A program made the position numbers and the translations under genes. DNA of 64,000 nucleotides from Streptomyces roseus (GTDB taxonomy: Bacteria; Actinomycetota; Actinomycetes; Streptomycetales; Streptomycetaceae): positions 1 through 64,000 of the forward strand of contig NZ_LFML01000127.1 in the NCBI RefSeq assembly GCF_001044425.1, in the 5' to 3' direction. Under the pieces are notes generated by a model. The model was not told the DNA's origin. It made no database searches and worked only from the letters and a program-made list of their open reading frames with translations. Below are positions 1 to 64,000 of the stretch, piece by piece (within the stretch, counting starts at the first letter, position 1; every line of letters begins with the position of its first letter).

Positions 1-31
1 GGGGGCGGGGACGAGAGGGCAGGGGCGGGGG

Positions 32-832
32 CTACTCGCGCCGGAAGACGGCCGGCCGCTTCTCCGCGAAGGCCCGCGCCCCCTCCTTGGCGTCCGCGGT
101 CTCGAAGACGGTCCAGCCGCGCAGCAGTTCCGAGGCCAGGCCTTCCGTCTCCGTCAGCTCGGCGGTCTCGTAGACCGATGCCTTCACGGCCTCGACGGCC
201 AGCGGCCCGCACGCGTTGATCTGCTCCGCGATCTCCAGGGCCTTGGCCAGGGCGCTCCCCTCGGGGACGACCTGTCCGACCAGTCCGATCCGCGCCGCCT
301 CCTGCGCCGAGTACGGCCGGCCGGTGAGCAGCATCTCCAGGGCGTGCGTGCGCGGGATCTGCCGGGGCAGCCGGACCGTCGAGCCGCCGATCGGGAACAG
401 GCCGCGTTTGACCTCGAACAGCCCGAAGGTGGCGCCCGCGCCCGCGACCCGGATGTCGGTGCCCTGCAGGATCTCGGTCCCGCCGGCCACGCAGTACCCC
501 TCCACCGCCGCGATCACCGGCTTGCGCGGCCGGTGGTGGCGGAGCATCGCCTTCCAGTGCAGGTCGGGGTCGGCCTTGAGCCGGTCCCGGTACCGGTCGC
601 CCGCCATCCCCTTCCCGGCCAGGGCCTTGAGGTCCATCCCGGCGCAGAAGTCCCCGCCCGCGCCCGTGAGGACCACCGAGCGGATCGTGTCGTCCGCGTC
701 CGCCTCCAGCCAGCCGTCGTACAGCCCCACCAGCAGCGGCAGCGAAAGCGCGTTCTTCGCCTCCGGCCGGTTCATGGTGAGCACCAGCGTGGCGCCGTGG
801 CGGTCCACGGTCAGGTGTTCCGTCCCACCCAT
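32..832 (-). CDS. echA19: Enoyl-CoA hydratase, EchA19-like
   Basis: A 266-residue crotonase-family protein that would hydrate an enoyl-CoA in the cytoplasm. The oxyanion-hole segments are visible: FCAGMDLKA (about residues 63-71) and the block GGTEILQGTDIRVAG (about 117-131). The tail DAKEGARAFAEKRPAVF is typical of the hydratase acting on sterol side-chain enoyl-CoAs in mycobacteria (EchA19), as I remember that sequence. It is divergent from the FadD19-like ligase at 1022, the same arrangement as the mycobacterial pair. The ATG at 832 is preceded by GGGAGGACGGCA. A KstR-form palindrome (856-869) and a second palindrome (897-913) lie upstream. Substrate assignment is inference; crotonase membership is secure. 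Confidence 0.88.
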   Translation of the reverse strand: MGGTEHLTVDRHGATLVLTMNRPEAKNALSLPLLVGLYDGWLEADADDTIRSVVLTGAGGDFCAGMDLKALAGKGMAGDRYRDRLKADPDLHWKAMLRHHRPRKPVIAAVEGYCVAGGTEILQGTDIRVAGAGATFGLFEVKRGLFPIGGSTVRLPRQIPRTHALEMLLTGRPYSAQEAARIGLVGQVVPEGSALAKALEIAEQINACGPLAVEAVKASVYETAELTETEGLASELLRGWTVFETADAKEGARAFAEKRPAVFRRE

Positions 833-855
833 TGCCGTCCTCCCGTCTCAAGACC

Positions 856-869
856 TAGAACAGGTTGCA
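856..869. promoter_or_regulatory. Candidate KstR-type operator
   Basis: TAGAACAGGTTGCA fits the 14-bp consensus TNNAACNNGTTNNA described for the mycobacterial sterol repressor KstR. It lies 24 bp upstream of the hydratase start and within the divergent region shared with the ligase gene. Binding is inferred from the motif and from the identity of the flanking genes; no kstR gene is in the window. Confidence 0.5.
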
Positions 870-896
870 GGAGGGCCGGGTGCAGTTCAATAGTTT

Positions 897-913
897 TCTG
901 ACACCCAGTCAGA
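897..913. promoter_or_regulatory. Palindromic operator, TCTGAY-N5-GTCAGA type
   Basis: TCTGACACCCAGTCAGA has perfect 6-bp arms and a 5-bp spacer and is followed by a T-rich stretch. The same architecture recurs at 19087-19103 in front of the nitronate monooxygenase/FadD operon, so it is probably the site of a shared TetR-like regulator. The regulator is not identified. Confidence 0.5.
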
Positions 914-1021
914 TTTTTTGGAGCGCGCCCTTCCCACTTGGGCTGAGCGGCGCTCTAATGACCGCCGCGGGTCGGCACGGCCATGGCCCGCAACCGGAAA
1001 CACCGGGGGTGAGGAGGAACG

Positions 1022-2653
1022 GTGGAGTACAACCTTGCCGACCTGTTCGAGTCGGTCGTCGACGTGGTCCCGGACCGCGAGGCACTCGTGTACGTGGACC
1101 ACCCCGGCACCGGCGCCGAGCGCCGCCTCACGTACGCGGAGCTGGACACCGCGGCGAACCGCATCGCGCACCACCTGCTGGACAGCGGCCTGAGGGCCGG
1201 CGAGCACCTGGGGCTGCACCTCTACAACGGCATCGAGTACCTCCAGACCGTCCTGGCCTGCCTCAAGGCCCGTCTCGTACCGGTGAACGTCAACTACCGG
1301 TACGTGGAGGAGGAACTGGTCTACCTGTACAACGACGCCGACCTCGCCGCACTCGTCTTCGAGGGCGAGTTCACCGAACGGGTGGCCGCCGCCCTCCCGC
1401 AAACGACGAGACTGCGCCACCTGATCCGGGTCGGGCCCGCCCCCGAGGGCGCACCGGAGCCCTCGATCGCGCCGGTCGCGTACGAGGACGCCGAGGCGGC
1501 CGGCTCACCGGGGCGCGGCTTCCCGCCCCGCTCCCCCGACGACCTGTTCATCATCTACACGGGCGGCACGACGGGCATGCCCAAGGGCGTCATGTGGCGC
1601 GCGGAGGACCTGTTCTTCGCGGGGCTCTTCGGCGGAGAACCCTCGGGCGAGCCGGTGAAGCGGCCCGAGGAGCTCGCCGAGCGGGTCGCGTCGAAGGGCG
1701 CCGGGCTGACCTTCTTCCCCGCGCCCCCGCTGATGCACGGCACCTCGACCCTGACCTCGTTCATCGCCTTCAACTACGGCCAGCGGGTGGTCATCCACCG
1801 CAAGTACGCGCCGGAGGAGGTGCTCCGTACGATCGAGAAGGAGAGGGTGTCGAGCGTGTCGCTGGTGGGCGACGCGATGCTCCGCCCGCTCATCGACGCC
1901 CTGAAGGGCCCGCTCCGGGGAACCGACCTGTCCTCGCTGTTCAGCGTCTCCTCGTCCGGGGCGATCATGTCGGAAACGGTGCGGGCGGAGTTCCAGCGGC
2001 TCGTGCCGAACGTGGTGCTGCTGAACAACTTCGGCTCCTCCGAGTCCGGTTCGAACGGCAGGGCGGCCGAGGACTCCGGCCCCGAGAAGGGGTTCCGGCT
2101 CGTGGTCAACGACCGCACCCAGGTGGTGGACCCGGTGACGCACGAGCCGGTTCCCGTGGGCGTGCCGGGGCGGCTCGCGCAGCGCGGCCACGTCCCGCTC
2201 GGCTACTACAACGACGCGGCGAAGACCGCCGAGACCTTCTTCCGCAGGGGCTCCGAGCGGTGGGTGCTCCTCGGGGACATGGCGACCGTGGACGAGGAGG
2301 GCATCGTCACCGTCCTCGGGCGGGGCTCGCAGTGCATCAACACGGGCGGCGAGAAGGTCTACCCGGAGGAGGTCGAGCAGGCGCTGAAGTCCCATCCGGA
2401 CGTCTACGACGCCTTGGTCGCCGGGGTGCCCGACCCGAAGTGGGGCAGCCACGTGGCCGCGGTGGTGCAGGTGCGGGCGGGCGCGCCCGAGCCGACCCTG
2501 GACGAGATCCAGCGGCACTGCCGGACGCGGCTGGCGGGGTACAAGATCCCGCGCCAGCTGGTCGTGACGCCGGCCATCCAGCGCTCGCCGAGCGGCAAGG
2601 CGGACTACCGCTGGGCGAAGTCGGTGGCGACGGAGGCGGACGCGGCGCAGTGA
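1022..2653 (+). CDS. fadD19: Acyl-CoA synthetase, FadD19-like
   Basis: A 543-residue ANL-superfamily adenylate-forming ligase that activates a carboxylic acid to its CoA thioester through an acyl-AMP. The AMP/P-loop motif YTGGTTGMPKGVMW lies near residue 178, the GSSESG block near 340, and the hinge and A10 region GRGSQCINTGGEKVYPEEVE near 436. The C-terminal SGKADYRWAK carries the catalytic lysine context. Residue by residue it resembles mycobacterial FadD19, the sterol side-chain ligase, and the divergent EchA19-like hydratase supports that. The GTG start has GAGGAGG five bases upstream. The stop codon lies inside a 23-bp tandem repeat array. Exact substrate is not provable here. Confidence 0.88.
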   Translation: MEYNLADLFESVVDVVPDREALVYVDHPGTGAERRLTYAELDTAANRIAHHLLDSGLRAGEHLGLHLYNGIEYLQTVLACLKARLVPVNVNYRYVEEELVYLYNDADLAALVFEGEFTERVAAALPQTTRLRHLIRVGPAPEGAPEPSIAPVAYEDAEAAGSPGRGFPPRSPDDLFIIYTGGTTGMPKGVMWRAEDLFFAGLFGGEPSGEPVKRPEELAERVASKGAGLTFFPAPPLMHGTSTLTSFIAFNYGQRVVIHRKYAPEEVLRTIEKERVSSVSLVGDAMLRPLIDALKGPLRGTDLSSLFSVSSSGAIMSETVRAEFQRLVPNVVLLNNFGSSESGSNGRAAEDSGPEKGFRLVVNDRTQVVDPVTHEPVPVGVPGRLAQRGHVPLGYYNDAAKTAETFFRRGSERWVLLGDMATVDEEGIVTVLGRGSQCINTGGEKVYPEEVEQALKSHPDVYDALVAGVPDPKWGSHVAAVVQVRAGAPEPTLDEIQRHCRTRLAGYKIPRQLVVTPAIQRSPSGKADYRWAKSVATEADAAQ

Positions 2654-2736
2654 CGCGGCGCGGCACGGCACACTGACGGGGCGCGGCGCGACGCACTGAC
2701 GGGGCGCGGCGCGACGCACTGACGGGGCGCGGCGCG
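2649..2736. repeat. 23-bp tandem repeat, about 4 units
   Basis: Two exact copies of a 23-bp unit beginning ACTGACGGGGCGCGG (2672-2694 and 2695-2717) are followed by a partial third (2718-2736) and preceded by a degenerate copy (2649-2671) that contains the fadD19 stop codon. Each unit carries a TGA in the same register, so readthrough in that frame would be blocked repeatedly. Confidence 0.8.
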
Positions 2737-2778
2737 GTCGCGGCGGCCGGGCGGGCGGCCCGGAGCCGGGTCCGCCGG

Positions 2779-3651
2779 TCAGGACCCGGTGGCCAGGAAG
2801 CGCTCCACGCGCGCCGCGAACCACCGCGGGTCGTCCAGCCACGGGAAGTGCGCGCCGCCCGGCTGGACGTCGGCGGTGCCCCGCGGGAAGAGCCCGGCGA
2901 GTTCGGCGGTGAGGGCGGCGGTGGGGTAGCTGTCCAGCTCTCCGGCCAGCACCAGCACCTCGCCGGTGAGGCGGCGCAGCGCGGCCCGGGTGGCGGGCGG
3001 GTCGAAGGCGCCGGGACCGGCGTAGGCGACGCCCGCCGCCGCGTTCTTCTCGCGGCCGCTCGCGTCGATGTGGGCGCGCACCCCCTCGTCCCAGCGTCCG
3101 TACGCGAGGGGCATCGCCCGGGTCCAGTCCGCCGGGGCAGGGGTGCCGCCGGCCGCCAGGACGTCGAGGATCCGCTCGTACGCGGCGATGGCCGTGTCGT
3201 ACGGCTCGCCGCCGGCGCGTCCGCGGACCACCTCCAGGCGCTGCTCGGGGGTCGAGTCGAGGCCCACGGCCCAGCAGGTCGGGGTGACCAGGGCCAGGCG
3301 GCGCAGCCGGGCCGGGTGCGCCGCCGCGTAGAGCAGGGCGAGGTTGCCGGCGGCGGAGTGGGCCAGTACGTCCATGTGCTCCAGGCCGAGGTGGAGGCGC
3401 AGGGCCTCGACATCGGCGACCTGGCGGTCGACGCGGTACGTGGACTCGTCGGCCGGAACCTGCGAGTCGCCCGTACCCCGCAGGTCGAGGAGGACCAGCC
3501 GGCGTCCGGCGGTCAGCCCCCCGAGGTCGCCCAGGTAGGCGGAGGCTCGCATGGCGCCGCCCGGGAGGCAGACGAGCGGCTCGCCCTCACCCTTGACGTG
3601 GTAGGCGAGCTCGGTTCCGTCGTGAGAGGTGAAGATCGGCATGGGGGTCAT
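2779..3651 (-). CDS. Alpha/beta hydrolase
   Basis: A 290-residue cytoplasmic alpha/beta hydrolase of the proline-iminopeptidase/epoxide-hydrolase type. The N-terminal FTSHDGTELAYHVKGEGEPLVCLPGG segment (broken here by the oxyanion PGG) is typical. The nucleophile elbow is LAHSAAG with Ser99, where many relatives have GHSAGG. The acid is probably in GELDSYP and the base in GGAHFPW. It has no signal peptide. It faces paaK across a 121-bp divergent region with two palindromes (3666-3677, 3709-3722). A second in-frame ATG exists three codons in. Substrate unknown. Confidence 0.82.
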   Translation of the reverse strand: MTPMPIFTSHDGTELAYHVKGEGEPLVCLPGGAMRASAYLGDLGGLTAGRRLVLLDLRGTGDSQVPADESTYRVDRQVADVEALRLHLGLEHMDVLAHSAAGNLALLYAAAHPARLRRLALVTPTCWAVGLDSTPEQRLEVVRGRAGGEPYDTAIAAYERILDVLAAGGTPAPADWTRAMPLAYGRWDEGVRAHIDASGREKNAAAGVAYAGPGAFDPPATRAALRRLTGEVLVLAGELDSYPTAALTAELAGLFPRGTADVQPGGAHFPWLDDPRWFAARVERFLATGS

Positions 3652-3665
3652 CCCATCATGCGATC

Positions 3666-3677
3666 ACTCGTTCGAGT
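3666..3677. promoter_or_regulatory. Inverted repeat near hydrolase start
   Basis: ACTCG-TT-CGAGT is a perfect 5-bp inverted repeat ending 15 bp upstream of the hydrolase start codon, a position suited to repressor binding. It is unlike the palindrome nearer paaK, so separate control of the two divergent genes is possible. Confidence 0.3.
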
Positions 3678-3708
3678 CATTGATTTAGCCACCGGGCTGC
3701 GGCAATCT

Positions 3709-3722
3709 ACCGAATGATCGGT
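3709..3722. promoter_or_regulatory. Candidate PaaR-like operator
   Basis: ACCGAATGATCGGT has ACCG and CGGT half-sites with the 14-bp overall length of the PaaR (TetR-family, phenylacetate) operators described in Corynebacterium. An outer CGAAT/ATTCG pair (3711-3715, 3729-3733) overlaps it. It lies 51 bp upstream of the phenylacetate-CoA ligase start. The match is partial, so the call is tentative. Confidence 0.35.
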
Positions 3723-3772
3723 CGGTTGATTCGCATACGACTTCGGTTCACGGCTCAGGATGAGGTGACGGC

Positions 3773-5074
3773 ATGACGGCGCACGCGGATGTCCACGATG
3801 ACGGCGAGCGGCTGAGCGGCGACGAGTTGGCCGCGCTCCAGCTGCAGCGGCTTCGCGCCACCCTGCACCACGCCTATGAGCGCGTGCCGCACTACCGGCA
3901 GGCCTTCGACAAGGCCGGGGTGCACCCCGACGACTGCCGCTCCCTGGCCGATCTCGCCCTCTTCCCCTTCACCGCCAAGGCCGACCTGCGCGACCAGTAC
4001 CCCTTCGGCATGTTCGCCGTGCCGCGCTCCGAGGTGCGCCGCATCCACGCCTCCAGCGGCACCACGGGCCGCCCGACCGTCGTCGGGTACACCGACCGGG
4101 ACCTCTCCACCTGGGCGGACGTGGTGGCCCGCTCCATCCGGGCGGCGGGCGGCAGACCGGGCCAGATGGTGCACGTCGCGTACGGGTACGGCCTGTTCAC
4201 CGGCGGCCTCGGCGCGCACTACGGCGCGGAGCGGCTCGGCTGTACGGTCGTGCCCGCGTCCGGCGGGATGACCGACCGCCAGGTCCGGCTGATCCAGGAC
4301 TTCCGGCCGGAGATCATCATGGTCACGCCCTCGTACATGCTCACGCTGCTGGACGAGATGGAGCGCCAGGGCATCGACCCGCGCACCACCTCGCTGCGGA
4401 CGGGGATATTCGGCGCGGAGCCGTGGACCGAGGAGATGCGCCGGGAGATCGAGCAGCGGCTCGACGTCGACGCGGTGGACATCTACGGCCTGTCCGAGGT
4501 GATGGGCCCGGGCGTGGCGCAGGAGTGCGTCGAGACCAAGGACGGGCTGCACATCTGGGAGGACCACTTCTACCCGGAGGTGGTGGACCCGTTCACCGGC
4601 GAGGTGCTGCCGGAGGGAGCGTCCGGGGAGCTGGTGTTCACCTCGCTCACCAAGGAGGCCATGCCGATCGTCCGGTACCGGACCCGGGACCTGACCCGGC
4701 TGCTGCCGGGTACGGCCCGGCCGGCGTTCCGGCGGATGGAGAAGGTGACCGGCCGCAGCGACGACATGATCATCCTGCGCGGGGTCAACCTCTACCCGAC
4801 GCAGATCGAGGAGATCCTGCTCCGCACGCCCGCCCTGGCCCCGCACTTCCAGCTGCGGCTGACCCGGGAGGGCCGGATGGACGCGCTGACGGTCCGGGTG
4901 GAGGCGCGCCGGGAGGCGGATGCGGGCCGGCGGAAGGCCGCGGCCGCCGCCGTGGTCCGCGCGGTCAAGGACGGCATCGGGGTCTCGGTGGCCGTCGAGG
5001 TGGTCGACCCGGAGACCCTGGAGCGGTCGGTGGGCAAGATCAAGCGAGTGACGGACCTCAGGGAGGCGCGGTAG
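3773..5074 (+). CDS. paaK: Phenylacetate-CoA ligase
   Basis: A 433-residue adenylate-forming ligase of the PaaK branch, the usual length for the family. It would convert phenylacetate (or a close aromatic acid), ATP and CoA to the aryl-acetyl-CoA, the entry step of the paa pathway. SSGTTGRPTVVGYT (about residue 92) is the AMP-binding loop, and YGLSEVMGPGVA (about 236) and RSDDMIILRGVNLYPTQIEE (about 326, the A7/A8 hinge) are PaaK-specific. The ATG at 3773 follows GAGGTGACGGC. No paaABCDE epoxidase genes are nearby, so it may serve as a stand-alone aromatic-acid activator. Its own promoter region carries a PaaR-like palindrome. Confidence 0.9.
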   Translation: MTAHADVHDDGERLSGDELAALQLQRLRATLHHAYERVPHYRQAFDKAGVHPDDCRSLADLALFPFTAKADLRDQYPFGMFAVPRSEVRRIHASSGTTGRPTVVGYTDRDLSTWADVVARSIRAAGGRPGQMVHVAYGYGLFTGGLGAHYGAERLGCTVVPASGGMTDRQVRLIQDFRPEIIMVTPSYMLTLLDEMERQGIDPRTTSLRTGIFGAEPWTEEMRREIEQRLDVDAVDIYGLSEVMGPGVAQECVETKDGLHIWEDHFYPEVVDPFTGEVLPEGASGELVFTSLTKEAMPIVRYRTRDLTRLLPGTARPAFRRMEKVTGRSDDMIILRGVNLYPTQIEEILLRTPALAPHFQLRLTREGRMDALTVRVEARREADAGRRKAAAAAVVRAVKDGIGVSVAVEVVDPETLERSVGKIKRVTDLREAR

Positions 5075-5161
5075 CGGAGCCACCCGGCGAAGCCACCCCT
5101 TCGGGCCTACTTCGGGGGAGCCTGCGAGAACCCGCGGGTCCGTCCGGGTAATCCATGAGGC

Positions 5162-5983
5162 GTGACCTCGTTCTTCCGCCGGCTCCACGAGCGGCTCCAC
5201 GCCTCTTCGGCCGGGCTGGCGTGGAGCCGGGGGCGGGAGATGGAGCTCATGCACCGGGCCATGGGCTTCGCCGCACTCGGCTTCCTGACCCTGGTGCCGC
5301 TGCTGGTGGTCGTCGCGGCCGCCGCCCCCGGCAGCGGCTCCGGTTTCGGGCGCTGGCTCGGCCAGGCCCTCGGCGTCACCGAGTCCTCGCGGGCCCGGGT
5401 CGAGATGCTGTTCGGCGCGGCCGACCTGGCGCTGGAGCGGACCACCGCGTTCGGACTCGCGGCCCTCGCCGTCTTCGGCCTGACCTTCGGCTCGGCCGTG
5501 CAGACCGGGTACGAGAAGGTCTGGGACCTGCCCACCGCCCGCTGGCACACCATGTGGCGGCACGTCGTCTGGCTGGCCCTGCTGGTCTGCTACCTCGCGC
5601 TGCTCGTCGGGATCCCCGCCCCCTCGAACGACGCCGTCGGCACCGTCCTCGGCACCACCGGCGATCTGCTCGGCACCATGCTCTTCTTCTGGGGCTCCCA
5701 GCGGCTGCTGCTGGGCGGCCGGGTCCGCTGGCGGGCCCTGCTGCCGGGGGCGGTGGCCACCAGCCTGGGCCTGCTCGGCCTGCGGCTCTTCTCCCAGCTG
5801 GTGTTCTCCCCGCTGATCGCGTCCAACGCCGTCACCTACGGCCCCTTCGGCACGCTGCTGGTCGTCCAGTCCTGGCTGGTCGGCGTGGGCTTCGTGGTCT
5901 ACGGCGGCGCCCTGGTCGGACGCCTGGTCCACGAGCACCTCACCCTCCGCCGCCTCCGGGCCGGCGGCGGCCCGGGCGAATGA
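5162..5983 (+). CDS. YihY/UPF0761-family membrane protein
   Basis: A 273-residue polytopic inner-membrane protein of the YihY (formerly 'ribonuclease BN') family. About six hydrophobic segments are visible, beginning with AALGFLTLVPLLVVVAAAA (near residue 38) and ending with the pair around residues 225-255. The family motif YEKVWDLP near residue 118 is present. The GTG at 5162 is used because the upstream ATG at 5155 is out of frame. It follows paaK by 87 bp on the same strand and could be cotranscribed. The molecular role of the family is unresolved; it is not a proven nuclease. Confidence 0.8.
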   Translation: MTSFFRRLHERLHASSAGLAWSRGREMELMHRAMGFAALGFLTLVPLLVVVAAAAPGSGSGFGRWLGQALGVTESSRARVEMLFGAADLALERTTAFGLAALAVFGLTFGSAVQTGYEKVWDLPTARWHTMWRHVVWLALLVCYLALLVGIPAPSNDAVGTVLGTTGDLLGTMLFFWGSQRLLLGGRVRWRALLPGAVATSLGLLGLRLFSQLVFSPLIASNAVTYGPFGTLLVVQSWLVGVGFVVYGGALVGRLVHEHLTLRRLRAGGGPGE

Positions 5984-6010
5984 CCCGCGGGCCCGGGGGC
6001 GTCCTGCCGA

Positions 6011-7531
6011 TCAGGCCGGCTGTTCCTCCTGCCCGAAGCGGTCCCGCAGTTCGCGCTTGAGGATCTTGCCGCTGGCGTTGCGCGGGAGGGCGTCCACGAA
6101 CAGCACCCGCTTCGGCGCCTTGAAGTGGGCCAGCCTCTCCCGGGCGTACGCCAGCAGCTCCGCCTCCGTGACCTCCCCGCGCGGCACCACGATCGCCGTG
6201 ACCGCCTCGATCCACCGCTCGTCGGGCAGACCCACCACCGCGGCCTCGGCCACTCCCGGGTGGGTGTACAGCGCGTCTTCGACCTGCCGGGAGGCCACCA
6301 GCACGCCGCCCGAGTTGATGACGTCCTTCACCCGGTCGACGACGGTGAAGTACCCCTGCTCGTCCCGCACCGCCAGGTCCCCGGAGCGGAACCAGCCGTC
6401 CCGGAAGGCCTTCTCCGTCGCCTCCGGGTCGTTCCAGTAGCCGAGGCACAGCTGGGGCGAGCGGTACACCACCTCGCCCGCCGTGCCGTCCGGCACGTCC
6501 GCGCCGTCCTCGTCGACGACCTTCGCCTCGACGTGGCGCACGGGCCGCCCGCAGGACTCCATCCGCCCCTCGTGCTCCTCCGGGCCCAGCACGGTGGCCA
6601 GCGGTCCGATCTCGCTCTGGCCGAAGCAGTTGTAGAACCCGAGGCCTGGCAGCCGCCCCCGCAGCCGCTCCAGCACGGGCACCGGCATGATCGAGGCCCC
6701 GTAGTACGCCTTGCGCAGCGCACCCAGTTCGCGGCGCCCGAATTCCGGGTGGTTCGCGAGCCCGATCCACACCGTGGGCGGCGCGAACAGGCTGTCCGCC
6801 CGGCCCGCCTCCACCAGGTCGAAGACCTCCTCGGCGGCCGGGGCGTCCAGGATCGTGTTCCGCGCGCCCACCGCCAGGTACGGCAGCAGGAAGACGTGCA
6901 TCTGCGCCGAGTGGTAGAGCGGCAGCGAGTGCACCGGCCGGTCCGCTTCGGCCAGGTCCAGCGCCTCGATCGCGCTCTCGTACTCGTGCACCAACGCCTG
7001 GTGCGTCATCATCGCGCCCTTGGGCAGGGCGGTGGTACCCGAGGTGTAGAGCAGCTGCGCCAAGGCGCGGGGATCGCGGTCGGCTGCGAAGGGCAGCGGA
7101 TCGGCCAGCTCCGCCAGGAACGAGCCGGGCGCGTCGCGCAGCGGCCGTACGGCATGGCCCTCGGGGATCCGCGCGGCCAGGTCCGGGTCGGCGAGGACCA
7201 GCGCGCTCGTGCAGTCGTCCAGGATGTGCGCGAGGTCCTCGCCGGTCAGGTTCTGGTTGACCGGGACGTGGGTGAGCCCGGCGCGGGCGCAGGCGAGGAA
7301 GGCCAGCAGATAGGCGTCCGAGTTGTGGGCGAAGGTCGCGACCCGGTCGCCGTCGGCCAGCCCGTACCGCTCCCGCAGGACGGCGGCCCCGGTGGAGACG
7401 GCGGCGTCGAGTTCCGCGTACGTCCACGTCCGTTCGCGGTAGGTGACGGCCTGCCGGTCCGGGACGCGCAGCGCGCTGTCGCGCACCAGCCCGTCGACCG
7501 TGTTCCGCCGTACCGCCCGCGCCGCTGTCAT
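6011..7531 (-). CDS. Acyl-CoA synthetase (AMP-binding)
   Basis: A 506-residue acyl-CoA ligase. The P-loop YTSGTTALPKGAMMTH lies near residue 166, the YNCFGQSEIGP block near 290, and the hinge WFRSGDLAVRDEQGYFTVVDRVKD near 383, with the C-terminal NASGKILKRELR catalytic lysine. It differs from the FadD19-like protein and resembles general medium/long-chain or aromatic FadD enzymes. The ATG at 7531 was chosen because the 74 codons upstream in this frame are unconserved-looking and would start far into the promoter. It is convergent with the YihY gene. Substrate unknown. Confidence 0.87.
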   Translation of the reverse strand: MTAARAVRRNTVDGLVRDSALRVPDRQAVTYRERTWTYAELDAAVSTGAAVLRERYGLADGDRVATFAHNSDAYLLAFLACARAGLTHVPVNQNLTGEDLAHILDDCTSALVLADPDLAARIPEGHAVRPLRDAPGSFLAELADPLPFAADRDPRALAQLLYTSGTTALPKGAMMTHQALVHEYESAIEALDLAEADRPVHSLPLYHSAQMHVFLLPYLAVGARNTILDAPAAEEVFDLVEAGRADSLFAPPTVWIGLANHPEFGRRELGALRKAYYGASIMPVPVLERLRGRLPGLGFYNCFGQSEIGPLATVLGPEEHEGRMESCGRPVRHVEAKVVDEDGADVPDGTAGEVVYRSPQLCLGYWNDPEATEKAFRDGWFRSGDLAVRDEQGYFTVVDRVKDVINSGGVLVASRQVEDALYTHPGVAEAAVVGLPDERWIEAVTAIVVPRGEVTEAELLAYARERLAHFKAPKRVLFVDALPRNASGKILKRELRDRFGQEEQPA

Positions 7532-7987
7532 GGCGCGATCCTCGTCGCCGGGCACAGCCGCGGTCAATGACCCGGGCCGGCGGGATACCGAACGGCATGC
7601 ACCGGCTGGTGCCGGGGGGATGGCGGCTCCGGTGCGGCCCCGGACGGCGGTGACACCGGCGGGATCGCGCCCGTCCCCGCCCGCGGGCAGGTGCGCTCCA
7701 TCGCTACTGCCGACGGTCGATGAATGAGCGTCAATTGCCGTGTCTCCCGGCACAGTTCCCTACGGGGTTGTTTCGAATTCCCGTGCCATTTGTGTCGGCG
7801 TGTATCGGGATCTTGTCCTTCCCGTGAAGAGGTGGGCGGCGAATCCGACATGAGCGAACCAACCATCACTTACGCCGCGTGACATGTCCACGGCCGCCTG
7901 AGAGTCTCCCTGCTCATCAAGGCATTCCTCCTTGCAGAGGTGGACGGCGATCCCGTCCAACTCCCCACGACCCTCTGGAGAATCCGC
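7532..7987. other. 456-bp divergent intergenic region
   Basis: This holds the promoters of the acyl-CoA synthetase (minus) and the M4 protease (plus). It is noticeably less GC-rich around 7720-7880 than its surroundings, as expected of a regulated promoter of an extracellular protease. I see no credible small ORF. A weak CAAGG/CCTTG inverted repeat lies near 7919-7936, about 50 bp before the protease start. Confidence 0.5.
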
Positions 7988-9655
7988 ATGTTCTCGATCA
8001 CCACCGCCGGCAGCAGGGCGCGCCGCCTCGCCCTCGTGTCCGGCGCGGCCGTCCTCACCGGCACCCTCCTCGCCGCCGGCACCACCGCCGCTTCGGCGGG
8101 TGCCGTCCCGGCGGCCGCCGAAGCCGGCGCCGCTGCGGCCACCGCGGCCTCGCTCGGCCTCGGCGGCGAGGAGCAGTTGATCGTCAAGGACGTCATCAAG
8201 GACGCCGACGGCACGGTCCACACCCGCTACGAGCGCACGTACGCCGGCCTTCCCGTCCTCGGAGGCGACCTCGTCGTCCACCGCAACGCCGGCGGTGCCG
8301 TCACGTCGGTCACCAAGGCCACCGAGGCCGACATCAAGGTCGCCTCGGTGACCCCGAAGCTGGCCCCGGCCGCCGCCCATTCCGCCGCGGTCCAGGCCGC
8401 CGAAGCCGCGAACACCACCGGCGCCTCCGCCGGCGACTCCCCGCGCAAGGTCATCTGGGCCGCCGACGGCAAGCCCGTCCTCGCCTACGAGACCGTCGTC
8501 ACGGGCGTCCAGCGCGACGGTGTCACCCCGAGCCGACTGCGCGTCATCACCGACGCCGACACCGGCCGGAAACTGCACGAGGCCCAGCTCATCCTCGACA
8601 TAGCCGGCGGCATCACCGCGAAGAGCGGAGCCGCGGCCGCCAAGCCCAGCGCCGCCGCGCCCGCCGCGGTCGGTACCGGCGCCAGCCAGTACAGCGGCAG
8701 CGTCTCCCTCAACACCACCAAGACGTCGTCGGGTTTCTCCCTCGTCGACAGCGTGCGCGGCGGCTCCAGCACCGTCGACCTCAAGCACAAGACGAGCGGC
8801 AACGGCACGGTCTTCACCGACGCGGACAACAAGTGGGGGAACGGCCTGCCCGGCAACAACCAGACGGCCGCCGTGGACGCCGCCTACGGCGCCGCCCAGA
8901 CCTGGGACTTCTACAAGAACGTCCTGCACCGCAACGGCATCAAGAACGACGGGCGGGCTCCGGTCTCCCGGGTCCACTACGGCAGCGCCTACCAGAACGC
9001 TTTCTGGGACGACCAGTCCTTCACCATCACCTACGGCGACGGCGCCGGCAACCAGCACGCCCTGACCCAGCTCGACGTGGCCGGCCACGAGTTCAGCCAC
9101 GGCGTGACCTCGGCCACCGCGGACCTGCAGTACTCCGGTGAGTCCGGCGGCCTGAACGAGGCCACCTCGGACATCTTCGGCACCGCGGTGGAGTGGAACG
9201 CGAACAACGCCCAGGACAAGGGCGACTACCTGCTCGGCGAGAAGATCGACATCTTCGGCAACGGCAAGCCGCTGCGCTACCAGGACAAGCCGAGCAAGGA
9301 CGGCCGGGGCTCGGCCGACTACTGGAGCGCCGGCGTGGGCAACCTCGACGTGCACTACTCCTCCGGCGTCGCCAACCACTTCTTCTACCTGCTGTCCGAG
9401 GGCAGCGGCGCGAAGGACATCAACGGCGTGCACTACGACAGCCCGACCGTGGACGGCTCGACGGTCACCGGTATCGGCCGGGACAAGGCGGTCCAGATCT
9501 GGTACAAGGCGCTGACCGCGTACTTCACGTCCACCACCGACTACCACGGTGCCCGCGAGGCCACCCTGAAGGCAGCGGCCGACCTGTACGGCGCGAACAG
9601 CGCCGAGGCCAAGGCCGTGGCCGCCGCCTGGGCCGGGGTGAACGTCAAGCCCTGA
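7988..9655 (+). CDS. Secreted M4 (thermolysin-like) metalloprotease
   Basis: A 555-residue prepro-metalloprotease. Residues 1-36 form a Sec signal peptide (two arginines, long hydrophobic core, ASA cleavage). An FTP propeptide domain follows (about 50-105), then a PepSY-like pro-region (about 140-200) and the catalytic domain. The zinc site is H367-E368-F-S-H371 with the third ligand E391 in GGLNEATSD; His456 in VHYSSG matches thermolysin's catalytic histidine. It would be autoprocessed outside the cell and release peptides. The ATG at 7988 is preferred over a GTG at 7940 because it begins directly before the signal peptide and has GGAG eight bases upstream. A strong hairpin follows the stop. 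Confidence 0.94.
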   Translation: MFSITTAGSRARRLALVSGAAVLTGTLLAAGTTAASAGAVPAAAEAGAAAATAASLGLGGEEQLIVKDVIKDADGTVHTRYERTYAGLPVLGGDLVVHRNAGGAVTSVTKATEADIKVASVTPKLAPAAAHSAAVQAAEAANTTGASAGDSPRKVIWAADGKPVLAYETVVTGVQRDGVTPSRLRVITDADTGRKLHEAQLILDIAGGITAKSGAAAAKPSAAAPAAVGTGASQYSGSVSLNTTKTSSGFSLVDSVRGGSSTVDLKHKTSGNGTVFTDADNKWGNGLPGNNQTAAVDAAYGAAQTWDFYKNVLHRNGIKNDGRAPVSRVHYGSAYQNAFWDDQSFTITYGDGAGNQHALTQLDVAGHEFSHGVTSATADLQYSGESGGLNEATSDIFGTAVEWNANNAQDKGDYLLGEKIDIFGNGKPLRYQDKPSKDGRGSADYWSAGVGNLDVHYSSGVANHFFYLLSEGSGAKDINGVHYDSPTVDGSTVTGIGRDKAVQIWYKALTAYFTSTTDYHGAREATLKAAADLYGANSAEAKAVAAAWAGVNVKP

Positions 9656-9673
9656 CCCCCGCAGCACGCACGG

Positions 9674-9706
9674 GGCGCCGCACCGAGGTCGAACCGGTGC
9701 GGCGCC
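9674..9706 (+). terminator. Hairpin terminator of the M4 protease gene
   Basis: A perfect 12-bp stem (GGCGCCGCACCG pairing with 9695-9706) with a 9-nt loop begins 18 bp after the protease stop. No U-tract follows, which is common for Streptomyces terminators. Confidence 0.65.
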
Positions 9707-9743
9707 GCCGTGCCCCGCCGGCGCCGTGCCCCACGGCGCCGGG

Positions 9744-9795
9744 CCCGCACCCGCACCCGCACCCGCACCCGCACCCGCACCCGCACCCGCACCCG
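9744..9795. repeat. Hexanucleotide repeat (CCCGCA)8
   Basis: Eight uninterrupted copies of CCCGCA plus CCCG run directly up to the ribosome-binding site (GAGGAG, 9795-9800) of the sulfatase. On the other strand the unit reads TGCGGG. Copy number is likely to vary by slippage and could alter leader folding. Confidence 0.9.
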
Positions 9796-9809
9796 AGGAG
9801 CAGTCCCCC

Positions 9810-12050
9810 ATGCCCAGCCGCCGTACCTTCCTGGCCGCTTCGACCGCCACCCTCGGTCTGACCGCCGGCGCCGCCACCGCCGCCGGGTCGGCACAGGCGG
9901 TGTCCGCGGTGACGGTCCCGGACACGGCGGACGGCTCCGGCGCCCGGCTGCCGAACTTCGTCGTCGTCCTCGCCGACGACCTCGGCTACGGCGAACTCGG
10001 CGCGTACGGGCAGAAACTGATCACCACCCCCCGCCTGGACCGGCTCGCCACCGAGGGGCTCCGCTTCACCGACGCCTACTCCACCGCGGCCGTCTGCGCA
10101 CCCTCCCGCTGCTCCCTGCTGACCGGACTGCACACCGGCCACGCCACGGTCCGCGCCAACCCTTCCTCCGGCGGTCAGGGCTCGCTCACCGCCACCGACA
10201 CCACCTTCGCGCAGGTGCTGCGGGCGCGCGGCTACCGGACCGCCGTGGTCGGCAAGTGGGGCTTCGGACCGGAGGCGGCCGGCCAGGACAGCCATCCGGC
10301 CGCCCGCGGCTTCGAGGAGTTCCACGGCTACATCGACCACACCCACGCCCACGAGTACTACCCCGAGTACCTCTGGCACAACGCGGTCAAGGAGCCCATC
10401 CCCGCCAACGCCGGCGGCGCCAAGGCCGTGTACGCCCCCGACCTCCTCGCACAGCGCGCCCTGGAGTTCATCGACGCCCACGCCGCCGAGCCGTTCCTCC
10501 TCCTGCTCACCCCGAACGTCCCGCACGCGCCCAGCGACATCCCCGACACGACGGCCTACGCCGACCGGAGCTGGACGGCCGCGAACAAGGGGCACGCGGC
10601 CCAGGTGTCCTACTTCGACTCACTGGTCGGCAAGGTGGTCGACCGGCTGCGCTCCCTCGGCCTGGAGCAGGACACCGTCGTCCTCGTCACCAGCGACAAC
10701 GGCCCGCACGAGGAGGGCGGGGTGAACCCCGACCTGTTCGACGCCAACGGTCCGCTGCGCGGCTACAAGCGCAACCTCTACGAAGGCGGCGTACGCGTCC
10801 CTCTCATCGCCTGGGGTCCCGGCCGGGTCCGGCAGGGCACCAGCGACCGCCCCACCCCCCTGACCGACGTCCTGCCCACCCTCGCCGAGCTCGGCGGTGC
10901 CCCCGCCCCCACCGACGTGGACGGGCTCTCCGCCGCTCCCCTGCTCGCCGGCAGCCCCGACTCGGCGCGCCACGGACACCTGTACTGGTTCCGCGACGAG
11001 CTGGGGGTCACCAGCCGGGCCGATGCCCAGGACAACAAGCGCGCGACCTGGCTCGCCGAGGCGGTGCGCCGAGAGAATTGGAAGGCCGTGCGCTTCGCCC
11101 CCGAGCGCGACCACAACCTTCCCGACGACAAGTGGCAGGTGGAGCTGTACGACCTGGCGGCCGATCCCGGCGAGACCCGCAACGTCCTCGACAAGAACCC
11201 CTCCAAGGCCGCGGAACTGGTGGCGCTGATGCGCTCCTCTTGGCGGGACACCTTCGCGCGCACCCCTTTCGGGGCCCGCCTGACCCTGCCCCGCCTGGCC
11301 GTCCCCGGCCAGGCGTTCACCGTGACCGCCACCCTGGACAACGGTTCCGCGCGGCCCTGGACCACCGCGTCGCTCGGCCTGCGCGCCCCGGCCGGATGGA
11401 CCGTGGTCTCCACCTCCCCGACCACGGCGCAGGAGCTCGCCGTCGGCGCCCGGCTCACCGCCTCCTGGCAGGTCACCCCGCCCGCGGACGCTGCCCCCGC
11501 CACCCCTTGGAAGCTCACGGCCGAGGGTAGCGCCCTCACTGCGGCCGGCCCGGTCCGCTACGCGGCGGCGGGCACCGTCCCGACCCCGCCCCCCGCCCCC
11601 ACGCGCGACTCCTACCTTTCCGACCTCACCTGGATCAGTGCCGCCAACGGCTGGGGACCGGTGGAACGCGACGCCTCCAACGGCAAGAACGCCGCCGGTG
11701 ACGGTCCGCTGATCTCCTTCGGCGGTACGACGTATCCCAAGGGTCTGGGCGTCCACGCTCCCAGTGACATCGCCTACCACCTCGGCGGTGCCGCCGTGCG
11801 CTTCACTTCCCTCGTCGGCATCGACGACTTCTCCGCCAGGCAGAGCACCCTCGGCGCCACCCGCGCCAAGGTCTACGGCGACGACCGCCTGATCCTCACC
11901 ACCCCCACTCTCACGGCGGCCACCGGCCCGGTCCCGGTCGACGTGGACGTACGGGGCGTCCGCGTGCTGCGTCTGGTGGTCGAGGACGCCAACAACCGCA
12001 CGTCCTTCGACCACACCTCCTGGGCCCTGGCCCGGGTCACCGTGTCCTGA
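9810..12050 (+). CDS. Exported sulfatase with NPCBM module
   Basis: A 746-residue type I sulfatase. A Tat signal (RRTFLAASTATLGLTAGAA, residues 4-22) is followed by the alkaline-phosphatase-fold domain. The metal-binding LADDLGYGELG lies near residue 55 and the active site is C96-A-P-S-R100, with Cys96 the residue converted to formylglycine. From about residue 490 there is a NEW3-like beta-domain (NPCBM-associated), and residues about 620-746 form an NPCBM carbohydrate-binding domain (WISAANGWGPVERD...KGLGVHA). It is therefore likely to desulfate a polysaccharide outside the cell. The ATG at 9810 (GAGGAG upstream) is chosen over 9726, which would translate the hexanucleotide repeat ahead of the Tat signal. 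The maturation enzyme is encoded next door. Confidence 0.93.
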   Translation: MPSRRTFLAASTATLGLTAGAATAAGSAQAVSAVTVPDTADGSGARLPNFVVVLADDLGYGELGAYGQKLITTPRLDRLATEGLRFTDAYSTAAVCAPSRCSLLTGLHTGHATVRANPSSGGQGSLTATDTTFAQVLRARGYRTAVVGKWGFGPEAAGQDSHPAARGFEEFHGYIDHTHAHEYYPEYLWHNAVKEPIPANAGGAKAVYAPDLLAQRALEFIDAHAAEPFLLLLTPNVPHAPSDIPDTTAYADRSWTAANKGHAAQVSYFDSLVGKVVDRLRSLGLEQDTVVLVTSDNGPHEEGGVNPDLFDANGPLRGYKRNLYEGGVRVPLIAWGPGRVRQGTSDRPTPLTDVLPTLAELGGAPAPTDVDGLSAAPLLAGSPDSARHGHLYWFRDELGVTSRADAQDNKRATWLAEAVRRENWKAVRFAPERDHNLPDDKWQVELYDLAADPGETRNVLDKNPSKAAELVALMRSSWRDTFARTPFGARLTLPRLAVPGQAFTVTATLDNGSARPWTTASLGLRAPAGWTVVSTSPTTAQELAVGARLTASWQVTPPADAAPATPWKLTAEGSALTAAGPVRYAAAGTVPTPPPAPTRDSYLSDLTWISAANGWGPVERDASNGKNAAGDGPLISFGGTTYPKGLGVHAPSDIAYHLGGAAVRFTSLVGIDDFSARQSTLGATRAKVYGDDRLILTTPTLTAATGPVPVDVDVRGVRVLRLVVEDANNRTSFDHTSWALARVTVS

Positions 12051-12071
12051 CCCGGTCACCGTGTCCTGACC
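12035..12071. repeat. 18-bp direct repeat across the sulfatase stop
   Basis: GGTCACCGTGTCCTGACC occurs at 12035-12052 and again at 12054-12071, duplicating the last codons and the TGA. It looks like a recent tandem duplication with no effect on the protein. Confidence 0.8.
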
Positions 12072-12096
12072 TCCAGCGCCCGGACGACGGACCGAG

Positions 12097-13005
12097 CTAC
12101 GGGAGGTCGGCGGCCACACGGAACCCGATGTTGCCGGTCGAGCTGTCGGGCGTGTTCGAGCTGCGGGCCGCGACGCGGTAGCGGTTGCAGTAGGAGTCGT
12201 GGCAGAGGTACGAGCCTCCGCGCATGGCGCGGGACGTCTCCTCGCCGGGCGTGAACCAGTCCGCACACCACTCCCAGACGTTGCCGACCGTGTTGTACAG
12301 GCCGAAGCTGTTGGGCCGGAAGGATTTCACCGGGGCGGTGGAGACGTAGCCGTCGGCACCGGTGTTGAGTGCGGGGAACTCGCCCTGCCAGATGTTGCAC
12401 ATGTGACGGCCGTCGGGCGTGAGCTCGTCGCCCCAGGGGTATCGGCGCTGCTCCAGGCCGCCGCGTGCCGCGTACTCCCACTCGGCCTCGGTGGGCAGGC
12501 GGGTGCCGGACCAGGCGCAGTACGCCTGGGCGTCGTTCCAGGACACATGGACGACGGGGTGGTTCTGCCGGTCGGTGACGTGCGAACCGGGTCCTTCGGG
12601 GTGGCGCCAGCAGGCGCCCTCCACCGCCCGCCACCACGGGACGGCCGCCACGGGCGCGGAGACCGCGGCGACCTCGTCGGCGAGGAAGGCACCGAAGGTG
12701 AACGAGAAGCCGAAGCGCTCGGCCTCCGTCGTATGGCCGGTGGCCTTGGCGAAGGTGGCGAACTGGGCATTGGTCACGGCCGCGGCCGCGATCCGGAAGG
12801 GCTCCACGGCCACCTCGCGAACCGGCCCCTCGGCGTCCGCCGGAAAGCCCTCCGGGTCGTCGGTGCCCATGAGGAACGCGCCACCGGGCAGGGTGATCAG
12901 CTGCCGGGCCACCCGGGAGGCCGCGGCCGCAGGGGCCGCCGGGGGCGGTGGCGCGAGGGTGAGCATCGGGGCATGGTCGTGGCCGGGGGTGCAGCAGTCC
13001 AACAT
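12097..13005 (-). CDS. Formylglycine-generating enzyme (sulfatase maturase)
   Basis: A 302-residue FGE/SUMF1-family protein that oxidises the sulfatase-motif cysteine to C-alpha-formylglycine in an oxygen- and copper-dependent reaction. The family start [12 protein letters not shown] is at about residue 38, the [15 protein letters not shown] block near 97, and the catalytic pair Cys268/Cys273 lies in [15 protein letters not shown], essentially the S. coelicolor FGE sequence as I recall it (Cys272/Cys277). The C-terminus [11 protein letters not shown] is canonical. It has no signal peptide and so acts on cytoplasmic precursors before Tat export. It sits between two CxPSR sulfatases, its probable substrates. 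Start ATG has ACGGAG upstream. Confidence 0.95.
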
Positions 13006-13028
13006 GGCGGCTCCGTCGGGACGGTGGG

Positions 13029-13068
13029 CGGCCGGGCGCCCGTACCTCGCGGTGCGGGCGCCCGGCCG
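13029..13068 (-). terminator. Hairpin between sulfatase 2 and FGE genes
   Basis: A 14-bp stem (GGCCGGGCGCCCG core, 13030-13042 with 13055-13067, plus one flanking pair) with a 12-nt loop occupies most of the 82-bp gap between the two minus-strand genes. It could end part of the sulfatase transcript or separate the levels of substrate and maturase. It ends 24 bp before the FGE start. Confidence 0.55.
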
Positions 13069-13087
13069 GCGGTTCTGTGGGGGTGGG

Positions 13088-14518
13088 TCAGGCCACGCGG
13101 TCGGCGGCGAGCCGGGCGGCCAGGGCGGGGATGCCGAGGGCCTGCTCGTCGGCCGGAGTCGCCTGGTGGAGCTTGTTGGCCAGCTGGTGCGGGTCGTGCA
13201 CCAGGTCGTAGTACTCGCGGAACTTGACCTGGCCGGTGCCGGACACCGTGCCGTTCGCGTCGGTCGTCAGGTCGTAGTACTCCGTATATTGCTCGTCCTT
13301 GGCGACGTACGAGGACCAGGTCGGCACACCGCCGGTGGCCGTGCCCTGCTTCCACCACTCCACCAGCAGGTGGTCGCGGCTGTAGGCGGAGAGCAGGGAC
13401 CGGCCGTCCTGCGCCGCGGACGGGGTGATGCCGGCCGCGTCGAGGATGGTCGGCGCGATGTCGATGTTCGCGACGATGCGGTGGTCCACGCTCCCCGCCC
13501 CACGCCCGCCGGCCGGCCAGGAGAGGTAGAACGGCACCTCGTGAGCCGGCCGGTAGGGCACCGACTTGGCGGTCCAGCCGTGGTCGCCCCAGCTGAAGCC
13601 GTTGTCGCCGATGTAGATGACGAGGGTGTTGTCCAGCTGGCCCAAGGCCTGGAGCTTGTCCTTGAATGCCTGCACCGCGTCGTCGACGGAGAGCAGCGTG
13701 CGCAGCTGCTCTGCGCGGATGGTCTGGCCGTCGGCGAGGGTGCCGGTGGCGTTCTTGATGTAGGCCGGCTTGTCGCTGCGGTCGTTCTCGGGGACCGAGG
13801 GCCGGCCGTTCCAGTCCGGGACGGGGGTGTCCGCGTACTTCGCCTCGGGGGTCCGCGGGCCGTGGGAGGCGTAGGGGGTGACGTACGCGAACCAGGGCCG
13901 GGTGTCGGTCGCGGCCTTCTGGAGGAAGTTCAGCGTGCGGTTCTTGATGATGGTGGTGGTGTAGCCGTTGATCGTCTGGACGGTGCCGTTGACGTTCCAC
14001 TGGGCGTCGACGTATCCGGGCCGCAGGAGAGCGAATTCCTCGAAGTGCGGCGGGTTGTCGGCCAGGGCCCATGAGTTGAGGTACTTGCCGAACAGGCCGG
14101 TGCGGTAGCCCGCGTCCCCCAGGTACTTCTGCACGGTGGTGCTCTGGTCGAGCGCGTACGGGGACTGGTTGTTGCGCACGCCGTGGTTGTGGGCGTGCCG
14201 GCCGGAGAACACACTCGACCGCGAGGGGGCGCACAAGGGGGTGGCGACGTGGCCGTTCGTGAACTTCACGCCCTGGTCGGCGAGCCAGGCGAGGGTCTTG
14301 GGCAGGGCCCATTCGGTCTGCTTCGGCTGGTCGTCGGTGACGATCAGCAGGATGTTCGGGCGGCCCGCGGCAGCGGCGGGGGTGGCTGCTGCGGCCTGCG
14401 CGAGGACGGGTACGGCGGTGGCTGCTGCCACGGCTGCGGCGCCGCCGAGGAAGCCGCGGCGGCTCACGGGGTGGCGTCTGTTCTCGGTGTTCTCGCTCGT
14501 TTCGCTGTTCTCGCTCAT
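13088..14518 (-). CDS. Tat-exported sulfatase
   Basis: A 476-residue type I sulfatase. The N-terminus carries a Tat signal with [22 protein letters not shown] (about 19-40). The metal loop [14 protein letters not shown] lies near 58, and the formylglycine site C96-A-P-S-R is followed by [14 protein letters not shown]. It has no carbohydrate-binding module, unlike the first sulfatase. The ATG at 14518 is chosen because AGGAGGA lies nine bases upstream; the ATG at 14527 would overlap that site. The same strand continues into the FGE gene after a hairpin, so substrate and maturase are probably produced together. Natural substrate unknown; choline- or glycan-sulfates are possible. Confidence 0.92.
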
Positions 14519-14977
14519 GATGTCCATTCCTCCTGGGCGCGTCGGCGCACGAGGGCATGGCAGACGAGCCGCTTCGAGTCGCCTGCTGTGGTGTGAAAGG
14601 GGGAGGAGACGGGAGCCAGGCGGGGCGCCAGGTGGGGATCCCGTGCGGGAGAAAGGCGCGTTCAGCGCGCCGGGGCGACCGTACACAGGGCGCTCGCCAT
14701 ACGCCCTTGGTCGACGTGGCGGCGCGCGCTGAGGATTCCTGCTGCCATGGCGACGAGCGTAGGTGAGGCGGAACCGCCGTTCCATGTACGGCAGATGAAA
14801 ATGCAGGCGCCCCGATGTCCCGCTGCGACCGCGGCCCCGTCCACCGCCGGTGTGCGCGCAAGCCGCCCCCGGGGCGTCCTCACCTCGCCGCAGCTGAGAT
14901 GGTCTGGCCGCGCGGGCGCCGCTGAACCGCGCCCTTGCCCGGTGGGGCCGGAAGGGTCCGGCCCCACCGGGGGCGGC
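14519..14977. other. 459-bp intergenic region
   Basis: Upstream region of the second sulfatase, plus the 3' end of the antiporter transcript unit arriving from the right. Apart from the terminator hairpin at 14939-14970 and the sulfatase ribosome site, I see no gene; the ORFs crossing it lack Streptomyces codon bias. Confidence 0.5.
14939..14970 (-). terminator. Strong terminator hairpin of the antiporter gene
   Basis: A perfect 14-bp stem, CCGGTGGGGCCGGA with its complement, around a 4-nt loop AGGG. It starts eight bases beyond the antiporter stop codon (minus strand). It is among the longest perfect hairpins in the window. Confidence 0.8.
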
Positions 14978-16201
14978 TCACGGGCTGACGGCGAGGAAGA
15001 GGTACGCGGCGAGCAGGACGAGGTGCACGCCGCCCTGGAGCAGGGTCGCCCGGCCGGGCGCGATGGTGAGGGCGCTGACCACGACGGTCAGGGCGAGCAG
15101 CACCATGTGGATCGGCCCGAGGCCGAGCAGGAGCGGACCGGAGAGCCAGACGGTGGCGAGGGCGATGGCCGGGATGGTCAGGCCGATGCTGGCGATGGCG
15201 GAGCCGTAGCCCAGGTTGAGGCTGGTCTGGACGCGGTCGCGGCGGGCGGCGCGTACGGCGGCGAGGGTCTCGGGGGCCAGGACCAGCAGGGCGATGATCA
15301 CACCGACGACGGCGTTGGGCAGGCCGGCGCCGGCGACGGCCCTCTCGATGGTCGGCGAGACGGCCTTGGCGTCGCCGACGACGGCGACGAGCGCGACCAG
15401 CAGCAGGCCCAGGCTGACCAGGGCGGCCCGGGAGGTGGGCGGCGCGGCGTGCTCCCCGTCGCCGTCCCGAGCGGCCCCGTCCCCGTCCCCAGCGGCCACG
15501 CCGCCGTCGCCGGCGGCCGCACCGCCCCGCCCCGCGGCCCCGTCGCCGCTCCCCACCGCGCCGGCTGCGGCGCCGGCCGCCCGCTCCGTAGCGGCCCCGG
15601 TGTCCACCGGCAGGAAGTAGTCCCGGTGACGGACCGTCTGGACGGCGATGAACAGCCCGTACAGGGCGAGCGAGGCGACGGCGGCGAAGGTCAGCTGGGC
15701 GGTGGAGAACTCCGGTCCCGGCTTGCTGGTGGTGAACGTCGGCAGGACCAGGCTGAGGACGGCCAGCGTCGCCACGGTGGCCAGGGCCGCGCCGGAGCCC
15801 TCCGCGTTGAAGACGGCGACCCGGTTGCGCAGGGCCCCGACGAGCAGGGACAGGCCGACGATGCCGTTGCAGGTGATCATGACGGCGGCGAACACCGTGT
15901 CCCGGGCCAGGGAGGCCGTCTTGTCCCCGCCATCGGCCATCAGGGTGACGATGAGGGCCACTTCGATGACGGTGACGGCCACGGCCAGGACCAGCGAGCC
16001 GAAGGGCTCGCCCACCCGGTGGGCGACGACCTCGGCGTGGTGCACGGCGGCGAGCACCGCGCCGCCGAGGCAGAGGGCGACCAGGCCCACGGCGAATCCG
16101 GGCAGATCGCGCCCCCAGCTGAAGACGAGCGCGAGGAGCGCCACCACGGGGACCACGACGGTCCAGTCGGTCAGGGGGAATCTGCGGGTAGCCGTACTCA
16201 T
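14978..16201 (-). CDS. chaA: Ca2+:H+ antiporter (ChaA/CaCA family)
   Basis: A 407-residue integral membrane cation/proton exchanger with about 11 hydrophobic helices in two homologous halves. The CaCA alpha-repeat of half one is seen around residues 65-85 (GEPFGSLVLAVAVTVIEVAL, with the transport glutamate) and the counterpart in half two around 300 (ALLVLAPETLAAVRAAR, again with a membrane glutamate). It would export Ca2+ (or Na+/K+) in exchange for protons. A cytoplasmic loop at about 205-255 is almost entirely Gly/Ala/Asp, an unusual insert. ATG 16201 is chosen over a TTG three codons earlier; neither has a strong ribosome site. Confidence 0.86.
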   Translation of the reverse strand: MSTATRRFPLTDWTVVVPVVALLALVFSWGRDLPGFAVGLVALCLGGAVLAAVHHAEVVAHRVGEPFGSLVLAVAVTVIEVALIVTLMADGGDKTASLARDTVFAAVMITCNGIVGLSLLVGALRNRVAVFNAEGSGAALATVATLAVLSLVLPTFTTSKPGPEFSTAQLTFAAVASLALYGLFIAVQTVRHRDYFLPVDTGAATERAAGAAAGAVGSGDGAAGRGGAAAGDGGVAAGDGDGAARDGDGEHAAPPTSRAALVSLGLLLVALVAVVGDAKAVSPTIERAVAGAGLPNAVVGVIIALLVLAPETLAAVRAARRDRVQTSLNLGYGSAIASIGLTIPAIALATVWLSGPLLLGLGPIHMVLLALTVVVSALTIAPGRATLLQGGVHLVLLAAYLFLAVSP

Positions 16202-16369
16202 ATCAGCCAACTTGCCAGAAGTGTCCCCGATGTGCGGCGCAAGGGGCGCATCCGGGGCTCTGACGTGGCACTTCTCACGGAATGTCGGGCGTGGCGGAGC
16301 GGGGGCGGCAGCTCGGACCGCGCCGCCCGGACCGCGGGCCCGGATCCCGGTCCGCCACGCCCGGCGCGC

Positions 16370-17923
16370 TCACACGGCGCGTTCGCGGCCCTCCCAGTAC
16401 GGATCGCGCAGCCGCCGCTTGTACAGCTTGCCGTTCGGGTCGCGCGGCATCACCTCGATGAAGTCGACCGACTTGGGCCGCTTGAAACCGGCGAGCCGGC
16501 GCTCGCAGTGGTGCAGGATCTCCGCGGCGAGGGCGTCCCCGGCGACGAAGCCCTCGGCCGGTTCGACGACCGCCTTGACCTCCTCGCCCCAGTCGGCGTG
16601 CGGTATCCCGAAGGCGGCGGCGTCGGCGACCCCCGGATGGGTGAGCAGGGCCGACTCGATCTCCGCCGGGTAGATGTTCACCCCACCCGAGATGATCATG
16701 TCGATCTTGCGGTCGCGCAGGAAGAGGTACCCGTCCTCGTCGATCAGCCCGAGGTCGCCCACGGTGAAGAAGTCGCCGATGCGGTTCTTCTTCGTCTTGC
16801 CCTCGTCCTTGTGGTAGCTGAAGCCGCCGGTGTTCATCTTCAGGTAGACGGTGCCGAGTTCCCCGGGCGGCAGCCGGTTCCCGTCGTCGTCGAAGACGGC
16901 GAGCTCGCTGATCGGCCAGGCCTTGCCGACCGTTCCCGGCTTCTTCAGCCAGTCCTCGGCGGTGGCGAACGCGCCGCCGCCCTCGCTGGCCGCGTAGTAC
17001 TCCTCCACGCACGTGCCCCACCAGTCGATCATCGCCCGCTTGACGTGGTCCGGGCAGGGCGCGGCCCCGTGGATCGCGTGCCGCATCGAGGAGACGTCGT
17101 ACGCGTCCTTCGTCTCCTGCGGGAGGGCGAGGAGCCGGTGGAACTGCGTCGGGACCATGTGGGTGTGCGTGCAGGCGTGGTGGTCGATGAGCCGCAGCAT
17201 CTCCTGCGGGGTCCAGCGGTCCATCAGGACCAACGGGTGCCCGATGTGCAGGGCCGCGCCCGCGAATTGGAGGACGGCCGTGTGGTAGAGCGGCGAACAG
17301 ACCAGGTGGACGTTGTCGTCGAACGGCCGGATGCCGAAGATCCCGAGGAAGCCGCCGAGGTACGTCTCTTCCGGGAGCTTGCCGGGCAGCGGCCGCCGGA
17401 TGCCGCGCGGGCGCCCGGTGGTGCCGGAGGTGTAGTTCATGACCCAGCCGAGGGTGCGCCCCTCGGGCGGGGTCGCGGGCCGCCGATCGAGGAGTGCGGC
17501 GTACGGAGAGAAGCCCGCGACCTCTCCGACGCAGTAGCGGTGGCTCACGGGCAGGCCGGCCTCGTCGGCCGCGGCGGTGGCGGCCTCGGCGAAGCGCTCG
17601 TGGGCGATGAGGACCTTGGCGCCGGAGTCGGAGACGATCCAGGCGATCTCGGGGCCGACGAGGTGGTGGTTGACCGGGACCAGGTAGAAGCCGGCCTGCG
17701 AGGCGGCGAGGTAGGCGGTGAGGAACTCGACGCCGTTCGGCAGGACGACGGCGAAGACGTCGCCCTCCTCCAGTCCGGCGGCGCGCAGTCCGTGGACGAG
17801 GCGGTTGACGTCGGCGTGCAGCCGCCCGGCGCTCCATTCCTCCCCGTCGGGGGTGATGAGGACGGTGCGCCCGGGGTCGGCTGCGGCCTGCGCCCAGAAT
17901 CCGTTGGGTCGTTGCTCACTCAT
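16370..17923 (-). CDS. Acyl-CoA synthetase
   Basis: A 517-residue ANL ligase. The AMP loop NYTSGTTGRPRGIRR lies near residue 149, followed by YYAASEGGG near 300 and the hinge region GDLGLIDEDGYLFLRDRKIDMIISGGVNIYPAE (about 383-415, given here only by position and key motif). The C-terminal PNGKLYKRRLRDPYW has the catalytic lysine. It begins 14 bp after the nitronate monooxygenase stop on the same strand, so the two form an operon under the palindrome at 19087. It resembles FadD enzymes that act on branched or cyclic acids in actinobacteria. The longer frame running upstream to 19216 is a shadow of the monooxygenase gene. Confidence 0.88.
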   Translation of the reverse strand: MSEQRPNGFWAQAAADPGRTVLITPDGEEWSAGRLHADVNRLVHGLRAAGLEEGDVFAVVLPNGVEFLTAYLAASQAGFYLVPVNHHLVGPEIAWIVSDSGAKVLIAHERFAEAATAAADEAGLPVSHRYCVGEVAGFSPYAALLDRRPATPPEGRTLGWVMNYTSGTTGRPRGIRRPLPGKLPEETYLGGFLGIFGIRPFDDNVHLVCSPLYHTAVLQFAGAALHIGHPLVLMDRWTPQEMLRLIDHHACTHTHMVPTQFHRLLALPQETKDAYDVSSMRHAIHGAAPCPDHVKRAMIDWWGTCVEEYYAASEGGGAFATAEDWLKKPGTVGKAWPISELAVFDDDGNRLPPGELGTVYLKMNTGGFSYHKDEGKTKKNRIGDFFTVGDLGLIDEDGYLFLRDRKIDMIISGGVNIYPAEIESALLTHPGVADAAAFGIPHADWGEEVKAVVEPAEGFVAGDALAAEILHHCERRLAGFKRPKSVDFIEVMPRDPNGKLYKRRLRDPYWEGRERAV

Positions 17924-17937
17924 GCTGATCACACCTC

Positions 17938-19044
17938 TCAGGCGCGGCCGGCGATGCGGTTGATGCGGTCGATGGCGCGCTCGAAGCCGCTGGTGAGGTC
18001 GTCGAAGACGGCTTGGACGCTGCGTTCGGAGTTCATCCGGCCGACGATCTGGCCGACGGGGGTGCCGAGCAGCGGCTGGACCTCGTACTTCTGGATGCGC
18101 GAGACGGCCTCGGCGACGAGCAGGCCCTGGAGCGGCATCGGCAGGGCCCCGGGGCCGGCCGGGTCGTCCCAGGCGTCGGTCCACTCGGTGCGCAGCTGGC
18201 GGGCGGGCTTGCCGGTGAGGGCGCGGGAGCGGACGGTGTCGCCCGAGCCGGCGGCCAGCAGTTTGGCGGTGAGGGCGCGGGAGTGCAGGTCGGCCTCGGT
18301 GGTGGTGAGCCACAGGGAGCCGAGCCAGGCGCCTTGGGCGCCGAGGGCGAGGCCGGCGGCGATCTGCTCGCCGCTGCCGATTCCGCCGGCGGCGAGCACG
18401 GGCAGCGGGGCGACCGCCTCGGCGATCTCGGGGACCAGCACCATCGTGGCGATGTCGCCGGTGTGGCCGCCGGCCTCGTAGCCCTGGGCGACGACGATGT
18501 CGATGCCGGCTTCGGCGTGGCGGCGGGCGTGTTTCGCGCTGCCGGCGAGGGCGGCGACGAGGATCCCGTGGTCGTGGGCGCGCCCGATGACGTCGGCGGG
18601 CGGGGAACCGAGGGCGTTGGCCAGGAGTTTGATGGGGTAGTCGAAGGCGACGTCGAGCTGGCCGCGGGCGACCTGCTCCATCCACCCGGTGATCCTCCAG
18701 CCGGAGGCCTCGCCCTCGGCCAGCTCGGGTACGTGGTGCTTGGCGAGGGTCTCGCGGACGAAGGCGCGGTGGGCGGCCGGGATCATCGCCTCGATGTCGG
18801 CCTCGCTGATGCCGTCGACGGCCTTCTTGGCGGGCATGACGACGTCGAGGCCGTACGGCTTGCCGCCGGTGTGCTCCTGCATCCAGTCGAGGTCGCGCTT
18901 GAGGTCGTCGGGGGCGGTGTAGCGGACGGCGCCGAGGACGCCGAATCCGCCGGCGTGGGTGATGGCCGCGGCGACCGCCGGAAAGGGCGTGAAGCCGAAG
19001 ATGGCGTGCTCGACTCCCAGTTTCCTGCTCAGCTCCGTCTCCAT
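17938..19044 (-). CDS. Nitronate monooxygenase family flavoprotein
   Basis: A 368-residue FMN-dependent TIM-barrel protein of the nitronate monooxygenase (2-nitropropane dioxygenase) family. Diagnostic segments are the N-terminal GVEHAIFGFTPFPAVAAAITHAGG (broken by position), the active-site AQGYEAGGHTG near 190-200 containing the family histidine, and the phosphate-binding AAGGIGSGEQIAAGLALGAQGAWLGS near 220. Family members oxidise nitronates, but the pairing with FadD suggests a role in lipid or sterol ring catabolism, where similar flavoproteins (IpdC type) are known. It is the first gene of the operon, with the palindrome TCTGATGACTCGTCAGA 43 bp upstream. No clear ribosome site precedes the ATG. 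Confidence 0.88.
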   Translation of the reverse strand: METELSRKLGVEHAIFGFTPFPAVAAAITHAGGFGVLGAVRYTAPDDLKRDLDWMQEHTGGKPYGLDVVMPAKKAVDGISEADIEAMIPAAHRAFVRETLAKHHVPELAEGEASGWRITGWMEQVARGQLDVAFDYPIKLLANALGSPPADVIGRAHDHGILVAALAGSAKHARRHAEAGIDIVVAQGYEAGGHTGDIATMVLVPEIAEAVAPLPVLAAGGIGSGEQIAAGLALGAQGAWLGSLWLTTTEADLHSRALTAKLLAAGSGDTVRSRALTGKPARQLRTEWTDAWDDPAGPGALPMPLQGLLVAEAVSRIQKYEVQPLLGTPVGQIVGRMNSERSVQAVFDDLTSGFERAIDRINRIAGRA

Positions 19045-19086
19045 GGGCGCCAGCTTGCCGCAGCCCGGCGACCGAGGGAAGAGGTT

Positions 19087-19103
19087 TCTGATGACTCGTC
19101 AGA
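19087..19103. promoter_or_regulatory. Palindromic operator, TCTGAY-N5-GTCAGA type
   Basis: TCTGATGACTCGTCAGA is almost fully palindromic and is followed by TTCTTTG. It shares the TCTGAY-N5-GTCAGATT form with 897-913. It lies between the monooxygenase operon and the divergent serine hydrolase, 43 bp from the former start. Confidence 0.5.
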
Positions 19104-19190
19104 TTCTTTGCGGGCCGGTCGGTGCGGGGCCCGCCGCGCGGGCGGGCAGATACTTCGGGAGGGCGCGGTTCGGCGAACAGGAGGCCGCTG

Positions 19191-21053
19191 GTGGAGGAGC
19201 ACACGGGGGACGGCAAGGCGTCCGGCGGCAGCCGGGCCGGGTCGGCGAAGCCGACCGCAGGCGGGGCTTCCGGGGCCGGGCTGAGCCGGCGGCGGCTCGG
19301 GGGGCGGCTGCTGGCGTTGGGCGGGGTGCTGCTCCTGCACGCCGCGCTGCCCGGGGCCGCGGGGGCCGCCGGCCATCCGGCCGAACGGCGGGCGCTCCAG
19401 GGGCTGCGCCTGCGGTACGGGTCCGCGCGCCAGGCGGGGCTGGTGGACAGGCACCTGGAGGCGGCGGCCGACGAGGCCCGGCGCTTCCTCGGCCCCTCTC
19501 CCGAGCACCCCTATTACGCGGGCGCCGTGGTGCTCGCCGGCCGGGGCCGCACGATCGCCCTGCACCGTGCGATGGGCGAGGCCGTGCGGTACGCGGACTA
19601 CGACGGCCGCACCGACCGGGTGCGGGAGTTCCCCGCGGCGCAGCGCATCCCGATGGCCGAGGACACCGTCTTCGACCTGGCCTCGCTGACCAAGCTGTTC
19701 ACCTCGCTGCTGGCCGTGCAGCAGATGGAGCGCGGGCGCCTGGAGCTGGAGGCTCCGGTGGACCGGTACCTGCCCGAGTTCACGGGCGGGGGCAAAGAGC
19801 TGATCACGGTGCGCCAGCTGCTCACCCACACCTCCGGGCTGCGCTCCTGGGCCCCCTTCTACCAGCAGCCGACGCGCGCGGGGCAGTTGAGGCTGCTGTG
19901 CGGGGTGCGCCCGCAGGACACCCCCGGGACGGTGTACCGGTACTCGGACCTCAACCTCATCGCGCTACAACTGCTTCTGGAACGGATCACCGGCCACACT
20001 CTGGATCTCCTGCTCCACGACGAGATCACCGCTCCACTCGGGATGCACCGCACGCGGTACAACCCGCCGCGCTCCTGGCGCCGGGTCACCGCCGCCACCG
20101 AGATCCAGCGGCCGCCGTGGTCCGGCCTGGACCGCGGGCTGGTCTGGGGCGAGGTCCACGACGAGAACGCGTACGCCCTCGGCGGCGTCGCCGGCCACGC
20201 CGGCGTCTTCGGCACCGCGTTCGACCTGGCCGTCCTCGCCCGCACCCTCCTCGACGGCGGGGTCTACGCCGGCAGGCGCATCCTGCGCCCGGCCTCCGTC
20301 GAACTGCTCTTCACCGACTTCAACACCGCGTTCCCCGGCGACGACCACGGCCTGGGCTTCGAGCTCTACCAGCACTGGTACATGGGCGCCATGGCCACCC
20401 CGCACTCCGCCGGCCACACCGGCTTCACCGGCACCTCCCTCGTCCTGGACCCCTCCACCGACTCCTTCCTCGTCCTGCTCGGCAACTCCGTCCACCCCGT
20501 GCGCACCTGGCGGGCCGGCAGCGCGCCGCGCGTCGCCGTCGGCAACCGCTTCGCCCGCGCCGTCCCGGTCCGTACGAAGCACGGCGGCCCTGCCTGGTAC
20601 TCCGGCATGGAGACCGCCGGCTCCGGCACCCTCACCCTGCCGTCGCTGACCCCGGCGACGGCCTCGGCCCGGCTGCGCTGCGCCCTGTGGTGGGACACGG
20701 TCCCCGGCGAAGGCGCCTTCCACCTGGAGGCATCGGCCGACGGGCAGACGTGGGAGCCGCTGCCGTTCAGCACGCTGCGCTCCACGGGGGGAACCCCCGA
20801 ACAGTGGCCGCACGGCAGCGCCGGCGGCTGGTCCGGCCGCATATGGCACCACCTGGAGGCCCCCCTCACCTCCTGGGCGGGCCGCCCGGTCCACCTCCGC
20901 CTGCGCCACTCCGCGACCGGCCGCTACGTCGGCCGCGGGGTGTACGTGGACCTCATCCGCGTGTCGGAGCCCGCCCGGCTCCTCTTCACGGAGGACCGCC
21001 CGGCCGACGCCTCCCGCATCCAGGCCACGGGCTGGACCCGCTCTGCGGACTGA
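19191..21053 (+). CDS. Exported serine hydrolase (class C beta-lactamase fold)
   Basis: A 620-residue protein with an extended N-terminus, a Tat-like signal (SRRRLGGRLLALGGVLLLHA, about 36-55, with AGA cleavage), then a serine-beta-lactamase/esterase domain. Active-site motifs are S165-L-T-K168, Y251-S-D-L-N and H409-T-G. From about residue 455 a beta-rich module follows that recalls the carbohydrate-binding or immune-inhibitor-A-like domains at the end of secreted hydrolases (LRCALWWDTVPGEG... and HHLEAPLTSWAGRPVHLRLRHS by position). The GTG at 19191 has AGGAGG six bases upstream. It is likely an extracellular esterase or D-amino-peptidase. It shares its promoter region with the divergent monooxygenase operon. 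Confidence 0.85.
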   Translation: MEEHTGDGKASGGSRAGSAKPTAGGASGAGLSRRRLGGRLLALGGVLLLHAALPGAAGAAGHPAERRALQGLRLRYGSARQAGLVDRHLEAAADEARRFLGPSPEHPYYAGAVVLAGRGRTIALHRAMGEAVRYADYDGRTDRVREFPAAQRIPMAEDTVFDLASLTKLFTSLLAVQQMERGRLELEAPVDRYLPEFTGGGKELITVRQLLTHTSGLRSWAPFYQQPTRAGQLRLLCGVRPQDTPGTVYRYSDLNLIALQLLLERITGHTLDLLLHDEITAPLGMHRTRYNPPRSWRRVTAATEIQRPPWSGLDRGLVWGEVHDENAYALGGVAGHAGVFGTAFDLAVLARTLLDGGVYAGRRILRPASVELLFTDFNTAFPGDDHGLGFELYQHWYMGAMATPHSAGHTGFTGTSLVLDPSTDSFLVLLGNSVHPVRTWRAGSAPRVAVGNRFARAVPVRTKHGGPAWYSGMETAGSGTLTLPSLTPATASARLRCALWWDTVPGEGAFHLEASADGQTWEPLPFSTLRSTGGTPEQWPHGSAGGWSGRIWHHLEAPLTSWAGRPVHLRLRHSATGRYVGRGVYVDLIRVSEPARLLFTEDRPADASRIQATGWTRSAD

Positions 21054-21099
21054 GCCGGCCCCGGGGTACGGCAGCGCCCAAGGTGGCAGCGGGCCCGCG

Positions 21100-21486
21100 T
21101 CAGCCCTCGCGGACCAGGCAGAAGGGGTGACCGGCCGGGTCCGCGTACACGCGCCAGTCGTCGGGGACGGCGCCGGTGCGGGCGTCCAGGAGGGTGGCTC
21201 CGACGGCCAGCACCTGCTCCTGGGCCCGGTCCGGGTCCGGCACGGCGAAGTCCAGGTGGAACTGCTGCGGATGGGCGGGGTCCGGCCAGCGCGGCGGCCG
21301 GTGGCCCGCCACCCGCTGGAACGCGAGCACCTGGCCCGACGGGAGGTGCAGCGTCGCCCAGTGCTCGTCGAGCGACCAGCGCGGGTCCGGCCGGTTGACG
21401 GTCCCGCCCACCACCTCCCGGTAGAACTCGGCGAGTCGCAGCGGATCCGGGCAGTCCAGCACCACACACTGAAGTTCGGCGATCAT
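21100..21486 (-). CDS. VOC-superfamily (glyoxalase-like) protein
   Basis: A 128-residue single vicinal-oxygen-chelate protein with the two beta-alpha-beta-beta-beta halves visible: VVLDCPDPLRLAEFYREVVGG at the start of the first and the repeat of that pattern in HLDFAVPDPDRAQEQVLAVGA in the second. It ends DPAGHPFCLVREG, typical of small Streptomyces dioxygenase- or bleomycin-resistance-like proteins. Metal ligands are not fully conserved, so enzymatic function cannot be assumed. Convergent with the serine hydrolase. Confidence 0.85.
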   Translation of the reverse strand: MIAELQCVVLDCPDPLRLAEFYREVVGGTVNRPDPRWSLDEHWATLHLPSGQVLAFQRVAGHRPPRWPDPAHPQQFHLDFAVPDPDRAQEQVLAVGATLLDARTGAVPDDWRVYADPAGHPFCLVREG

Positions 21487-21716
21487 GGCCTGATCTTAGG
21501 GGCGTGCCGTCAAAGTCCCCTCCGGTCGGCGCCACTTCGACGGCACTTCCCCGAGCACCTCCCGGCCCGGCACCGGCGCCGGGGGCATAAAACCGTGCCC
21601 GCCGCTGTTGGCGCTCGTTGAGTTCCGTTGAGTGTTCAACTCCCTGTTCGTTTTCCCGTTCGACCCCCGGTTCAACTCCCCTCCGACAGCTCGACAGCGA
21701 AGGCAGGTACAGGCAC

Positions 21717-22178
21717 ATGGCGACCACCGACATCGACTGGGACCACCCGAAGGACCCCAAGCAGGGCACCTGGCAGCTCGACCACGTCAAGCAGTACGTC
21801 GCGACGAACGGGGCCGAGGGCCACCACTGGAACGGCACCCAGACCCTGCTGCTCACCACCGTGGGCCGCGTCTCCGGCAATGCCGTGCGCACCCCGCTCA
21901 TCTACGGCGAGGCCGACGGCCGCTACCTGATCGTCGCCTCCAAGGGCGGCGACGACGAGCACCCGCTCTGGTACAAGAACCTGACGGCCCACCCCGAGGT
22001 CCGCATCCAGGTCGGCCCCGAGGTCCTCCAGGGCACGGCCCGCACCGCGACCCCCGAGGAGCGCGCCGCGTACTGGCCGGTCATGGTGGGGCACTGGGCC
22101 GACTACGACGAGTACCAGCGCAAGACCGACCGCGAGATCCCGATCGTCGTCATCGAGCCCGCCGGGGCCGCCGCGTAA
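21717..22178 (+). CDS. Deazaflavin-dependent (Ddn-type) nitroreductase
   Basis: A 153-residue split-barrel F420-binding protein of the deazaflavin-dependent nitroreductase family. The signature GRVSGNAVRTPLIYGEADGR leads to the F420-contacting ASKGGDDEHPLWYKNLTAHPEV, and the C-terminal YWPVMVGHWADYDEYQRKTDREIPIVVIEP is highly typical. It would reduce quinones or nitro compounds using F420H2. The ATG at 21717 (AAGGCAGG upstream) is preferred over earlier in-frame codons. Confidence 0.9.
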   Translation: MATTDIDWDHPKDPKQGTWQLDHVKQYVATNGAEGHHWNGTQTLLLTTVGRVSGNAVRTPLIYGEADGRYLIVASKGGDDEHPLWYKNLTAHPEVRIQVGPEVLQGTARTATPEERAAYWPVMVGHWADYDEYQRKTDREIPIVVIEPAGAAA

Positions 22179-22184
22179 CCGCGG

Positions 22185-23753
22185 TCAGTGCCCCAGGACG
22201 GCCATCGCCGCGTTGTGGCCGGGGACCCCGCTCACGCCGCCTCCGCGCACGGCGCCCGCGCCGCACAGCAGGACGTTGGCGTACGGGGTCCCCACCCCCC
22301 AGCGGCCCGCCGCGCCCTGGTCCTGCGCGTACGGCCACGACAGGTCCCGGTGGAAGATGTGCCCGCCGGGCAACCGCAGTTCGCGCTCCAGGTCCAGTGG
22401 GGTCTTCGCCTCGATGCAGGGCCGCCCGTCCGCGTCGAAGGCCAGGCAGTCGGTGATCGGCTCGGCCAGGTGCGCGTCCAGCTGTGCAAGCGTCCCGGTC
22501 AGCAGCACCTCGCGCGCCCCCTGGTTGTCGTGTCCGAACAGCCGGGCCGGGGTGTGCAGGCCGAACAGGGTCAGCGTCTGGTACCCCTGCGCCACGAGTT
22601 CCGGCCCGAGGATCGTCGGATCGGTCAGCGAGTGGCAGTAGATCTCCGAGGGCGGTACGGACGGCAGTTCGCCCGTGGCCGCCTCCGCGTACGCCCGCGC
22701 CAGCTCCGCGTAACCCTCCGCGACGTGGAACGTGCCGCCGAAGGCCTCCCGCGGATCCACCGAGGTGTCCCGCAGCCGCGGCAGCCGCCGCAGCAGCATG
22801 TTGACCTTGAGCTGCGCGCCTTCGACCGGCGCCGCCGGCCCCGTCTCGCCCAGCAGTTCGCCCAGGGTCCGCGGCGAGGCGTTGACCAGCACCGTCCGCC
22901 CGACGACCCGTCCCTCCCCCGTCGCCGTACGAAAGGTCACCTCGGCCGGCGCCCGCCCGTCCGGTTCGATGCGCAGCACCTCGTGCCCGGTCGCGATCTC
23001 GGCCCCGGCCGCCCGGGCCGCGGTCGCCAGCGCGTCGGTGAGCGCGCCCATCCCGCCGACCGGAACGTCCCAGTCCCCCGTGCCGCCGCCGATGACGTGG
23101 TACAGGAAGCAGCGGTTCTGTACGAGCGAGGCGTCGTGCGCGTCCGCGAACGTGCCGATCAGGGCGTCGGTGAGCACCACGCCCCGCACCAGGTCGTCGG
23201 CGAAGTGCTCCTCGACGGCCCGCCCGAGCGGCTCCTCGAACAGCATCCGCCAGGCCGTCTCGTCGTCGATCCGGGCCCGCAGCTCCGCCCGCGTGGGCAG
23301 CGGCTCGGTGAGCGTGGGGAAGACCTTCTCGGCAAGGCGCCCGGTCCGCCCGTGGAAGGCGCGCCAGCTCTCGTACTCCCGCTCCGAGCCGGTCAGCCGC
23401 GCGAACGACTCACGGGTGCGGGACTCCCCGCCGCCGACGAGGAGCCCGCCGGCCCGCCCGTCGCGCTCGACCGGCGTGTACGAGGAGACCGTCCGCTTGC
23501 GGACGGCGAACTCCAGCCCCAGGTCCCGCACGATCTTCGCCGGGAGCAGGGAGACGAGGTACGAGTAGCGCGAGAGCCGGGCGTCGACGCCGACGAAGGG
23601 GCGGGTGGAGATCGCGGCTCCGCCGGTGTTCCCGAGCCGCTCCAGGACCAGCACCGAACGGCCCGCCCGGGCCAGGTACGCGGCGGCGACCAGTCCGTTG
23701 TGCCCGCCGCCCACGATCACGTCGTCGTATACATCGTGCCCGAAGCTCGTCAT
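22185..23753 (-). CDS. FAD-dependent oxidoreductase (PYROXD2/phytoene-desaturase-like)
   Basis: A 522-residue flavoprotein. The N-terminal dinucleotide fold is VIVGGGHNGLVAAAYLARAG (residues 13-32), followed by GGAAISTRPF. The C-terminal FAD-contact LLCGAGAVRGGGVSGVPGHNAA is characteristic of the NAD(P)/FAD-dependent (PYROXD2-like) family related to carotenoid desaturases. Its ATG overlaps the stop of the kinase gene as ATGA (23750-23753), so translation should be coupled. No carotenoid genes are near. The substrate is unknown; an earlier GTG at 23768 is possible but lies inside the kinase gene. Confidence 0.88.
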   Translation of the reverse strand: MTSFGHDVYDDVIVGGGHNGLVAAAYLARAGRSVLVLERLGNTGGAAISTRPFVGVDARLSRYSYLVSLLPAKIVRDLGLEFAVRKRTVSSYTPVERDGRAGGLLVGGGESRTRESFARLTGSEREYESWRAFHGRTGRLAEKVFPTLTEPLPTRAELRARIDDETAWRMLFEEPLGRAVEEHFADDLVRGVVLTDALIGTFADAHDASLVQNRCFLYHVIGGGTGDWDVPVGGMGALTDALATAARAAGAEIATGHEVLRIEPDGRAPAEVTFRTATGEGRVVGRTVLVNASPRTLGELLGETGPAAPVEGAQLKVNMLLRRLPRLRDTSVDPREAFGGTFHVAEGYAELARAYAEAATGELPSVPPSEIYCHSLTDPTILGPELVAQGYQTLTLFGLHTPARLFGHDNQGAREVLLTGTLAQLDAHLAEPITDCLAFDADGRPCIEAKTPLDLERELRLPGGHIFHRDLSWPYAQDQGAAGRWGVGTPYANVLLCGAGAVRGGGVSGVPGHNAAMAVLGH

Positions 23754-25825
23754 GGCTCTTGGTAACACACCTGCCCGAGCCGCTCCAGACAGTGTGCTTC
23801 GTCGGCGTGGGCCGCCACCGTGTCCGGATGGTCGTCGCCGAGCGAGCGCTCGCGGATGCCGGAGAGGTCCCGGTAGAGGGGCAGGGCCTCGTCCCAGCGG
23901 CCCAGCCGGCCGAGCCCCACCGCGAGTTCGCGGCGGCTGACGAGGGTGTCGGGGTGTTCGGCGCCGAGCGCCGCGGCCCGGGCCGCGGCCACCTGCCGGG
24001 CCTCGGCCACCGCCTCCTCCCAGCGCTCCAGCCGGCCCAGGTTGACGCCGAGGACGTGCCGGGCGCGGAGCGTCTCGGGGTCGGCGGCGCCGTACGCGCG
24101 GGTGCGGTCGCGGACCAGGCCCCGGAACAGGTCCAGGGCCTGGGCTGCGTGGCCGGTCCGGCCGAGCGCGATGCCGGCCTCGTAGCGGGCGGCGAGGGTG
24201 TCCGGATGGTCCCGGCCCAGCACCCGTTCCCGTACGGCGGCGACGTGGCGGAACCCGTCCAGGGCCTCCTGCCAGCGGCCCAGGCGGCCCAGCGCGTACG
24301 CGACCTCGTAGCGGGTCAGGAGCGTGTCCGCGTGCTCGGCGCCCAGCACGGCCGCCCGGTCGGAGGCGACCTCGGCCGCCGTGCGGTGGGCTTCGGCGAA
24401 CCGGCCCAGCGCGCCGAGGGCGCAGGCGAGGCTGTGCCGGCAGCGCAGGGTGCCGGGGTGGAGGGGGCCCGCGGCCCGCTCGCGGGCGACGAGCACCGCG
24501 CGGTAGACGTCGTGGGCCTCGCGGTGGCGTCCGAGCCGGCCCAGTTCGTACGCCGCCTCCTCACGGGCCGCGAGGGTGTCGGGGTGGTCGGCCCCGAGGA
24601 CCCGGGTGCGCCCCTCGACGACGGCTTCGTACAGGGCCAGCGCTTCCTCGGGCCGGTCCGCGCGGCTGAGGGCGAGGGCCCGGGCGTGGTCGGCGGCGAG
24701 CGCTTCGGGGCCGGGATCCGTCGCGGGGCCGGGCGCGGCGGAGCGCGGGGCCGGGATCCCGTACGGCGCGGTCAGCCGGGGGTCCTCGGCGGGCGTGGGG
24801 CGCTGGATGCGGTGCTCGCCGCCGGGGCGCCCGGCGGTCCAGGAGCCGGTGAGCACGGCCCAGGCGCCGCTCGCGGGGCGGGCCACGGTGCCCGCCTTGC
24901 GGCCCGCGGTCATCCCGTGCGCCCACGCCGGGAGGGGCGCCTGGGCGCCGGGCAGGCCGCCGGGGCCGACGCGGCCCTCGACGAGCCGCCGGTGCAGGTG
25001 GCGGGCGTCGCCGGGGCGGTCCTCGGGGCGCTTGGCCAGCAGGTCCAGGACCACCCGCTCGAAGTACTCGGGCAGTTCGGGCCGGTGCTCGCGCAGCGGT
25101 ACGGGCGCGTTGTCGCGATGGCCGACCAGTACCGACCAGGAGTCGCCGAGGTCGAAGGGCGGGGCGCCGGTGGCGATCTCGTAGAGGACGCAGCCGAGGG
25201 AGTAGAGGTCGCTGCGGTGGTCGACCTCGCCGCCCGCGATCTGCTCGGGCGACATGTAGTGCGGGGTGCCCATGGCCATGGCGCCGCCGGTGAGTTTGGC
25301 GGTGAAGCCGATGTCGTGGGCGAGGCGGGCGATGCCGAAGTCGCAGATCTTCACCGTGCCGTCGGTGAGCCGCATGATGTTGGCGGGTTTCAGATCGCGG
25401 TGGACCACGCCCTGGTCGTGGGTGTAGCCGAGGGCGGCGGCCAGTTGTTCGGCGGTGTCGACGACCACGTCCACGGGGAGCGGGCGCGTCTCGTTGTCGT
25501 CGAGGAGCTGGCTGAGGTTGCGGCCGTCGAGGAGCTCCATGACGAGGTAGAGGGGACCGCCCGCGGCGCTGTCGTCGCCGAAGTCGTGGACGACGGTGAC
25601 CCCGCGGTGCTGGAGGGAAGCGGCGACGCGCGCCTCTCGGCGGAAGCGTTCGCGCAGGACCTGGGTGAAGTGGTTGTCCTGTTCGGGCCCGAGCGGTTTG
25701 AGGCATTTCACGGCGACCTGCCGGCCGAGCGACTCGTCCCGGGCGCGCCACACCTCGCCCATGCCGCCGCGCCCGATCAGATCGAGTGACCGGTAACGGC
25801 CCTGGATCAGTCTGGACTCCGCCAT
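23750..25825 (-). CDS. Ser/Thr protein kinase with C-terminal TPR array
   Basis: A 691-residue cytoplasmic Hanks-type kinase. The glycine loop LIGRGGMGEVWRA (about 17-29), the VAVKCLK lysine (about 38-44), the catalytic HRDLKPANIM (near 146) and the DFGIARL metal loop (near 163) are all present, followed by TPHYMSPEQ. A basic, proline-rich linker (about 285-385) leads to roughly seven TPR-like units of about 42 residues, each with the GADHPDTL...LGRLGRWEEAL pattern (about 385-680), of the kinesin-light-chain type. It has no transmembrane helix, unlike most streptomycete PknB relatives. It is translationally coupled to the oxidoreductase downstream, a likely target. Confidence 0.92.
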   Translation of the reverse strand: MAESRLIQGRYRSLDLIGRGGMGEVWRARDESLGRQVAVKCLKPLGPEQDNHFTQVLRERFRREARVAASLQHRGVTVVHDFGDDSAAGGPLYLVMELLDGRNLSQLLDDNETRPLPVDVVVDTAEQLAAALGYTHDQGVVHRDLKPANIMRLTDGTVKICDFGIARLAHDIGFTAKLTGGAMAMGTPHYMSPEQIAGGEVDHRSDLYSLGCVLYEIATGAPPFDLGDSWSVLVGHRDNAPVPLREHRPELPEYFERVVLDLLAKRPEDRPGDARHLHRRLVEGRVGPGGLPGAQAPLPAWAHGMTAGRKAGTVARPASGAWAVLTGSWTAGRPGGEHRIQRPTPAEDPRLTAPYGIPAPRSAAPGPATDPGPEALAADHARALALSRADRPEEALALYEAVVEGRTRVLGADHPDTLAAREEAAYELGRLGRHREAHDVYRAVLVARERAAGPLHPGTLRCRHSLACALGALGRFAEAHRTAAEVASDRAAVLGAEHADTLLTRYEVAYALGRLGRWQEALDGFRHVAAVRERVLGRDHPDTLAARYEAGIALGRTGHAAQALDLFRGLVRDRTRAYGAADPETLRARHVLGVNLGRLERWEEAVAEARQVAAARAAALGAEHPDTLVSRRELAVGLGRLGRWDEALPLYRDLSGIRERSLGDDHPDTVAAHADEAHCLERLGQVCYQEP

Positions 25826-25858
25826 GTCTTAAAGCCGCCCCCGTTGTCGTACTCCGTC

Positions 25859-26782
25859 CTACGCCCTCCCCGGCCGGTCCAGTATGGCCGCTGGTGTACG
25901 CAGTGTGTACGCCGAGGGGCGGCTCCCGGGGCCCATGCGGCGCATCGCTTTCAAGATGTGACCTGGAGGCAGCTGCCACCGCAGACCTGCGGGAATGCTG
26001 CGCAGCAGGGTACCGGTGAGGCGCAGGCGACGGGTGATGACGGGCGCCGGCGGCGCCGGCCGCCCGTACAGCCGGTGCGCGTAGCCGGGGAGCGAACCGT
26101 AGGCCAGTTCCGCGATCGGGCGCCACAGCAGGTTTCGGCCAGGGACGAGGAGGGCGGGGGTGGGCGGGCTGCGCAGGAAGGCGACCACGGCGCGGGCGTC
26201 GGGTCCCGCGCAGAGCTCGGGGCGGACCTTCTCGAAGTACGCGGCGAGGGCGGCGGCGTCGGCCGGGACCTGCGCCGGGTCGAGCCCGACGAGGCGGGCG
26301 CCCGCCCGGTTCTCGTCGACGTAGCGGTCGGCCTGGGCGGCGGTGAGGCGGACCCCGGAGCGGCGCAGGACGTGCAGGAAGCTGTCGATCTGCGCGCAGT
26401 GCACCCAGAGCAGCAGCCCGGGGTCGTCGACGGGGAAACGTTCGCCGGTGGCGGGGTCGGTGGCGGACAGGGCCCGGTGGATGCGGCGGACGTGGGCGCC
26501 GGCGCGCTCGGCGGCCTCGGTGGTGCCGTAGGTGACGGTGCCGACGAAGTCGGCCGTGCGCAGGAGCCGGCCCCAGGCGTCGGAACGGAAGTCGCTGTTC
26601 TCCACGACCCCGCGGACCGCGCGGGGATGCAGGGCCTGGAGGTAGAGGGCGCGGACTCCGGCGATCCACATGATCGGGTCGCCGTGGCACTGCCAGGTGA
26701 CGGAGGCGGGGCCGAAGAGTCCGGGGTCGGGGCCGGGCGGGGGCGGAACGGGTGCGGATGCGGTGTCTCGGGTCGCGGCCAT
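25859..26782 (-). CDS. MpaB/DUF2236-type oxygenase
   Basis: A 307-residue protein of the DUF2236 / ER-bound oxygenase MpaB family, related to the rubber-cleaving latex-clearing protein. Diagnostic parts are the WQCHGDPIMWIAGVRALYLQALHP block (about 30-53), then GTVTYGTTEAAERAGAHVRRIH and LLLWVHCAQIDSFLHVLRRSG with the buried histidines. The family often binds haem b. No signal peptide. Substrate unknown. It lies 34 bp upstream of the kinase on the same strand, so one transcript is plausible. Confidence 0.85.
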   Translation of the reverse strand: MAATRDTASAPVPPPPGPDPGLFGPASVTWQCHGDPIMWIAGVRALYLQALHPRAVRGVVENSDFRSDAWGRLLRTADFVGTVTYGTTEAAERAGAHVRRIHRALSATDPATGERFPVDDPGLLLWVHCAQIDSFLHVLRRSGVRLTAAQADRYVDENRAGARLVGLDPAQVPADAAALAAYFEKVRPELCAGPDARAVVAFLRSPPTPALLVPGRNLLWRPIAELAYGSLPGYAHRLYGRPAPPAPVITRRLRLTGTLLRSIPAGLRWQLPPGHILKAMRRMGPGSRPSAYTLRTPAAILDRPGRA

Positions 26783-26876
26783 TCCCGTACCTCCCGTAAC
26801 TCCCCTACGGCTACCGGATCGCCCTCTGCTCCAGCCTACCGAGGGGCGGCGGGCCGGAGCAGGGGCGCGTGCCGGG

Positions 26877-27245
26877 TCAGCGGCAGCGGTCGACCTTGAT
26901 CTGATTGGTGATCTTGTTGGCCGACACGAAGCCGCGGACGTAGGCCGGACGGCCCGAGAACGGGTTGTATCCGCCGCCCTCGACGTAGAACCAGCGGTTC
27001 GTGCCGTTGGCCCACGCCCCGTCGCGCCAGCAGCGCATGGTCACCGGCCAGCCGCCGAAGATGCCGCCGACGAGAGCCTGCGGGGCGAAGGGGCTGTCGT
27101 AGGCGGGCGTCAGGCTGGTGGTCTTGGGCGAGGCCGCGGCCCCGGCCGGAGTGGCGGCGGTCAGGGCCAGCAGGGCGCCGGCCGCGCCGACGGCCGCCGC
27201 GCGCCCCCAGCGCCGGAGCCGTCGCTCTTCGAGGATGGACTTCAC
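26877..27245 (-). CDS. Small secreted protein, function unknown
   Basis: A 122-residue protein with a Sec signal (basic ERRLRRWGR, then AAAVGAAGALLALTAATPAGAAA). The mature part of about 80 residues has a beta-rich, tryptophan-containing composition and two cysteines (in MRCWRDG and the last-but-one residue) that may form a disulfide. The pattern WPVTMRCW...RWFYVEGGG resembles SH3-like binding modules of small Streptomyces exported proteins. I do not recognise a named family. Confidence 0.75.
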   Translation of the reverse strand: MKSILEERRLRRWGRAAAVGAAGALLALTAATPAGAAASPKTTSLTPAYDSPFAPQALVGGIFGGWPVTMRCWRDGAWANGTNRWFYVEGGGYNPFSGRPAYVRGFVSANKITNQIKVDRCR

Positions 27246-27392
27246 GTGCGTGATTCCCCCTTGCCGTGGTGATGGTGCGGCGCAGGCCGAAAAGCGCCTG
27301 CGGGCGACCGATTCTGTCCTCCGGCCACCGGAGTGTCAGGGGGCCTGACCCCGGCGCGCGGAAGCGCGCCCGCCCCGCGCCGCACCACCGCG

Positions 27393-27410
27393 CGCGCCCC
27401 TCGGGGCGCG
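27393..27410 (-). terminator. Hairpin after deiminase 1
   Basis: CGCGCCCC-TC-GGGGCGCG forms an 8-bp stem that ends 1 bp beyond the stop codon of the deiminase gene on the minus strand. Confidence 0.5.
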
Positions 27411-27411
27411 G

Positions 27412-28587
27412 CTACCCGGCCGCCGGCTTGCCGGGCTGGTCGTGCGTCGAGCAGTGGATGCCGCCGCCGCCGGATGCGATGGTGTCGATCTTCACGGGCA
27501 CGATCTCCCGGTCGGGGAAGTGCTCCCGGAGGATCCCCTTCGCCCGGTCGTCCGCCCCGGCGTCCCCGAACCGCGGCATGAACACCGCGCCGTTGGCCAC
27601 GTAGAAGTTGGCGTACGTGGACACGAACGCCTCCCCGCGGCCGGTGATCCTGTCGAGGTCGGGCTGGGGAAGGTCGATGACCTCCAGCCGCTTGCCGCGC
27701 GCGTCGGTCGCGTCCTTGAACACCGTCCTCGCCTGGTCGGCCGCGCGCGACCACACGTCGGGCGGCGAGCCGGGGAACGCCTGGTCCAGGAGGACGACAC
27801 CGGGGGCGGCGAACCGCACGAGGCTGTCCACGTGCGCGTCGGTGATGTCCTGGCCGCGCACCCCGGCGAGCCAGATCACCTTCTTGACCCCGAGGGTGCT
27901 CTTCAGCTCCGCCTCGATCCGGTCCCGGCTCTTACCGGGGTTGCGGTTCTTGTTGACCACCGAGCTCTCCGTGACCAGCAAGGTGCCCTGGCCGTCAGTC
28001 TCGAAGGAGCCGCCCTCGGCGACGAGCGGTGCCTGCACGCGCTCGATGCCGTACCGGGCGAGCAGGACCCGGCCGACCTGGGCGTCGTTGCGGTGCTCCT
28101 GCTTGTTGCCCCACCCGCTGAAATTGAAGTCGATCCCGAGCGGCTTGTGCGGCTCCTCGACGAACACCGGCACGGTGTCGCGCGCCCACAGGTCGTCCAC
28201 CGGGACCGCGATCACCTCGACCTCCGAGCCGCACGCCTTCTGCGCCGCCGCCTGCTGGTCGGGGCGGGCGAGCATCACGACGGGCTCGTACGCGGCGACC
28301 GCGCGGGCGACCCGCGCGATGTCCTCCCGTACCGCGGGCAGCTGCTCGTACCAGACCCGGTCCAGCGCGGGCCAGGACATGAAGGTGCGCGCGTGGCTCT
28401 CCCATTCGGCGGGGAACCTGCGCCCCGCGGCCGAGATCGTCCCGGGGCCGGGTGTCGTCGAGGCGTCGGTCCCGCCCTCGCCGGAATCGCCCGGGGCGCA
28501 GGCACCGGCTCCGAGGGCGAGCGCGCCGCCGATGCCGGCGAAGGTGCGCAGGGCGGTACGACGGGACAGGGAGGAAGAGGAGGTCAT
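27412..28587 (-). CDS. Exported agmatine/peptidylarginine deiminase 1
   Basis: A 391-residue PAD_porph-family guanidino-hydrolase. Residues 8-30 form a Tat signal (SRRTALRTFAGIGGALALGAGAC) ending in a cysteine that could be lipidated, though the lipobox is imperfect. Catalytic markers are DDLWARDTVPVF (about 125), EGGSFETDGQG (about 192), DAHVDS (about 253) and the nucleophile C379 in GGGGIHC. The family hydrolyses the guanidinium of agmatine to carbamoylputrescine, or of C-terminal peptidylarginine, with ammonia release. Export is unusual for agmatine deiminase, so protein or peptide substrates are possible. A perfect 18-bp TetR-type palindrome lies 17 bp upstream of the start. Confidence 0.9.
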   Translation of the reverse strand: MTSSSSLSRRTALRTFAGIGGALALGAGACAPGDSGEGGTDASTTPGPGTISAAGRRFPAEWESHARTFMSWPALDRVWYEQLPAVREDIARVARAVAAYEPVVMLARPDQQAAAQKACGSEVEVIAVPVDDLWARDTVPVFVEEPHKPLGIDFNFSGWGNKQEHRNDAQVGRVLLARYGIERVQAPLVAEGGSFETDGQGTLLVTESSVVNKNRNPGKSRDRIEAELKSTLGVKKVIWLAGVRGQDITDAHVDSLVRFAAPGVVLLDQAFPGSPPDVWSRAADQARTVFKDATDARGKRLEVIDLPQPDLDRITGRGEAFVSTYANFYVANGAVFMPRFGDAGADDRAKGILREHFPDREIVPVKIDTIASGGGGIHCSTHDQPGKPAAG

Positions 28588-28603
28588 GGCTCCACTCTGG
28601 CAC

Positions 28604-28621
28604 TGACTGAATATTCAGTCA
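28604..28621. promoter_or_regulatory. TetR-type operator, deiminase 1 promoter
   Basis: TGACTGAATATTCAGTCA is a perfect 18-bp palindrome. Near-identical sites lie in front of the TetR gene (30379-30396) and of deiminase 2 (31096-31113), which ties all three to one regulator, most probably the TetR protein at 30442. Confidence 0.8.
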
Positions 28622-28635
28622 ATCCGCCGGGCGGG

Positions 28636-30296
28636 TCACCCGTCGCGCCGGTAGTAGTCCACCGACACCGTCACCGGGCCCTCGGCCGGGGCGGCCGTCA
28701 GCACGGTCATGATCCCGACGTCCCGGCCGTCCTGGCCGCGTACGCAGAAGGCCCGGCCCGCCCGCAGCGTGGTGAAGGGCAGTGCCGTGACGGGCCGGCT
28801 GTCGATGCCCTTGACGCAGTCGGCGAGCCCCCGCCGCCCGGTTGGCATGACGTAGGCGTCACTGCTCTCGGGGACGTAGAACTCGGTGGCGCTCCGGCCG
28901 ACGTACCAGGAGACGGTCTCCCTGCGGGACGACCCGGCCCGCCTTGACGTCGAACTCGTAGCTCTGGTCGGGCGAGGTGAGTTCGGTGCCGGCGCGGACG
29001 GCGGTGTACGCCGGGGCCGCCTCGGACGGGGTCGGGGCCGACGCGGTCGCGGCGGTCGGGGTCGGCGTTGTCGGGGTGGGGGTCCCGGCGACGGCCCCGA
29101 CCCGGTCGGCGGCGCCGTCGTCCCCTCCGCCGTCGGCGTACGGGTCGATCAGCGCGAGGCCCCCGGCGGCGCCGAGCAGCAGGGCGGCGGCGGCCACTGC
29201 CGCCGTACGGCCCCGCCGGCGCCCGGCCTCCGGAGCCCGTCTGCGCCCGCGCGGCCGCAGGTCCGGGGCCGGGCCGGGCGCGGGAACGGGTGCGGCACGC
29301 GGGGCGGTCACCGTGTCCGCCGCGTCGAGGGCGGTGGCGGGCGCGGCGCCCGCGCCGTCGGGCGGCGCCGCGGATGGGTAGGCACCGGCGTGGCGGCGGA
29401 GCTCGGTGGTGACCTGGTGCGGCAGCCAGTCGTCGCCGAAGCGCAGCTCCCCGCCGACCGCGGGGTGGGCGCGTACCGCCTCGATGACCTGGGCCGTGCT
29501 CGGCCGGTGCGCCGGGTCCTTGGCCAGGCAGTGCCACAGCAGCGGCCGCAGCTCGGCCGGGACCGCATCGAGGTCCGCCTCCTCGTGCACCACCCGGTAC
29601 AGGGCCGCGGGCTCGGGGCCCGCGCCGAAGGGCGGCACGCCCCCGGCCACGTACGCGGCGAGCGCACCCAGTGCGAAGACGTCCGTGGCCGGGCCCGCCG
29701 GCCGGCCCAGCGCCTGCTCCGGGGCCATGAAGGCGGGCGTCCCCACGCGCAGTCCGGTGCCGGTCTGCGCGCCGGCGTCCGCGGCGCGCGCGATGCCGAA
29801 GTCGATGACGCGCGGTCCGTCCGCGGCGATCAGGACGTTGGCGGGCTTCAGGTCGCGGTGGACCACGCCCGCCCGGTGGATCTCCTGGAGCGCCTCGGCG
29901 ATGCCGGCGACGAGCAGCAGCACGGTGCGCACGGGCAGCGGGCCGTACGCGTGCACCGCCTGCTGGAGCGAGGGGCCGGGGACGTACGCGGTGGCCAGCC
30001 ACGGGGTGGGGGCGTCGGCGCCCGAGTCGAGGACCTGGGCGGTGAAGAGCCCGTGGATGCGCTGCGCGCTGGCCACCTCCCGGGCGAACCTGCGGCGGAA
30101 CTCGGGGTTCCGCGAGTTCGGGCCGGACCACCTTCAGCGCCACCGGGCGGCCGCCGGGGGTGTGGGCGAGGTAGACGCGACCCATCCCGCCGACGCCGAG
30201 CCGCGCGACCACGCGGTAGCCGCCCACTTCCCGGGGATCGTCTTCGGCGGGCGCCCGGAGGTGACGCGGGGCGGTACCCGGGGGTGGTGTCGTCAT
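28636..30296 (-). pseudogene. Ser/Thr protein kinase gene with two frameshifts
   Basis: The parts of a PknB-like membrane kinase are spread over three frames. The N-terminus from the ATG at 30296 (GGYRVVARLGVGGMGRVYLAH, P-loop, VALKVVRPELA) breaks at about 30110, where one extra G (or two missing bases) shifts the frame. The middle has HRDLKPANVL, DFGIARA and GTPAFMAPEQ, a proline-rich linker and a TM helix (TAAVAAAALLLGAAGGLALI). A second +1 shift at about 28921 leads to the extracellular tail (SWYVGRSATEFYVPE... YYRRDG), ending at 28636. Both shifts fall in short G runs. Either sequencing errors or true decay would explain this; the neighbouring decay favours a real pseudogene. Confidence 0.75.
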
Positions 30297-30378
30297 GGTG
30301 GCTCTCCCGGGGACGGGGACGGGTGACGGGTGATGGATCGGCTGATGTGCGGTCGCCCGAACAGCCTCGGATGCTACC

Positions 30379-30396
30379 TGACTGTAATTTCCGTCA
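30379..30396. promoter_or_regulatory. TetR-type operator, autoregulatory position
   Basis: TGACTGTAATTTCCGTCA matches the 18-bp deiminase operators with three differences and keeps the TGAC/GTCA arms (flanked by C and G, making 6-bp arms). It lies 45 bp upstream of the TetR start and also in the upstream region of the divergent kinase pseudogene. Confidence 0.6.
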
Positions 30397-30441
30397 GGAA
30401 TCGCGTCGTAGGTGTCATGCGCACCCAGGTAGGGTGTCGGC

Positions 30442-31029
30442 GTGGCGGACCGTCGAACAGCAATCATGGAAGGGGCCGCGCGGGTCATCGCCCGACGCGG
30501 CGTGCGCGGCCTGCGCGTGGAGGAGCTCGCCGCCGAGGCGGGCGTGTCCACGGCGTTGATCTACTACCACTTCAAGGACCGCGCCGGAATCCTGCGCGCG
30601 ACCCTGGAGTTCATCAACGACCGGGCCGGACGCTACACCACGGAGCGGGAGCCCGACGCTCCCCCGCTGGACGCCCAGGGCGAGCTGGAGGAGACCCTCC
30701 TCCTCGAATTCCAGGACGGCCCCGAGGTACGGGAGAACAGCACGGCCTGGGGAGAGCTGCGGGCGACGGCCGTCTTCGATCCCGACCTGCGCGAGGACCT
30801 GGCCCGCGCCACGCTCGTCTGGGTACAGGAGGTGGGCGAGTTGCTGGGCCGGGTCCGGCCCATGGCGGGGGCCGCGGCGCTCGCCGGCGCAGCCGAGCGG
30901 CTGACGGCGCTGGTCGAGGGGCTGAGTTCGCGCTGGCTGAGCGGCAGCCTGCCCGTGGCGCACGCGCGCGAGCTGATGAGCACGGCCATCACGGCCGAGC
31001 TGCGGAACCTGGCGCAGCCGGGCGGGTGA
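30442..31029 (+). CDS. TetR-family transcriptional regulator
   Basis: A 195-residue TetR protein. The N-terminal HTH spans residues about 9-53, with RVEELAAEAGVSTALIYYHFKDRAGIL containing the recognition helix TALIYYHF. The C-terminal ligand domain is helical and shows no recognised subfamily. The GTG start follows AGGTAGGG. It stands upstream of deiminase 2 and has a match to the deiminase operators in its own promoter. It is therefore the probable repressor of both intact deiminase genes, with a guanidino compound or polyamine as a plausible effector (inference). A strong terminator hairpin follows its stop. Confidence 0.92.
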   Translation: MADRRTAIMEGAARVIARRGVRGLRVEELAAEAGVSTALIYYHFKDRAGILRATLEFINDRAGRYTTEREPDAPPLDAQGELEETLLLEFQDGPEVRENSTAWGELRATAVFDPDLREDLARATLVWVQEVGELLGRVRPMAGAAALAGAAERLTALVEGLSSRWLSGSLPVAHARELMSTAITAELRNLAQPGG

Positions 31030-31053
31030 GCCGCCCCGCCGTCCGAGCCGTCG

Positions 31054-31077
31054 AGCCCCCGCCTCCGGGCGGGGGCT
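31054..31077 (+). terminator. Hairpin terminator of the TetR gene
   Basis: AGCCCCCGCC-TCCG-GGCGGGGGCT forms a 10-bp stem with a 4-nt loop, followed by TCTGTTC. It separates the TetR transcript from the deiminase 2 promoter. Confidence 0.75.
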
Positions 31078-31095
31078 TCTGTTCGCCCCGCGTCT

Positions 31096-31113
31096 TGACT
31101 GAATTTTCAGTCA
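31096..31113. promoter_or_regulatory. TetR-type operator, deiminase 2 promoter
   Basis: TGACTGAATTTTCAGTCA (flanked by T and A, giving 9-bp arms around a central TT) ends 16 bp before the start of deiminase 2. It differs from the deiminase 1 operator at a single central base. Confidence 0.8.
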
Positions 31114-31129
31114 ATGACAGAGTCGGGCC

Positions 31130-32296
31130 ATGAGCACCTCCCACGACCACAGCCGCTCCCTCCTCAGCCGCCTGTTCGGCTCCGCACAGCCCTCTCGCAG
31201 GCGCGTCCTCGGCGCCGCGGGCCTCGGAGCCGCGGGCGTGGCCCTGGGCTCCGTGGCGGCGGCCCCGCAGCGGGCGAGCGCGGCCACGCCGAGCCGCTGG
31301 GTGGACCGGGACGACGTACCGCACGCCCGTACCTGGATGTCCTGGCCGTCCCGGTCCTCCATCTGGGGCGGCCGGCGCCTGGCCGGGGTACAGCAGGACA
31401 TCGCCCTGATCGCCCGGACCGTCGCCCGCTACGAGCCCGTGGTCCTGTGCGCCCCCGACGCGTACACCGCAGCCGGGGCCAGGTCCCTGTGCGGACCGGG
31501 GGTCACCGTGATCGACTCCATCCCCACGGACGACCTCTGGATGCGGGACATCGCACCGGTCTTCCGCCGTGACGGCCGCGGCGGGCTCGACGCCCTCGGC
31601 CTGGGCTTCAACGGGTGGGGCGGCAAGCAGACGCACGCCTACGACGCCGAGGTCGCCCGGCTCGTCGCCGACGACCTCGGCCTGCGCTTCAGCCGGGCGG
31701 AGTTCGTCGGCGAGGGCGGGGCGATCGAGACCGACGGCGACGGCACCGTCATGGCCACGGAGAGCAGCCTGGTCAACAAGAACCGCAACCGGGGCATGAG
31801 CAGGGCCGAGATCGAGGACGCCGTCCTGCACGCGTACGGCGCGGACAAGATGATCTGGGTCCCCGGCATAGAGGGCGAGGACATCACGGACGACCACATC
31901 GACGTGACCTCGCGCTTCGTGCGCCCGGGTGTGGTGATGGTGCAGGTTCCGCCCGCGGACCGCGACGACGTCTGGGCGCGGGACGCCCGCGAACAGTTCT
32001 CGATCCTCTCCCGCGCCACGGACGCCCGGGGGCGGCGGCTGCGGGTGATCCGGGTGGAGGGCCCCGACACGGTCCGCTCCAAGGACTCCCAGTTCGTGGA
32101 CTCCTACCTCAACTTCCACGTGGTCAACGGAGCCGTCGTCGCGGCCCGGTTCGGTGACGCGGTGAAGGACGCGGCCGCCGTGCGCGCGCTGGCGGAGGCC
32201 TTTCCCGGGCGGGAGATCGTCCAGATCGACGTCGACCGGCTGATGGCGGGCGGCGGCGGGATCCACTGCTCCACGATGCACGAGCCGCTCCCGTAA
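31130..32296 (+). CDS. Exported agmatine/peptidylarginine deiminase 2
   Basis: A 388-residue PAD_porph-family enzyme with a Tat signal ([24 protein letters not shown], about 22-46, cleaved near ASA). Active-site markers are [13 protein letters not shown] (about 137), [12 protein letters not shown] (about 196), [10 protein letters not shown] (about 255) and the nucleophile C380 in GGGGIHC, in register with deiminase 1. It would hydrolyse a guanidino group with release of ammonia, outside the membrane. The TetR gene lies just upstream with its operator at 31096. Downstream is a broken urease gene; urease and such deiminases are both ammonia-liberating. The two paralogues share fold and catalytic residues but differ clearly in sequence, so they are not a recent copy. 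Confidence 0.9.
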
Positions 32297-32326
32297 GACC
32301 TCCGAGCACGGAAAGGGCGAGGCAGT

Positions 32327-32767
32327 ATGCGACTGACACCGACCGAGCGGGACCGGCTGCTGATCTTCACCGCGGCGGAACCGGCCCGCGCCCGGCGCCG
32401 CCGGGGTGTGAAGCTCAACGTCCCCGAAGCGACCGCGCTCATCACGGACACCGTGTGCGAGGCGGCCCGGGACGGCCGCCGCCTCGCGGAGGCGATCGAG
32501 GCCGGGCGCGGTGTCCTCGATGCCGACGAGGTGCTGCCCGGCGTACCCGACGTGGTCACGGGCCTCCAGGTCGAGGCGGTGTTCGACGACGGGACGCGCC
32601 TGTGCGTCATCGACGACCCGTTCCGGCAGCGGGGTTCACTCGGCCTCGCCGCCCCCGGCGCGACCCTGCCCGGGGGCGGCGAGGGCTGCCGGGCCGCGGA
32701 ACCGACGCTGCGCGTGCCGGTGCGCAACACCGCGACCGTGCCGATCAGCGTCTCCTCCCATTTCCAC
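32327..32767 (+). pseudogene. Urease gamma-beta fusion, truncated
   Basis: The first about 147 codons encode a urease gamma subunit ([18 protein letters not shown], with [21 protein letters not shown] and VLPGVPDVV) fused, as usual in Streptomyces, to the start of the beta subunit (GATLPGGG... [23 protein letters not shown]). The sequence then stops matching urease in the conserved SHFHF motif and continues as the C-terminal part of an ABC ATPase in another frame. The rest of the beta subunit and the catalytic alpha subunit (ureC) are absent from the window. This is a deletion product; no urease can be made here. Confidence 0.85.
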
Positions 32768-33090
32768 TCGCGGTGGAGCCCGCGGTCCTGGTGCTCGACG
32801 AGGCGGTGGCCGCGCTGGACGTCTCCGTACAGGCGCAGATCCTGAACCTGCTCGCCGACATCCGCGAACGGACGGGCATCGGCTACCTGTTCATCACGCA
32901 CGACCTCGGGGTCGTGCGCTGCGTGACCGACGACGTCGTCGTCATGCGGCACGGCCGGATCGTCGAGGCGGGCCCGACCGCGCGGGTCCTGGCCTCGCCG
33001 GAGCATCCGTACACCCGGCTGCTGCTGGAGTCGGTGCCCCGGCCGGGCTGGGATCCGCGGGGCATCGCGGCGGCGCGCCGGGCGTTGTGA
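32768..33090 (+). pseudogene. Peptide-type ABC transporter ATPase, C-terminal fragment
   Basis: About 108 codons of a dipeptide/oligopeptide importer ATPase (DppF/OppF type) lacking Walker A and the LSGGQ signature. What remains is the Walker B strand [24 protein letters not shown] (given as key residues LVLDE; the usual proline after DE is alanine), the H-loop [10 protein letters not shown] and the tail [12 protein letters not shown]. It joins the truncated urease gene at about 32767 and ends at a TGA at 33088-33090. No permease or binding-protein genes remain next to it. Confidence 0.85.
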
Positions 33091-33100
33091 GGAGCCCGGT

Positions 33101-33511
33101 TCAGGGGTGGCGGCGTACGGCGGGCCCGGCGAGGCCCGCGACGAGGATGCGCACGGTCGCCTCCGGGTCGACTGCGGGGTCCAGGGACCGGAGCGCGGCG
33201 AGTCCGTCGGCGGCGGCCAGGGCCGTGCCCGGCGGGACGGGGTCGAAGGCCCCGGCGTGCTCGTCCGCCGGCACCTGGAACAGCCGTACGAAACACTGCC
33301 GCCGGCGCCGGTAGTCCCCGTCGACCGCGGCCCGGACCCGGTCGTCGTTCAGCGCGAACCAGTGGAGGGCGGAGTGCAGGCGTGAGAGGTCCTGGTCCTC
33401 GGGCTGCGTGAGGAGTCCGATCACGCGCTCGGCACGCTCGGCGAAGGAGCCGGGGCCGTCGACCGCGGCTTCCATCGGGCCGACCCACTCGGGGGCGATG
33501 TCCTCGACCAC
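33101..33511 (-). pseudogene. TetR-family regulator, C-terminal ligand domain only
   Basis: From about 33511 leftwards the minus strand encodes VVEDIAPEWVGPMEAA... LHWFALNDDRVRAAVDGDYRRRR..., the C-terminal effector domain of a TetR protein, ending at 33101. The codons before that (to 33583) are low-complexity and carry no HTH. The matching HTH half lies immediately to the right on the opposite strand (33516-33656), as expected if one part of the gene was inverted. Confidence 0.65.
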
Positions 33512-33515
33512 GCGC

Positions 33516-33656
33516 GCGCGGCGGGTCGCCGCCGCCCGCACCCTGCTCGCAGGCGAGGGTTTCGCCCGCTTCAGCACCTGCAACGTCAGCGCGCTCTGCG
33601 GGATCTCGCACGGAATGTGCCACTACCACTATCCACCCCTGGCCGATCGGAGAACG
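33516..33656 (+). pseudogene. TetR HTH remnant, inverted relative to its C-terminal half
   Basis: The plus strand encodes RVAAARTLLAGEGFARFSTCNVSALCGISHGMCHYHY by position, a recognisable TetR DNA-binding segment (GFARFST...VSALCGISHGMCHYHY). No start or continuation is present; it runs directly into the ribosome site of the deiminase pseudogene. With the domain at 33101-33511 it makes one dismembered regulator gene. Confidence 0.6.
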
Positions 33657-33659
33657 GTG

Positions 33660-34384
33660 ATGAACGATCACGCTGCACCCAAGGCCCCTTCCCCCGGCAG
33701 AGCGCCGCGACGGACCCTGGACCGGCGCGGCTTCCTGACCGCGGCGGGCCTCGCGGCGGCGGGCGGCGAGGCCTTCGCGGCCGCTCGCCCCTCGGCACGG
33801 CCTGCGGCATCCGGCGGCTTCGCCGTCCCGCTCGACCCGGTCCGGCACACCCGTACATGGATGGCCTGGCCCGACGGCTCGGCCATCTGGGGACGGCAAC
33901 TGGCGGGCGTTCAGGCCGACATCGCGCTCATCGCCAGGACCGTCGCCGCGTACGAGCCGGTGGTCGTCTGCGCCAACCCGGCGAGCGTCTCGAAGGCGAA
34001 GAGAGCCTGCGGGTCGGACGTCACGGTGATCGGCTCGATCCCCGTCGACGACTGCTGGATGCGCGACAGCGGGCCGGTGTTCCGTACGAACGGCGCGGGC
34101 CGACTCGACGCGGTCGGGCTGGGCTTCAACGGCTGGGGCAACCAGCAGACCCATGCGAAGGACGCCCTGGTCGCCTCGCGGATCGCGGCCTACGCCGGGG
34201 TCCCGTTCACCACCGCGTCCTTCGCGGGCGAGGGCGGCGCGGTGGAGACCGACGGTGCGGGACGCCAAGTCCACCCTCCAGCGGCTCTTTCCGGGGCGCA
34301 CGGTCGAGCAGCTCGACATCGACCGCCTCGGCGGGGGCGGCGGCGGGCATCCACTGCGTGACCCAGCAACAGCCCGTGCCGTAA
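33660..34384 (+). pseudogene. Agmatine/peptidylarginine deiminase 3, internally deleted
   Basis: A third paralogue starts at the ATG at 33660 (GGAGAACG upstream) with a Tat signal (LDRRGFLTAAGLAAAGGEAF) and continues through DDCWMRDSGPVF and GEGGAVETDG, then jumps at about 34258 to the C-terminal RDAKSTLQRLFPGRTVEQLDIDRL in another frame. About 130 residues, including the DxH block, are missing. A further shift in a GGC run near 34340 precedes the last GIHCVTQQQPVP with the nucleophile cysteine. It cannot encode an active enzyme. Its promoter has no copy of the TetR operator. Confidence 0.88.
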
Positions 34385-34405
34385 CCCCGTCCAGGGCACG
34401 AGCCC

Positions 34406-34438
34406 GGGTGCCCCGGTCAAGAAATCACCGGGGCACCC
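34406..34438 (+). terminator. Hairpin after the deiminase 3 pseudogene
   Basis: A perfect 12-bp stem (GGGTGCCCCGGT, 34406-34417, with 34427-34438) and a 9-nt A-rich loop lie 22 bp beyond the stop of the broken deiminase. It is a conserved-looking terminator that outlived its gene. Confidence 0.7.
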
Positions 34439-34508
34439 CGCGGTGGGGCGCCGCACCGCGGCGACAAATCCACCTGCCGTCCCGCGCACCCCTTGTCATA
34501 CTGCTCCG

Positions 34509-35459
34509 ATGATCAACCTGCCTGCCGCCGCACTGGACTCGCTGTCCGGGCTCGCCTTCGGTGACGCCTTCGGGGACCGCTGGTTCGGGATCCTGCGGCG
34601 CGAGGGTCCGCAGGCGCTGGAGTCACGGATCCCGCCCCCGGAGCCGCTGTGGCGGTGGAGCGACGACACCGCTCAGGCGGTCGTCCTCGTACGGGAACTC
34701 GCCGAGGGCCGCGGCGCCGTCGACCAGGACCGCCTCGCCCTGCGCCTCGCCGAGGCCTACGCCGGCGACACCCACCGCGGCTACGGAGCCTCGATGCACG
34801 ACGTGCTGCGCCGCATCGGCGCCGGCGAGCCCTGGCGGGAGGTGGTCGCCGGGCAGTTCGGGGGCCAGGGCTCCTGGGGCAACGGCGCGGCCATGCGCGT
34901 CGCCCCGCTCGGCGCCTGGCTCGCCGCCGACCTCGACGCCGTCGCCGAGCAGGCCGCCGCGCAGAGCGCGGTCTCGCACCACCACCCGGAAGCCGTCACC
35001 GGGGCCGTCGCGGTCGCCGTGGCCGCGGCACTGGCCGTCCGCAGCCGCGGCGGGGCCGCCCCGGCGCGACCGGAGTTCCTCGGGGCGGTCGCCGAGCGGC
35101 TCCCCGAGAGCGATGTCCGGTCCGGGGTGCGGATCGCCGCCCGGATGCGCCCGCACACCTCGGTCCGCCACGCCGCGCAGGTGCTGGGCTCCGGCTACCG
35201 GATGTCGGGGCCCGACACCGTCCCGTACGCCCTGTGGTGCGCGGCGGGGCACCTCGACGACCTGCGGGAGGGGCTGTGGCGTACCGTCGCCGGCCGCGGC
35301 GACATCGACACCACCTGCGCCATCGCGGGCGGGGTGATCGCCGCCCGCACGGGCGTCACCGGCCTCCCGCCCGCCTGGCGCGCCGCCCGCGAGCCCCTGC
35401 CCCCGGACATCCCGGAGCGGGAACCCGCCACGGGGCCGGCCGGCCTCCCGGGCGCGTAG
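34509..35459 (+). CDS. ADP-ribosylglycohydrolase family protein
   Basis: A 316-residue all-helical DraG-family protein. The binuclear metal site is represented by LAFGDAFGDRWF (near 14), WSDDTAQAVVLVREL (near 49; family WTDDT), GSWGNGAAMRVAPLG (near 121) and GRGDIDTTCAIAGGVIAARTG (near 262; family GGDTDT). It would remove ADP-ribose from a protein or small molecule in the cytoplasm. Start ATG 34509 fits the beginning of family homology. No ADP-ribosyltransferase gene is seen nearby. Confidence 0.88.
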   Translation: MINLPAAALDSLSGLAFGDAFGDRWFGILRREGPQALESRIPPPEPLWRWSDDTAQAVVLVRELAEGRGAVDQDRLALRLAEAYAGDTHRGYGASMHDVLRRIGAGEPWREVVAGQFGGQGSWGNGAAMRVAPLGAWLAADLDAVAEQAAAQSAVSHHHPEAVTGAVAVAVAAALAVRSRGGAAPARPEFLGAVAERLPESDVRSGVRIAARMRPHTSVRHAAQVLGSGYRMSGPDTVPYALWCAAGHLDDLREGLWRTVAGRGDIDTTCAIAGGVIAARTGVTGLPPAWRAAREPLPPDIPEREPATGPAGLPGA

Positions 35460-35523
35460 GCCTGCGCCCCGGGGAGCCCGCGGTGCATTGCCCTTCATCC
35501 GGCGGGTGATGACCGCCTGCGCA

Positions 35524-36255
35524 TCACCACGGCACCACGCCGGCGTCGTCGAAGAACGCGCCGGTCGGGCCGTCGTCGGGCAGGGTCGCCAGTTCGACGG
35601 CGATCGCCGCGCCCTGTTCGGGGGTGCGCACGCCCCGGAAGCCGTTGAGGTCGGTCGCGACGTAGCCGGGACAGGCGGCGTTGATCAGGATGTTCGTGCC
35701 GCTCAGCTCCAGGGCGTACTGGAGGGTGACGGCGTTCAGGAACGTCTTCGACGGCGCGTACGCCGCGGCCACCAGACCCGTCGTCCGCTCGGCATCGGCT
35801 CCCGACTGCCGGGCGAGGGAGCCGACGCTGCTGGACATGTTCACGATCCGCGGCGAGGCGGAGCGGCGCAGCAGCGGCAACATCGCGTTGGTGACGCGGA
35901 TGACGCCGATCACGTTGGTCTCCACGACCGTCCGGATGACGGCGGGACCGACCCGGGTGGGGTCCTGCGGCATGGCGCCGGTGATGGCGGCGTTGTTGAC
36001 GAGCACGTCGAGGCGCCCGGCCCGCTCCTCGACCAACCGTGCGGCGGCGGTGGCGCTCGCGTCGTCGGTCACGTCCAGCGGTACGCCGAACGCGTCGGCG
36101 CCGGCCGCGCGCAGTGCGTCCACCGCGGCCTCACGGCGCCGATCGTCGCGGGCGCCGACGCCGACGCTCCAGCCGAGGGCTCCCAGCCCCGCGGCGATCT
36201 CGTAGCCGATTCCCTTGTTCGCGCCGGTGACCAGCGCAATCGTCCGTTCGCTCAT
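35524..36255 (-). CDS. SDR-family oxidoreductase
   Basis: A 243-residue classical short-chain dehydrogenase. The cofactor loop is TGANKGIGYE (about 9-18), NNAA lies near 87, the catalytic serine is in MSSSVGS near 138 and the YAPSK motif (Tyr/Lys) near 160. It resembles NADPH carbonyl reductases. The ATG at 36255 is preferred; the longer frame upstream enters the divergent promoter. It is divergent from a LysR gene, which probably controls it. Confidence 0.9.
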   Translation of the reverse strand: MSERTIALVTGANKGIGYEIAAGLGALGWSVGVGARDDRRREAAVDALRAAGADAFGVPLDVTDDASATAAARLVEERAGRLDVLVNNAAITGAMPQDPTRVGPAVIRTVVETNVIGVIRVTNAMLPLLRRSASPRIVNMSSSVGSLARQSGADAERTTGLVAAAYAPSKTFLNAVTLQYALELSGTNILINAACPGYVATDLNGFRGVRTPEQGAAIAVELATLPDDGPTGAFFDDAGVVPW

Positions 36256-36293
36256 GGGGACGATGCTGCCCCGGGGACCGGTGGCGGGTCCAA

Positions 36294-36328
36294 CACCCAT
36301 CGGGTGGGCAGCGATACCGTCAGGGTAT
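36294..36328. promoter_or_regulatory. Two inverted repeats in SDR/LysR intergenic region
   Basis: CACCC-ATC-GGGTG (36294-36306) and ATACC-GTCAG-GGTAT (36314-36328) lie in the 95-bp divergent gap. The second includes the T-N11-A form of LysR-family boxes (TACCGTCAGGGTA), so it is the likely LysR site. Confidence 0.5.
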
Positions 36329-36350
36329 GGATCTGGAGTAGCGTGGCCGC

Positions 36351-37202
36351 ATGGAGACGCGGGAACTGCGGTATTTCGTCGCCGTCGCCGAAGAGCTGCA
36401 CTTCGGGCGCGCCGCGCAGCGGCTCGGGATCGCGCAGCCGCCGCTGTCCCGGGCGATCCGGCAACTCGAACGCCGGCTCAAGGCGGTGTTGCTGGATCGG
36501 ACCAGCCGCACGGTCACGCTGACCGAGGCCGGCCGTGTGCTGTTGGTCGAGGGCCGGGCGGCCCTCGACGCGGTCGACGCCGCGGAGCGCCGCACCCGCC
36601 GCGCCGCCCTTTCCGCGACCGGCCGTCCCGGCCTGGTCCTGGTGACGAAGGCCAGCGCGTCCACGGAGCTGCTGGCGAAGCTGCTCGACGCGTACGCCGC
36701 CGAACCCGACGCGGTCCCCGTCGAGGTCATCCTGAGCGGCCCGGCCGAGCAGCGGCGCCTGCTGTGCGAGGGCCGGGCCGACGTGGCGCTGCTGCACCGG
36801 CCGTTCGACTCGGCGGCCGGCTTCCACACCGAAGAGCTCACAACGGAGGGCCAGGTCGTGGTCCTGCCGGCCGGGCATCCGCTCGCCGCCCGGGCCCATG
36901 TGCACATGGCGGACATCACCGGGCTGCCCGGCCTGCCCCTGCCCCGCTGGCCCGACCCCGACGGCACCTACCCGCCCGGCCCGGGCCCGCAGGTCCGCGA
37001 TTTCGCCCAGTTGTTGCAGCTCGTCGCGCTCGGCCGTGCTTGCGCGGTCTCCCCGGAGTCGTGCCGGGCCCAACTGCACGGCGACCTCGCCGCCGTGCCC
37101 GTGCTGGACGCGCCGACCGTCACCACCGTGATCGCCTGGCCGCCGCACAGCCGGTCCAGAGCCGTAGCCGACCTCGTCCGGACCGCGACACGTCTCTCGT
37201 AG
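36351..37202 (+). CDS. LysR-family transcriptional regulator
   Basis: A 283-residue LysR protein. The N-terminal winged HTH is METRELRYFVAVAEELHFGRAAQRL (by position, residues 1-25) with IAQPPLSRAIRQLERRL as recognition helix, followed by the two-lobed effector domain from about residue 90. It is divergent from the SDR gene and probably controls it. Convergent with the acyl-CoA dehydrogenase. Effector unknown. Confidence 0.92.
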   Translation: METRELRYFVAVAEELHFGRAAQRLGIAQPPLSRAIRQLERRLKAVLLDRTSRTVTLTEAGRVLLVEGRAALDAVDAAERRTRRAALSATGRPGLVLVTKASASTELLAKLLDAYAAEPDAVPVEVILSGPAEQRRLLCEGRADVALLHRPFDSAAGFHTEELTTEGQVVVLPAGHPLAARAHVHMADITGLPGLPLPRWPDPDGTYPPGPGPQVRDFAQLLQLVALGRACAVSPESCRAQLHGDLAAVPVLDAPTVTTVIAWPPHSRSRAVADLVRTATRLS

Positions 37203-37262
37203 TCCCCACATCGAACGCCGGGCCGGGCAGGAGTGACGGTGACGTCGTCGGCCGCACGGTCC

Positions 37263-38453
37263 TCAGCGGCGGACCCGGGGCATTCCCAGGCCGATCCACG
37301 AGATGATCTCGCGCTGGATCTCGTTGTTGCCTCCGCCGAAGGTGAAGATGACCGCGCTGCGGTAGCCGCGTTCGAGTTCGCCGTGCAGGACCGCGCCCGC
37401 CGAGCCGTCCTTGAGGGAGCCGGCCGCGCCGACGACCTCCATCAGCCAGGCGTACGCGTCGCGGCGGGCCTCGGAGCCGTAGACCTTGACGGCGGAGGCG
37501 TCCTGCGGGGTGAGGGTGCCGTTCTGGACGGCGTTCACCATCTGCCAGTTGAGCAGCTTCATCGCGTCGAGGCGGGCGTGGGTGCGGGCCAGGCGGCCGC
37601 GGACCCAGCCGAGGTCGATGACCCGGCGGCCGTCGGCGAGCTTGGTCCGCGCGGCCCAGCGCTGGACGTCGTGCAGGGCCCGGATGGCCATGGTGCCGTG
37701 GGCGGCGAGGGTGACGCGCTCGTGGTTGAGCTGGTTGGTGATCAGGCGCCAGCCCTTGTTCTCCCGGCCGACGCGGCGGCTCGCCGGGACGCGGATGTCC
37801 TCGTAGTAGCTGGCGGTGGTGTCGTGCGAGGCGAGGGTGTTGATGAGGGTGCAGGAGTAGCCGGGGTCGTCGGTCGGCACGAGGAGCATGGTGATGCCCT
37901 TGTGCGCGGGGGCCTGCGGGTCGGTGCGGACGGCGAGCCAGACCCAGTCGGCGGTGTCCCCGTTGGTGGTCCAGATCTTCTGGCCGTTGACCACGTACGT
38001 GCCGGTCTCCTCGTCGCCCTCGCGGACGGCCTTGCACTTGAGGGCGGCGAGGTCGGTGCCCGCGTCCGGCTCGCTGTAGCCGATGGCGAAGTCGATCTCG
38101 CCGGAGAGGATGCGCGGGAGGAAGTACGCCTTCTGCTCGTCCGTGCCGAACTGCATGATGGTCGGCCCGACCGTGTTGAGCGCCATCAGCGGCAGCGGTA
38201 CGACGGCCTGCGCGGCCTCGTCGAAGAAGATGAACTGGTCCATGGGCGACATCCCGCGGCCGCCGTACTCCTTCGGCCAGCCGACCCCGAGCCAGCCGTC
38301 CGAGCCCAGCTTGCGGATGGTCTCCCGGTAGAAGCGCTTCTGGGCGGCGGGGTCCTCGTAGCGGGCGTAGACGTCCTCCGGCACCAGCTCGGCGAAGTAG
38401 GCGCGCAGCTCGGTGCGCAACTGCTGCTGCTCAGGCGTGTATTCGAGGTGCAC
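37263..38453 (-). CDS. fadE26: Acyl-CoA dehydrogenase, FadE26-like
   Basis: A 396-residue acyl-CoA dehydrogenase with FAD-binding motifs: FAIGYSEPDAGTDLA (about 122-136), GQKIWTTNG, and the C-terminal FTFGGGNNEIQREIISWIGLGMPR. Over its length it closely follows mycobacterial FadE26, one subunit of the heteromeric sterol side-chain dehydrogenase ChsE4-ChsE5, as I remember that sequence (YTPEQQQLRTELRAYF, GWPKEYGGRG, NQLNHERV). The partner subunit (FadE27) is not next to it. The GTG at 38453 has GGAGG four bases upstream; the longer GTG at 38504 overlaps the promoter. A KstR-type palindrome lies 56 bp upstream. Confidence 0.85.
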   Translation of the reverse strand: MHLEYTPEQQQLRTELRAYFAELVPEDVYARYEDPAAQKRFYRETIRKLGSDGWLGVGWPKEYGGRGMSPMDQFIFFDEAAQAVVPLPLMALNTVGPTIMQFGTDEQKAYFLPRILSGEIDFAIGYSEPDAGTDLAALKCKAVREGDEETGTYVVNGQKIWTTNGDTADWVWLAVRTDPQAPAHKGITMLLVPTDDPGYSCTLINTLASHDTTASYYEDIRVPASRRVGRENKGWRLITNQLNHERVTLAAHGTMAIRALHDVQRWAARTKLADGRRVIDLGWVRGRLARTHARLDAMKLLNWQMVNAVQNGTLTPQDASAVKVYGSEARRDAYAWLMEVVGAAGSLKDGSAGAVLHGELERGYRSAVIFTFGGGNNEIQREIISWIGLGMPRVRR

Positions 38454-38508
38454 GGCCCCTCCGGGTGTCTCGCGGTCCAGCCGGTAGCTGTGGTGGCGGC
38501 GCACACAG

Positions 38509-38522
38509 TAGAACGTGTTCCA
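38509..38522. promoter_or_regulatory. Candidate KstR-type operator
   Basis: TAGAACGTGTTCCA fits TNNAACNNGTTNNA and is a near-perfect palindrome. It lies upstream of the FadE26-like gene, whose mycobacterial counterpart is KstR-controlled. It is the second such site in the window (the first is at 856). Confidence 0.55.
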
Positions 38523-38648
38523 AGAAGGGGGAAGGGACCGCGGACGGGCGTTTGCGCCGACCGGCGGCGGGGCGGCGGTCCGCGACCCGCCCTCGGTGCG
38601 ATGCCCTCGGTGCGATGCCCTCGGTCCGGCGCCGCCGTCCCGGCGCCC

Positions 38649-39485
38649 TCAGTCCAGCGCGGTGATCATCGCCGCGGCCGTCGCCGCCATCGCCGTGCGG
38701 GCCGCCGTCAGGTAGGGCCGGGGGTCGGCCGGGGTGAGGTGGGTGCGGATCGCCTCCGTCATGGCCACGTTCAGCGCCGTGCCGATGTTGACCTTGCGGA
38801 TGCCGCCCGCCACCGCCGCCGCGAGCTCCGCGTCCGGCAGCCCCGAGGAGCCGTGCAGCACGAGCGGCACGTCCACGGTCTTGGCCAGCCTGGCCAGCAG
38901 GGCGTGGTCCAGCTCGGCGGTACGGCTGGTCATCGCGTGGCTGCTGCCGACCGCCACGGCCAGGGCGTCGACCCCCGAGTCGGCGACGAACCGCCGGGCC
39001 TCGTCCGGGTCCGTACGGGCCCCGGGCGCGTGCGGATCCAGCGGCGCGGCGCCGTTCTTCCCGCCCACCTCGCCGAGCTCCGCCTCGATCCACAGTCCGT
39101 TGGCGTGCGCCCAGTCGGCCGCGGAGCGGGTGGCCTCCAGGTTCTCCGCGTACGGGAGCTGTGCGGCGTCGTACATCACCGAGCTGAACCCGGCGTCCGC
39201 CGCCCGCCGGAGCAGGTCGGGGCTCTTGACGTGGTCCAGGTGCAGCCCGACCGGGACCGCGGCGGCCTCCGCGCACGCGGCGGCGGCCCGCGAGATGGGC
39301 AGCAGCTGCCCGCCGCGGAACTTCACCGCGTTCTCGCTGAGTTGGAGGATGACGGGCAGGCCCACCCGCTCCGCCCCGGCCACCACGGCCTCGGCGTGCT
39401 CCAGCGTGATGATGTTGAACGCGGCGACGGCGCGGCCCGCGGCGGCCGCGTCCAGCACGAGCGTGCCGGCGGAGACCAGGCTCAT
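38649..39485 (-). CDS. Class II (zinc) ketose-bisphosphate aldolase
   Basis: A 278-residue aldolase of the GatY/KbaY/Fba class. Residues HLDHVKS (near 82) and VMYDAAQLPYAENL hold zinc and substrate ligands, EAELGEVGG is near 134, VLHGSSGL (zinc histidine) near 206, and the phosphate loop IRKVNIGT near 228. It would cleave tagatose- or fructose-bisphosphate-like ketose phosphates to triose phosphates. Its ATG overlaps the stop of the SIS gene (ATGA, 39482-39485), so translation is coupled. No sugar kinase or PTS is adjacent. Confidence 0.88.
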   Translation of the reverse strand: MSLVSAGTLVLDAAAAGRAVAAFNIITLEHAEAVVAGAERVGLPVILQLSENAVKFRGGQLLPISRAAAACAEAAAVPVGLHLDHVKSPDLLRRAADAGFSSVMYDAAQLPYAENLEATRSAADWAHANGLWIEAELGEVGGKNGAAPLDPHAPGARTDPDEARRFVADSGVDALAVAVGSSHAMTSRTAELDHALLARLAKTVDVPLVLHGSSGLPDAELAAAVAGGIRKVNIGTALNVAMTEAIRTHLTPADPRPYLTAARTAMAATAAAMITALD

Positions 39486-40384
39486 CGGACCGCCTCCTCG
39501 CCGGCGGTCAGGATCACCGAGCGGGTCAGGTTGCGCGGCTGGTCCGGATCGAGGTCCTGGTGCGCCGCGACCGCGATCGCCAGCCGGTGGACCCGTACGA
39601 GCTCGGCGAGCGGGTCGAGCCGCCCGGCCACCCACTGGCCTCCGGTGGCCCTCACCTGCTCCGCGAGTCCGGCGGGCGCCTCGCCCAGCGACCAGGTGAG
39701 GGTGCCGGGCCCGGTGACGCTGATCGGCCCGTGCCGGTACTCCATCGCCGGATACGACTCGGACCAGGACAGGGAGGCCTCGCGCATCTTCAGGGCGGCC
39801 TCGTGCGCGAGGCCCACGCTCCATCCCCGGCCCAGGAAGGTGAACTGGCCGCGGTTCGCCGACTGTTCGGGCAGCGGCTCGGTGAGCGCGGTCCGGGCGT
39901 CGGCGACGACGGCGGGGGTGTGCAGGCCGAAGTGGGCGCGCAGCAGGGTCAGGGCGGTGGTCGCGAAGCGCGTCTGCACGACGGACTGCTCGTCGGCGAA
40001 GTCGAGTACGACGAGTTCGTCGGCGAGGGTCATCACCGGGGTCGCCGGATCCCCGATGACGGCCGTCGTGCGCACCCCCGTGTCCCGCAGCCCTGACAGC
40101 AGGTCGAGCACCTCGGTGGTGGTGCCGGAGCGGGTGAGCGCGACGACCCGGTCGTAGCGGCGGTGCAGGGGGAACTCGGAGGCGGGGAAGGCGTCGGTCT
40201 CGCCCTGGCCCATCTCCTCGCGCAGGGCGGCGGCCGCCTGGGCCATGTAGTACGAGGTCCCGCACCCGACGATCGCGGTACGCTCCCCCGGCCGCGGCAG
40301 CGACGCCTTGTGGGCCGGGGCCAGTTCGGCGGCCCGCTCCCAGCACTCGGGCTGCGTGCCCAACTCGTACGCGACGTGGCTCAT
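39482..40384 (-). CDS. SIS-domain sugar isomerase/deaminase
   Basis: A 300-residue double-SIS protein similar to AgaS and the isomerase half of glucosamine-6-phosphate synthase. GCGTSYYMAQAAAALRE (about 40-56) and RSGTTTEVLDLLSGL (about 86-100) are the sugar-phosphate loops of the first SIS domain; EYRHGPISV begins the conserved C-terminal part. It would deaminate or isomerise an amino-sugar phosphate, feeding the coupled aldolase. It is divergent from a DeoR gene, the usual regulator of such modules. Confidence 0.88.
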   Translation of the reverse strand: MSHVAYELGTQPECWERAAELAPAHKASLPRPGERTAIVGCGTSYYMAQAAAALREEMGQGETDAFPASEFPLHRRYDRVVALTRSGTTTEVLDLLSGLRDTGVRTTAVIGDPATPVMTLADELVVLDFADEQSVVQTRFATTALTLLRAHFGLHTPAVVADARTALTEPLPEQSANRGQFTFLGRGWSVGLAHEAALKMREASLSWSESYPAMEYRHGPISVTGPGTLTWSLGEAPAGLAEQVRATGGQWVAGRLDPLAELVRVHRLAIAVAAHQDLDPDQPRNLTRSVILTAGEEAVR

Positions 40385-40406
40385 ACCGGCTCCCTGGCGT
40401 GGTGGG

Positions 40407-40429
40407 TGCAGTTTCCTGCAAGGTATAGG
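40407..40429. promoter_or_regulatory. Operator/promoter of the SIS-aldolase operon
   Basis: TGCAG-TTTC-CTGCA (40407-40420) is a perfect 5-bp inverted repeat followed by a TATAGG element, inside the 141-bp region between the SIS gene and the DeoR gene. It is probably the DeoR site. Confidence 0.45.
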
Positions 40430-40525
40430 CCCCTTTCACGCAACTTCAAGCACCCGGAGGGGTTGATCTCCTGGGCTAATGTCGACGCGTAGGCCGTTGG
40501 AGCACACCCGAGGGGGTCGATCGCC

Positions 40526-41314
40526 GTGGGGTCCATGACCCGCAAGGAGCGCTGGCAGACACTGCTGGACCTGCTGGTGGAGCGGGGCGAGCTGGAGGTG
40601 GAGCCGACGGCGGAGGCGCTCGGCGTGTCCGCCGCGACCATCCGCCGCGACCTCGACCAGCTGGCCGAGCAGCAGCTGCTGGTCCGCACGCGCGGCGGAG
40701 CGGTGGTGCACGGGGTCAGTTACGAACTCCCCCTGCGCTACCGCACCTCCCGCCGCGCCGCCGAGAAGCACCGGATCAGCGAGGCGGTGGCGCAGCTGAT
40801 CGCCCCGGGCGAGGTGATCGGCCTGACGGGCGGTACGACGACCACGGAGGTGGCCCGGGCGCTGGCCGGCCGCCCGGACCTGGCGGCCGGCTCCCCGGCG
40901 CTGACGGTGGTCACCAATGCCCTCAACATCGCGGGTGAACTCGTCATCAGACCGCAGTTCAAGATCGTCCTGACGGGCGGGGTGGCCCGTCCCCAGTCGT
41001 ACGAGCTGACGGGCCCGCTGGCGCAGCAGGTACTGGGACAGCTGACGATGGACACGGCGGTGGTCGGCGTGGACGCCTTCGACCCGGCGGACGGCGCGGC
41101 GACCCGCCACGAGGACGAGGCGGCGATGAACCGCCTGCTGTGCGAACGGGCCCGCCGGGGGGTGATCGCGGCGGACTCCAGCAAACTCGCGGTCCGTGCC
41201 TTCGCCCGCATCTGCCCGACCCGGTCGGTCGACGTCCTGGTCACGGACACGGGCCTGCCGGACCGGGTCGCGGCCGAGTTCGAGGCGGCAGGGGTGGAGG
41301 TACGGCGGGTCTGA
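40526..41314 (+). CDS. DeoR-family transcriptional regulator
   Basis: A 262-residue DeoR repressor. The HTH is near residues 9-56 (TAEALGVSAATIRRDLDQLAEQ, then TRGGAV), and the sugar-phosphate sensor domain carries LTGGTTTTEVARAL (near 94), LTGGVARPQSYELTGPLA and VIAADSSKLAVRAF. It resembles AgaR-type regulators of amino-sugar catabolism. The GTG at 40526 has GAGGGGG at good spacing; ATG 40535 is an alternative. It is divergent from the SIS-aldolase operon, its probable target. Confidence 0.9.
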   Translation: MGSMTRKERWQTLLDLLVERGELEVEPTAEALGVSAATIRRDLDQLAEQQLLVRTRGGAVVHGVSYELPLRYRTSRRAAEKHRISEAVAQLIAPGEVIGLTGGTTTTEVARALAGRPDLAAGSPALTVVTNALNIAGELVIRPQFKIVLTGGVARPQSYELTGPLAQQVLGQLTMDTAVVGVDAFDPADGAATRHEDEAAMNRLLCERARRGVIAADSSKLAVRAFARICPTRSVDVLVTDTGLPDRVAAEFEAAGVEVRRV

Positions 41315-41328
41315 GGGCCGGCCCTGGC

Positions 41329-41400
41329 CGCGTCCCTGCCCGAGACCGCGTCCCTGCCCGAGACCGCGTCCCTGCCCGTGACCGCGTCCCTGCCCGTGGC
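41329..41400. repeat. 18-bp tandem repeat, 4 units
   Basis: Four adjoining copies of CGCGTCCCTGCCCGAGAC; the third and fourth differ at two or three bases. It fills the 3' gap between the convergent DeoR and LysR genes. It would encode repeated hexapeptides in some frames but has no start context. Confidence 0.85.
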
Positions 41401-41444
41401 CGTGACCCCTCGGCCCGAGCCGCCCCTGGCCGTGCCCCTGGCCC

Positions 41445-42359
41445 TCAGTGCGTCGGAAGCCGCCCCGCCTCCCGCGCCAGGGCCGCCAGGATCGGTGCGA
41501 TCAGGGGGTGGGACTCCGCCCCGCGGCGGGTGGCCGCGAAGACCCTGCGGGTGGGGGTCGCGCCCGACACCGGGCGGACCTGGACCTCCTTGAGGTCCAT
41601 GCCGCGCAGCGCCGAACGCGGGACGAGGGCCACCCCCGCCCCGGCGCCCACGAGGGCCGTGACGGCGCGGAAATCGTCCGAGGAGTGCACGAACCGGGGC
41701 TGGAAGCCCGCCAGTTCGCAGGCGAGCAGGGTCACGTCGTGGCACGGGTTCCCGGGGTACTGCCCGACCCAGTCCGCGTCGCAGAGGTCCGCGAGCGGGA
41801 CTTCGGGCAGGTCGGCCAGCGGGTGTCCCGAGGGGAGCACCGCGTCGAAGGGCTCCGCGTACAGCGGGAGCACCGACAGGCGGCCGTCGTCGGCGCCCGG
41901 GGCGCCGCGGTACTCGACGGCCAGCGCGAGGTCGGCCTCGCCGTCGAGCAGCAGCGGCAGGCTCTGGTCGCCCTCCGCGTCCCGTACGCGCAGGCGGATG
42001 CCGGGATGTTCACCGGCCAGCCGGGCGATCGCGGGGGCGAGCACCTCGGCGATGCCGGTCGCGAAGGCGGCCACCGTCACCTCGCCCGCCGCGCCTCCCG
42101 CGTAGGCGGCGAGTTCGGCCTCGGCGCGCTCCAGTTGGGCGAGGACCTCGTGGGCGTGGACGAGCAGGATCTCGCCGGCGGCCGTCAGCCGTACGCCGCG
42201 CCCGCTGCGGGTCAGCAGGGCGTGCCCGGTCTCCTGTTCCAGCGCCGCGAGCTGCTGGGAGACGGCGGAGGGGGTGAGGTACAGGGCTGCGGCCGCGGCG
42301 GTCACCGTACGGTGGTCCGCCACGGCCCGCAGGATGCGCAGCCGGCGGGGGTCGATCAC
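41445..42359 (-). CDS. LysR-family transcriptional regulator
   Basis: A 304-residue LysR protein. The HTH is at residues 2-60 (LRILRAVADHRTVTAAAAAL, then TPSAVSQQLAALE). The effector domain from about residue 85 includes LALAVEYRG and GAGVALVPRSA. It has the same orientation as tdh and kbl upstream and begins 83 bp after kbl ends, so it may be cotranscribed and sense a threonine-related metabolite. The GTG start has GGTGG three bases upstream. Confidence 0.9.
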   Translation of the reverse strand: MIDPRRLRILRAVADHRTVTAAAAALYLTPSAVSQQLAALEQETGHALLTRSGRGVRLTAAGEILLVHAHEVLAQLERAEAELAAYAGGAAGEVTVAAFATGIAEVLAPAIARLAGEHPGIRLRVRDAEGDQSLPLLLDGEADLALAVEYRGAPGADDGRLSVLPLYAEPFDAVLPSGHPLADLPEVPLADLCDADWVGQYPGNPCHDVTLLACELAGFQPRFVHSSDDFRAVTALVGAGAGVALVPRSALRGMDLKEVQVRPVSGATPTRRVFAATRRGAESHPLIAPILAALAREAGRLPTH

Positions 42360-42441
42360 CCCACCATTCTCGCAGGTGGAGTGAGTCGCCCCGGCCGCCC
42401 GGAGCCGCCGGGCGGCCGGGGCACGCCGGGTTCGGCGGCCC

Positions 42442-43650
<1,209 letters not shown>

Positions 43651-43697
43651 GGGGTTCGGCTTCTCCTTGTGCGGCGGAGTCGTGCGGCGGACGAAGG

Positions 43698-43741
43698 GGC
43701 CGGGCCCCGCGGAGGGGGGGGAGGGTGGGCGGGGCCCGGCC
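43698..43741 (-). promoter_or_regulatory. Hairpin with C-rich loop between tdh and kbl
   Basis: A perfect 13-bp stem (GGCCGGGCCCCGC with 43729-43741) encloses an 18-nt loop that is G-rich on the plus strand, hence C-rich in the tdh-kbl transcript. It lies 47 bp before the kbl start and could attenuate, pause or stabilise the message. Confidence 0.5.
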
Positions 43742-43784
43742 GGAGGGAGATGGTTCGGTGGGAGGGGGCGGGGGGCGGAGCGCC

Positions 43785-44813
43785 CTACGCCGTCCAGTCC
43801 AGGATGATCTTGCCGCTGCGGGCGGTGGCCGCCTCGTCGAACGCGGCCTCGAAGTCACGGTGCGAGTAGCGGCCGGTGATGACCGGGCTCAGGTCCAGCC
43901 CGCCCTCCAGCAGCACCGTCATCGCGTACCAGGTCTCGAACATCTCACGGCCGTAGATGCCCTTGATCGTGATCATCGAGGTGACGACCTTCGCCCAGTC
44001 CACCGGGAACTCCTGCGCCGGCAGGCCCAGCATGGCGATCCGCCCGCCGTGCGTCATGTTGTCGATCATGTCGCGCATGGCCTCGCCGCGGCCGGACATC
44101 TCCAGGCCGATGTCGAAGCCCTCGCGCAGGCCCAGCTGCGCCTGCGCGTCGGCGATCGTGGCCTTCGAGACGTCGAGTGCGAGCGTGGCGCCGGCCTTGC
44201 GGGCGATGTCCAGGCGCTCGGGGCTGACGTCGGTGATGACGACGTTGCGCGCGCCGGCGTGCTTGGCCACGGCCGCCGCCATGATGCCGATGGGGCCCGC
44301 GCCGGTGATCAGCACGTCCTCGCCGACCAGCGGGAACGACAGCGCCGTGTGCACGGCGTTGCCGAACGGGTCGAAGATCGCCGCGACGTCCAGGTCCACG
44401 GCGGTGCGGTGCACCCACACGTTCTGCGCGGGCAGGACCACGTACTCCGCGAAAGCGCCGTCGCGGCCGACGCCGAGGCCGACCGTGCTGCGGCACAGGT
44501 GGCGGCGTCCGGCCAGGCAGTTGCGGCACTTGCCGCACACCAGGTGGCCCTCGCCGCTGACCAGCGCGCCGAGCTCGATGTCCCGTACGTCGGCACCGAC
44601 CGCGGCGACCTCGCCCACGAACTCGTGGCCGAGCACGAGCGGGGTCTTGACGGCGCCCTGCGCCCAGCCGTCCCAGGAGCGGATGTGCAGGTCAGTGCCG
44701 CAGATGCCGGTGCGCAGCACCTTGATCAGCACGTCGCCGGCGCCGTACTCGGGCTCGGGGACGTCCATGAGCCACAGCCCGGGCTCGGCCTTGTGCTTGA
44801 CGAGTGCCTTCAT
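43785..44813 (-). CDS. tdh: L-threonine 3-dehydrogenase
   Basis: A 342-residue zinc medium-chain dehydrogenase that oxidises L-threonine to 2-amino-3-ketobutyrate with NAD+. The catalytic zinc site starts at GICGTDLHI (near 37), GHEFVGEV is near 66, the structural zinc cysteines lie in [15 protein letters not shown] (near 93-107) and the nucleotide fold is [21 protein letters not shown] (near 163). Start ATG 44813 has GGAG nine bases upstream. Kbl completes the two-step route to glycine and acetyl-CoA. Confidence 0.96.
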
Positions 44814-44936
44814 GGGAGTGGCTCCAGGCATGCGGAGGGGACGCCGCAACCACGGATGCGGGTGCGACGGATCGACAGGCACCAATCTGCCGAGCGCGGA
44901 GGTGATCAGTCCATCGAGGATTTCTTAAGCGGGTCG

Positions 44937-44978
44937 ACAGCCCAGCTTCACGCCTATGCTCCTCACGTGAAGGGCTGT
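44937..44978. promoter_or_regulatory. Large imperfect palindrome in tdh/esterase intergenic region
   Basis: ACAGCC-(CAG)-CTTCACG pairs with CGTGAAG-GGCTGT across 13 nt, a 13-bp stem with a 3-nt bulge. It lies in the 215-bp divergent gap, about 50 bp before the esterase-fold gene, and could be an operator or an RNA hairpin in that leader. Confidence 0.4.
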
Positions 44979-45028
44979 GGCCTGGGCAGGGGCCCGCGGC
45001 CGGGGCAGGGAATGGGGAGGTGAGGGGC

Positions 45029-45937
45029 GTGCCGAGTCTGCGCAGCAGGGCGCTGTCGGTCGCGCTGGTCGCGGCGGGGCGGCGAAGACGGTTCGCGACG
45101 GCGGAGGCGGTGCGCGCACGGGTGGCGGAGACGGCCCGCCGGCCGGCCTCGCACCTGCCGCCGCGCTCGCTGGGCCGCGTCGCCGACGTCTCGCGCACCT
45201 TCGTCGGTGCCTGGCCGGTGTACGACGCCTCGCCGCGCGGGATCGAGCCCGCGGCCCAGGTGCTGTACGTGCACGGCGGCGGGTACATCAACGAACTGGT
45301 CCGGCCGCACTGGTCGATGATCCGGACCCTGGTGACGCAGGCGCGGGCCCGCGTCGTCGTACCGGCGTACATCCTGGCCCCGCGGGGAACCGCCGACCGG
45401 ACGGTTCCGGTGGCCGCGGACCTGCTCAGCGGGCTGATCGCGAGCGGCGGAGCGGGCGGCACGGTCCTCGTCGGGGACGCCGCGGGCGCGGGGCTGGCGC
45501 TGGCCGCCGCCCAGCGCCTGCGCGACCGTACCGGGGACCAGCCCTCGCGGATCGTACTGATATCGCCCTGGCTGGACCTGACCATGAGCCACCCCGACCA
45601 GGCGGCGATCGAGGCGGCCGACCCGCTCCAGGCCCGGTCGGGGCTGCTGGAGGCGGGCCGCCTGTACGCGGGCACCCTGGCCACCGACGACCCGCGGGTG
45701 AGCCCCTTGCACGGATCGTTCGCGGCGCTGGCCCCGATGACCGTGTTCACGGGCACCCGGGACGTGCTGACCACCGACAGCCGGGAGCTGCTGCGCCGGG
45801 CCCGCGCGGACGGCGTCGAGGTGGAGTTCCACGAGGAGCCGGGGCTGCCGCACGGGTACCCGCTGCTGCCGGTGCCGGAGGGGCGGGCCGCCCGGGACCG
45901 GATCGTCGAGCTGATCAGGTCCGCCGCCGAGGAGTGA
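45029..45937 (+). CDS. HSL-type alpha/beta hydrolase lacking the nucleophile serine
   Basis: A 302-residue member of the hormone-sensitive-lipase/acetylesterase family. The oxyanion HGGGY is intact (about residues 82-86), and the acid and base are seen in FTGTRDVLTTDS and LPHGYPL. The nucleophile elbow, normally GDSAGG, reads GDAAGAG (G149-D150-A151-A152-G153), so the serine is alanine (codon GCC). Unless another residue serves, it is not a classical esterase. The GTG at 45029 has GGGGAGG eight bases upstream; the GTG at 45020 overlaps that site. Divergent from tdh. Confidence 0.82.
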   Translation: MPSLRSRALSVALVAAGRRRRFATAEAVRARVAETARRPASHLPPRSLGRVADVSRTFVGAWPVYDASPRGIEPAAQVLYVHGGGYINELVRPHWSMIRTLVTQARARVVVPAYILAPRGTADRTVPVAADLLSGLIASGGAGGTVLVGDAAGAGLALAAAQRLRDRTGDQPSRIVLISPWLDLTMSHPDQAAIEAADPLQARSGLLEAGRLYAGTLATDDPRVSPLHGSFAALAPMTVFTGTRDVLTTDSRELLRRARADGVEVEFHEEPGLPHGYPLLPVPEGRAARDRIVELIRSAAEE

Positions 45938-45967
45938 CGCCGGGCCGCGGTGCCGGGGCGGACGCCG

Positions 45968-46852
45968 TCATGCCGTGCAGGTCATCAGCGAGCTGATCGG
46001 CCAGGCGCGGTACGCCGTCCAGTACGCCTCGTCGCGCGCGCCCTCCGCGGGCGGGGTCCGGTTCGGCTGCCAGCCGACCGTGGAGAACCCCGCCTCGACG
46101 GCGGCTTCGGCGAAGTCGGCGTGCGCCCACTCGCGGAACTCGAAGTCGGCCGGGGGCCGGGTCAGGAACTGCGCCTTGAGCAGCGGCGCATCGCCTTCCA
46201 GGACGCGGTCGACGATCCGGACCCCGTACGGCGACCAGTCGACGTGCGGGTACGCGCCGGCGTTCGGCACGATGGCCAGCAGCCGGCCGCCCTCGCGCAG
46301 GTTGGCGCGGATGGACCGGAACATGGCGTGCAGGACGGACCGGTCGGCGGCCTGGTTGAACAGGTAGACGGCGGTGGCCAGGTCGAAGGGGCCCATCTGC
46401 GGCAGCCGGGCCGCGTCGGCGACGACGTACTCGACGGCAGGGGCCGCCCCGGCGCCCTGACCGGCCCCTGATGCCGCGCCCCCGGCATCCCGCACGCCCT
46501 CCGTCACCGCCCCGCCCGCCGCACCGGCCGCGTCCGCCGCGCCCACCGGACGTACGGCGCCCACCGCGTCCTCCAGCGCGCCGACGCCGCCCCCGCCGAT
46601 CACCCCGTGCGCGCGGGCCAGCCGGATCATCTCCTCCGACACGTCCACGCCGACGGCCCGGCGGGCCCCGCCGCGCGCCAGCAGCCGCGTGTTGTAGCCG
46701 TATCCGCAGGCCAGGTCGATGGTGTCGAGCCCGTGCACCCCGCCGAGCGCGTCGAGCGCTCCGAGCAGGGTGTGGGTGTCGGCCGCGGCGTAGGCCGCCG
46801 CGGTCCTCGCCTCCACGAAGCGCTCGCCGATGGTGTCGTAGTGGAACCGCAT
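45968..46852 (-). CDS. Class I SAM-dependent methyltransferase
   Basis: A 294-residue methyltransferase. Motif I is IDLACGYGYNTRLLARGGA (about 45-63) with the SAM acidic residue in VGVDVSEEMIRLAR (about 67-80); YVVADAARLPQMGPFDLATAVYLFN is motif II-III. Between them, residues about 83-140 are almost all Gly, Ala and Val with a few charged residues, an insert not typical of the fold. The C-terminal YWTAYRAWPISSLMTCTA closes the domain. Substrate unknown. Convergent with the esterase-fold gene. Confidence 0.87.
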   Translation of the reverse strand: MRFHYDTIGERFVEARTAAAYAAADTHTLLGALDALGGVHGLDTIDLACGYGYNTRLLARGGARRAVGVDVSEEMIRLARAHGVIGGGGVGALEDAVGAVRPVGAADAAGAAGGAVTEGVRDAGGAASGAGQGAGAAPAVEYVVADAARLPQMGPFDLATAVYLFNQAADRSVLHAMFRSIRANLREGGRLLAIVPNAGAYPHVDWSPYGVRIVDRVLEGDAPLLKAQFLTRPPADFEFREWAHADFAEAAVEAGFSTVGWQPNRTPPAEGARDEAYWTAYRAWPISSLMTCTA

Positions 46853-46958
46853 GCTCTGCCTTCCGTGGCGGGGTGGGACGCGTGCGTATCGTGCCCCGCA
46901 CCGCCCCGGCCTGGGCAGGGTGGGACGGCCCGTCCCCCGGACGGGGGCGGCGTTCGGG

Positions 46959-47891
46959 TCAGTGCGTACGGCGTACGGGGTGCCCGGCGACCGGCGGGAG
47001 CAGCTCGCGGGCGCAGCCGCGCAGCCAGGCGTGCGCCGGGTCGGCGTCGTGGCGCGGGTGCCAGGCGAGGCCGAAGGACAGCGTCGGCAGGTCGAGCGGC
47101 ACCTCGAAGGCCTCCAGCCCCAGCTCGGCGGCGAGCGGCCGCGCCTGGAAGGCGATCAGGCCGACGAGGTCGCTCTCGCGCAGGATGAAGAGGGAGGCGG
47201 GGTAGGAGCCGACGGTGCCCACGACCCGCCGGGACAGGCCCTGCCGGGCGAGGGCCGCGTCCACGGGGCCCTCCAGCCGGCCGCGGCGGGAGACGATGAG
47301 GTGCTCGGCGGCCGCGAATCGGCGGGCGGTCATCCGGCCGCGCAGCAGCGGGTGACCGGCCCGGGCCACGCCCACCATGCGCTCCTCGAAGAGGCTCTCG
47401 ACGCGAACCTCGGGGGATCCGCCGTCCACCACGCCGACTTCGAGGTCGGCGACGCCCTCGCGCAGCGCCGGGGTGTCCACGTGGCTCTCCGACAGGAACC
47501 GCAGCCGTACGCCGGGCGCCTCCCGGGCGACCCGGGAGAAGAGGGTGGCCCCGAAGGTGGCGGCGAAGGAGTCGTGGGCCAGGACGGTGAAGGTGCGGGT
47601 GAGGGTGGGCAGGTCGACCTGGCCGCCGGTGAGGAACAGGGCCCGGGCCCGCTCCACGACGGCGCGGACCTCGCCGTGCACGGCGAGGGCGTGCGGGGTC
47701 GGGACCATGGTCCGTCCGGCGCGCACGAGCACGGGGTCGCCCAGAGCCTTGCGGATCCGGCCGAGGGTGCGGCTCATGGCGGGTTCGGAGAGGTGGAGCC
47801 GGGCGGCGGCGCGGGACACGCTCGCCTCCTCCAGGAGGACGTCGAGGGCGACGAGGAGATTGAGGTCCAGCCCGGATTGCGTCACACGCAT
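46959..47891 (-). CDS. LysR-family transcriptional regulator
   Basis: A 310-residue LysR protein with a NodD/PcpR-like start (LDLNLLVALDVLLEEASVSRAAARLHLSEPAMSRTLGRIRK by position, residues 8-48). The effector domain follows from about residue 90. It is divergent from the MFS exporter gene, which it probably controls. Upstream DNA has a direct repeat CTTGCAC-AA-CTTGCAC (47898-47913). Confidence 0.9.
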   Translation of the reverse strand: MRVTQSGLDLNLLVALDVLLEEASVSRAAARLHLSEPAMSRTLGRIRKALGDPVLVRAGRTMVPTPHALAVHGEVRAVVERARALFLTGGQVDLPTLTRTFTVLAHDSFAATFGATLFSRVAREAPGVRLRFLSESHVDTPALREGVADLEVGVVDGGSPEVRVESLFEERMVGVARAGHPLLRGRMTARRFAAAEHLIVSRRGRLEGPVDAALARQGLSRRVVGTVGSYPASLFILRESDLVGLIAFQARPLAAELGLEAFEVPLDLPTLSFGLAWHPRHDADPAHAWLRGCARELLPPVAGHPVRRTH

Positions 47892-47897
47892 TCATCC

Positions 47898-47913
47898 CTT
47901 GCACAACTTGCAC
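47898..47913. promoter_or_regulatory. Direct repeat near LysR start
   Basis: CTTGCACAACTTGCAC consists of two CTTGCAC copies 9 bp apart, starting 7 bp before the LysR start codon. The TGCA cores also make it partly palindromic. A possible autoregulatory site. Confidence 0.35.
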
Positions 47914-48064
47914 TGGAAAGCAGGTCACCCCAACTCTACGGTGGAGCACGGGGGATGACGCCGACCCGGCCGGCCGACCGCGCTCCCGTCCCCCGTGGGT
48001 ACCGGCATCACCGCCGGCACCGACACCGACACCCCCGCACCGTCACCGACTCCGAGGAGGAGCC

Positions 48065-49600
48065 GTGCTCCGCCATGCCCGCAAGCGGGATGCCACCCGG
48101 TCCGCCACCCGCCCCACCGACGATCTCGGCGGCGCCACCGCCACCGCCACCGCCACCGCAACCGCCACCGCGGCCCCTGCGCCCGCCGCCCTCACCCGGC
48201 CCGCGCTGCTCGTCCTGTGCGCCTGCGTGCTCGTCGCGCAGGCCATGGTGGCCGCCGTCAACCTGCTGATCCCGCAGCTCGCCGCCTCCACCCTGCACCC
48301 GACCGCCGGCCAGCTGGTCTGGGCGGTCGACGCCTACGTCATCGTCTTCGCCGCGCTGCTGATCCCGGCCGGGGCCCTCGGCGACCGGTACGGCCGCAAG
48401 GGCGCCCTGCTGGCCGGGCTCGGCCTGTTCGCCGCGGGCGCTACGGTCAGCGCGCTCGCCACGGCCCCGGCGGTCCTCATCGCCGGGCGGGGGCTGTGCG
48501 GGGCCGGCGCGGCCCTGATCATGCCCGCCACCATGTCCGTGCTCATCCACCTCACCCCGCCCGAGCGCCGCGGCCAGGCCCTGGCCACCTGGACGCTGTC
48601 CGCCGGCCTCGGGGGCCTGGCGGGCAACGTCGGGGGCGGTCTGGCCGGGGAGTTCCTGACCTGGCGGGCCCTGTTCTGGGCCGTCGTACCGCTCGGCGCG
48701 CTCCTCGCGCTCGCCGTCGCCCGTACGGTCCCCCGCACCGCGGCCCGCTCCGACGCCTCCGTCGACCCCCTGGGCGCGCTGCTGCTCGCCGGGGCACTGC
48801 TCGCGGTCGTGTACGGGATCATCGAGGGGCCCTCGTACGGCTGGACCTCGGCGGCGGTACTGACCGCCTTCGCCGCCGGAGCCGCGCTGCTCGCGGCCTT
48901 CACCGGTCACGCCCTGCGCGCCGCCCGCCCGCTGCTGGACCCGCGGATCTTCGCCTCGCGCAGGCTGCGGGCCGGCTCGCTCGGCATCGGCGCCGCCTTC
49001 TTCGGGCTCTTTTCCCTCTTCTTCGTCAACGCCCAGTACCTCCAGTACGCGAAGGGCTTCTCGCCCGCGCTCACCGGTCTGGCGATCGTCCCGCTGACCG
49101 TCGGCATGGCGCTCGTGCCGAAGCTGGGCGCCCGCCTGGCGGACCGGACGGGCCCGCGGCTGCCGGTCGGCGTCGGGCTCGGCCTGATCGGCGCCGGGCT
49201 GCTGCTGGTCTCCACCGTCGACGCGGGCACCCCGTACGCCCTGTACGCCTGCCATCTGCTCGTGCTGTCGGTCGGCACCGGCCTGTGCGCGCCCTCGCTG
49301 ACCCTGACCGTGGTCGCCGAGCTGCCCGCGCACCAGGCCGGGCTGGGCTCCGGGCTGAACACCGCGGCCCGGGAGATCGGCGCCGCGCTGGGAGTGGCGG
49401 TGGTCGGCACGGTGCTGGCCTCCCGCTTCCACGGCGATCCGCGGGACGCGGCGCAGATCGGCGCCTTCACGGAGGCGATGGGGGTCGCGCTGCGCACGGT
49501 GGCCTCGGTGCTGCTGCTGGGGGCACTCGCGGTGGTGACCGGCTACCGGAAGGGCGCCGGAGCCCGGGATGCAGCGTCCGGCGTCGGCAGTGCATGCTGA
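48065..49600 (+). CDS. MFS efflux transporter (DHA2/EmrB-QacA type)
   Basis: A 511-residue polytopic protein with about 14 transmembrane helices. The MFS motif A is GDRYGRKGALLAGLGLF (near 103), the DHA motif follows in helix 5 (GAGAALIMPATMS), and the length matches drug exporters. Residues 24-35 are a run of alternating Ala-Thr encoded by the GCCACC repeat, in the cytoplasmic N-terminal tail. The GTG start has GAGGAGG four bases upstream. It is divergent from a LysR gene and overlaps the phosphatase gene by 32 bp. Confidence 0.92.
   Translation: MLRHARKRDATRSATRPTDDLGGATATATATATATAAPAPAALTRPALLVLCACVLVAQAMVAAVNLLIPQLAASTLHPTAGQLVWAVDAYVIVFAALLIPAGALGDRYGRKGALLAGLGLFAAGATVSALATAPAVLIAGRGLCGAGAALIMPATMSVLIHLTPPERRGQALATWTLSAGLGGLAGNVGGGLAGEFLTWRALFWAVVPLGALLALAVARTVPRTAARSDASVDPLGALLLAGALLAVVYGIIEGPSYGWTSAAVLTAFAAGAALLAAFTGHALRAARPLLDPRIFASRRLRAGSLGIGAAFFGLFSLFFVNAQYLQYAKGFSPALTGLAIVPLTVGMALVPKLGARLADRTGPRLPVGVGLGLIGAGLLLVSTVDAGTPYALYACHLLVLSVGTGLCAPSLTLTVVAELPAHQAGLGSGLNTAAREIGAALGVAVVGTVLASRFHGDPRDAAQIGAFTEAMGVALRTVASVLLLGALAVVTGYRKGAGARDAASGVGSAC
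48134..48169 (+). repeat. In-frame GCCACC repeat (Ala-Thr)6
   Basis: Six units of GCCACC (one GCAACC) lie in phase with the MFS reading frame and encode six Ala-Thr pairs. The length of the N-terminal tail could vary by whole hexamers without breaking the frame. Confidence 0.85.
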
Positions 49601-51749
49601 CTGTGTGACGGCGAGACCGGACAGCGGCTCCGCCACCGACGCCATGGCCCGGGTGCTCGCGCGGACCTGCGTCGATGCGGTGCAGGCCGTCGGTGGGTTT
49701 GCGGGCGGGATCTACCTGCGCTCGGGAGTCGAGGGGCTGCTGCTGCTGGCCGTGGTCTCGGGACTGCCCGGGCGGCTGTTCCGTCCCTGGTGGCGGATGC
49801 AGGTGAACCGCCCGTACCCGGTCGCCGAGGCCTTCCGCTCCGGACAGTCGGTGCACCTGCCGGACGCCGAGGTGGCCATGCGGCGCTTCCCGCAGCTGAT
49901 GGCCGGGCTGCCCTTTCCCTTCGGGTCGTTCTACGAGCCGGTCATGGCCGGCCCGGAGCGGTTCGGGGTGCTGTTCGTCCTGCGCCCCGCCACCCCCGGA
50001 GTCCCCGTCGACGCCGCCGACCGGGAGCTGCTGCGCAGCGCCGCGGACGGGCTGGCCGGGGAGCTCGCCGCGCTGACCGGGGCCGGGGAGGCGGTGTCCT
50101 GGACGGGCGATCCGGTGGGCGTACCGCCCCCGGACACCGCGCAGGGCGCCCGCGAGGCGGTGGAGCGGCTGGCCCTCGCCCTCCTCTCCGTGGACCGCGG
50201 GGGCAGGATCCGCTACGTCAACCGGGCCGCCGCCGCGCTGCTGGGCATGGACGCGCCGGAGCTGCGCGGGCGGATGCTGTGGCAGGCCGTGCCCTGGCTC
50301 GGGCAGCCGGCGTACGAGGACCACTTCCGCGGGGCGTTCATGTCCGGGGAGCCGGTGCGCTTCCCGGCCCGTCTCGGCCGGCAGCCGGACGCGGGCTGGG
50401 TGGCGGTGGAGCTGTACCCGGGCCCGGACGGGGTGACCGTGACGATCGGCACCGCCGAGCCGCCCGGCTGCGCGCCGGAGACGGGGGCGCCCTCGCGGGC
50501 CGGGCCGGGCTCACCGGCCGACCGGGCCTCGGCGCTGTACCGGCCGGTGGCCCTGGCGATCGCGCTGACGGAGGCGGTCACGGCGCGGCAGGTGTCCGCG
50601 GTGGTCACGCAGGAGCTGCTTCCCGCCTTCGGTGGCCGTCAGCTGGCGATCTACCTGCTCAACGAGCGGCATCTGCACCTGGCGTGGGAGACCGGGTTCC
50701 CGCAGGGCTTCCTCGACCGCTTCGACGGGGTCGGGCTCGACGTGCGGCTGCCGGGTGTGGAGACGTTGACCAGCGGCCGGCCGATGTTCTTCGAGTCCAT
50801 GGAGCACCTGGCCAAGGCCTATCCGGGGATCCCGCTGGACGCCCACGTCGGGGCCCGCGCCTTCCTGCCGCTGATCGCCTCGGGCCGGCCGGTGGGCTCC
50901 TGCATCCTCGGCTTCGACGCGCCGCGCGGGTTCAGCCCGGAGGAGCGCACGGTGCTGACCGCGCTGGCCGGGCTGATCGCGCAGGCGCTGGAGCGGGCGC
51001 AGCGCTACGACACCGAGGCGGCGCTCGCCCGCGGGCTGCAGGCGGCGCTGCTGCCGCACCGGCTGCCGGTGCGCGGGAACGTGGAGACGGTCGGCCGGTA
51101 CCTGCCCGGCACCCAGGGCATGGACGTGGGGGGCGACTGGTACGACGTGGTCGAGACGGGCGACGGCTTGCTCGCGCTGGTGATCGGGGACGTCCAGGGC
51201 CACGGGGTGGCGGCCGCCGCCACGATGGGCCAACTGCGCAGCGCGGTACGGGCCTTCACGCTCGGCGGCAGTGCCCCGGAGCAGGTGGTGGCGGGCACCA
51301 ACCGGCTGCTGATCGGCCTGGACCCCGGTCAGTTCGCCAGCTGCTGCTACGTACTGCTCGACCCGGTGTCGGGCCGGGCGCGGGCCGTCCGGGCGGGGCA
51401 TCCCCAGCCTCTGCTGCGGCACGCGGACGGGCGGGCCGAGGTGCTGGACCTGCCGGGCGGGGTGGTGCTCGGCATCGACCCCGCGGCCACGTACCCGGTG
51501 ACGGACCTGCGGCTGGCACCGGGTTCGGTGCTCGCCCTCTACACGGACGGGCTGGTCGAGCAGGCCGGGGAGGACATCGACCTCGGCGTGGAGCGGCTGC
51601 GTGCGGCGCTGGCCGCGGCCCGGCCCGCTCCGCTGACCGAGACGGCCGACCGGCTGATCGGCGGGGCCGGGGACAGCGCGGACCGGCCGGACGACATCGC
51701 CCTGCTGCTGGCCTCGCGCACCGGCGGCCGGGGCGCCGCGCAGACCTGA
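49569..51749 (+). CDS. SpoIIE-type PP2C phosphatase with GAF and PAS domains
   Basis: A 726-residue soluble signalling phosphatase. Domains in order: GAF-like sensor (about 20-165), PAS (about 195-300, LLSVDRGGRIRYVNRAAAALLGMDAPELRGR), second GAF (about 320-470), and a SpoIIE/PP2C catalytic domain (about 495-720) with VGGDWYDVVETGDGLLALVIGDVQGHGVAAAATMGQLR, YTDGLVE and DDIALLL (metal aspartates). Such proteins dephosphorylate anti-anti-sigma factors in response to a signal. The ATG at 49569 overlaps the end of the MFS gene and has GGAG before it; GTG 49605 is an alternative. No anti-sigma gene is adjacent. Confidence 0.9.
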   Translation: MQRPASAVHADCVTARPDSGSATDAMARVLARTCVDAVQAVGGFAGGIYLRSGVEGLLLLAVVSGLPGRLFRPWWRMQVNRPYPVAEAFRSGQSVHLPDAEVAMRRFPQLMAGLPFPFGSFYEPVMAGPERFGVLFVLRPATPGVPVDAADRELLRSAADGLAGELAALTGAGEAVSWTGDPVGVPPPDTAQGAREAVERLALALLSVDRGGRIRYVNRAAAALLGMDAPELRGRMLWQAVPWLGQPAYEDHFRGAFMSGEPVRFPARLGRQPDAGWVAVELYPGPDGVTVTIGTAEPPGCAPETGAPSRAGPGSPADRASALYRPVALAIALTEAVTARQVSAVVTQELLPAFGGRQLAIYLLNERHLHLAWETGFPQGFLDRFDGVGLDVRLPGVETLTSGRPMFFESMEHLAKAYPGIPLDAHVGARAFLPLIASGRPVGSCILGFDAPRGFSPEERTVLTALAGLIAQALERAQRYDTEAALARGLQAALLPHRLPVRGNVETVGRYLPGTQGMDVGGDWYDVVETGDGLLALVIGDVQGHGVAAAATMGQLRSAVRAFTLGGSAPEQVVAGTNRLLIGLDPGQFASCCYVLLDPVSGRARAVRAGHPQPLLRHADGRAEVLDLPGGVVLGIDPAATYPVTDLRLAPGSVLALYTDGLVEQAGEDIDLGVERLRAALAAARPAPLTETADRLIGGAGDSADRPDDIALLLASRTGGRGAAQT

Positions 51750-51763
51750 GGCCCCGCCCGGGG

Positions 51764-51780
51764 TGCCCACTCCGTGGGCA
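51764..51780 (+). terminator. Small hairpin after the phosphatase gene
   Basis: TGCCCAC-TCC-GTGGGCA, a 7-bp stem with a 3-nt loop, begins 15 bp after the stop codon. Confidence 0.5.
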
Positions 51781-51864
51781 GCCGGTGTCGCTGCGGGCAC
51801 ATGTCGGCAAAGCGGAAGAAAATTTGCCCGCGCTCCGCTGCGGTTCCCGCACCCGCGCTCCGTG

Positions 51865-51889
51865 CAGCGTTTACGCGGTCTTAACGCTG
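51865..51889. promoter_or_regulatory. 25-bp palindrome upstream of the permease
   Basis: CAGCGTT (51865-51871) and AACGCTG (51883-51889) form 7-bp arms. The enclosed sequence TTTAC-N6-TTAAC partly resembles the GlnR half-site spacing of Streptomyces (GTNAC-N6-GAAAC). Relevance to nitrogen control of the amino-acid permease is speculative. Confidence 0.35.
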
Positions 51890-52074
51890 CCGTGAGCCCG
51901 CCGCCGCGTCAGCCGACGATGGAATCCGCAGGAGAACTGCTCTTGACCTGCGAATCCCGCAGGGTTTCGATATCGGCCCGGGAGCCACCGAACCACCTTG
52001 CTCACCACCGCCCCGGAGGCGATACCGCTCCCGCACCTCAGTTCACCGCACCAGCCGATCGGAACCCCGCACCG

Positions 52075-53481
52075 ATGTCTGAAACGATCAGTGCCCCTCA
52101 GGCCCTCGCCCCCGCCACCGGGCCCGTCCCCCAGAAGCTCAAGCGTTCCATCGGCGTCGTAGGCGGCACCTTGCTGACGCTCTCGTGCGTGACGCCCGCT
52201 TCGACCCTGTTCGTCGTCGTGCCCGACCTGTTCTCCAGCCTCGGCACGTGGACCGCCCTCACGATCGCCATCGGCTCGCTGCTCTGCATCGGCGTCGCGT
52301 TCTGCTACTCGGAGCTCGGCACCCTCATCCCCAGCGCCGGCGGCGAGTACGCGATGGTGTCGACCTTGTCGGGCCGGCTGGCCGGCTGGCTGGTGTTCGT
52401 CCTGTCCCTGCTGGTCGTGATGATCGTGCCGCCGGTGATCGCCATGGGCACGGCCGACTACCTCGCGCCGATCGTGCACATACCGGCCCCGGTCGCGGGC
52501 GGCGGCGTGATGCTGCTGGCCACCCTCGCCGGCCTCCTCGACCTGCGGGCCAACGCCTGGATCACCGGCATCTTCCTGGTGCTCGAAGTCGTCGCGGCCG
52601 CGCTGGTGGCCGTACTGGGCTTCGCCCACGGCGAGCGCGGCGCCGACGCGCTGGTGCACGGCACGGTCGCCGCCGAGGGCGGCGGCACGTCCACCGTGAC
52701 CGCGATGATGGTGGTCTCCGGGCTCGCCATCGCCCTGTTCATCACCCAGGGCTTCTCGACCGCCGTCTACCTGTCGGAGGAGCTGGAGAACCCGCGGCGC
52801 AACGTCGCCCGCACGGTGCTCGCCACCCTCGCCATCTCCACGGCCGTCATCCTGATCCCGGTCGTCGCCATCACCGTCGGCGCCCCCGACCTCTCCGCGC
52901 TGGCCGAGGGCGACCTCGGCGGGATGGTCACCGCCTGGTCCAACTCGGCCGTCGGCACCTTCGTCAGCCTCTGCGTCGCGCTCGCCATCATCAACGCGGG
53001 CATCGTCATGGTGATCCAGAACTCGCGCGTGCTGTTCGCCTCCGCCCGCGACAAGGCCTGGCCCGAGCCGGTCAACCTCGCCCTGTCCAAGCTGGGCCGC
53101 TTCGGCTCCCCCTGGGTGGCCACGCTCCTCGTCGGCGTCCCGGGCGCGGCCCTGTGCTTCGTCAACCTCGACACCCTGTACGGGGTCACCGGCGTCTCGG
53201 TGACCGGCATGTACCTGCTGGTCGCGGTGGCCGCGCTGTTCGCCCGGCGCGGGGCGCACCGCGAGGTGGCCGCCTGGCGGATGCCGCTGTGGCCGGCCGT
53301 GCCGATCGGCCTGATCGCCGTACTCGCGTACATCCTGACGCAGCAGGAGACCCAGTACCTGCTGTGGACCGGCGGGATCGTGGCCGTGGCCACGCTGTAC
53401 TGGGCGCTGTACCTGCGGCCGCGCCAGGACTCCCGCTGGCTGGTCAGCATCCCCGAGGACGACGAGCCCGCCGCCCTCTGA
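52075..53481 (+). CDS. APC-superfamily amino-acid permease
   Basis: A 468-residue transporter with about 12 hydrophobic helices, starting with LKRSIGVVGGTLLTLSCVTPASTLF (helix 1, by position) and the family-typical CYSELGTLIPSAGGEYAMVS (near 73-92). It has no periplasmic or signal domain and fits a polyamine or amino-acid importer/antiporter. The ATG at 52075 is at the start of family homology; its ribosome site is weak. A terminator follows the stop. Specificity unknown; polyamine uptake is conceivable given the deiminase locus, but nothing in the sequence proves it. Confidence 0.9.
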   Translation: MSETISAPQALAPATGPVPQKLKRSIGVVGGTLLTLSCVTPASTLFVVVPDLFSSLGTWTALTIAIGSLLCIGVAFCYSELGTLIPSAGGEYAMVSTLSGRLAGWLVFVLSLLVVMIVPPVIAMGTADYLAPIVHIPAPVAGGGVMLLATLAGLLDLRANAWITGIFLVLEVVAAALVAVLGFAHGERGADALVHGTVAAEGGGTSTVTAMMVVSGLAIALFITQGFSTAVYLSEELENPRRNVARTVLATLAISTAVILIPVVAITVGAPDLSALAEGDLGGMVTAWSNSAVGTFVSLCVALAIINAGIVMVIQNSRVLFASARDKAWPEPVNLALSKLGRFGSPWVATLLVGVPGAALCFVNLDTLYGVTGVSVTGMYLLVAVAALFARRGAHREVAAWRMPLWPAVPIGLIAVLAYILTQQETQYLLWTGGIVAVATLYWALYLRPRQDSRWLVSIPEDDEPAAL

Positions 53482-53494
53482 TCCACGCTCCCCC

Positions 53495-53532
53495 GACGGG
53501 GCCGTACGGGTTCGCTCCCCGTCGGCCCCGTC
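53495..53532 (+). terminator. Terminator hairpin of the permease gene
   Basis: GACGGGGCCG-T-ACGGG pairs with CCCGT-CGGCCCCGTC around a 7-nt loop, a 15-bp stem with one bulged T, starting 14 bp after the stop. Confidence 0.75.
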
Positions 53533-53662
53533 CGTCGTGATGACGACCCTGCCGAAGGGGGCGTCCGCCGCGCACGCGTGACAGGCCCTGCGCGCCCGCT
53601 CGAAGGGGCGCACGCGACCGCCGACCACCCGCGACGCCGCGCGGCCACCGCGGCCCGAGCGG

Positions 53663-55480
53663 TCAGGGGGCGGGCGGGGCGACGGCGGTCGGATCGTGCG
53701 CGAGGCCCAGGGTGACGGCCGTGTTCACCAGGCCGACGTGGCTGAACGCCTGCGGGAAGTTGCCGAGTTGGCGGCCGGCCACCGGGTCGTACTCCTCGGC
53801 GAGCAGCCCCACGTCGTTGCGGACGGCCAGCAGCCGCTCGAACAGCTCCCGCGCCTCCTTGTCCCGGCCGGTCATGTGCAGCGCGTCGGCGAGCCAGAAC
53901 GAGCAGGCCAGGAAGGCCCCTTCGCCGCCGGGCAGCCCGTCCACGGACGGCCCCTCGGTGCTGTAGCGGCGGACCAGGCCGCTGCTGCCCAGCTCGGCCC
54001 GGACCGCGTCGACGGTACCGATCACGCGCGGGTCCTCGGGCGGCAGGAAGCCGACCCGCGGGATGAGCAGGGTGGCCGCGTCGAGCTCATGGGAGCCGTA
54101 GTACTGCGTGAAGGTGCCGCGCACCGGGTCGAAGCCGTTGTCGATCACGTCCCGGTGGACCTCGTCCCGCATGGACCGCCACCGCTCCACCTCGCCCGGC
54201 AGAGAGGGGTCGCTCTCCATCGTGCGGACGGCCCGGTCCGCGGCGACCCAGGCCATGACCTTGGAGTGCACGAAGTGCCGGCGTGGACCGCGCACCTCCC
54301 ACAGGCCCTCGTCCGGCCGCCGCCAGTTGCGCTCCAGGAAGTCCAGGAGGGCGAGCTGGATCCGCCACGCGTGCCGCTCCCCGGGCAGCCCGTTGGACCT
54401 GGCCAGGTAGAGGGAGTCGAGGACCTCCCCGTAGACGTCGAGCTGGAGCTGGTCCACGGCGGCGTTGCCGACCCGGACCGGGGCCGAGGAGGCGTAGCCG
54501 CGCAGCCACGGCAGGTCGAACTCGGGGATCCGCCGCTCGCCGCCGATGCCGTACATGATCTGGAGGTCGGCCGGGTCGCCCGCGATCGCGCGCAGCAGCC
54601 AGGCGCGCCAGGCACGGGCCTCCTCCAGGAAGCCGGTCTCCAGGAGGGAGCCGAGGGTCAGGGTGGAGTCGCGCAGCCAGCAGTAGCGGTAGTCCCAGTT
54701 GCGGACGCCTCCGATCTCCTCGGGCAGGGAGGTCGTGGCGGCGGCCGCGATGCCGCCGGTCGGGGCGTAGGTGAGGGCCTTGAGGGTGATCAGGGAGCGG
54801 GTGACGGCCTCCTCGTAGGGGCCCTCGTAAGTGCACTGGGCGGACCAGTCCCGCCAGTCGGCCAGGCTGGTGCGCAGTGCCTCGTACGGGTCGACGGGCT
54901 CGGGGCGCGGCTCGTGCGAGGCGTGCCAGGTGAGGACGAAGGCGACCCGCTCACCGGCGGTGAGGCTGAACTCGGAGCAGGTGCTGTTGGCCTCGCCCCA
55001 GGTGGGCACGGCCGGTTCACTGCGGAACCACGCGGAGTCGGGCCCGGCGACGGCGACCCGCTCACCGTCCACGCGCCGGACCCAGGGGACGACGTTCCCG
55101 TAGTCGAACCGCAGGCGCAGCACGCTGCGCACGGTGACCTCGCCGCTCAGGCACTCGACGACGCGCATCACGTCGGGGGCGTCGTCGCGCTGGGGCATGA
55201 AGTCGACGACCTTGAACGAGCCGCCGTCCGGGGTGTCCCAGTACGACTCCAGGACCAGTGAGCCGTCGACGTACGCGCGGCGGGTGCACTGCTCGTCATC
55301 GGGGGCCCCGGCGGGGGAGATGCGCCAGTGGCCGTTCTCCTTGTCACCGAGGAGCGCCGCGAAGCAGGCGGGCGAGTCGAAGCGCGGCAGGCACAGCCAG
55401 TCGAGGGACCCGTCGCGGCCGACGAGCCCGCTGGTCATGAGGTCGCCGATGAGTGCGTAGTCTTCGATGGGTTGTGTCAT
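53663..55480 (-). CDS. Glycoside hydrolase family 15 (trehalase/glucoamylase-like)
   Basis: A 605-residue protein with an N-terminal beta-sandwich (PIEDYALIGDLMTSGLVGRDGSLDWLCLPRFDSPACFAALLG by position, about 3-45) and an (alpha/alpha)6 catalytic domain. The GH15 motif WDYRYCWLRDSTLTLGSLLETG lies near 255-276. It matches the streptomycete trehalase-like GH15 proteins rather than secreted glucoamylases, since no signal peptide or starch-binding domain is present. ATG 55480 was chosen because MTQPIEDYALIGDL is the common family start. Substrate trehalose or oligoglucosides. Confidence 0.9.
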   Translation of the reverse strand: MTQPIEDYALIGDLMTSGLVGRDGSLDWLCLPRFDSPACFAALLGDKENGHWRISPAGAPDDEQCTRRAYVDGSLVLESYWDTPDGGSFKVVDFMPQRDDAPDVMRVVECLSGEVTVRSVLRLRFDYGNVVPWVRRVDGERVAVAGPDSAWFRSEPAVPTWGEANSTCSEFSLTAGERVAFVLTWHASHEPRPEPVDPYEALRTSLADWRDWSAQCTYEGPYEEAVTRSLITLKALTYAPTGGIAAAATTSLPEEIGGVRNWDYRYCWLRDSTLTLGSLLETGFLEEARAWRAWLLRAIAGDPADLQIMYGIGGERRIPEFDLPWLRGYASSAPVRVGNAAVDQLQLDVYGEVLDSLYLARSNGLPGERHAWRIQLALLDFLERNWRRPDEGLWEVRGPRRHFVHSKVMAWVAADRAVRTMESDPSLPGEVERWRSMRDEVHRDVIDNGFDPVRGTFTQYYGSHELDAATLLIPRVGFLPPEDPRVIGTVDAVRAELGSSGLVRRYSTEGPSVDGLPGGEGAFLACSFWLADALHMTGRDKEARELFERLLAVRNDVGLLAEEYDPVAGRQLGNFPQAFSHVGLVNTAVTLGLAHDPTAVAPPAP

Positions 55481-55595
55481 TTGTGCGCTGTTCCCGCGAA
55501 TGCCCGGGCCCAATCAATCCGGGACCCGGGCACCCACGGACACCCTCGGAGACTCTTTCTCAGACGCCCTCGGGCGCGCGATCCGGGCGGGTGGA

Positions 55596-56153
55596 TCAGT
55601 TGCGTACGAGGAGCAGCGCGCCCGCGATGACCACGGCGAGGGCGACGGCGAGGAGGCCGTGCGCGAGGCGGTGGGCGCGCACGACGGGCAGGAAGCGGTC
55701 GACGGCGTACTTGCCGGGGCCGGTCAGGGCCACGGCGGCCGCGGCGACGGTCAGCAGCAGCTCGTACTCGATGCCCTTGGGGGCGAAGAACGCGCCGGCG
55801 CCGTGGACGGCGATCGCGTTGATCATGGTGCCGACGACGGCGGCCCCGGCGAGCGGGGTGAGCAGTCCGAGGGCGAGGCCGAGGCCGCCGAGGGTCTCGG
55901 TGAGGCCGGCGACGACGGCCATGGCGTCGCCCGCGGGGTAGCCGCTGGCGGTGAAGAACTGGCCGGTGCCGCTGAGGCCGCCTCCGCCGAACCAGCCGAA
56001 GAGCTTCTGGGTGCCGTGGCCGGCCATGGTCAGTCCGAGGACGAGGCGCAGGAGGAGCAGGCCGGCGTCGTGGGCGGGGGTGGAGAAGGCGAGCGGGACG
56101 GCCGGGGCGGCTGCGGCCTGCGGCTTCGTCGTGGTGACGGAGGGGCTGGTCAT
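55596..56153 (-). CDS. DoxX-family membrane protein
   Basis: A 185-residue membrane protein with four predicted helices. Family motifs are LLLLRLVLGLTMAGHGTQKLFGWF (about 30-53) and PAGDAMAVVAGLTETLGGLGLALGLLTPLAG (about 72-102). DoxX proteins are linked to quinone-associated redox or thiol stress in actinobacteria. It shares its promoter region with the divergent MarR gene, where two matching boxes lie. Confidence 0.88.
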   Translation of the reverse strand: MTSPSVTTTKPQAAAAPAVPLAFSTPAHDAGLLLLRLVLGLTMAGHGTQKLFGWFGGGGLSGTGQFFTASGYPAGDAMAVVAGLTETLGGLGLALGLLTPLAGAAVVGTMINAIAVHGAGAFFAPKGIEYELLLTVAAAAVALTGPGKYAVDRFLPVVRAHRLAHGLLAVALAVVIAGALLLVRN

Positions 56154-56242
56154 GGGGGGATCCTTCCGGTCGGGCGGTCCGGGCGGGGACGAGGTTGCGG
56201 TGGAGCAGGTGGGGTGCAGGGTGCAGGGGTGGTGCAGGGATT

Positions 56243-56256
56243 GTTCAAATTCGAAC
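56243..56256. promoter_or_regulatory. MarR-type operator box 1
   Basis: GTTCAAATTCGAAC, near-palindromic (one mismatched pair). It matches box 2 at 56281 at 12 of 14 positions. Confidence 0.65.
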
Positions 56257-56280
56257 CGCCAGCCCAGACCCTAACCACTG

Positions 56281-56294
56281 ATTCAAATTGGAAC
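56281..56294. promoter_or_regulatory. MarR-type operator box 2
   Basis: ATTCAAATTGGAAC, 38 bp from box 1 centre to centre and 20 bp before the MarR start. The pair lies in the DoxX/MarR divergent region and is typical of autoregulated MarR operators. Confidence 0.65.
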
Positions 56295-56314
56295 AACCCG
56301 TGTAGGCTGGGCCC

Positions 56315-56779
56315 ATGGCTGAAACGAGATGGCTGGACGAGCGCGAGATGCGCGCCTGGAGCGGCTTCCTGGCCGCTTCCGCTCTGGTGAACCGCCGTCT
56401 CGACCAGCAGCTCAAGGACGACTCCGGCCTCTCGCACCCGCAGTACGAGATCCTCGTGCGCCTCTCCGCGGCCCCGGACGGCGAGCTGCGGATGACGGAA
56501 CTGGCCAATGGCCTGATCAATTCGAAGAGCGGACTGACCTACCAGGTCACCCAGCTGGAGAAGGCGGGCCTGGTCCGCCGCCGCAGCTGCCCCTCCGATG
56601 TGCGCGGGGTCTTCGCCGTCCTCACGGACGCCGGCCGGGCCCGCCTGGAGCGGGCCGCGCCGGGGCACGTGGCGATGGTCCGGGAGGCGCTGATCGACGT
56701 GCTCACGCCCGCACAGCTCGAAGCGCTGGCGGACGGACTGGGCGAGGTGAGCCGCCGGCTGCGCGAGCACGGCGGCTAG
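56315..56779 (+). CDS. MarR-family transcriptional regulator
   Basis: A 154-residue winged-helix repressor. The DNA-binding core is SHPQYEILVRLSAAPDGELRMTELANGLINSKSGLTYQVTQLEKAGLVRRRSCPSDVRGVFAVLTDAG, described here by position (about 45-112). The cysteine in the wing (RRRSCPSD) is at the position where redox-sensing relatives carry one. It probably represses the divergent DoxX gene and itself through the two boxes upstream. Confidence 0.92.
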   Translation: MAETRWLDEREMRAWSGFLAASALVNRRLDQQLKDDSGLSHPQYEILVRLSAAPDGELRMTELANGLINSKSGLTYQVTQLEKAGLVRRRSCPSDVRGVFAVLTDAGRARLERAAPGHVAMVREALIDVLTPAQLEALADGLGEVSRRLREHGG

Positions 56780-56821
56780 CGCGGATCGCGACAACCGGTC
56801 CGAACGGGGTATAGGGGTGGC

Positions 56822-57166
56822 ATGGACTGGACGGTGTGGCTGACGATCGCCGCGGTCGTGGCCCTCGGGCTCGCGATCACGGCCGGTGTGCTCCTGGTAC
56901 GGGTCTTCGCCGCCCGGCGGCTGCTGCTCGACGCGGGGATCCCGTTGCGCGACAAGGCCCTGTTCTGGGTAGCGGTGATCTACACCATCTCTCCGGTGGA
57001 CCTGATCCCGGACCCGGTGTACCTCGACGACATCGGCGTACTGCTGCTGGCGCTGCGCTCGCTGCACGCGGCGGCCTCGGCGGTGCGGCAGCCGGGGGCG
57101 CTGAGCGCGCCGGGCGCGGCGAAGGCTCCGGAGCCCCGGTCGGCCAAGGAGCCGGACCCGGCCTGA
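56822..57166 (+). CDS. YkvA/DUF1232-family small membrane protein
   Basis: A 114-residue protein with an N-terminal transmembrane helix (VWLTIAAVVALGLAITAGVLLV) and the DUF1232 motif RDKALFWVAVIYTISPVDLIPDPVYLDDIGVLLLAL (about 41-76, key residues SPVDLIPD). It follows the MarR gene by 42 bp on the same strand. Role unknown. Confidence 0.82.
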   Translation: MDWTVWLTIAAVVALGLAITAGVLLVRVFAARRLLLDAGIPLRDKALFWVAVIYTISPVDLIPDPVYLDDIGVLLLALRSLHAAASAVRQPGALSAPGAAKAPEPRSAKEPDPA

Positions 57167-57230
57167 CGCACGTGTTCCGCTTTCACGGAGCTGGGCGTCG
57201 ACGGCTGCCGAGGCGGGCGCGCGCCCGGGT

Positions 57231-57866
57231 TCAGCCGACCCCTCGGGGGCGGTACTGGATGCTGATGCGGGGGCCTACCGCGCGGCGGGACTTGGGGATC
57301 GCGTGCTCCATCGTCCGCTGGCAGGAGCCGCCCATCACGACGAGGTCGCCGTGCCCCAGGGGCAGCCGCAGCAGGGTGGGGCCGCCGCCGTGGGGGCGCA
57401 GGACGAGATCGCGGGGGTCGCCCACCGAGAGGATCGCGACCATCGTGTCCTCGGTGGCGGACCGGCCGATGCGGTCCCCGTGCCAGGCGACGCTGTCGCG
57501 GCCGTCGCGGTAGAGGCAGAGTCCCGCGGTGGTGAAGGGCTCCCCCAGCTCTGCGGCGTAGTGCCGGGTCAGCGCGGCGCGGGCCTCGACCAGCACCGGA
57601 TGCGGCAGCGGCTCGCCCTCGCCGTAGAAGGCGAGCAGGCGGGGTACGTCGACTTCGCGCTCGTACATCTGGCGGCGCTCGGCGTGCCACGGCACGTCCT
57701 CGGCGAGGCGTTCGAACAGCAGGTCGGCGCCCGAGAGCCAGCCGGGCAGGTGATCGACCCAGGCGCCCGCTCCGAGCACGGTGCGGCGCAGCCCCGGGAG
57801 CGGGCCGAGGCCGATCTCGTCGCCCTGATCGAAGAGGGAGCCCTGAAGGCCGGGGATCGTGCTCAT
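57231..57866 (-). CDS. alkB: AlkB-type 2-oxoglutarate/Fe(II) dioxygenase
   Basis: A 211-residue alkylated-DNA repair dioxygenase. The iron triad is His129-x-Asp131 (AWHGDRIG) and His188 (TMEHAIPK); Arg200 and Arg206 (RISIQYR) bind 2-oxoglutarate and the active site. The nucleotide-recognition lid occupies residues about 55-80. It would oxidatively remove methyl groups from 1-methyladenine and 3-methylcytosine in DNA. The ATG at 57866 is preferred over a start further upstream. No ada gene is adjacent. Confidence 0.93.
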   Translation of the reverse strand: MSTIPGLQGSLFDQGDEIGLGPLPGLRRTVLGAGAWVDHLPGWLSGADLLFERLAEDVPWHAERRQMYEREVDVPRLLAFYGEGEPLPHPVLVEARAALTRHYAAELGEPFTTAGLCLYRDGRDSVAWHGDRIGRSATEDTMVAILSVGDPRDLVLRPHGGGPTLLRLPLGHGDLVVMGGSCQRTMEHAIPKSRRAVGPRISIQYRPRGVG

Positions 57867-58016
57867 GGATCCATCATATCGCGCCACTCGAACATCCGAT
57901 CGATTCACCGCTCCCCGGCGGTCTGCCCGCCCGGAAACCGGCCGTGGAGGTGGCGCCGGGGAGCGTGCGGAGGTCGCCGCGTCAGCGACGCGTCACGGCG
58001 GGGCGCGCAGCTGTGG

Positions 58017-58430
58017 GTGGTCCTGGCCTGGCAGCCGCCGGGCGGTGACCTGGGCAGCCGCGGTCCGGGCGGGGTCCCGACGGCGGCCGCCGTCAAAGCC
58101 GCCGCGGTGGAGCGGCTGCGGCTCGCCCTCGACACCGCGTTCGGCCCGGCCGGCCCGGGGGTGGCCCTCGCGGGCCGCGCCGTACGGGCCACGGCCGGCG
58201 CGGCCCTCGTCGACGCGGTGAGCGGCCCCGAGGACCTGCTGGTCGTGGGGACGGGCGCGCGGGGCCTCGCACGCCGCCCGCTGCGGCCCTCGGTCGCCCG
58301 CCACTGCCTGGCGCACGCGCCGTGCCCCGTACTGACCGTGCCGCCGTCCCCGCTCCAGGCCGAACTCGACGCGGCCCACCGGCGCAACGCCTGGCGGCTG
58401 CCGCTGGACGCGCGCGAGCTCGCCGAATGA
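58017..58430 (+). pseudogene. Universal stress protein, truncated
   Basis: The C-terminal part of a UspA domain is present: LWVVLAWQPPGGD..., an alpha-beta segment, LLVVGTGARGLARRPLRPSVARHCLAHAPCPVLTVPPSP. The N-terminal beta strand and VVGVDGS segment expected before LWVV are missing, and the ATP motif G-2x-G-9x-G(S/T) is degraded (RPS in place of GS). The first in-frame GTG is at 58017, too late for a whole domain. A frameshifted or truncated gene is likely, but a short functional form cannot be excluded. Confidence 0.6.
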
Positions 58431-58495
58431 GGGCGGCGTGCCCCGCCGCGCTCCCACGGTGAAGGAGCCGCCCACTCAGCCGCTCGCTCCGCCGC

Positions 58496-59413
58496 TCACT
58501 CCCCGGGCCAGGGTGCGAGTCCCCATCGCAGCGTGTGCCGGGCTCCCGGTTCGAGGCGTACGCCCCGGGGGTCGCGGCGGAAGGCGTCGGGGCCGCAGCT
58601 CATCGGCTCCACGGCGACGCTCCGGCGCCGGTGCGGCTCGGGCAGGGTGTCCCCGGTGAACACCTGCACGTGGTCCGCCCCCTCACCGAGCCACAGGTCG
58701 GTGCCGTACGCCCCGGACGGCTCGGCGAGACGTACGACGGCCCGCCCGTCCGCCTCCCGCCGCAGGTCCGTGAAGGCCGTGTCCAGCCGCTGCGGGCCGA
58801 TGGGACGCGGCGCGGCGAAGTCGAGGGGCGTTCCCGCGACCGGCTCGGCCGCGACGGGCAGGCCGCGGTCGTCGGTGCGCAGCCAGGTCCGGGCGGGGAC
58901 GGTCAGCAGCATGTCGTCGACCGCGCGGTCCCCCACGGCCAGGTACGGGTGCTGGCCCACTCCGTACGGCGCGGGGGTGTCGCCGAGGTTCCTGGCGGTG
59001 ATCTCGACTGTCAGGCCGTGGCGGTCGAGGGCGTACTGCACCCGCGCGACCAGGTGGAAGGGGTAGCCGGGCTGCGGCCAGAGCGTGGTCGCCAGCACCA
59101 CGCGGCCGTCCGCCTGCTCCACCGCCTGCCACGAGGTCCAGCGCAGCAGTCCGTGGATGGCGTTGGCGTGTTCGACCTCGTTGACGGGCAGTTGCAGTTC
59201 CCGCCCCTGCCAGCGGTACCGGCCGTCTCCGATCCGGTTGGGCCACGGCACGAGGAGCTGCCCGCGTCCGCCCTCGATCGTGTCGTCGGCCTCGAAACCG
59301 TCGACGACCGGGCGCCCGCCGACGCGGTATTCACGCAGGGCGCCGCCCAACTCCACGACGACGACGGTCTGCTGACCGCAGGTCAGCCTGAACTGGGCGC
59401 CCGTTCGAAGCAT
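58496..59413 (-). CDS. galM: Aldose 1-epimerase
   Basis: A 305-residue mutarotase-fold protein. VPWPNRIGDGRYRWQGRELQLPVNE (about 50-74) and HGLLRWTSWQAVEQ (substrate histidine and tryptophan) are clear, with GVGQHPYLAVG near 165 and YGTDLWLGEGADHVQVFTGDTLPEPHRRRSVAVEPMSCGPDAF near 240-283 (key motif VEPMSCGPDA). It interconverts the anomers of aldose sugars. Start ATG 59413 leaves GAGG nine bases upstream; ATG 59422 is an alternative. Confidence 0.87.
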   Translation of the reverse strand: MLRTGAQFRLTCGQQTVVVVELGGALREYRVGGRPVVDGFEADDTIEGGRGQLLVPWPNRIGDGRYRWQGRELQLPVNEVEHANAIHGLLRWTSWQAVEQADGRVVLATTLWPQPGYPFHLVARVQYALDRHGLTVEITARNLGDTPAPYGVGQHPYLAVGDRAVDDMLLTVPARTWLRTDDRGLPVAAEPVAGTPLDFAAPRPIGPQRLDTAFTDLRREADGRAVVRLAEPSGAYGTDLWLGEGADHVQVFTGDTLPEPHRRRSVAVEPMSCGPDAFRRDPRGVRLEPGARHTLRWGLAPWPGE

Positions 59414-59688
59414 GTTCGCCATCCTCGCCGGTGGCGGCCGGGGGTCGGGGTCCCGCACACCGGGTCGTTCCATTCCATCATTGCGGGGATCGCGTCGCAC
59501 CTCGGCCGGGCCGCCCCCGGCGGGGCACGGATGCGCCGGCCGTCCTCCCGGACCCCCGTTGGGCCGTTCGGTTCGGGAGAGCACTCCAATGGGCCAGCGG
59601 CAGTCGTGCCACCGGGCCGCGGCAAGGTCGCGGTGCTCTCGTGGTGGCGCGGATTTCGTGTCCCCGTCAGCACCCAGGGAGCGTCTCA

Positions 59689-60531
<843 letters not shown>

Positions 60532-60575
60532 GGTCCCCGTCCTGCGGCCGTCCGGCACGAACTGCTAAGGCTCAC

Positions 60576-62048
60576 ATGAACACCGCGATCGCGATCATGG
60601 CGGACACCCCTCCGCAGCTGCTCCCTGCCCGCGAACTCATGGCCTTCACCCTGGCCTCCCACATCCTGCTCGTGCCCTTCGGCGTGGCCCTGCCCGCCAT
60701 CACCCTCCTGATGCACTACCGCGGGCTGCGCAGGGGCGACGCGGTCGCCCTGCTGCTCGCGCGGCGCTGGTCGGCGGTCATGGCCGTGCAGTTCGCCATC
60801 GGCATCGTCACCGGGACCGTGCTCTCCTTCGAGTTCGGCCTGCTCTGGCCGGGGCTGATGGGCCGGTGGGGCGACGTCTTCGGCCTCGGGTTCGGCGTCG
60901 AGGCGTGGGCGTTCTTCCTGGAGGCGATCCTCATCGCCATCTACCTCTACGGCTGGCGGAGGCTGAAGCCGTGGACGCACTTCTGGCTGGGGCTGCCCCT
61001 GCCGCTGACGGCGCTGCTGGGGGCGTTCGGCATCATCGCCGCGAACTCCTGGATGAACACGCCGCGCGGCTTCTCGCTCGACGCGGACGGCAGCCCCGTG
61101 GACGTCGACGTCCGCGAGGCGATCTTCACACCGATGTTCGGCCCCGAGTACTGGCACTTCGTGGCAGGCGTGGTCCTGACGGCGGGCTACGTCGTGGCCG
61201 GGGTGTACGCGACCGGCTGGCTGCGCGGCCACCGTGACCACTACCACCGGCTCGGCTTCACCGTTCCGTTCACGGTCGCCGCGGTCCTGACCCCCGTGCA
61301 GTTCGTGCTCGGGGACTCCATCGCCCGCTCGGTCTTCCACCAGCAGCCGCTGAAGTTCGCTGCCACCGAGATGGTCTGGAAGACGGACACCCACGTGCCC
61401 GAGTACGTCTTCGGACGCCTGCATCCCGACGGGACGATCTCCGGCGGGATCAAGATCCCCCAACTGGACTCGATCCTCGCCGGTTTCAGCCCGGACACCC
61501 GGGTGACGGGCCTGTCCTCGGTCCCCGCGGACGACCGCCCCACCGCGACCCAGGCCACCATCGCCCACTGGGCGTTCGACATCATGGTGACGATCGGAAG
61601 CCTGCTCGTCCTGCTCGCGCTCTGGTATGGCTGGTGCCGGCTGCGCCACCGCGGCCTGCCGCGATCACCGTGGTTCTTCCGGTGCGCCGCCGTGGCCGGG
61701 GCGGCCTGCCTGCTGACGGTGGAATGCGGCTGGATCACCACCGAAGTCAGCCGCCAGCCCTGGATCGTCTACGAGAACATGCGCGTGTCCGAAGCCGTGA
61801 CGGACACCCGGGCCCCGGCCCTGTGGGCGATGCTCGCCCTCGTCATCGTGGTCTACGCCCTGATCTTCGCCACCTTCCTGGCCATCCTGCTCAAGCTGCG
61901 CACCCGATGGCGGACCGCCGACGAACGCCACGGCGACGCCCGCGCCGCCGGAACCCCCGAAGGCGACACCCCCTACGGGCCCCGCCGGACGACCGCCGCG
62001 GCCGCGCCTGATCACGGCTCCGCACACGGCGACGGAGGAGGGCGATGA
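60576..62048 (+). CDS. cydA: Cytochrome bd-type quinol oxidase subunit I
   Basis: A 490-residue membrane subunit with about nine helices. Haem ligand His29 lies in LASHILLVPFGVALP, the proton-path glutamates are Glu109 and Glu116 (FGVEAWAFFLEAILIAIYLYGW by position), His194 is in YWHFVAG, and the methionine of the b558 site lies in AFDIMVTIG. The sequence near 400 (GWITTEVSRQPWIVYE) replaces the usual GRQPW glycine with serine. It oxidises menaquinol and reduces O2 to water with high affinity. Start ATG has AAGG six bases upstream. Confidence 0.93.
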   Translation: MNTAIAIMADTPPQLLPARELMAFTLASHILLVPFGVALPAITLLMHYRGLRRGDAVALLLARRWSAVMAVQFAIGIVTGTVLSFEFGLLWPGLMGRWGDVFGLGFGVEAWAFFLEAILIAIYLYGWRRLKPWTHFWLGLPLPLTALLGAFGIIAANSWMNTPRGFSLDADGSPVDVDVREAIFTPMFGPEYWHFVAGVVLTAGYVVAGVYATGWLRGHRDHYHRLGFTVPFTVAAVLTPVQFVLGDSIARSVFHQQPLKFAATEMVWKTDTHVPEYVFGRLHPDGTISGGIKIPQLDSILAGFSPDTRVTGLSSVPADDRPTATQATIAHWAFDIMVTIGSLLVLLALWYGWCRLRHRGLPRSPWFFRCAAVAGAACLLTVECGWITTEVSRQPWIVYENMRVSEAVTDTRAPALWAMLALVIVVYALIFATFLAILLKLRTRWRTADERHGDARAAGTPEGDTPYGPRRTTAAAAPDHGSAHGDGGGR

Positions 62049-63097
62049 TCCAGGACGTCGTGGCCTGGGTGCTGCTGGCCGCGGTCGCCGCCTACGCGTG
62101 CGCGGGCGGGACCGACTACGGGGCCGGGTTCTGGGACCTCTTCGCGGGCGGCGCCGAACGGGGCAGGCGGCCCCGGTGGCTGATCGACCACGCGATGGAG
62201 CCCGTCTGGGAGACGAACAACGTCTGGCTCATCTTCGTCCTCGTGTTCATGTGGACGGGCTTTCCGGTCCTGTTCCAGACGGTCTTCACGGCCATGTGGC
62301 TCCCCCTGGCGCTCGCGGCCGTGGGCCTTGTCCTGCGCGGAGCGGGCTTCGCACTGCGCAAGCCCATGACGCGCCTCTCGCGCCGCAGGATCTACGGCGC
62401 CGCCTTCGCCGTGTCCTCCCTCCTGGTGCCCTTCTTCCTCGGAGCGGTGGTCGGCGGCCTGGCCACGGGCCGGGTCACCCCGGGGACGAAGGCGTCCGCC
62501 GACGCCTGGTCCAACGGGACCTCCGTGCTCGCCGGGCTGCTCACCGTCGCCGCGACCGCCTTCCTGGGCGCGGTGTTCCTCACCGCCGACGCCCGCCGCT
62601 TCGACGCCCCCGACCTCGTCCGCTACTTCCGGCTGCGGGCCTGGTGCAGCCTCGCCGCTCTCGCCGTCCTGGCCGTCGCCGGCCTCGCCGTCACCCGCCA
62701 TGACGCTCGCTACGTCCACGACGGCCTCACCGGCGGCGCCGGCCTCGCCGTCGTCCTGGCGGCCGTCGTCTGCGCCGTGGCCACCGCCGCCCTGCTGTAC
62801 CGCACGGCCACGGGCTGGGCGAGGATCACGGCGGTCGCCGGCGTCGCCCTCGTCGTGATCGCCTGGGGGCTGGCCCAGCGGCCCTATCTCATCCCCACCT
62901 CGCTCACCGTCGACCAAGCCGCCGGAGCCCCGACGACACTGCGCTGGCTGCTCCTGGTCACCGTCATCGCGATCGTGCTCGTGGGACCCCCGCTGGTCCT
63001 GCTCTACCGGCTGGACACCAGCGGCGCCCTCCAGCCCCTCGCCGAGAACGACCTGCGGAGCACCTCCGCGAACCGGGATCCCGGCCCGGACCGGTGA
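62045..63097 (+). CDS. cydB: Cytochrome bd-type quinol oxidase subunit II
   Basis: A 350-residue eight-helix partner of CydA. The start GGTDYGAGFWDLFAGGAERG is diagnostic, as is WETNNVWLIFVLVFMWTGFPVLFQTVF (about 56-82) and AQRPYLIPTSLTVDQAAGAPTTL near 276. Its ATG overlaps the cydA stop (ATGA, 62045-62048), so the two are made in equal amounts. The cydCD ABC genes needed for assembly in many bacteria do not follow it here. Confidence 0.93.
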   Translation: MIQDVVAWVLLAAVAAYACAGGTDYGAGFWDLFAGGAERGRRPRWLIDHAMEPVWETNNVWLIFVLVFMWTGFPVLFQTVFTAMWLPLALAAVGLVLRGAGFALRKPMTRLSRRRIYGAAFAVSSLLVPFFLGAVVGGLATGRVTPGTKASADAWSNGTSVLAGLLTVAATAFLGAVFLTADARRFDAPDLVRYFRLRAWCSLAALAVLAVAGLAVTRHDARYVHDGLTGGAGLAVVLAAVVCAVATAALLYRTATGWARITAVAGVALVVIAWGLAQRPYLIPTSLTVDQAAGAPTTLRWLLLVTVIAIVLVGPPLVLLYRLDTSGALQPLAENDLRSTSANRDPGPDR

Positions 63098-63122
63098 ACC
63101 GCGGGGGTGGCGCCGGGCGTCT

Positions 63123-64000
63123 TCAACCGCCCAGGAGGACGGCGACGTCCCCGGCCCGGGCCGCAGGAGCGCCGGCCCGGGTGACGGGCGCCAGCGTTCC
63201 GTCCGCGCGCACCAGGAACAGCAGGTGGTGTCCGGCCGGTACGGGCCCCTCGAAGCGGCGCGTGACGAGGCGGGCGCCCCGGTCGTAGCGGCGGGACAGC
63301 TCGGCCGCCGTCAGCGCGCCGTCGAAGAGCACCTCGCCGCCGGTGTACGGGGCGACGACGCCCTGGGTGTCGGTCTCCGGCCCCAGGCGGTACACCGGCC
63401 CCTCCACGCTGCCCTGGAGGTTCACGGAGGCCAGGGCATTGAAGTCGCTCTCGCCGGTGAGCAGCAGGACGCCGGTGAGGCCCTCCAGCTCGGCGCCCGA
63501 GCCGGTGGCCGCGGCGAACAGCTCCCCCGGGGCCAGTTCGAGCCCGGCGGCCCTGATCCTGTCCCGCTGCGCCTCGTGCCCCGCCCACATGACGACCTCC
63601 AGCCCGGCCGACCGCAGGGCCAGTCCCAGATCGACCACCCAGGGATCACCGCCCACGAGCAGCGGCCGGGAGCGCGAGGGGCGCACGACGCCCAGCCGTT
63701 TCGCGACCGGCCCGGCGGTGAGCCCGTAGAGGGTGACCGTCACCACGATCACCACGAACGTCGCGGGAAGGATCTTCGACGCGCCGCCCACGCCCTGGGC
63801 GGCCAGCGTGGCGGAGAAGGTCGAGGCGGTGGCCGCAGCGACGATCCCGCGCGGCGCCATCCACCCCAGGAACGCGCGCTCCCCGCGCGTCAGATCCGTA
63901 CGCAGCGAGGCGCAGACCGCCACGAGCGGTCTGGTCACCAGGACGAGGACCGCCACGAGCGCGAGCGTCGGCAGCACCACGTGGCGCAGCGAACGGGGGC
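63123..64000 (-). CDS. Cation:proton antiporter with RCK domain (5' end outside window)
   Basis: The C-terminal about 290 residues of a CPA-family Na+(K+)/H+ antiporter. The membrane part ends with GERAFLGWMAPRGIVAAATASTFSATL (key motif MAPRGIVAA), and a Rossmann RCK/TrkA-N-like domain follows (RPLLVGGDPWVVDLGLALRSAGLEVVMWAG, by position) that would bind a nucleotide and gate transport. A TrkA-C-like tail runs to the stop at 63123. The open frame continues past 64000. Convergent with cydB. Confidence 0.85.
   Translation of the reverse strand, partial: PRSLRHVVLPTLALVAVLVLVTRPLVAVCASLRTDLTRGERAFLGWMAPRGIVAAATASTFSATLAAQGVGGASKILPATFVVIVVTVTLYGLTAGPVAKRLGVVRPSRSRPLLVGGDPWVVDLGLALRSAGLEVVMWAGHEAQRDRIRAAGLELAPGELFAAATGSGAELEGLTGVLLLTGESDFNALASVNLQGSVEGPVYRLGPETDTQGVVAPYTGGEVLFDGALTAAELSRRYDRGARLVTRRFEGPVPAGHHLLFLVRADGTLAPVTRAGAPAARAGDVAVLLGG

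Follow-up and report, generated by a model that had tools for sequence, protein, structure and literature searches.

Genes SCO5525-5526 of Streptomyces coelicolor have been described as urea-utilising ureABC genes and SCO5527 as a homologue from the arginine decarboxylase pathway (PMC3293853). Streptomyces clusters that consist of ure(AB)C only have also been described (PMC2492869), and ure(AB)C genes have been counted towards ureolysis (PMC5489568). SCO5526-SCO5524 are given to nrdABS in a further paper (PMC4991794), in conflict with the first two of these sources (PMC3293853 and PMC2492869), an assignment that we take for a slip. The enzymes AguA and AguB have been described (PMC9397018), and circularisation and end-to-end fusion of Streptomyces chromosomes by illegitimate recombination are documented (PMC5124664). 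A pairing of deiminase and urease genes was described in no title or abstract opening of the literature searched. Here we report on a locus in the window (the whole 64,000-nucleotide stretch of DNA that was analysed) at which the start of a fused urease gamma/beta gene (ureAB) runs into the end of a peptide transporter ATPase gene. This arrangement is most probably (at about 0.93) the scar of a lineage-specific deletion of about 8.9 kb that passed through two shared bases and left two dead genes joined.

The junction was preceded on the same strand by two intact genes: (i) TetR-1 (30442-31029, forward), a TetR-family regulator named by its likeness to the G133 gene and collinear with G133 at 91%; and (ii) deim-1 (31130-32296, forward), a member of the agmatine/peptidylarginine deiminase family (PF04371, E 9.2e-96) with a twin-arginine-like start as read by eye. 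The first-pass annotation had read the urease beta motif SHFH as passing directly into the Walker B region of a Dpp/Opp ATPase at about 32767, and this was borne out by profile matches on both sides of a join at 32767/32768. Positions 32327-32767 (forward) were found to hold the first 147 codons of ureAB, which has 233 codons in G133, while positions 32769-33090 (forward) hold the last 106 codons of a Dpp/Opp-type ATPase gene (ATP2) with its stop codon at 33088-33090. The SHFH codons end at 32767, and an 11-residue stretch containing the Walker B motif starts at 32770. When scored against NF009671 (bifunctional urease gamma/beta), the open reading frame at 32327-32845 was matched through residues 1-147 only (E 1.9e-53, profile positions 1-150 of 231), with 181.2 bits falling below the curated cut-off of 243 compared with 310.9 bits for the gene in G133. 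The frame ending at 33090 was matched by the late part only of PRK11308 (dipeptide ABC ATPase; E 5.7e-33, profile positions 176-267 of 334). In nucleotide alignments of 442 bp, the ureAB remnant was 81.9% identical to G082 and 81.2% identical to G073, and both remnants aligned to G133, in which the intact ATP2 orthologue (L045:7267-8070) encodes 267 amino acids. Side-by-side alignment with G133 revealed that the two halves share 2 bp (CT) at the deletion junction (J1, 32767-32768).

The first-pass description of a fused gene holds for the DNA and fails for the protein. The urease and ATPase halves are in different frames and no single open frame passes through both; the urease frame continues for 25 nonsense codons past the junction to a stop at 32845, and the ATPase remnant has no start codon of its own. 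Thus, no chimeric protein is encoded, and the two broken genes are fused at the DNA level only. Both are dead, with UreB deprived of most of its domain and the ATPase of its start and first 60%, the part within which the Walker A and signature motifs of this fold lie. That the open reading frame at 32327-32845 has become a functional new gene is scarcely credible; although it stays open for 172 codons downstream of an intact deiminase gene, its tail is read in a different frame from the ATPase and has no family match, most of UreB is missing, and the junction occurs in no other genome among the matches listed.

The closest genome among the matches listed, G133 (about 91% identical), was found to carry ureAB and the ATPase gene whole, in the same order and orientation and 8,929 bp apart. 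G133 is collinear with window positions 30250-32768 (91%) and resumes from 32767 (89%), with the 8,929 bp in between absent from the window; against a 202-bp query centred on the junction, its ATPase half matched at 93% and its urease half at 86% on one strand. The missing segment spans the rest of ureAB, ureC, a TetR gene, a deiminase gene, the genes of a substrate-binding protein (SBP) and two permeases (the latter named by eye), one ATPase gene, and the first part of the second. These data support the deletion of several kilobases between a urease operon and a peptide importer that the first-pass annotation had proposed, and extend it by a TetR gene and a further deiminase. Twelve other genomes, picked as best matches and therefore giving no frequency for the genus, were mapped by keeping matches that covered at least 25-35% of the query and removing weaker overlapping ones. 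The run ureAB-ureC-deiminase-SBP-permease-permease-ATPase-ATPase-deiminase was unbroken in eight of these (G133, G082, G073, G004, G074, G256, G306, and G298), was split over two loci in one (G012), and had no ureAB-ureC in the stretch read in three (G161, G288, and G277). The deiminase locus was likewise proposed to have once sat beside ureC and a peptide transporter, and all three are present as one run in G133 and the seven other contiguous genomes. In these eight relatives both junction halves fall within intact genes, located on a single contig and strand and separated by 8.2-9.8 kb. When window positions 32100-33120 were compared with 101 genomes of the genus (own genome included), the relatives' matches typically ended at 32768 on the urease side and began at 32767 on the ATPase side. 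Since the breakpoints fall inside genes that are whole in other genomes, the deletion is the derived state. Elsewhere in the sample, at about 7061-10078 of the G277 locus (L056), deim-1 and TetR2 have no ureAB-ureC between them, an indication that the cluster has lost this part more than once.

Examination of the DNA 3′ of the junction revealed that J1 is one of several lesions, with three others located within 1.6 kb of position 32767. A truncated TetR gene (TetR-3) is represented by its 3′ part (33101-33512, reverse), whose collinearity with the G133 TetR gene (L045:6595-7251) begins at L045:6840. A 126-bp piece of the same gene (33510-33635, forward) is inverted relative to G133 and flanked by losses of 24 bp and 242 bp; its orientation was opposite to that of its surroundings in comparison with each of the four loci that gave a DNA match (G133, G161, G004, and G298). 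This inversion with its small flanking losses was seen at none of the other loci read. The deiminase remnant deim-3 (33660-34386, forward), identified by its alignment to G133 and a PF04371 match over profile positions 7-142 of 321 only, belongs to an aligned stretch (33631-34386) that has lost 427 bp internally near 34269-34276 and gained 1 bp (a frameshift) in the 3′ piece. About 420-480 bp are present at this deletion site in all 12 other genomes. The cluster is decaying, since the adjacent TetR and deiminase genes are broken as well, and the event at J1 is ordinary genome decay. Further downstream, positions 34387-37260 (about 2.9 kb) contain ADP-ribosylglycohydrolase-like, SDR-like, and LysR-like open reading frames (named by eye) that had no match in G133 at that place, where the flanks are only about 70 bp apart; this difference represents either an insertion in the window or a deletion in G133.

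The proximity of these lesions raises the alternative that the 8.9-kb deletion, the 126-bp inversion, and the 427-bp deletion all arose in a single complex rearrangement, by template switching at a collapsed fork. Such an event would fit the presence of four breakpoints in a stretch of about 1.5 kb, the overlaps of 2, 3, 5, and 8 bases between the aligned pieces (the first confirmed base by base), and the small losses flanking the inversion. However, step-by-step decay of a purposeless cluster predicts the same picture, the separate 1-bp insertion suggests at least one independent lesion, and, among the matches listed, no genome carried only some of the lesions, which would have allowed them to be ordered. 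We therefore regard a single event as a serious but minority reading. In the scenario that we prefer, the ancestral gene order would have been the one still found in G133, TetR-deiminase-ureAB-ureC-TetR-deiminase-SBP-permease-permease-ATPase-ATPase-TetR-deiminase. Through a break or a replication slip, codon 147 of ureAB would then have been joined to about codon 161 of the ATPase gene via the 2 bp, with the removal of about 8.9 kb, and TetR-3 and deim-3 would have been broken later or in the same complex event, an order of lesions that we infer. End joining is the probable mechanism of the join, and a homologue of the Ku gene is present in the genome, which indicates that this route is available. 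The loss may have been tolerated because the genome still has a canonical urease as well as a paralogous ureAB-ureC-deiminase trio.

The junction was examined for its occurrence in other genomes and the missing segment for its presence elsewhere in the same assembly. All 392 genomes of the genus (own genome included) matched some part of the 202-bp query, and among the matches listed only the own genome spanned all 202 bp; in the 391 others, with two candidates scored per genome, the matches covered one half and none crossed the junction. A junction scan of the genome_contigs collection, which may omit the own genome or very close relatives, returned one match, in a Clostridia MAG, that is attributed to chance because its 8 kb contain no gene of the cluster. 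The own assembly is a draft of 7.83 Mb in 162 contigs at 99.91% completeness. Among the matches listed (40 of 1345 first-look candidates scored), the G133 segment had no orthologue-level match elsewhere in this assembly: the best was the ureAB-ureC paralogue on C94 (83% over 2,018 bp), and the remaining listed matches longer than 83 bp were all at 77% or less, with shorter ones reaching 92%. A misjoin of two contig ends with the 8.9-kb segment dropped is hence very unlikely as the origin of the junction. The draft state of the assembly with its 162 contigs and the lack of relaxed selection in the remnants would be compatible with such an artefact, but the 2 bp shared by the ends are in our judgement too few to cause an assembler to misjoin them, a segment that had been dropped or misplaced should normally show up on another contig of so complete an assembly and is not found there among the matches listed, and three more lesions lie within 1.6 kb.

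The dN/dS ratios relative to G133 were 0.15 for the ureAB remnant and 0.10 for the ATPase remnant, compared with 0.11 for the intact TetR-1 and 0.25 for deim-1. Relaxed selection was set aside as a test against assembly error, as the ratios of the two remnants are no higher than those of the intact neighbours and do not discriminate. The 5′ remnant of deim-3 gave 0.26, and of its polarised amino-acid changes 12 fell on the window branch and 5 on the G133 branch; the TetR-3 remnant gave 0.52 over 133 codons without an outgroup. The decay of the cluster looks recent from these low ratios, which offer no independent proof of lost constraint.

A complete-looking canonical urease was found elsewhere in the genome, on C114, where ureC adjoins separate ureA- and ureB-like genes as well as ureF, ureG, and ureD-like genes (UreF assigned by profile, the others by eye or likeness); this locus contains the only UreF match in the own genome. 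On C94 (L054:5925-9446), a ureAB-ureC-deiminase trio lies between ilvE-like and cimA-like genes and its UreC is without the flap cysteine; a TetR-like gene also follows the C94 deiminase, the gene names at this locus being recognised by eye. Judged by gene order, the C94 trio probably corresponds to the SCO5525-SCO5527 locus of S. coelicolor. The UreC of the G133 cluster is 88% identical to that of C94 and 47% to canonical UreC, indicating that the lost urease-like genes have a close paralogue. In 20 genomes selected from ureAB matches and mapped under the coverage filter given above, the C94-type locus had ureAB, ureC, and deiminase in this order on one strand without exception (20/20); the ilvE-like and cimA-like flanks were both present in 13, only one of them was seen in the other 7, and 12 genomes had an NCS1-type permease. 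Four deiminase-family loci were detected in the own genome, three of them in the window, including the broken one.

Deiminase genes also accompany the window-type locus, being located downstream of ureC in all nine genomes with ureAB-ureC and separated from it by an opposed TetR gene in five of the nine. The UreC proteins of both types (9 window-type, 20 C94-type, and the own C94 protein) were compared at the active site. All 30 keep the metal-ligand motifs HxH, the K in FKxHED, HxDxLNE, GGGH, and SSD (that of L086 in a second aligned piece), and all 30 are without the flap cysteine, with V or A before the flap (catalytic) histidine. The GGGTGPAEG-type active-site loop is four residues shorter in these proteins, and SSDSQAMGR is replaced by SSDAQGMGR. 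The G133 cluster UreC scored 622 bits against the urease alpha equivalog TIGR01792, below the curated cut-off of 680, and 725.7 bits against the broader subfamily PRK13207, above the cut-off of 354. The three deiminases tested were all below the agmatine deiminase cut-off; deim-1 scored 223.6 bits against TIGR03380 (agmatine deiminase AguA; cut-off 381.8) and falls within the PF04371 superfamily.

We tentatively propose, as a rather doubtful reading of these sequence features, that ureAB-ureC at these loci is not a urease and might instead be a ureido-hydrolase acting with the adjacent deiminase on an imported guanidino compound. The deiminase would convert the imported guanidino compound to a substituted urea and ammonia, after which the urease-like enzyme, with its short loop and no flap cysteine, would take the part of AguB and cleave the substituted urea to CO2, ammonia, and an amine. 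At the window-type cluster, the peptide-type importer would bring in the substrate, a module lost in this genome. A two-step use of guanidino compounds, by deimination and then cleavage of the substituted urea, is suggested by the kept metal motifs, the missing cysteine, the scores below cut-off, and the deiminase neighbourhood, and is coherent but unproven. Ureases without the flap cysteine are reported to keep some activity, which counts against the proposal. A search of the own genome for AguB gave a best score of 259.7 bits against a cut-off of 410.25; this match is a plausible relative, which likewise speaks against the proposal, and the absence of AguB was rejected as an argument for it.

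The linkage was further examined in a phylum sample, in which 24 of 119 genomes had a urease-alpha match at a cut-off of E 1e-100. These accounted for 26 urease-alpha loci (two from the own genome), 18 with the flap cysteine and 8 without. With linkage scored within about 1.5 kb on each side (less at some contig ends), a deiminase was found near none of the 18 loci with the cysteine and near two of the eight without (own C94 and G398). Two of the three genus members in the sample (G013 and G056) had a canonical-type match only, and the cysteine-less type is thus not universal in the genus. Six of the eight cysteine-less loci form a distant phylum group (family f12, L115-L120), which has fused ureAB, a UreC that mostly reads IVHEGNP, and a much shorter UreC loop. 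No UreF/G/D-like match was found in the f12 stretches read, which were mapped under the same coverage filter; in the larger stretches read a deiminase adjoined one of the six, and three of the six genomes had no match to the deiminase family. Deiminase linkage as a strict rule for cysteine-less urease homologues was consequently rejected, as f12 counts against it outside the genus. The f12 group and the genus members with the canonical type only also weigh against the proposed two-step pathway.

Overall, the decay scar is ordinary, but the ancestral state can be read from relatives, and the scar serves as a pointer to a conserved neighbourhood in which, at each of two paralogous loci, a guanidino-deiminase accompanies a cysteine-less urease homologue. 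Substituted ureas formed by the deiminase may be the substrates of the adjacent UreC, and predictions of ureolysis for Streptomyces would need correction if ure(AB)C act on another substrate. In relation to known systems, the junction resembles Streptomyces deletion pseudogenes ascribed to illegitimate recombination or end joining, with breakpoints inside genes and minimal shared sequence; nothing in the mechanism is distinctive, whereas the clustered lesions and the 126-bp inversion are in our judgement somewhat unusual. The own C94 trio of ureAB, ureC, and deiminase is like SCO5525-SCO5527 of S. coelicolor with its ure(AB)C and agmatine-deiminase homologue, while the window cluster, a second and now broken copy paralogous to it, differs in also comprising a peptide-type ABC importer and additional deiminases. 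Compared with the canonical ureABCFGD operon, the gamma, beta, and alpha subunits and the metal-ligand motifs of UreC are kept, whereas gamma and beta form one fused subunit, none of the 30 proteins has the flap cysteine, and the active-site loop is shortened by four residues.
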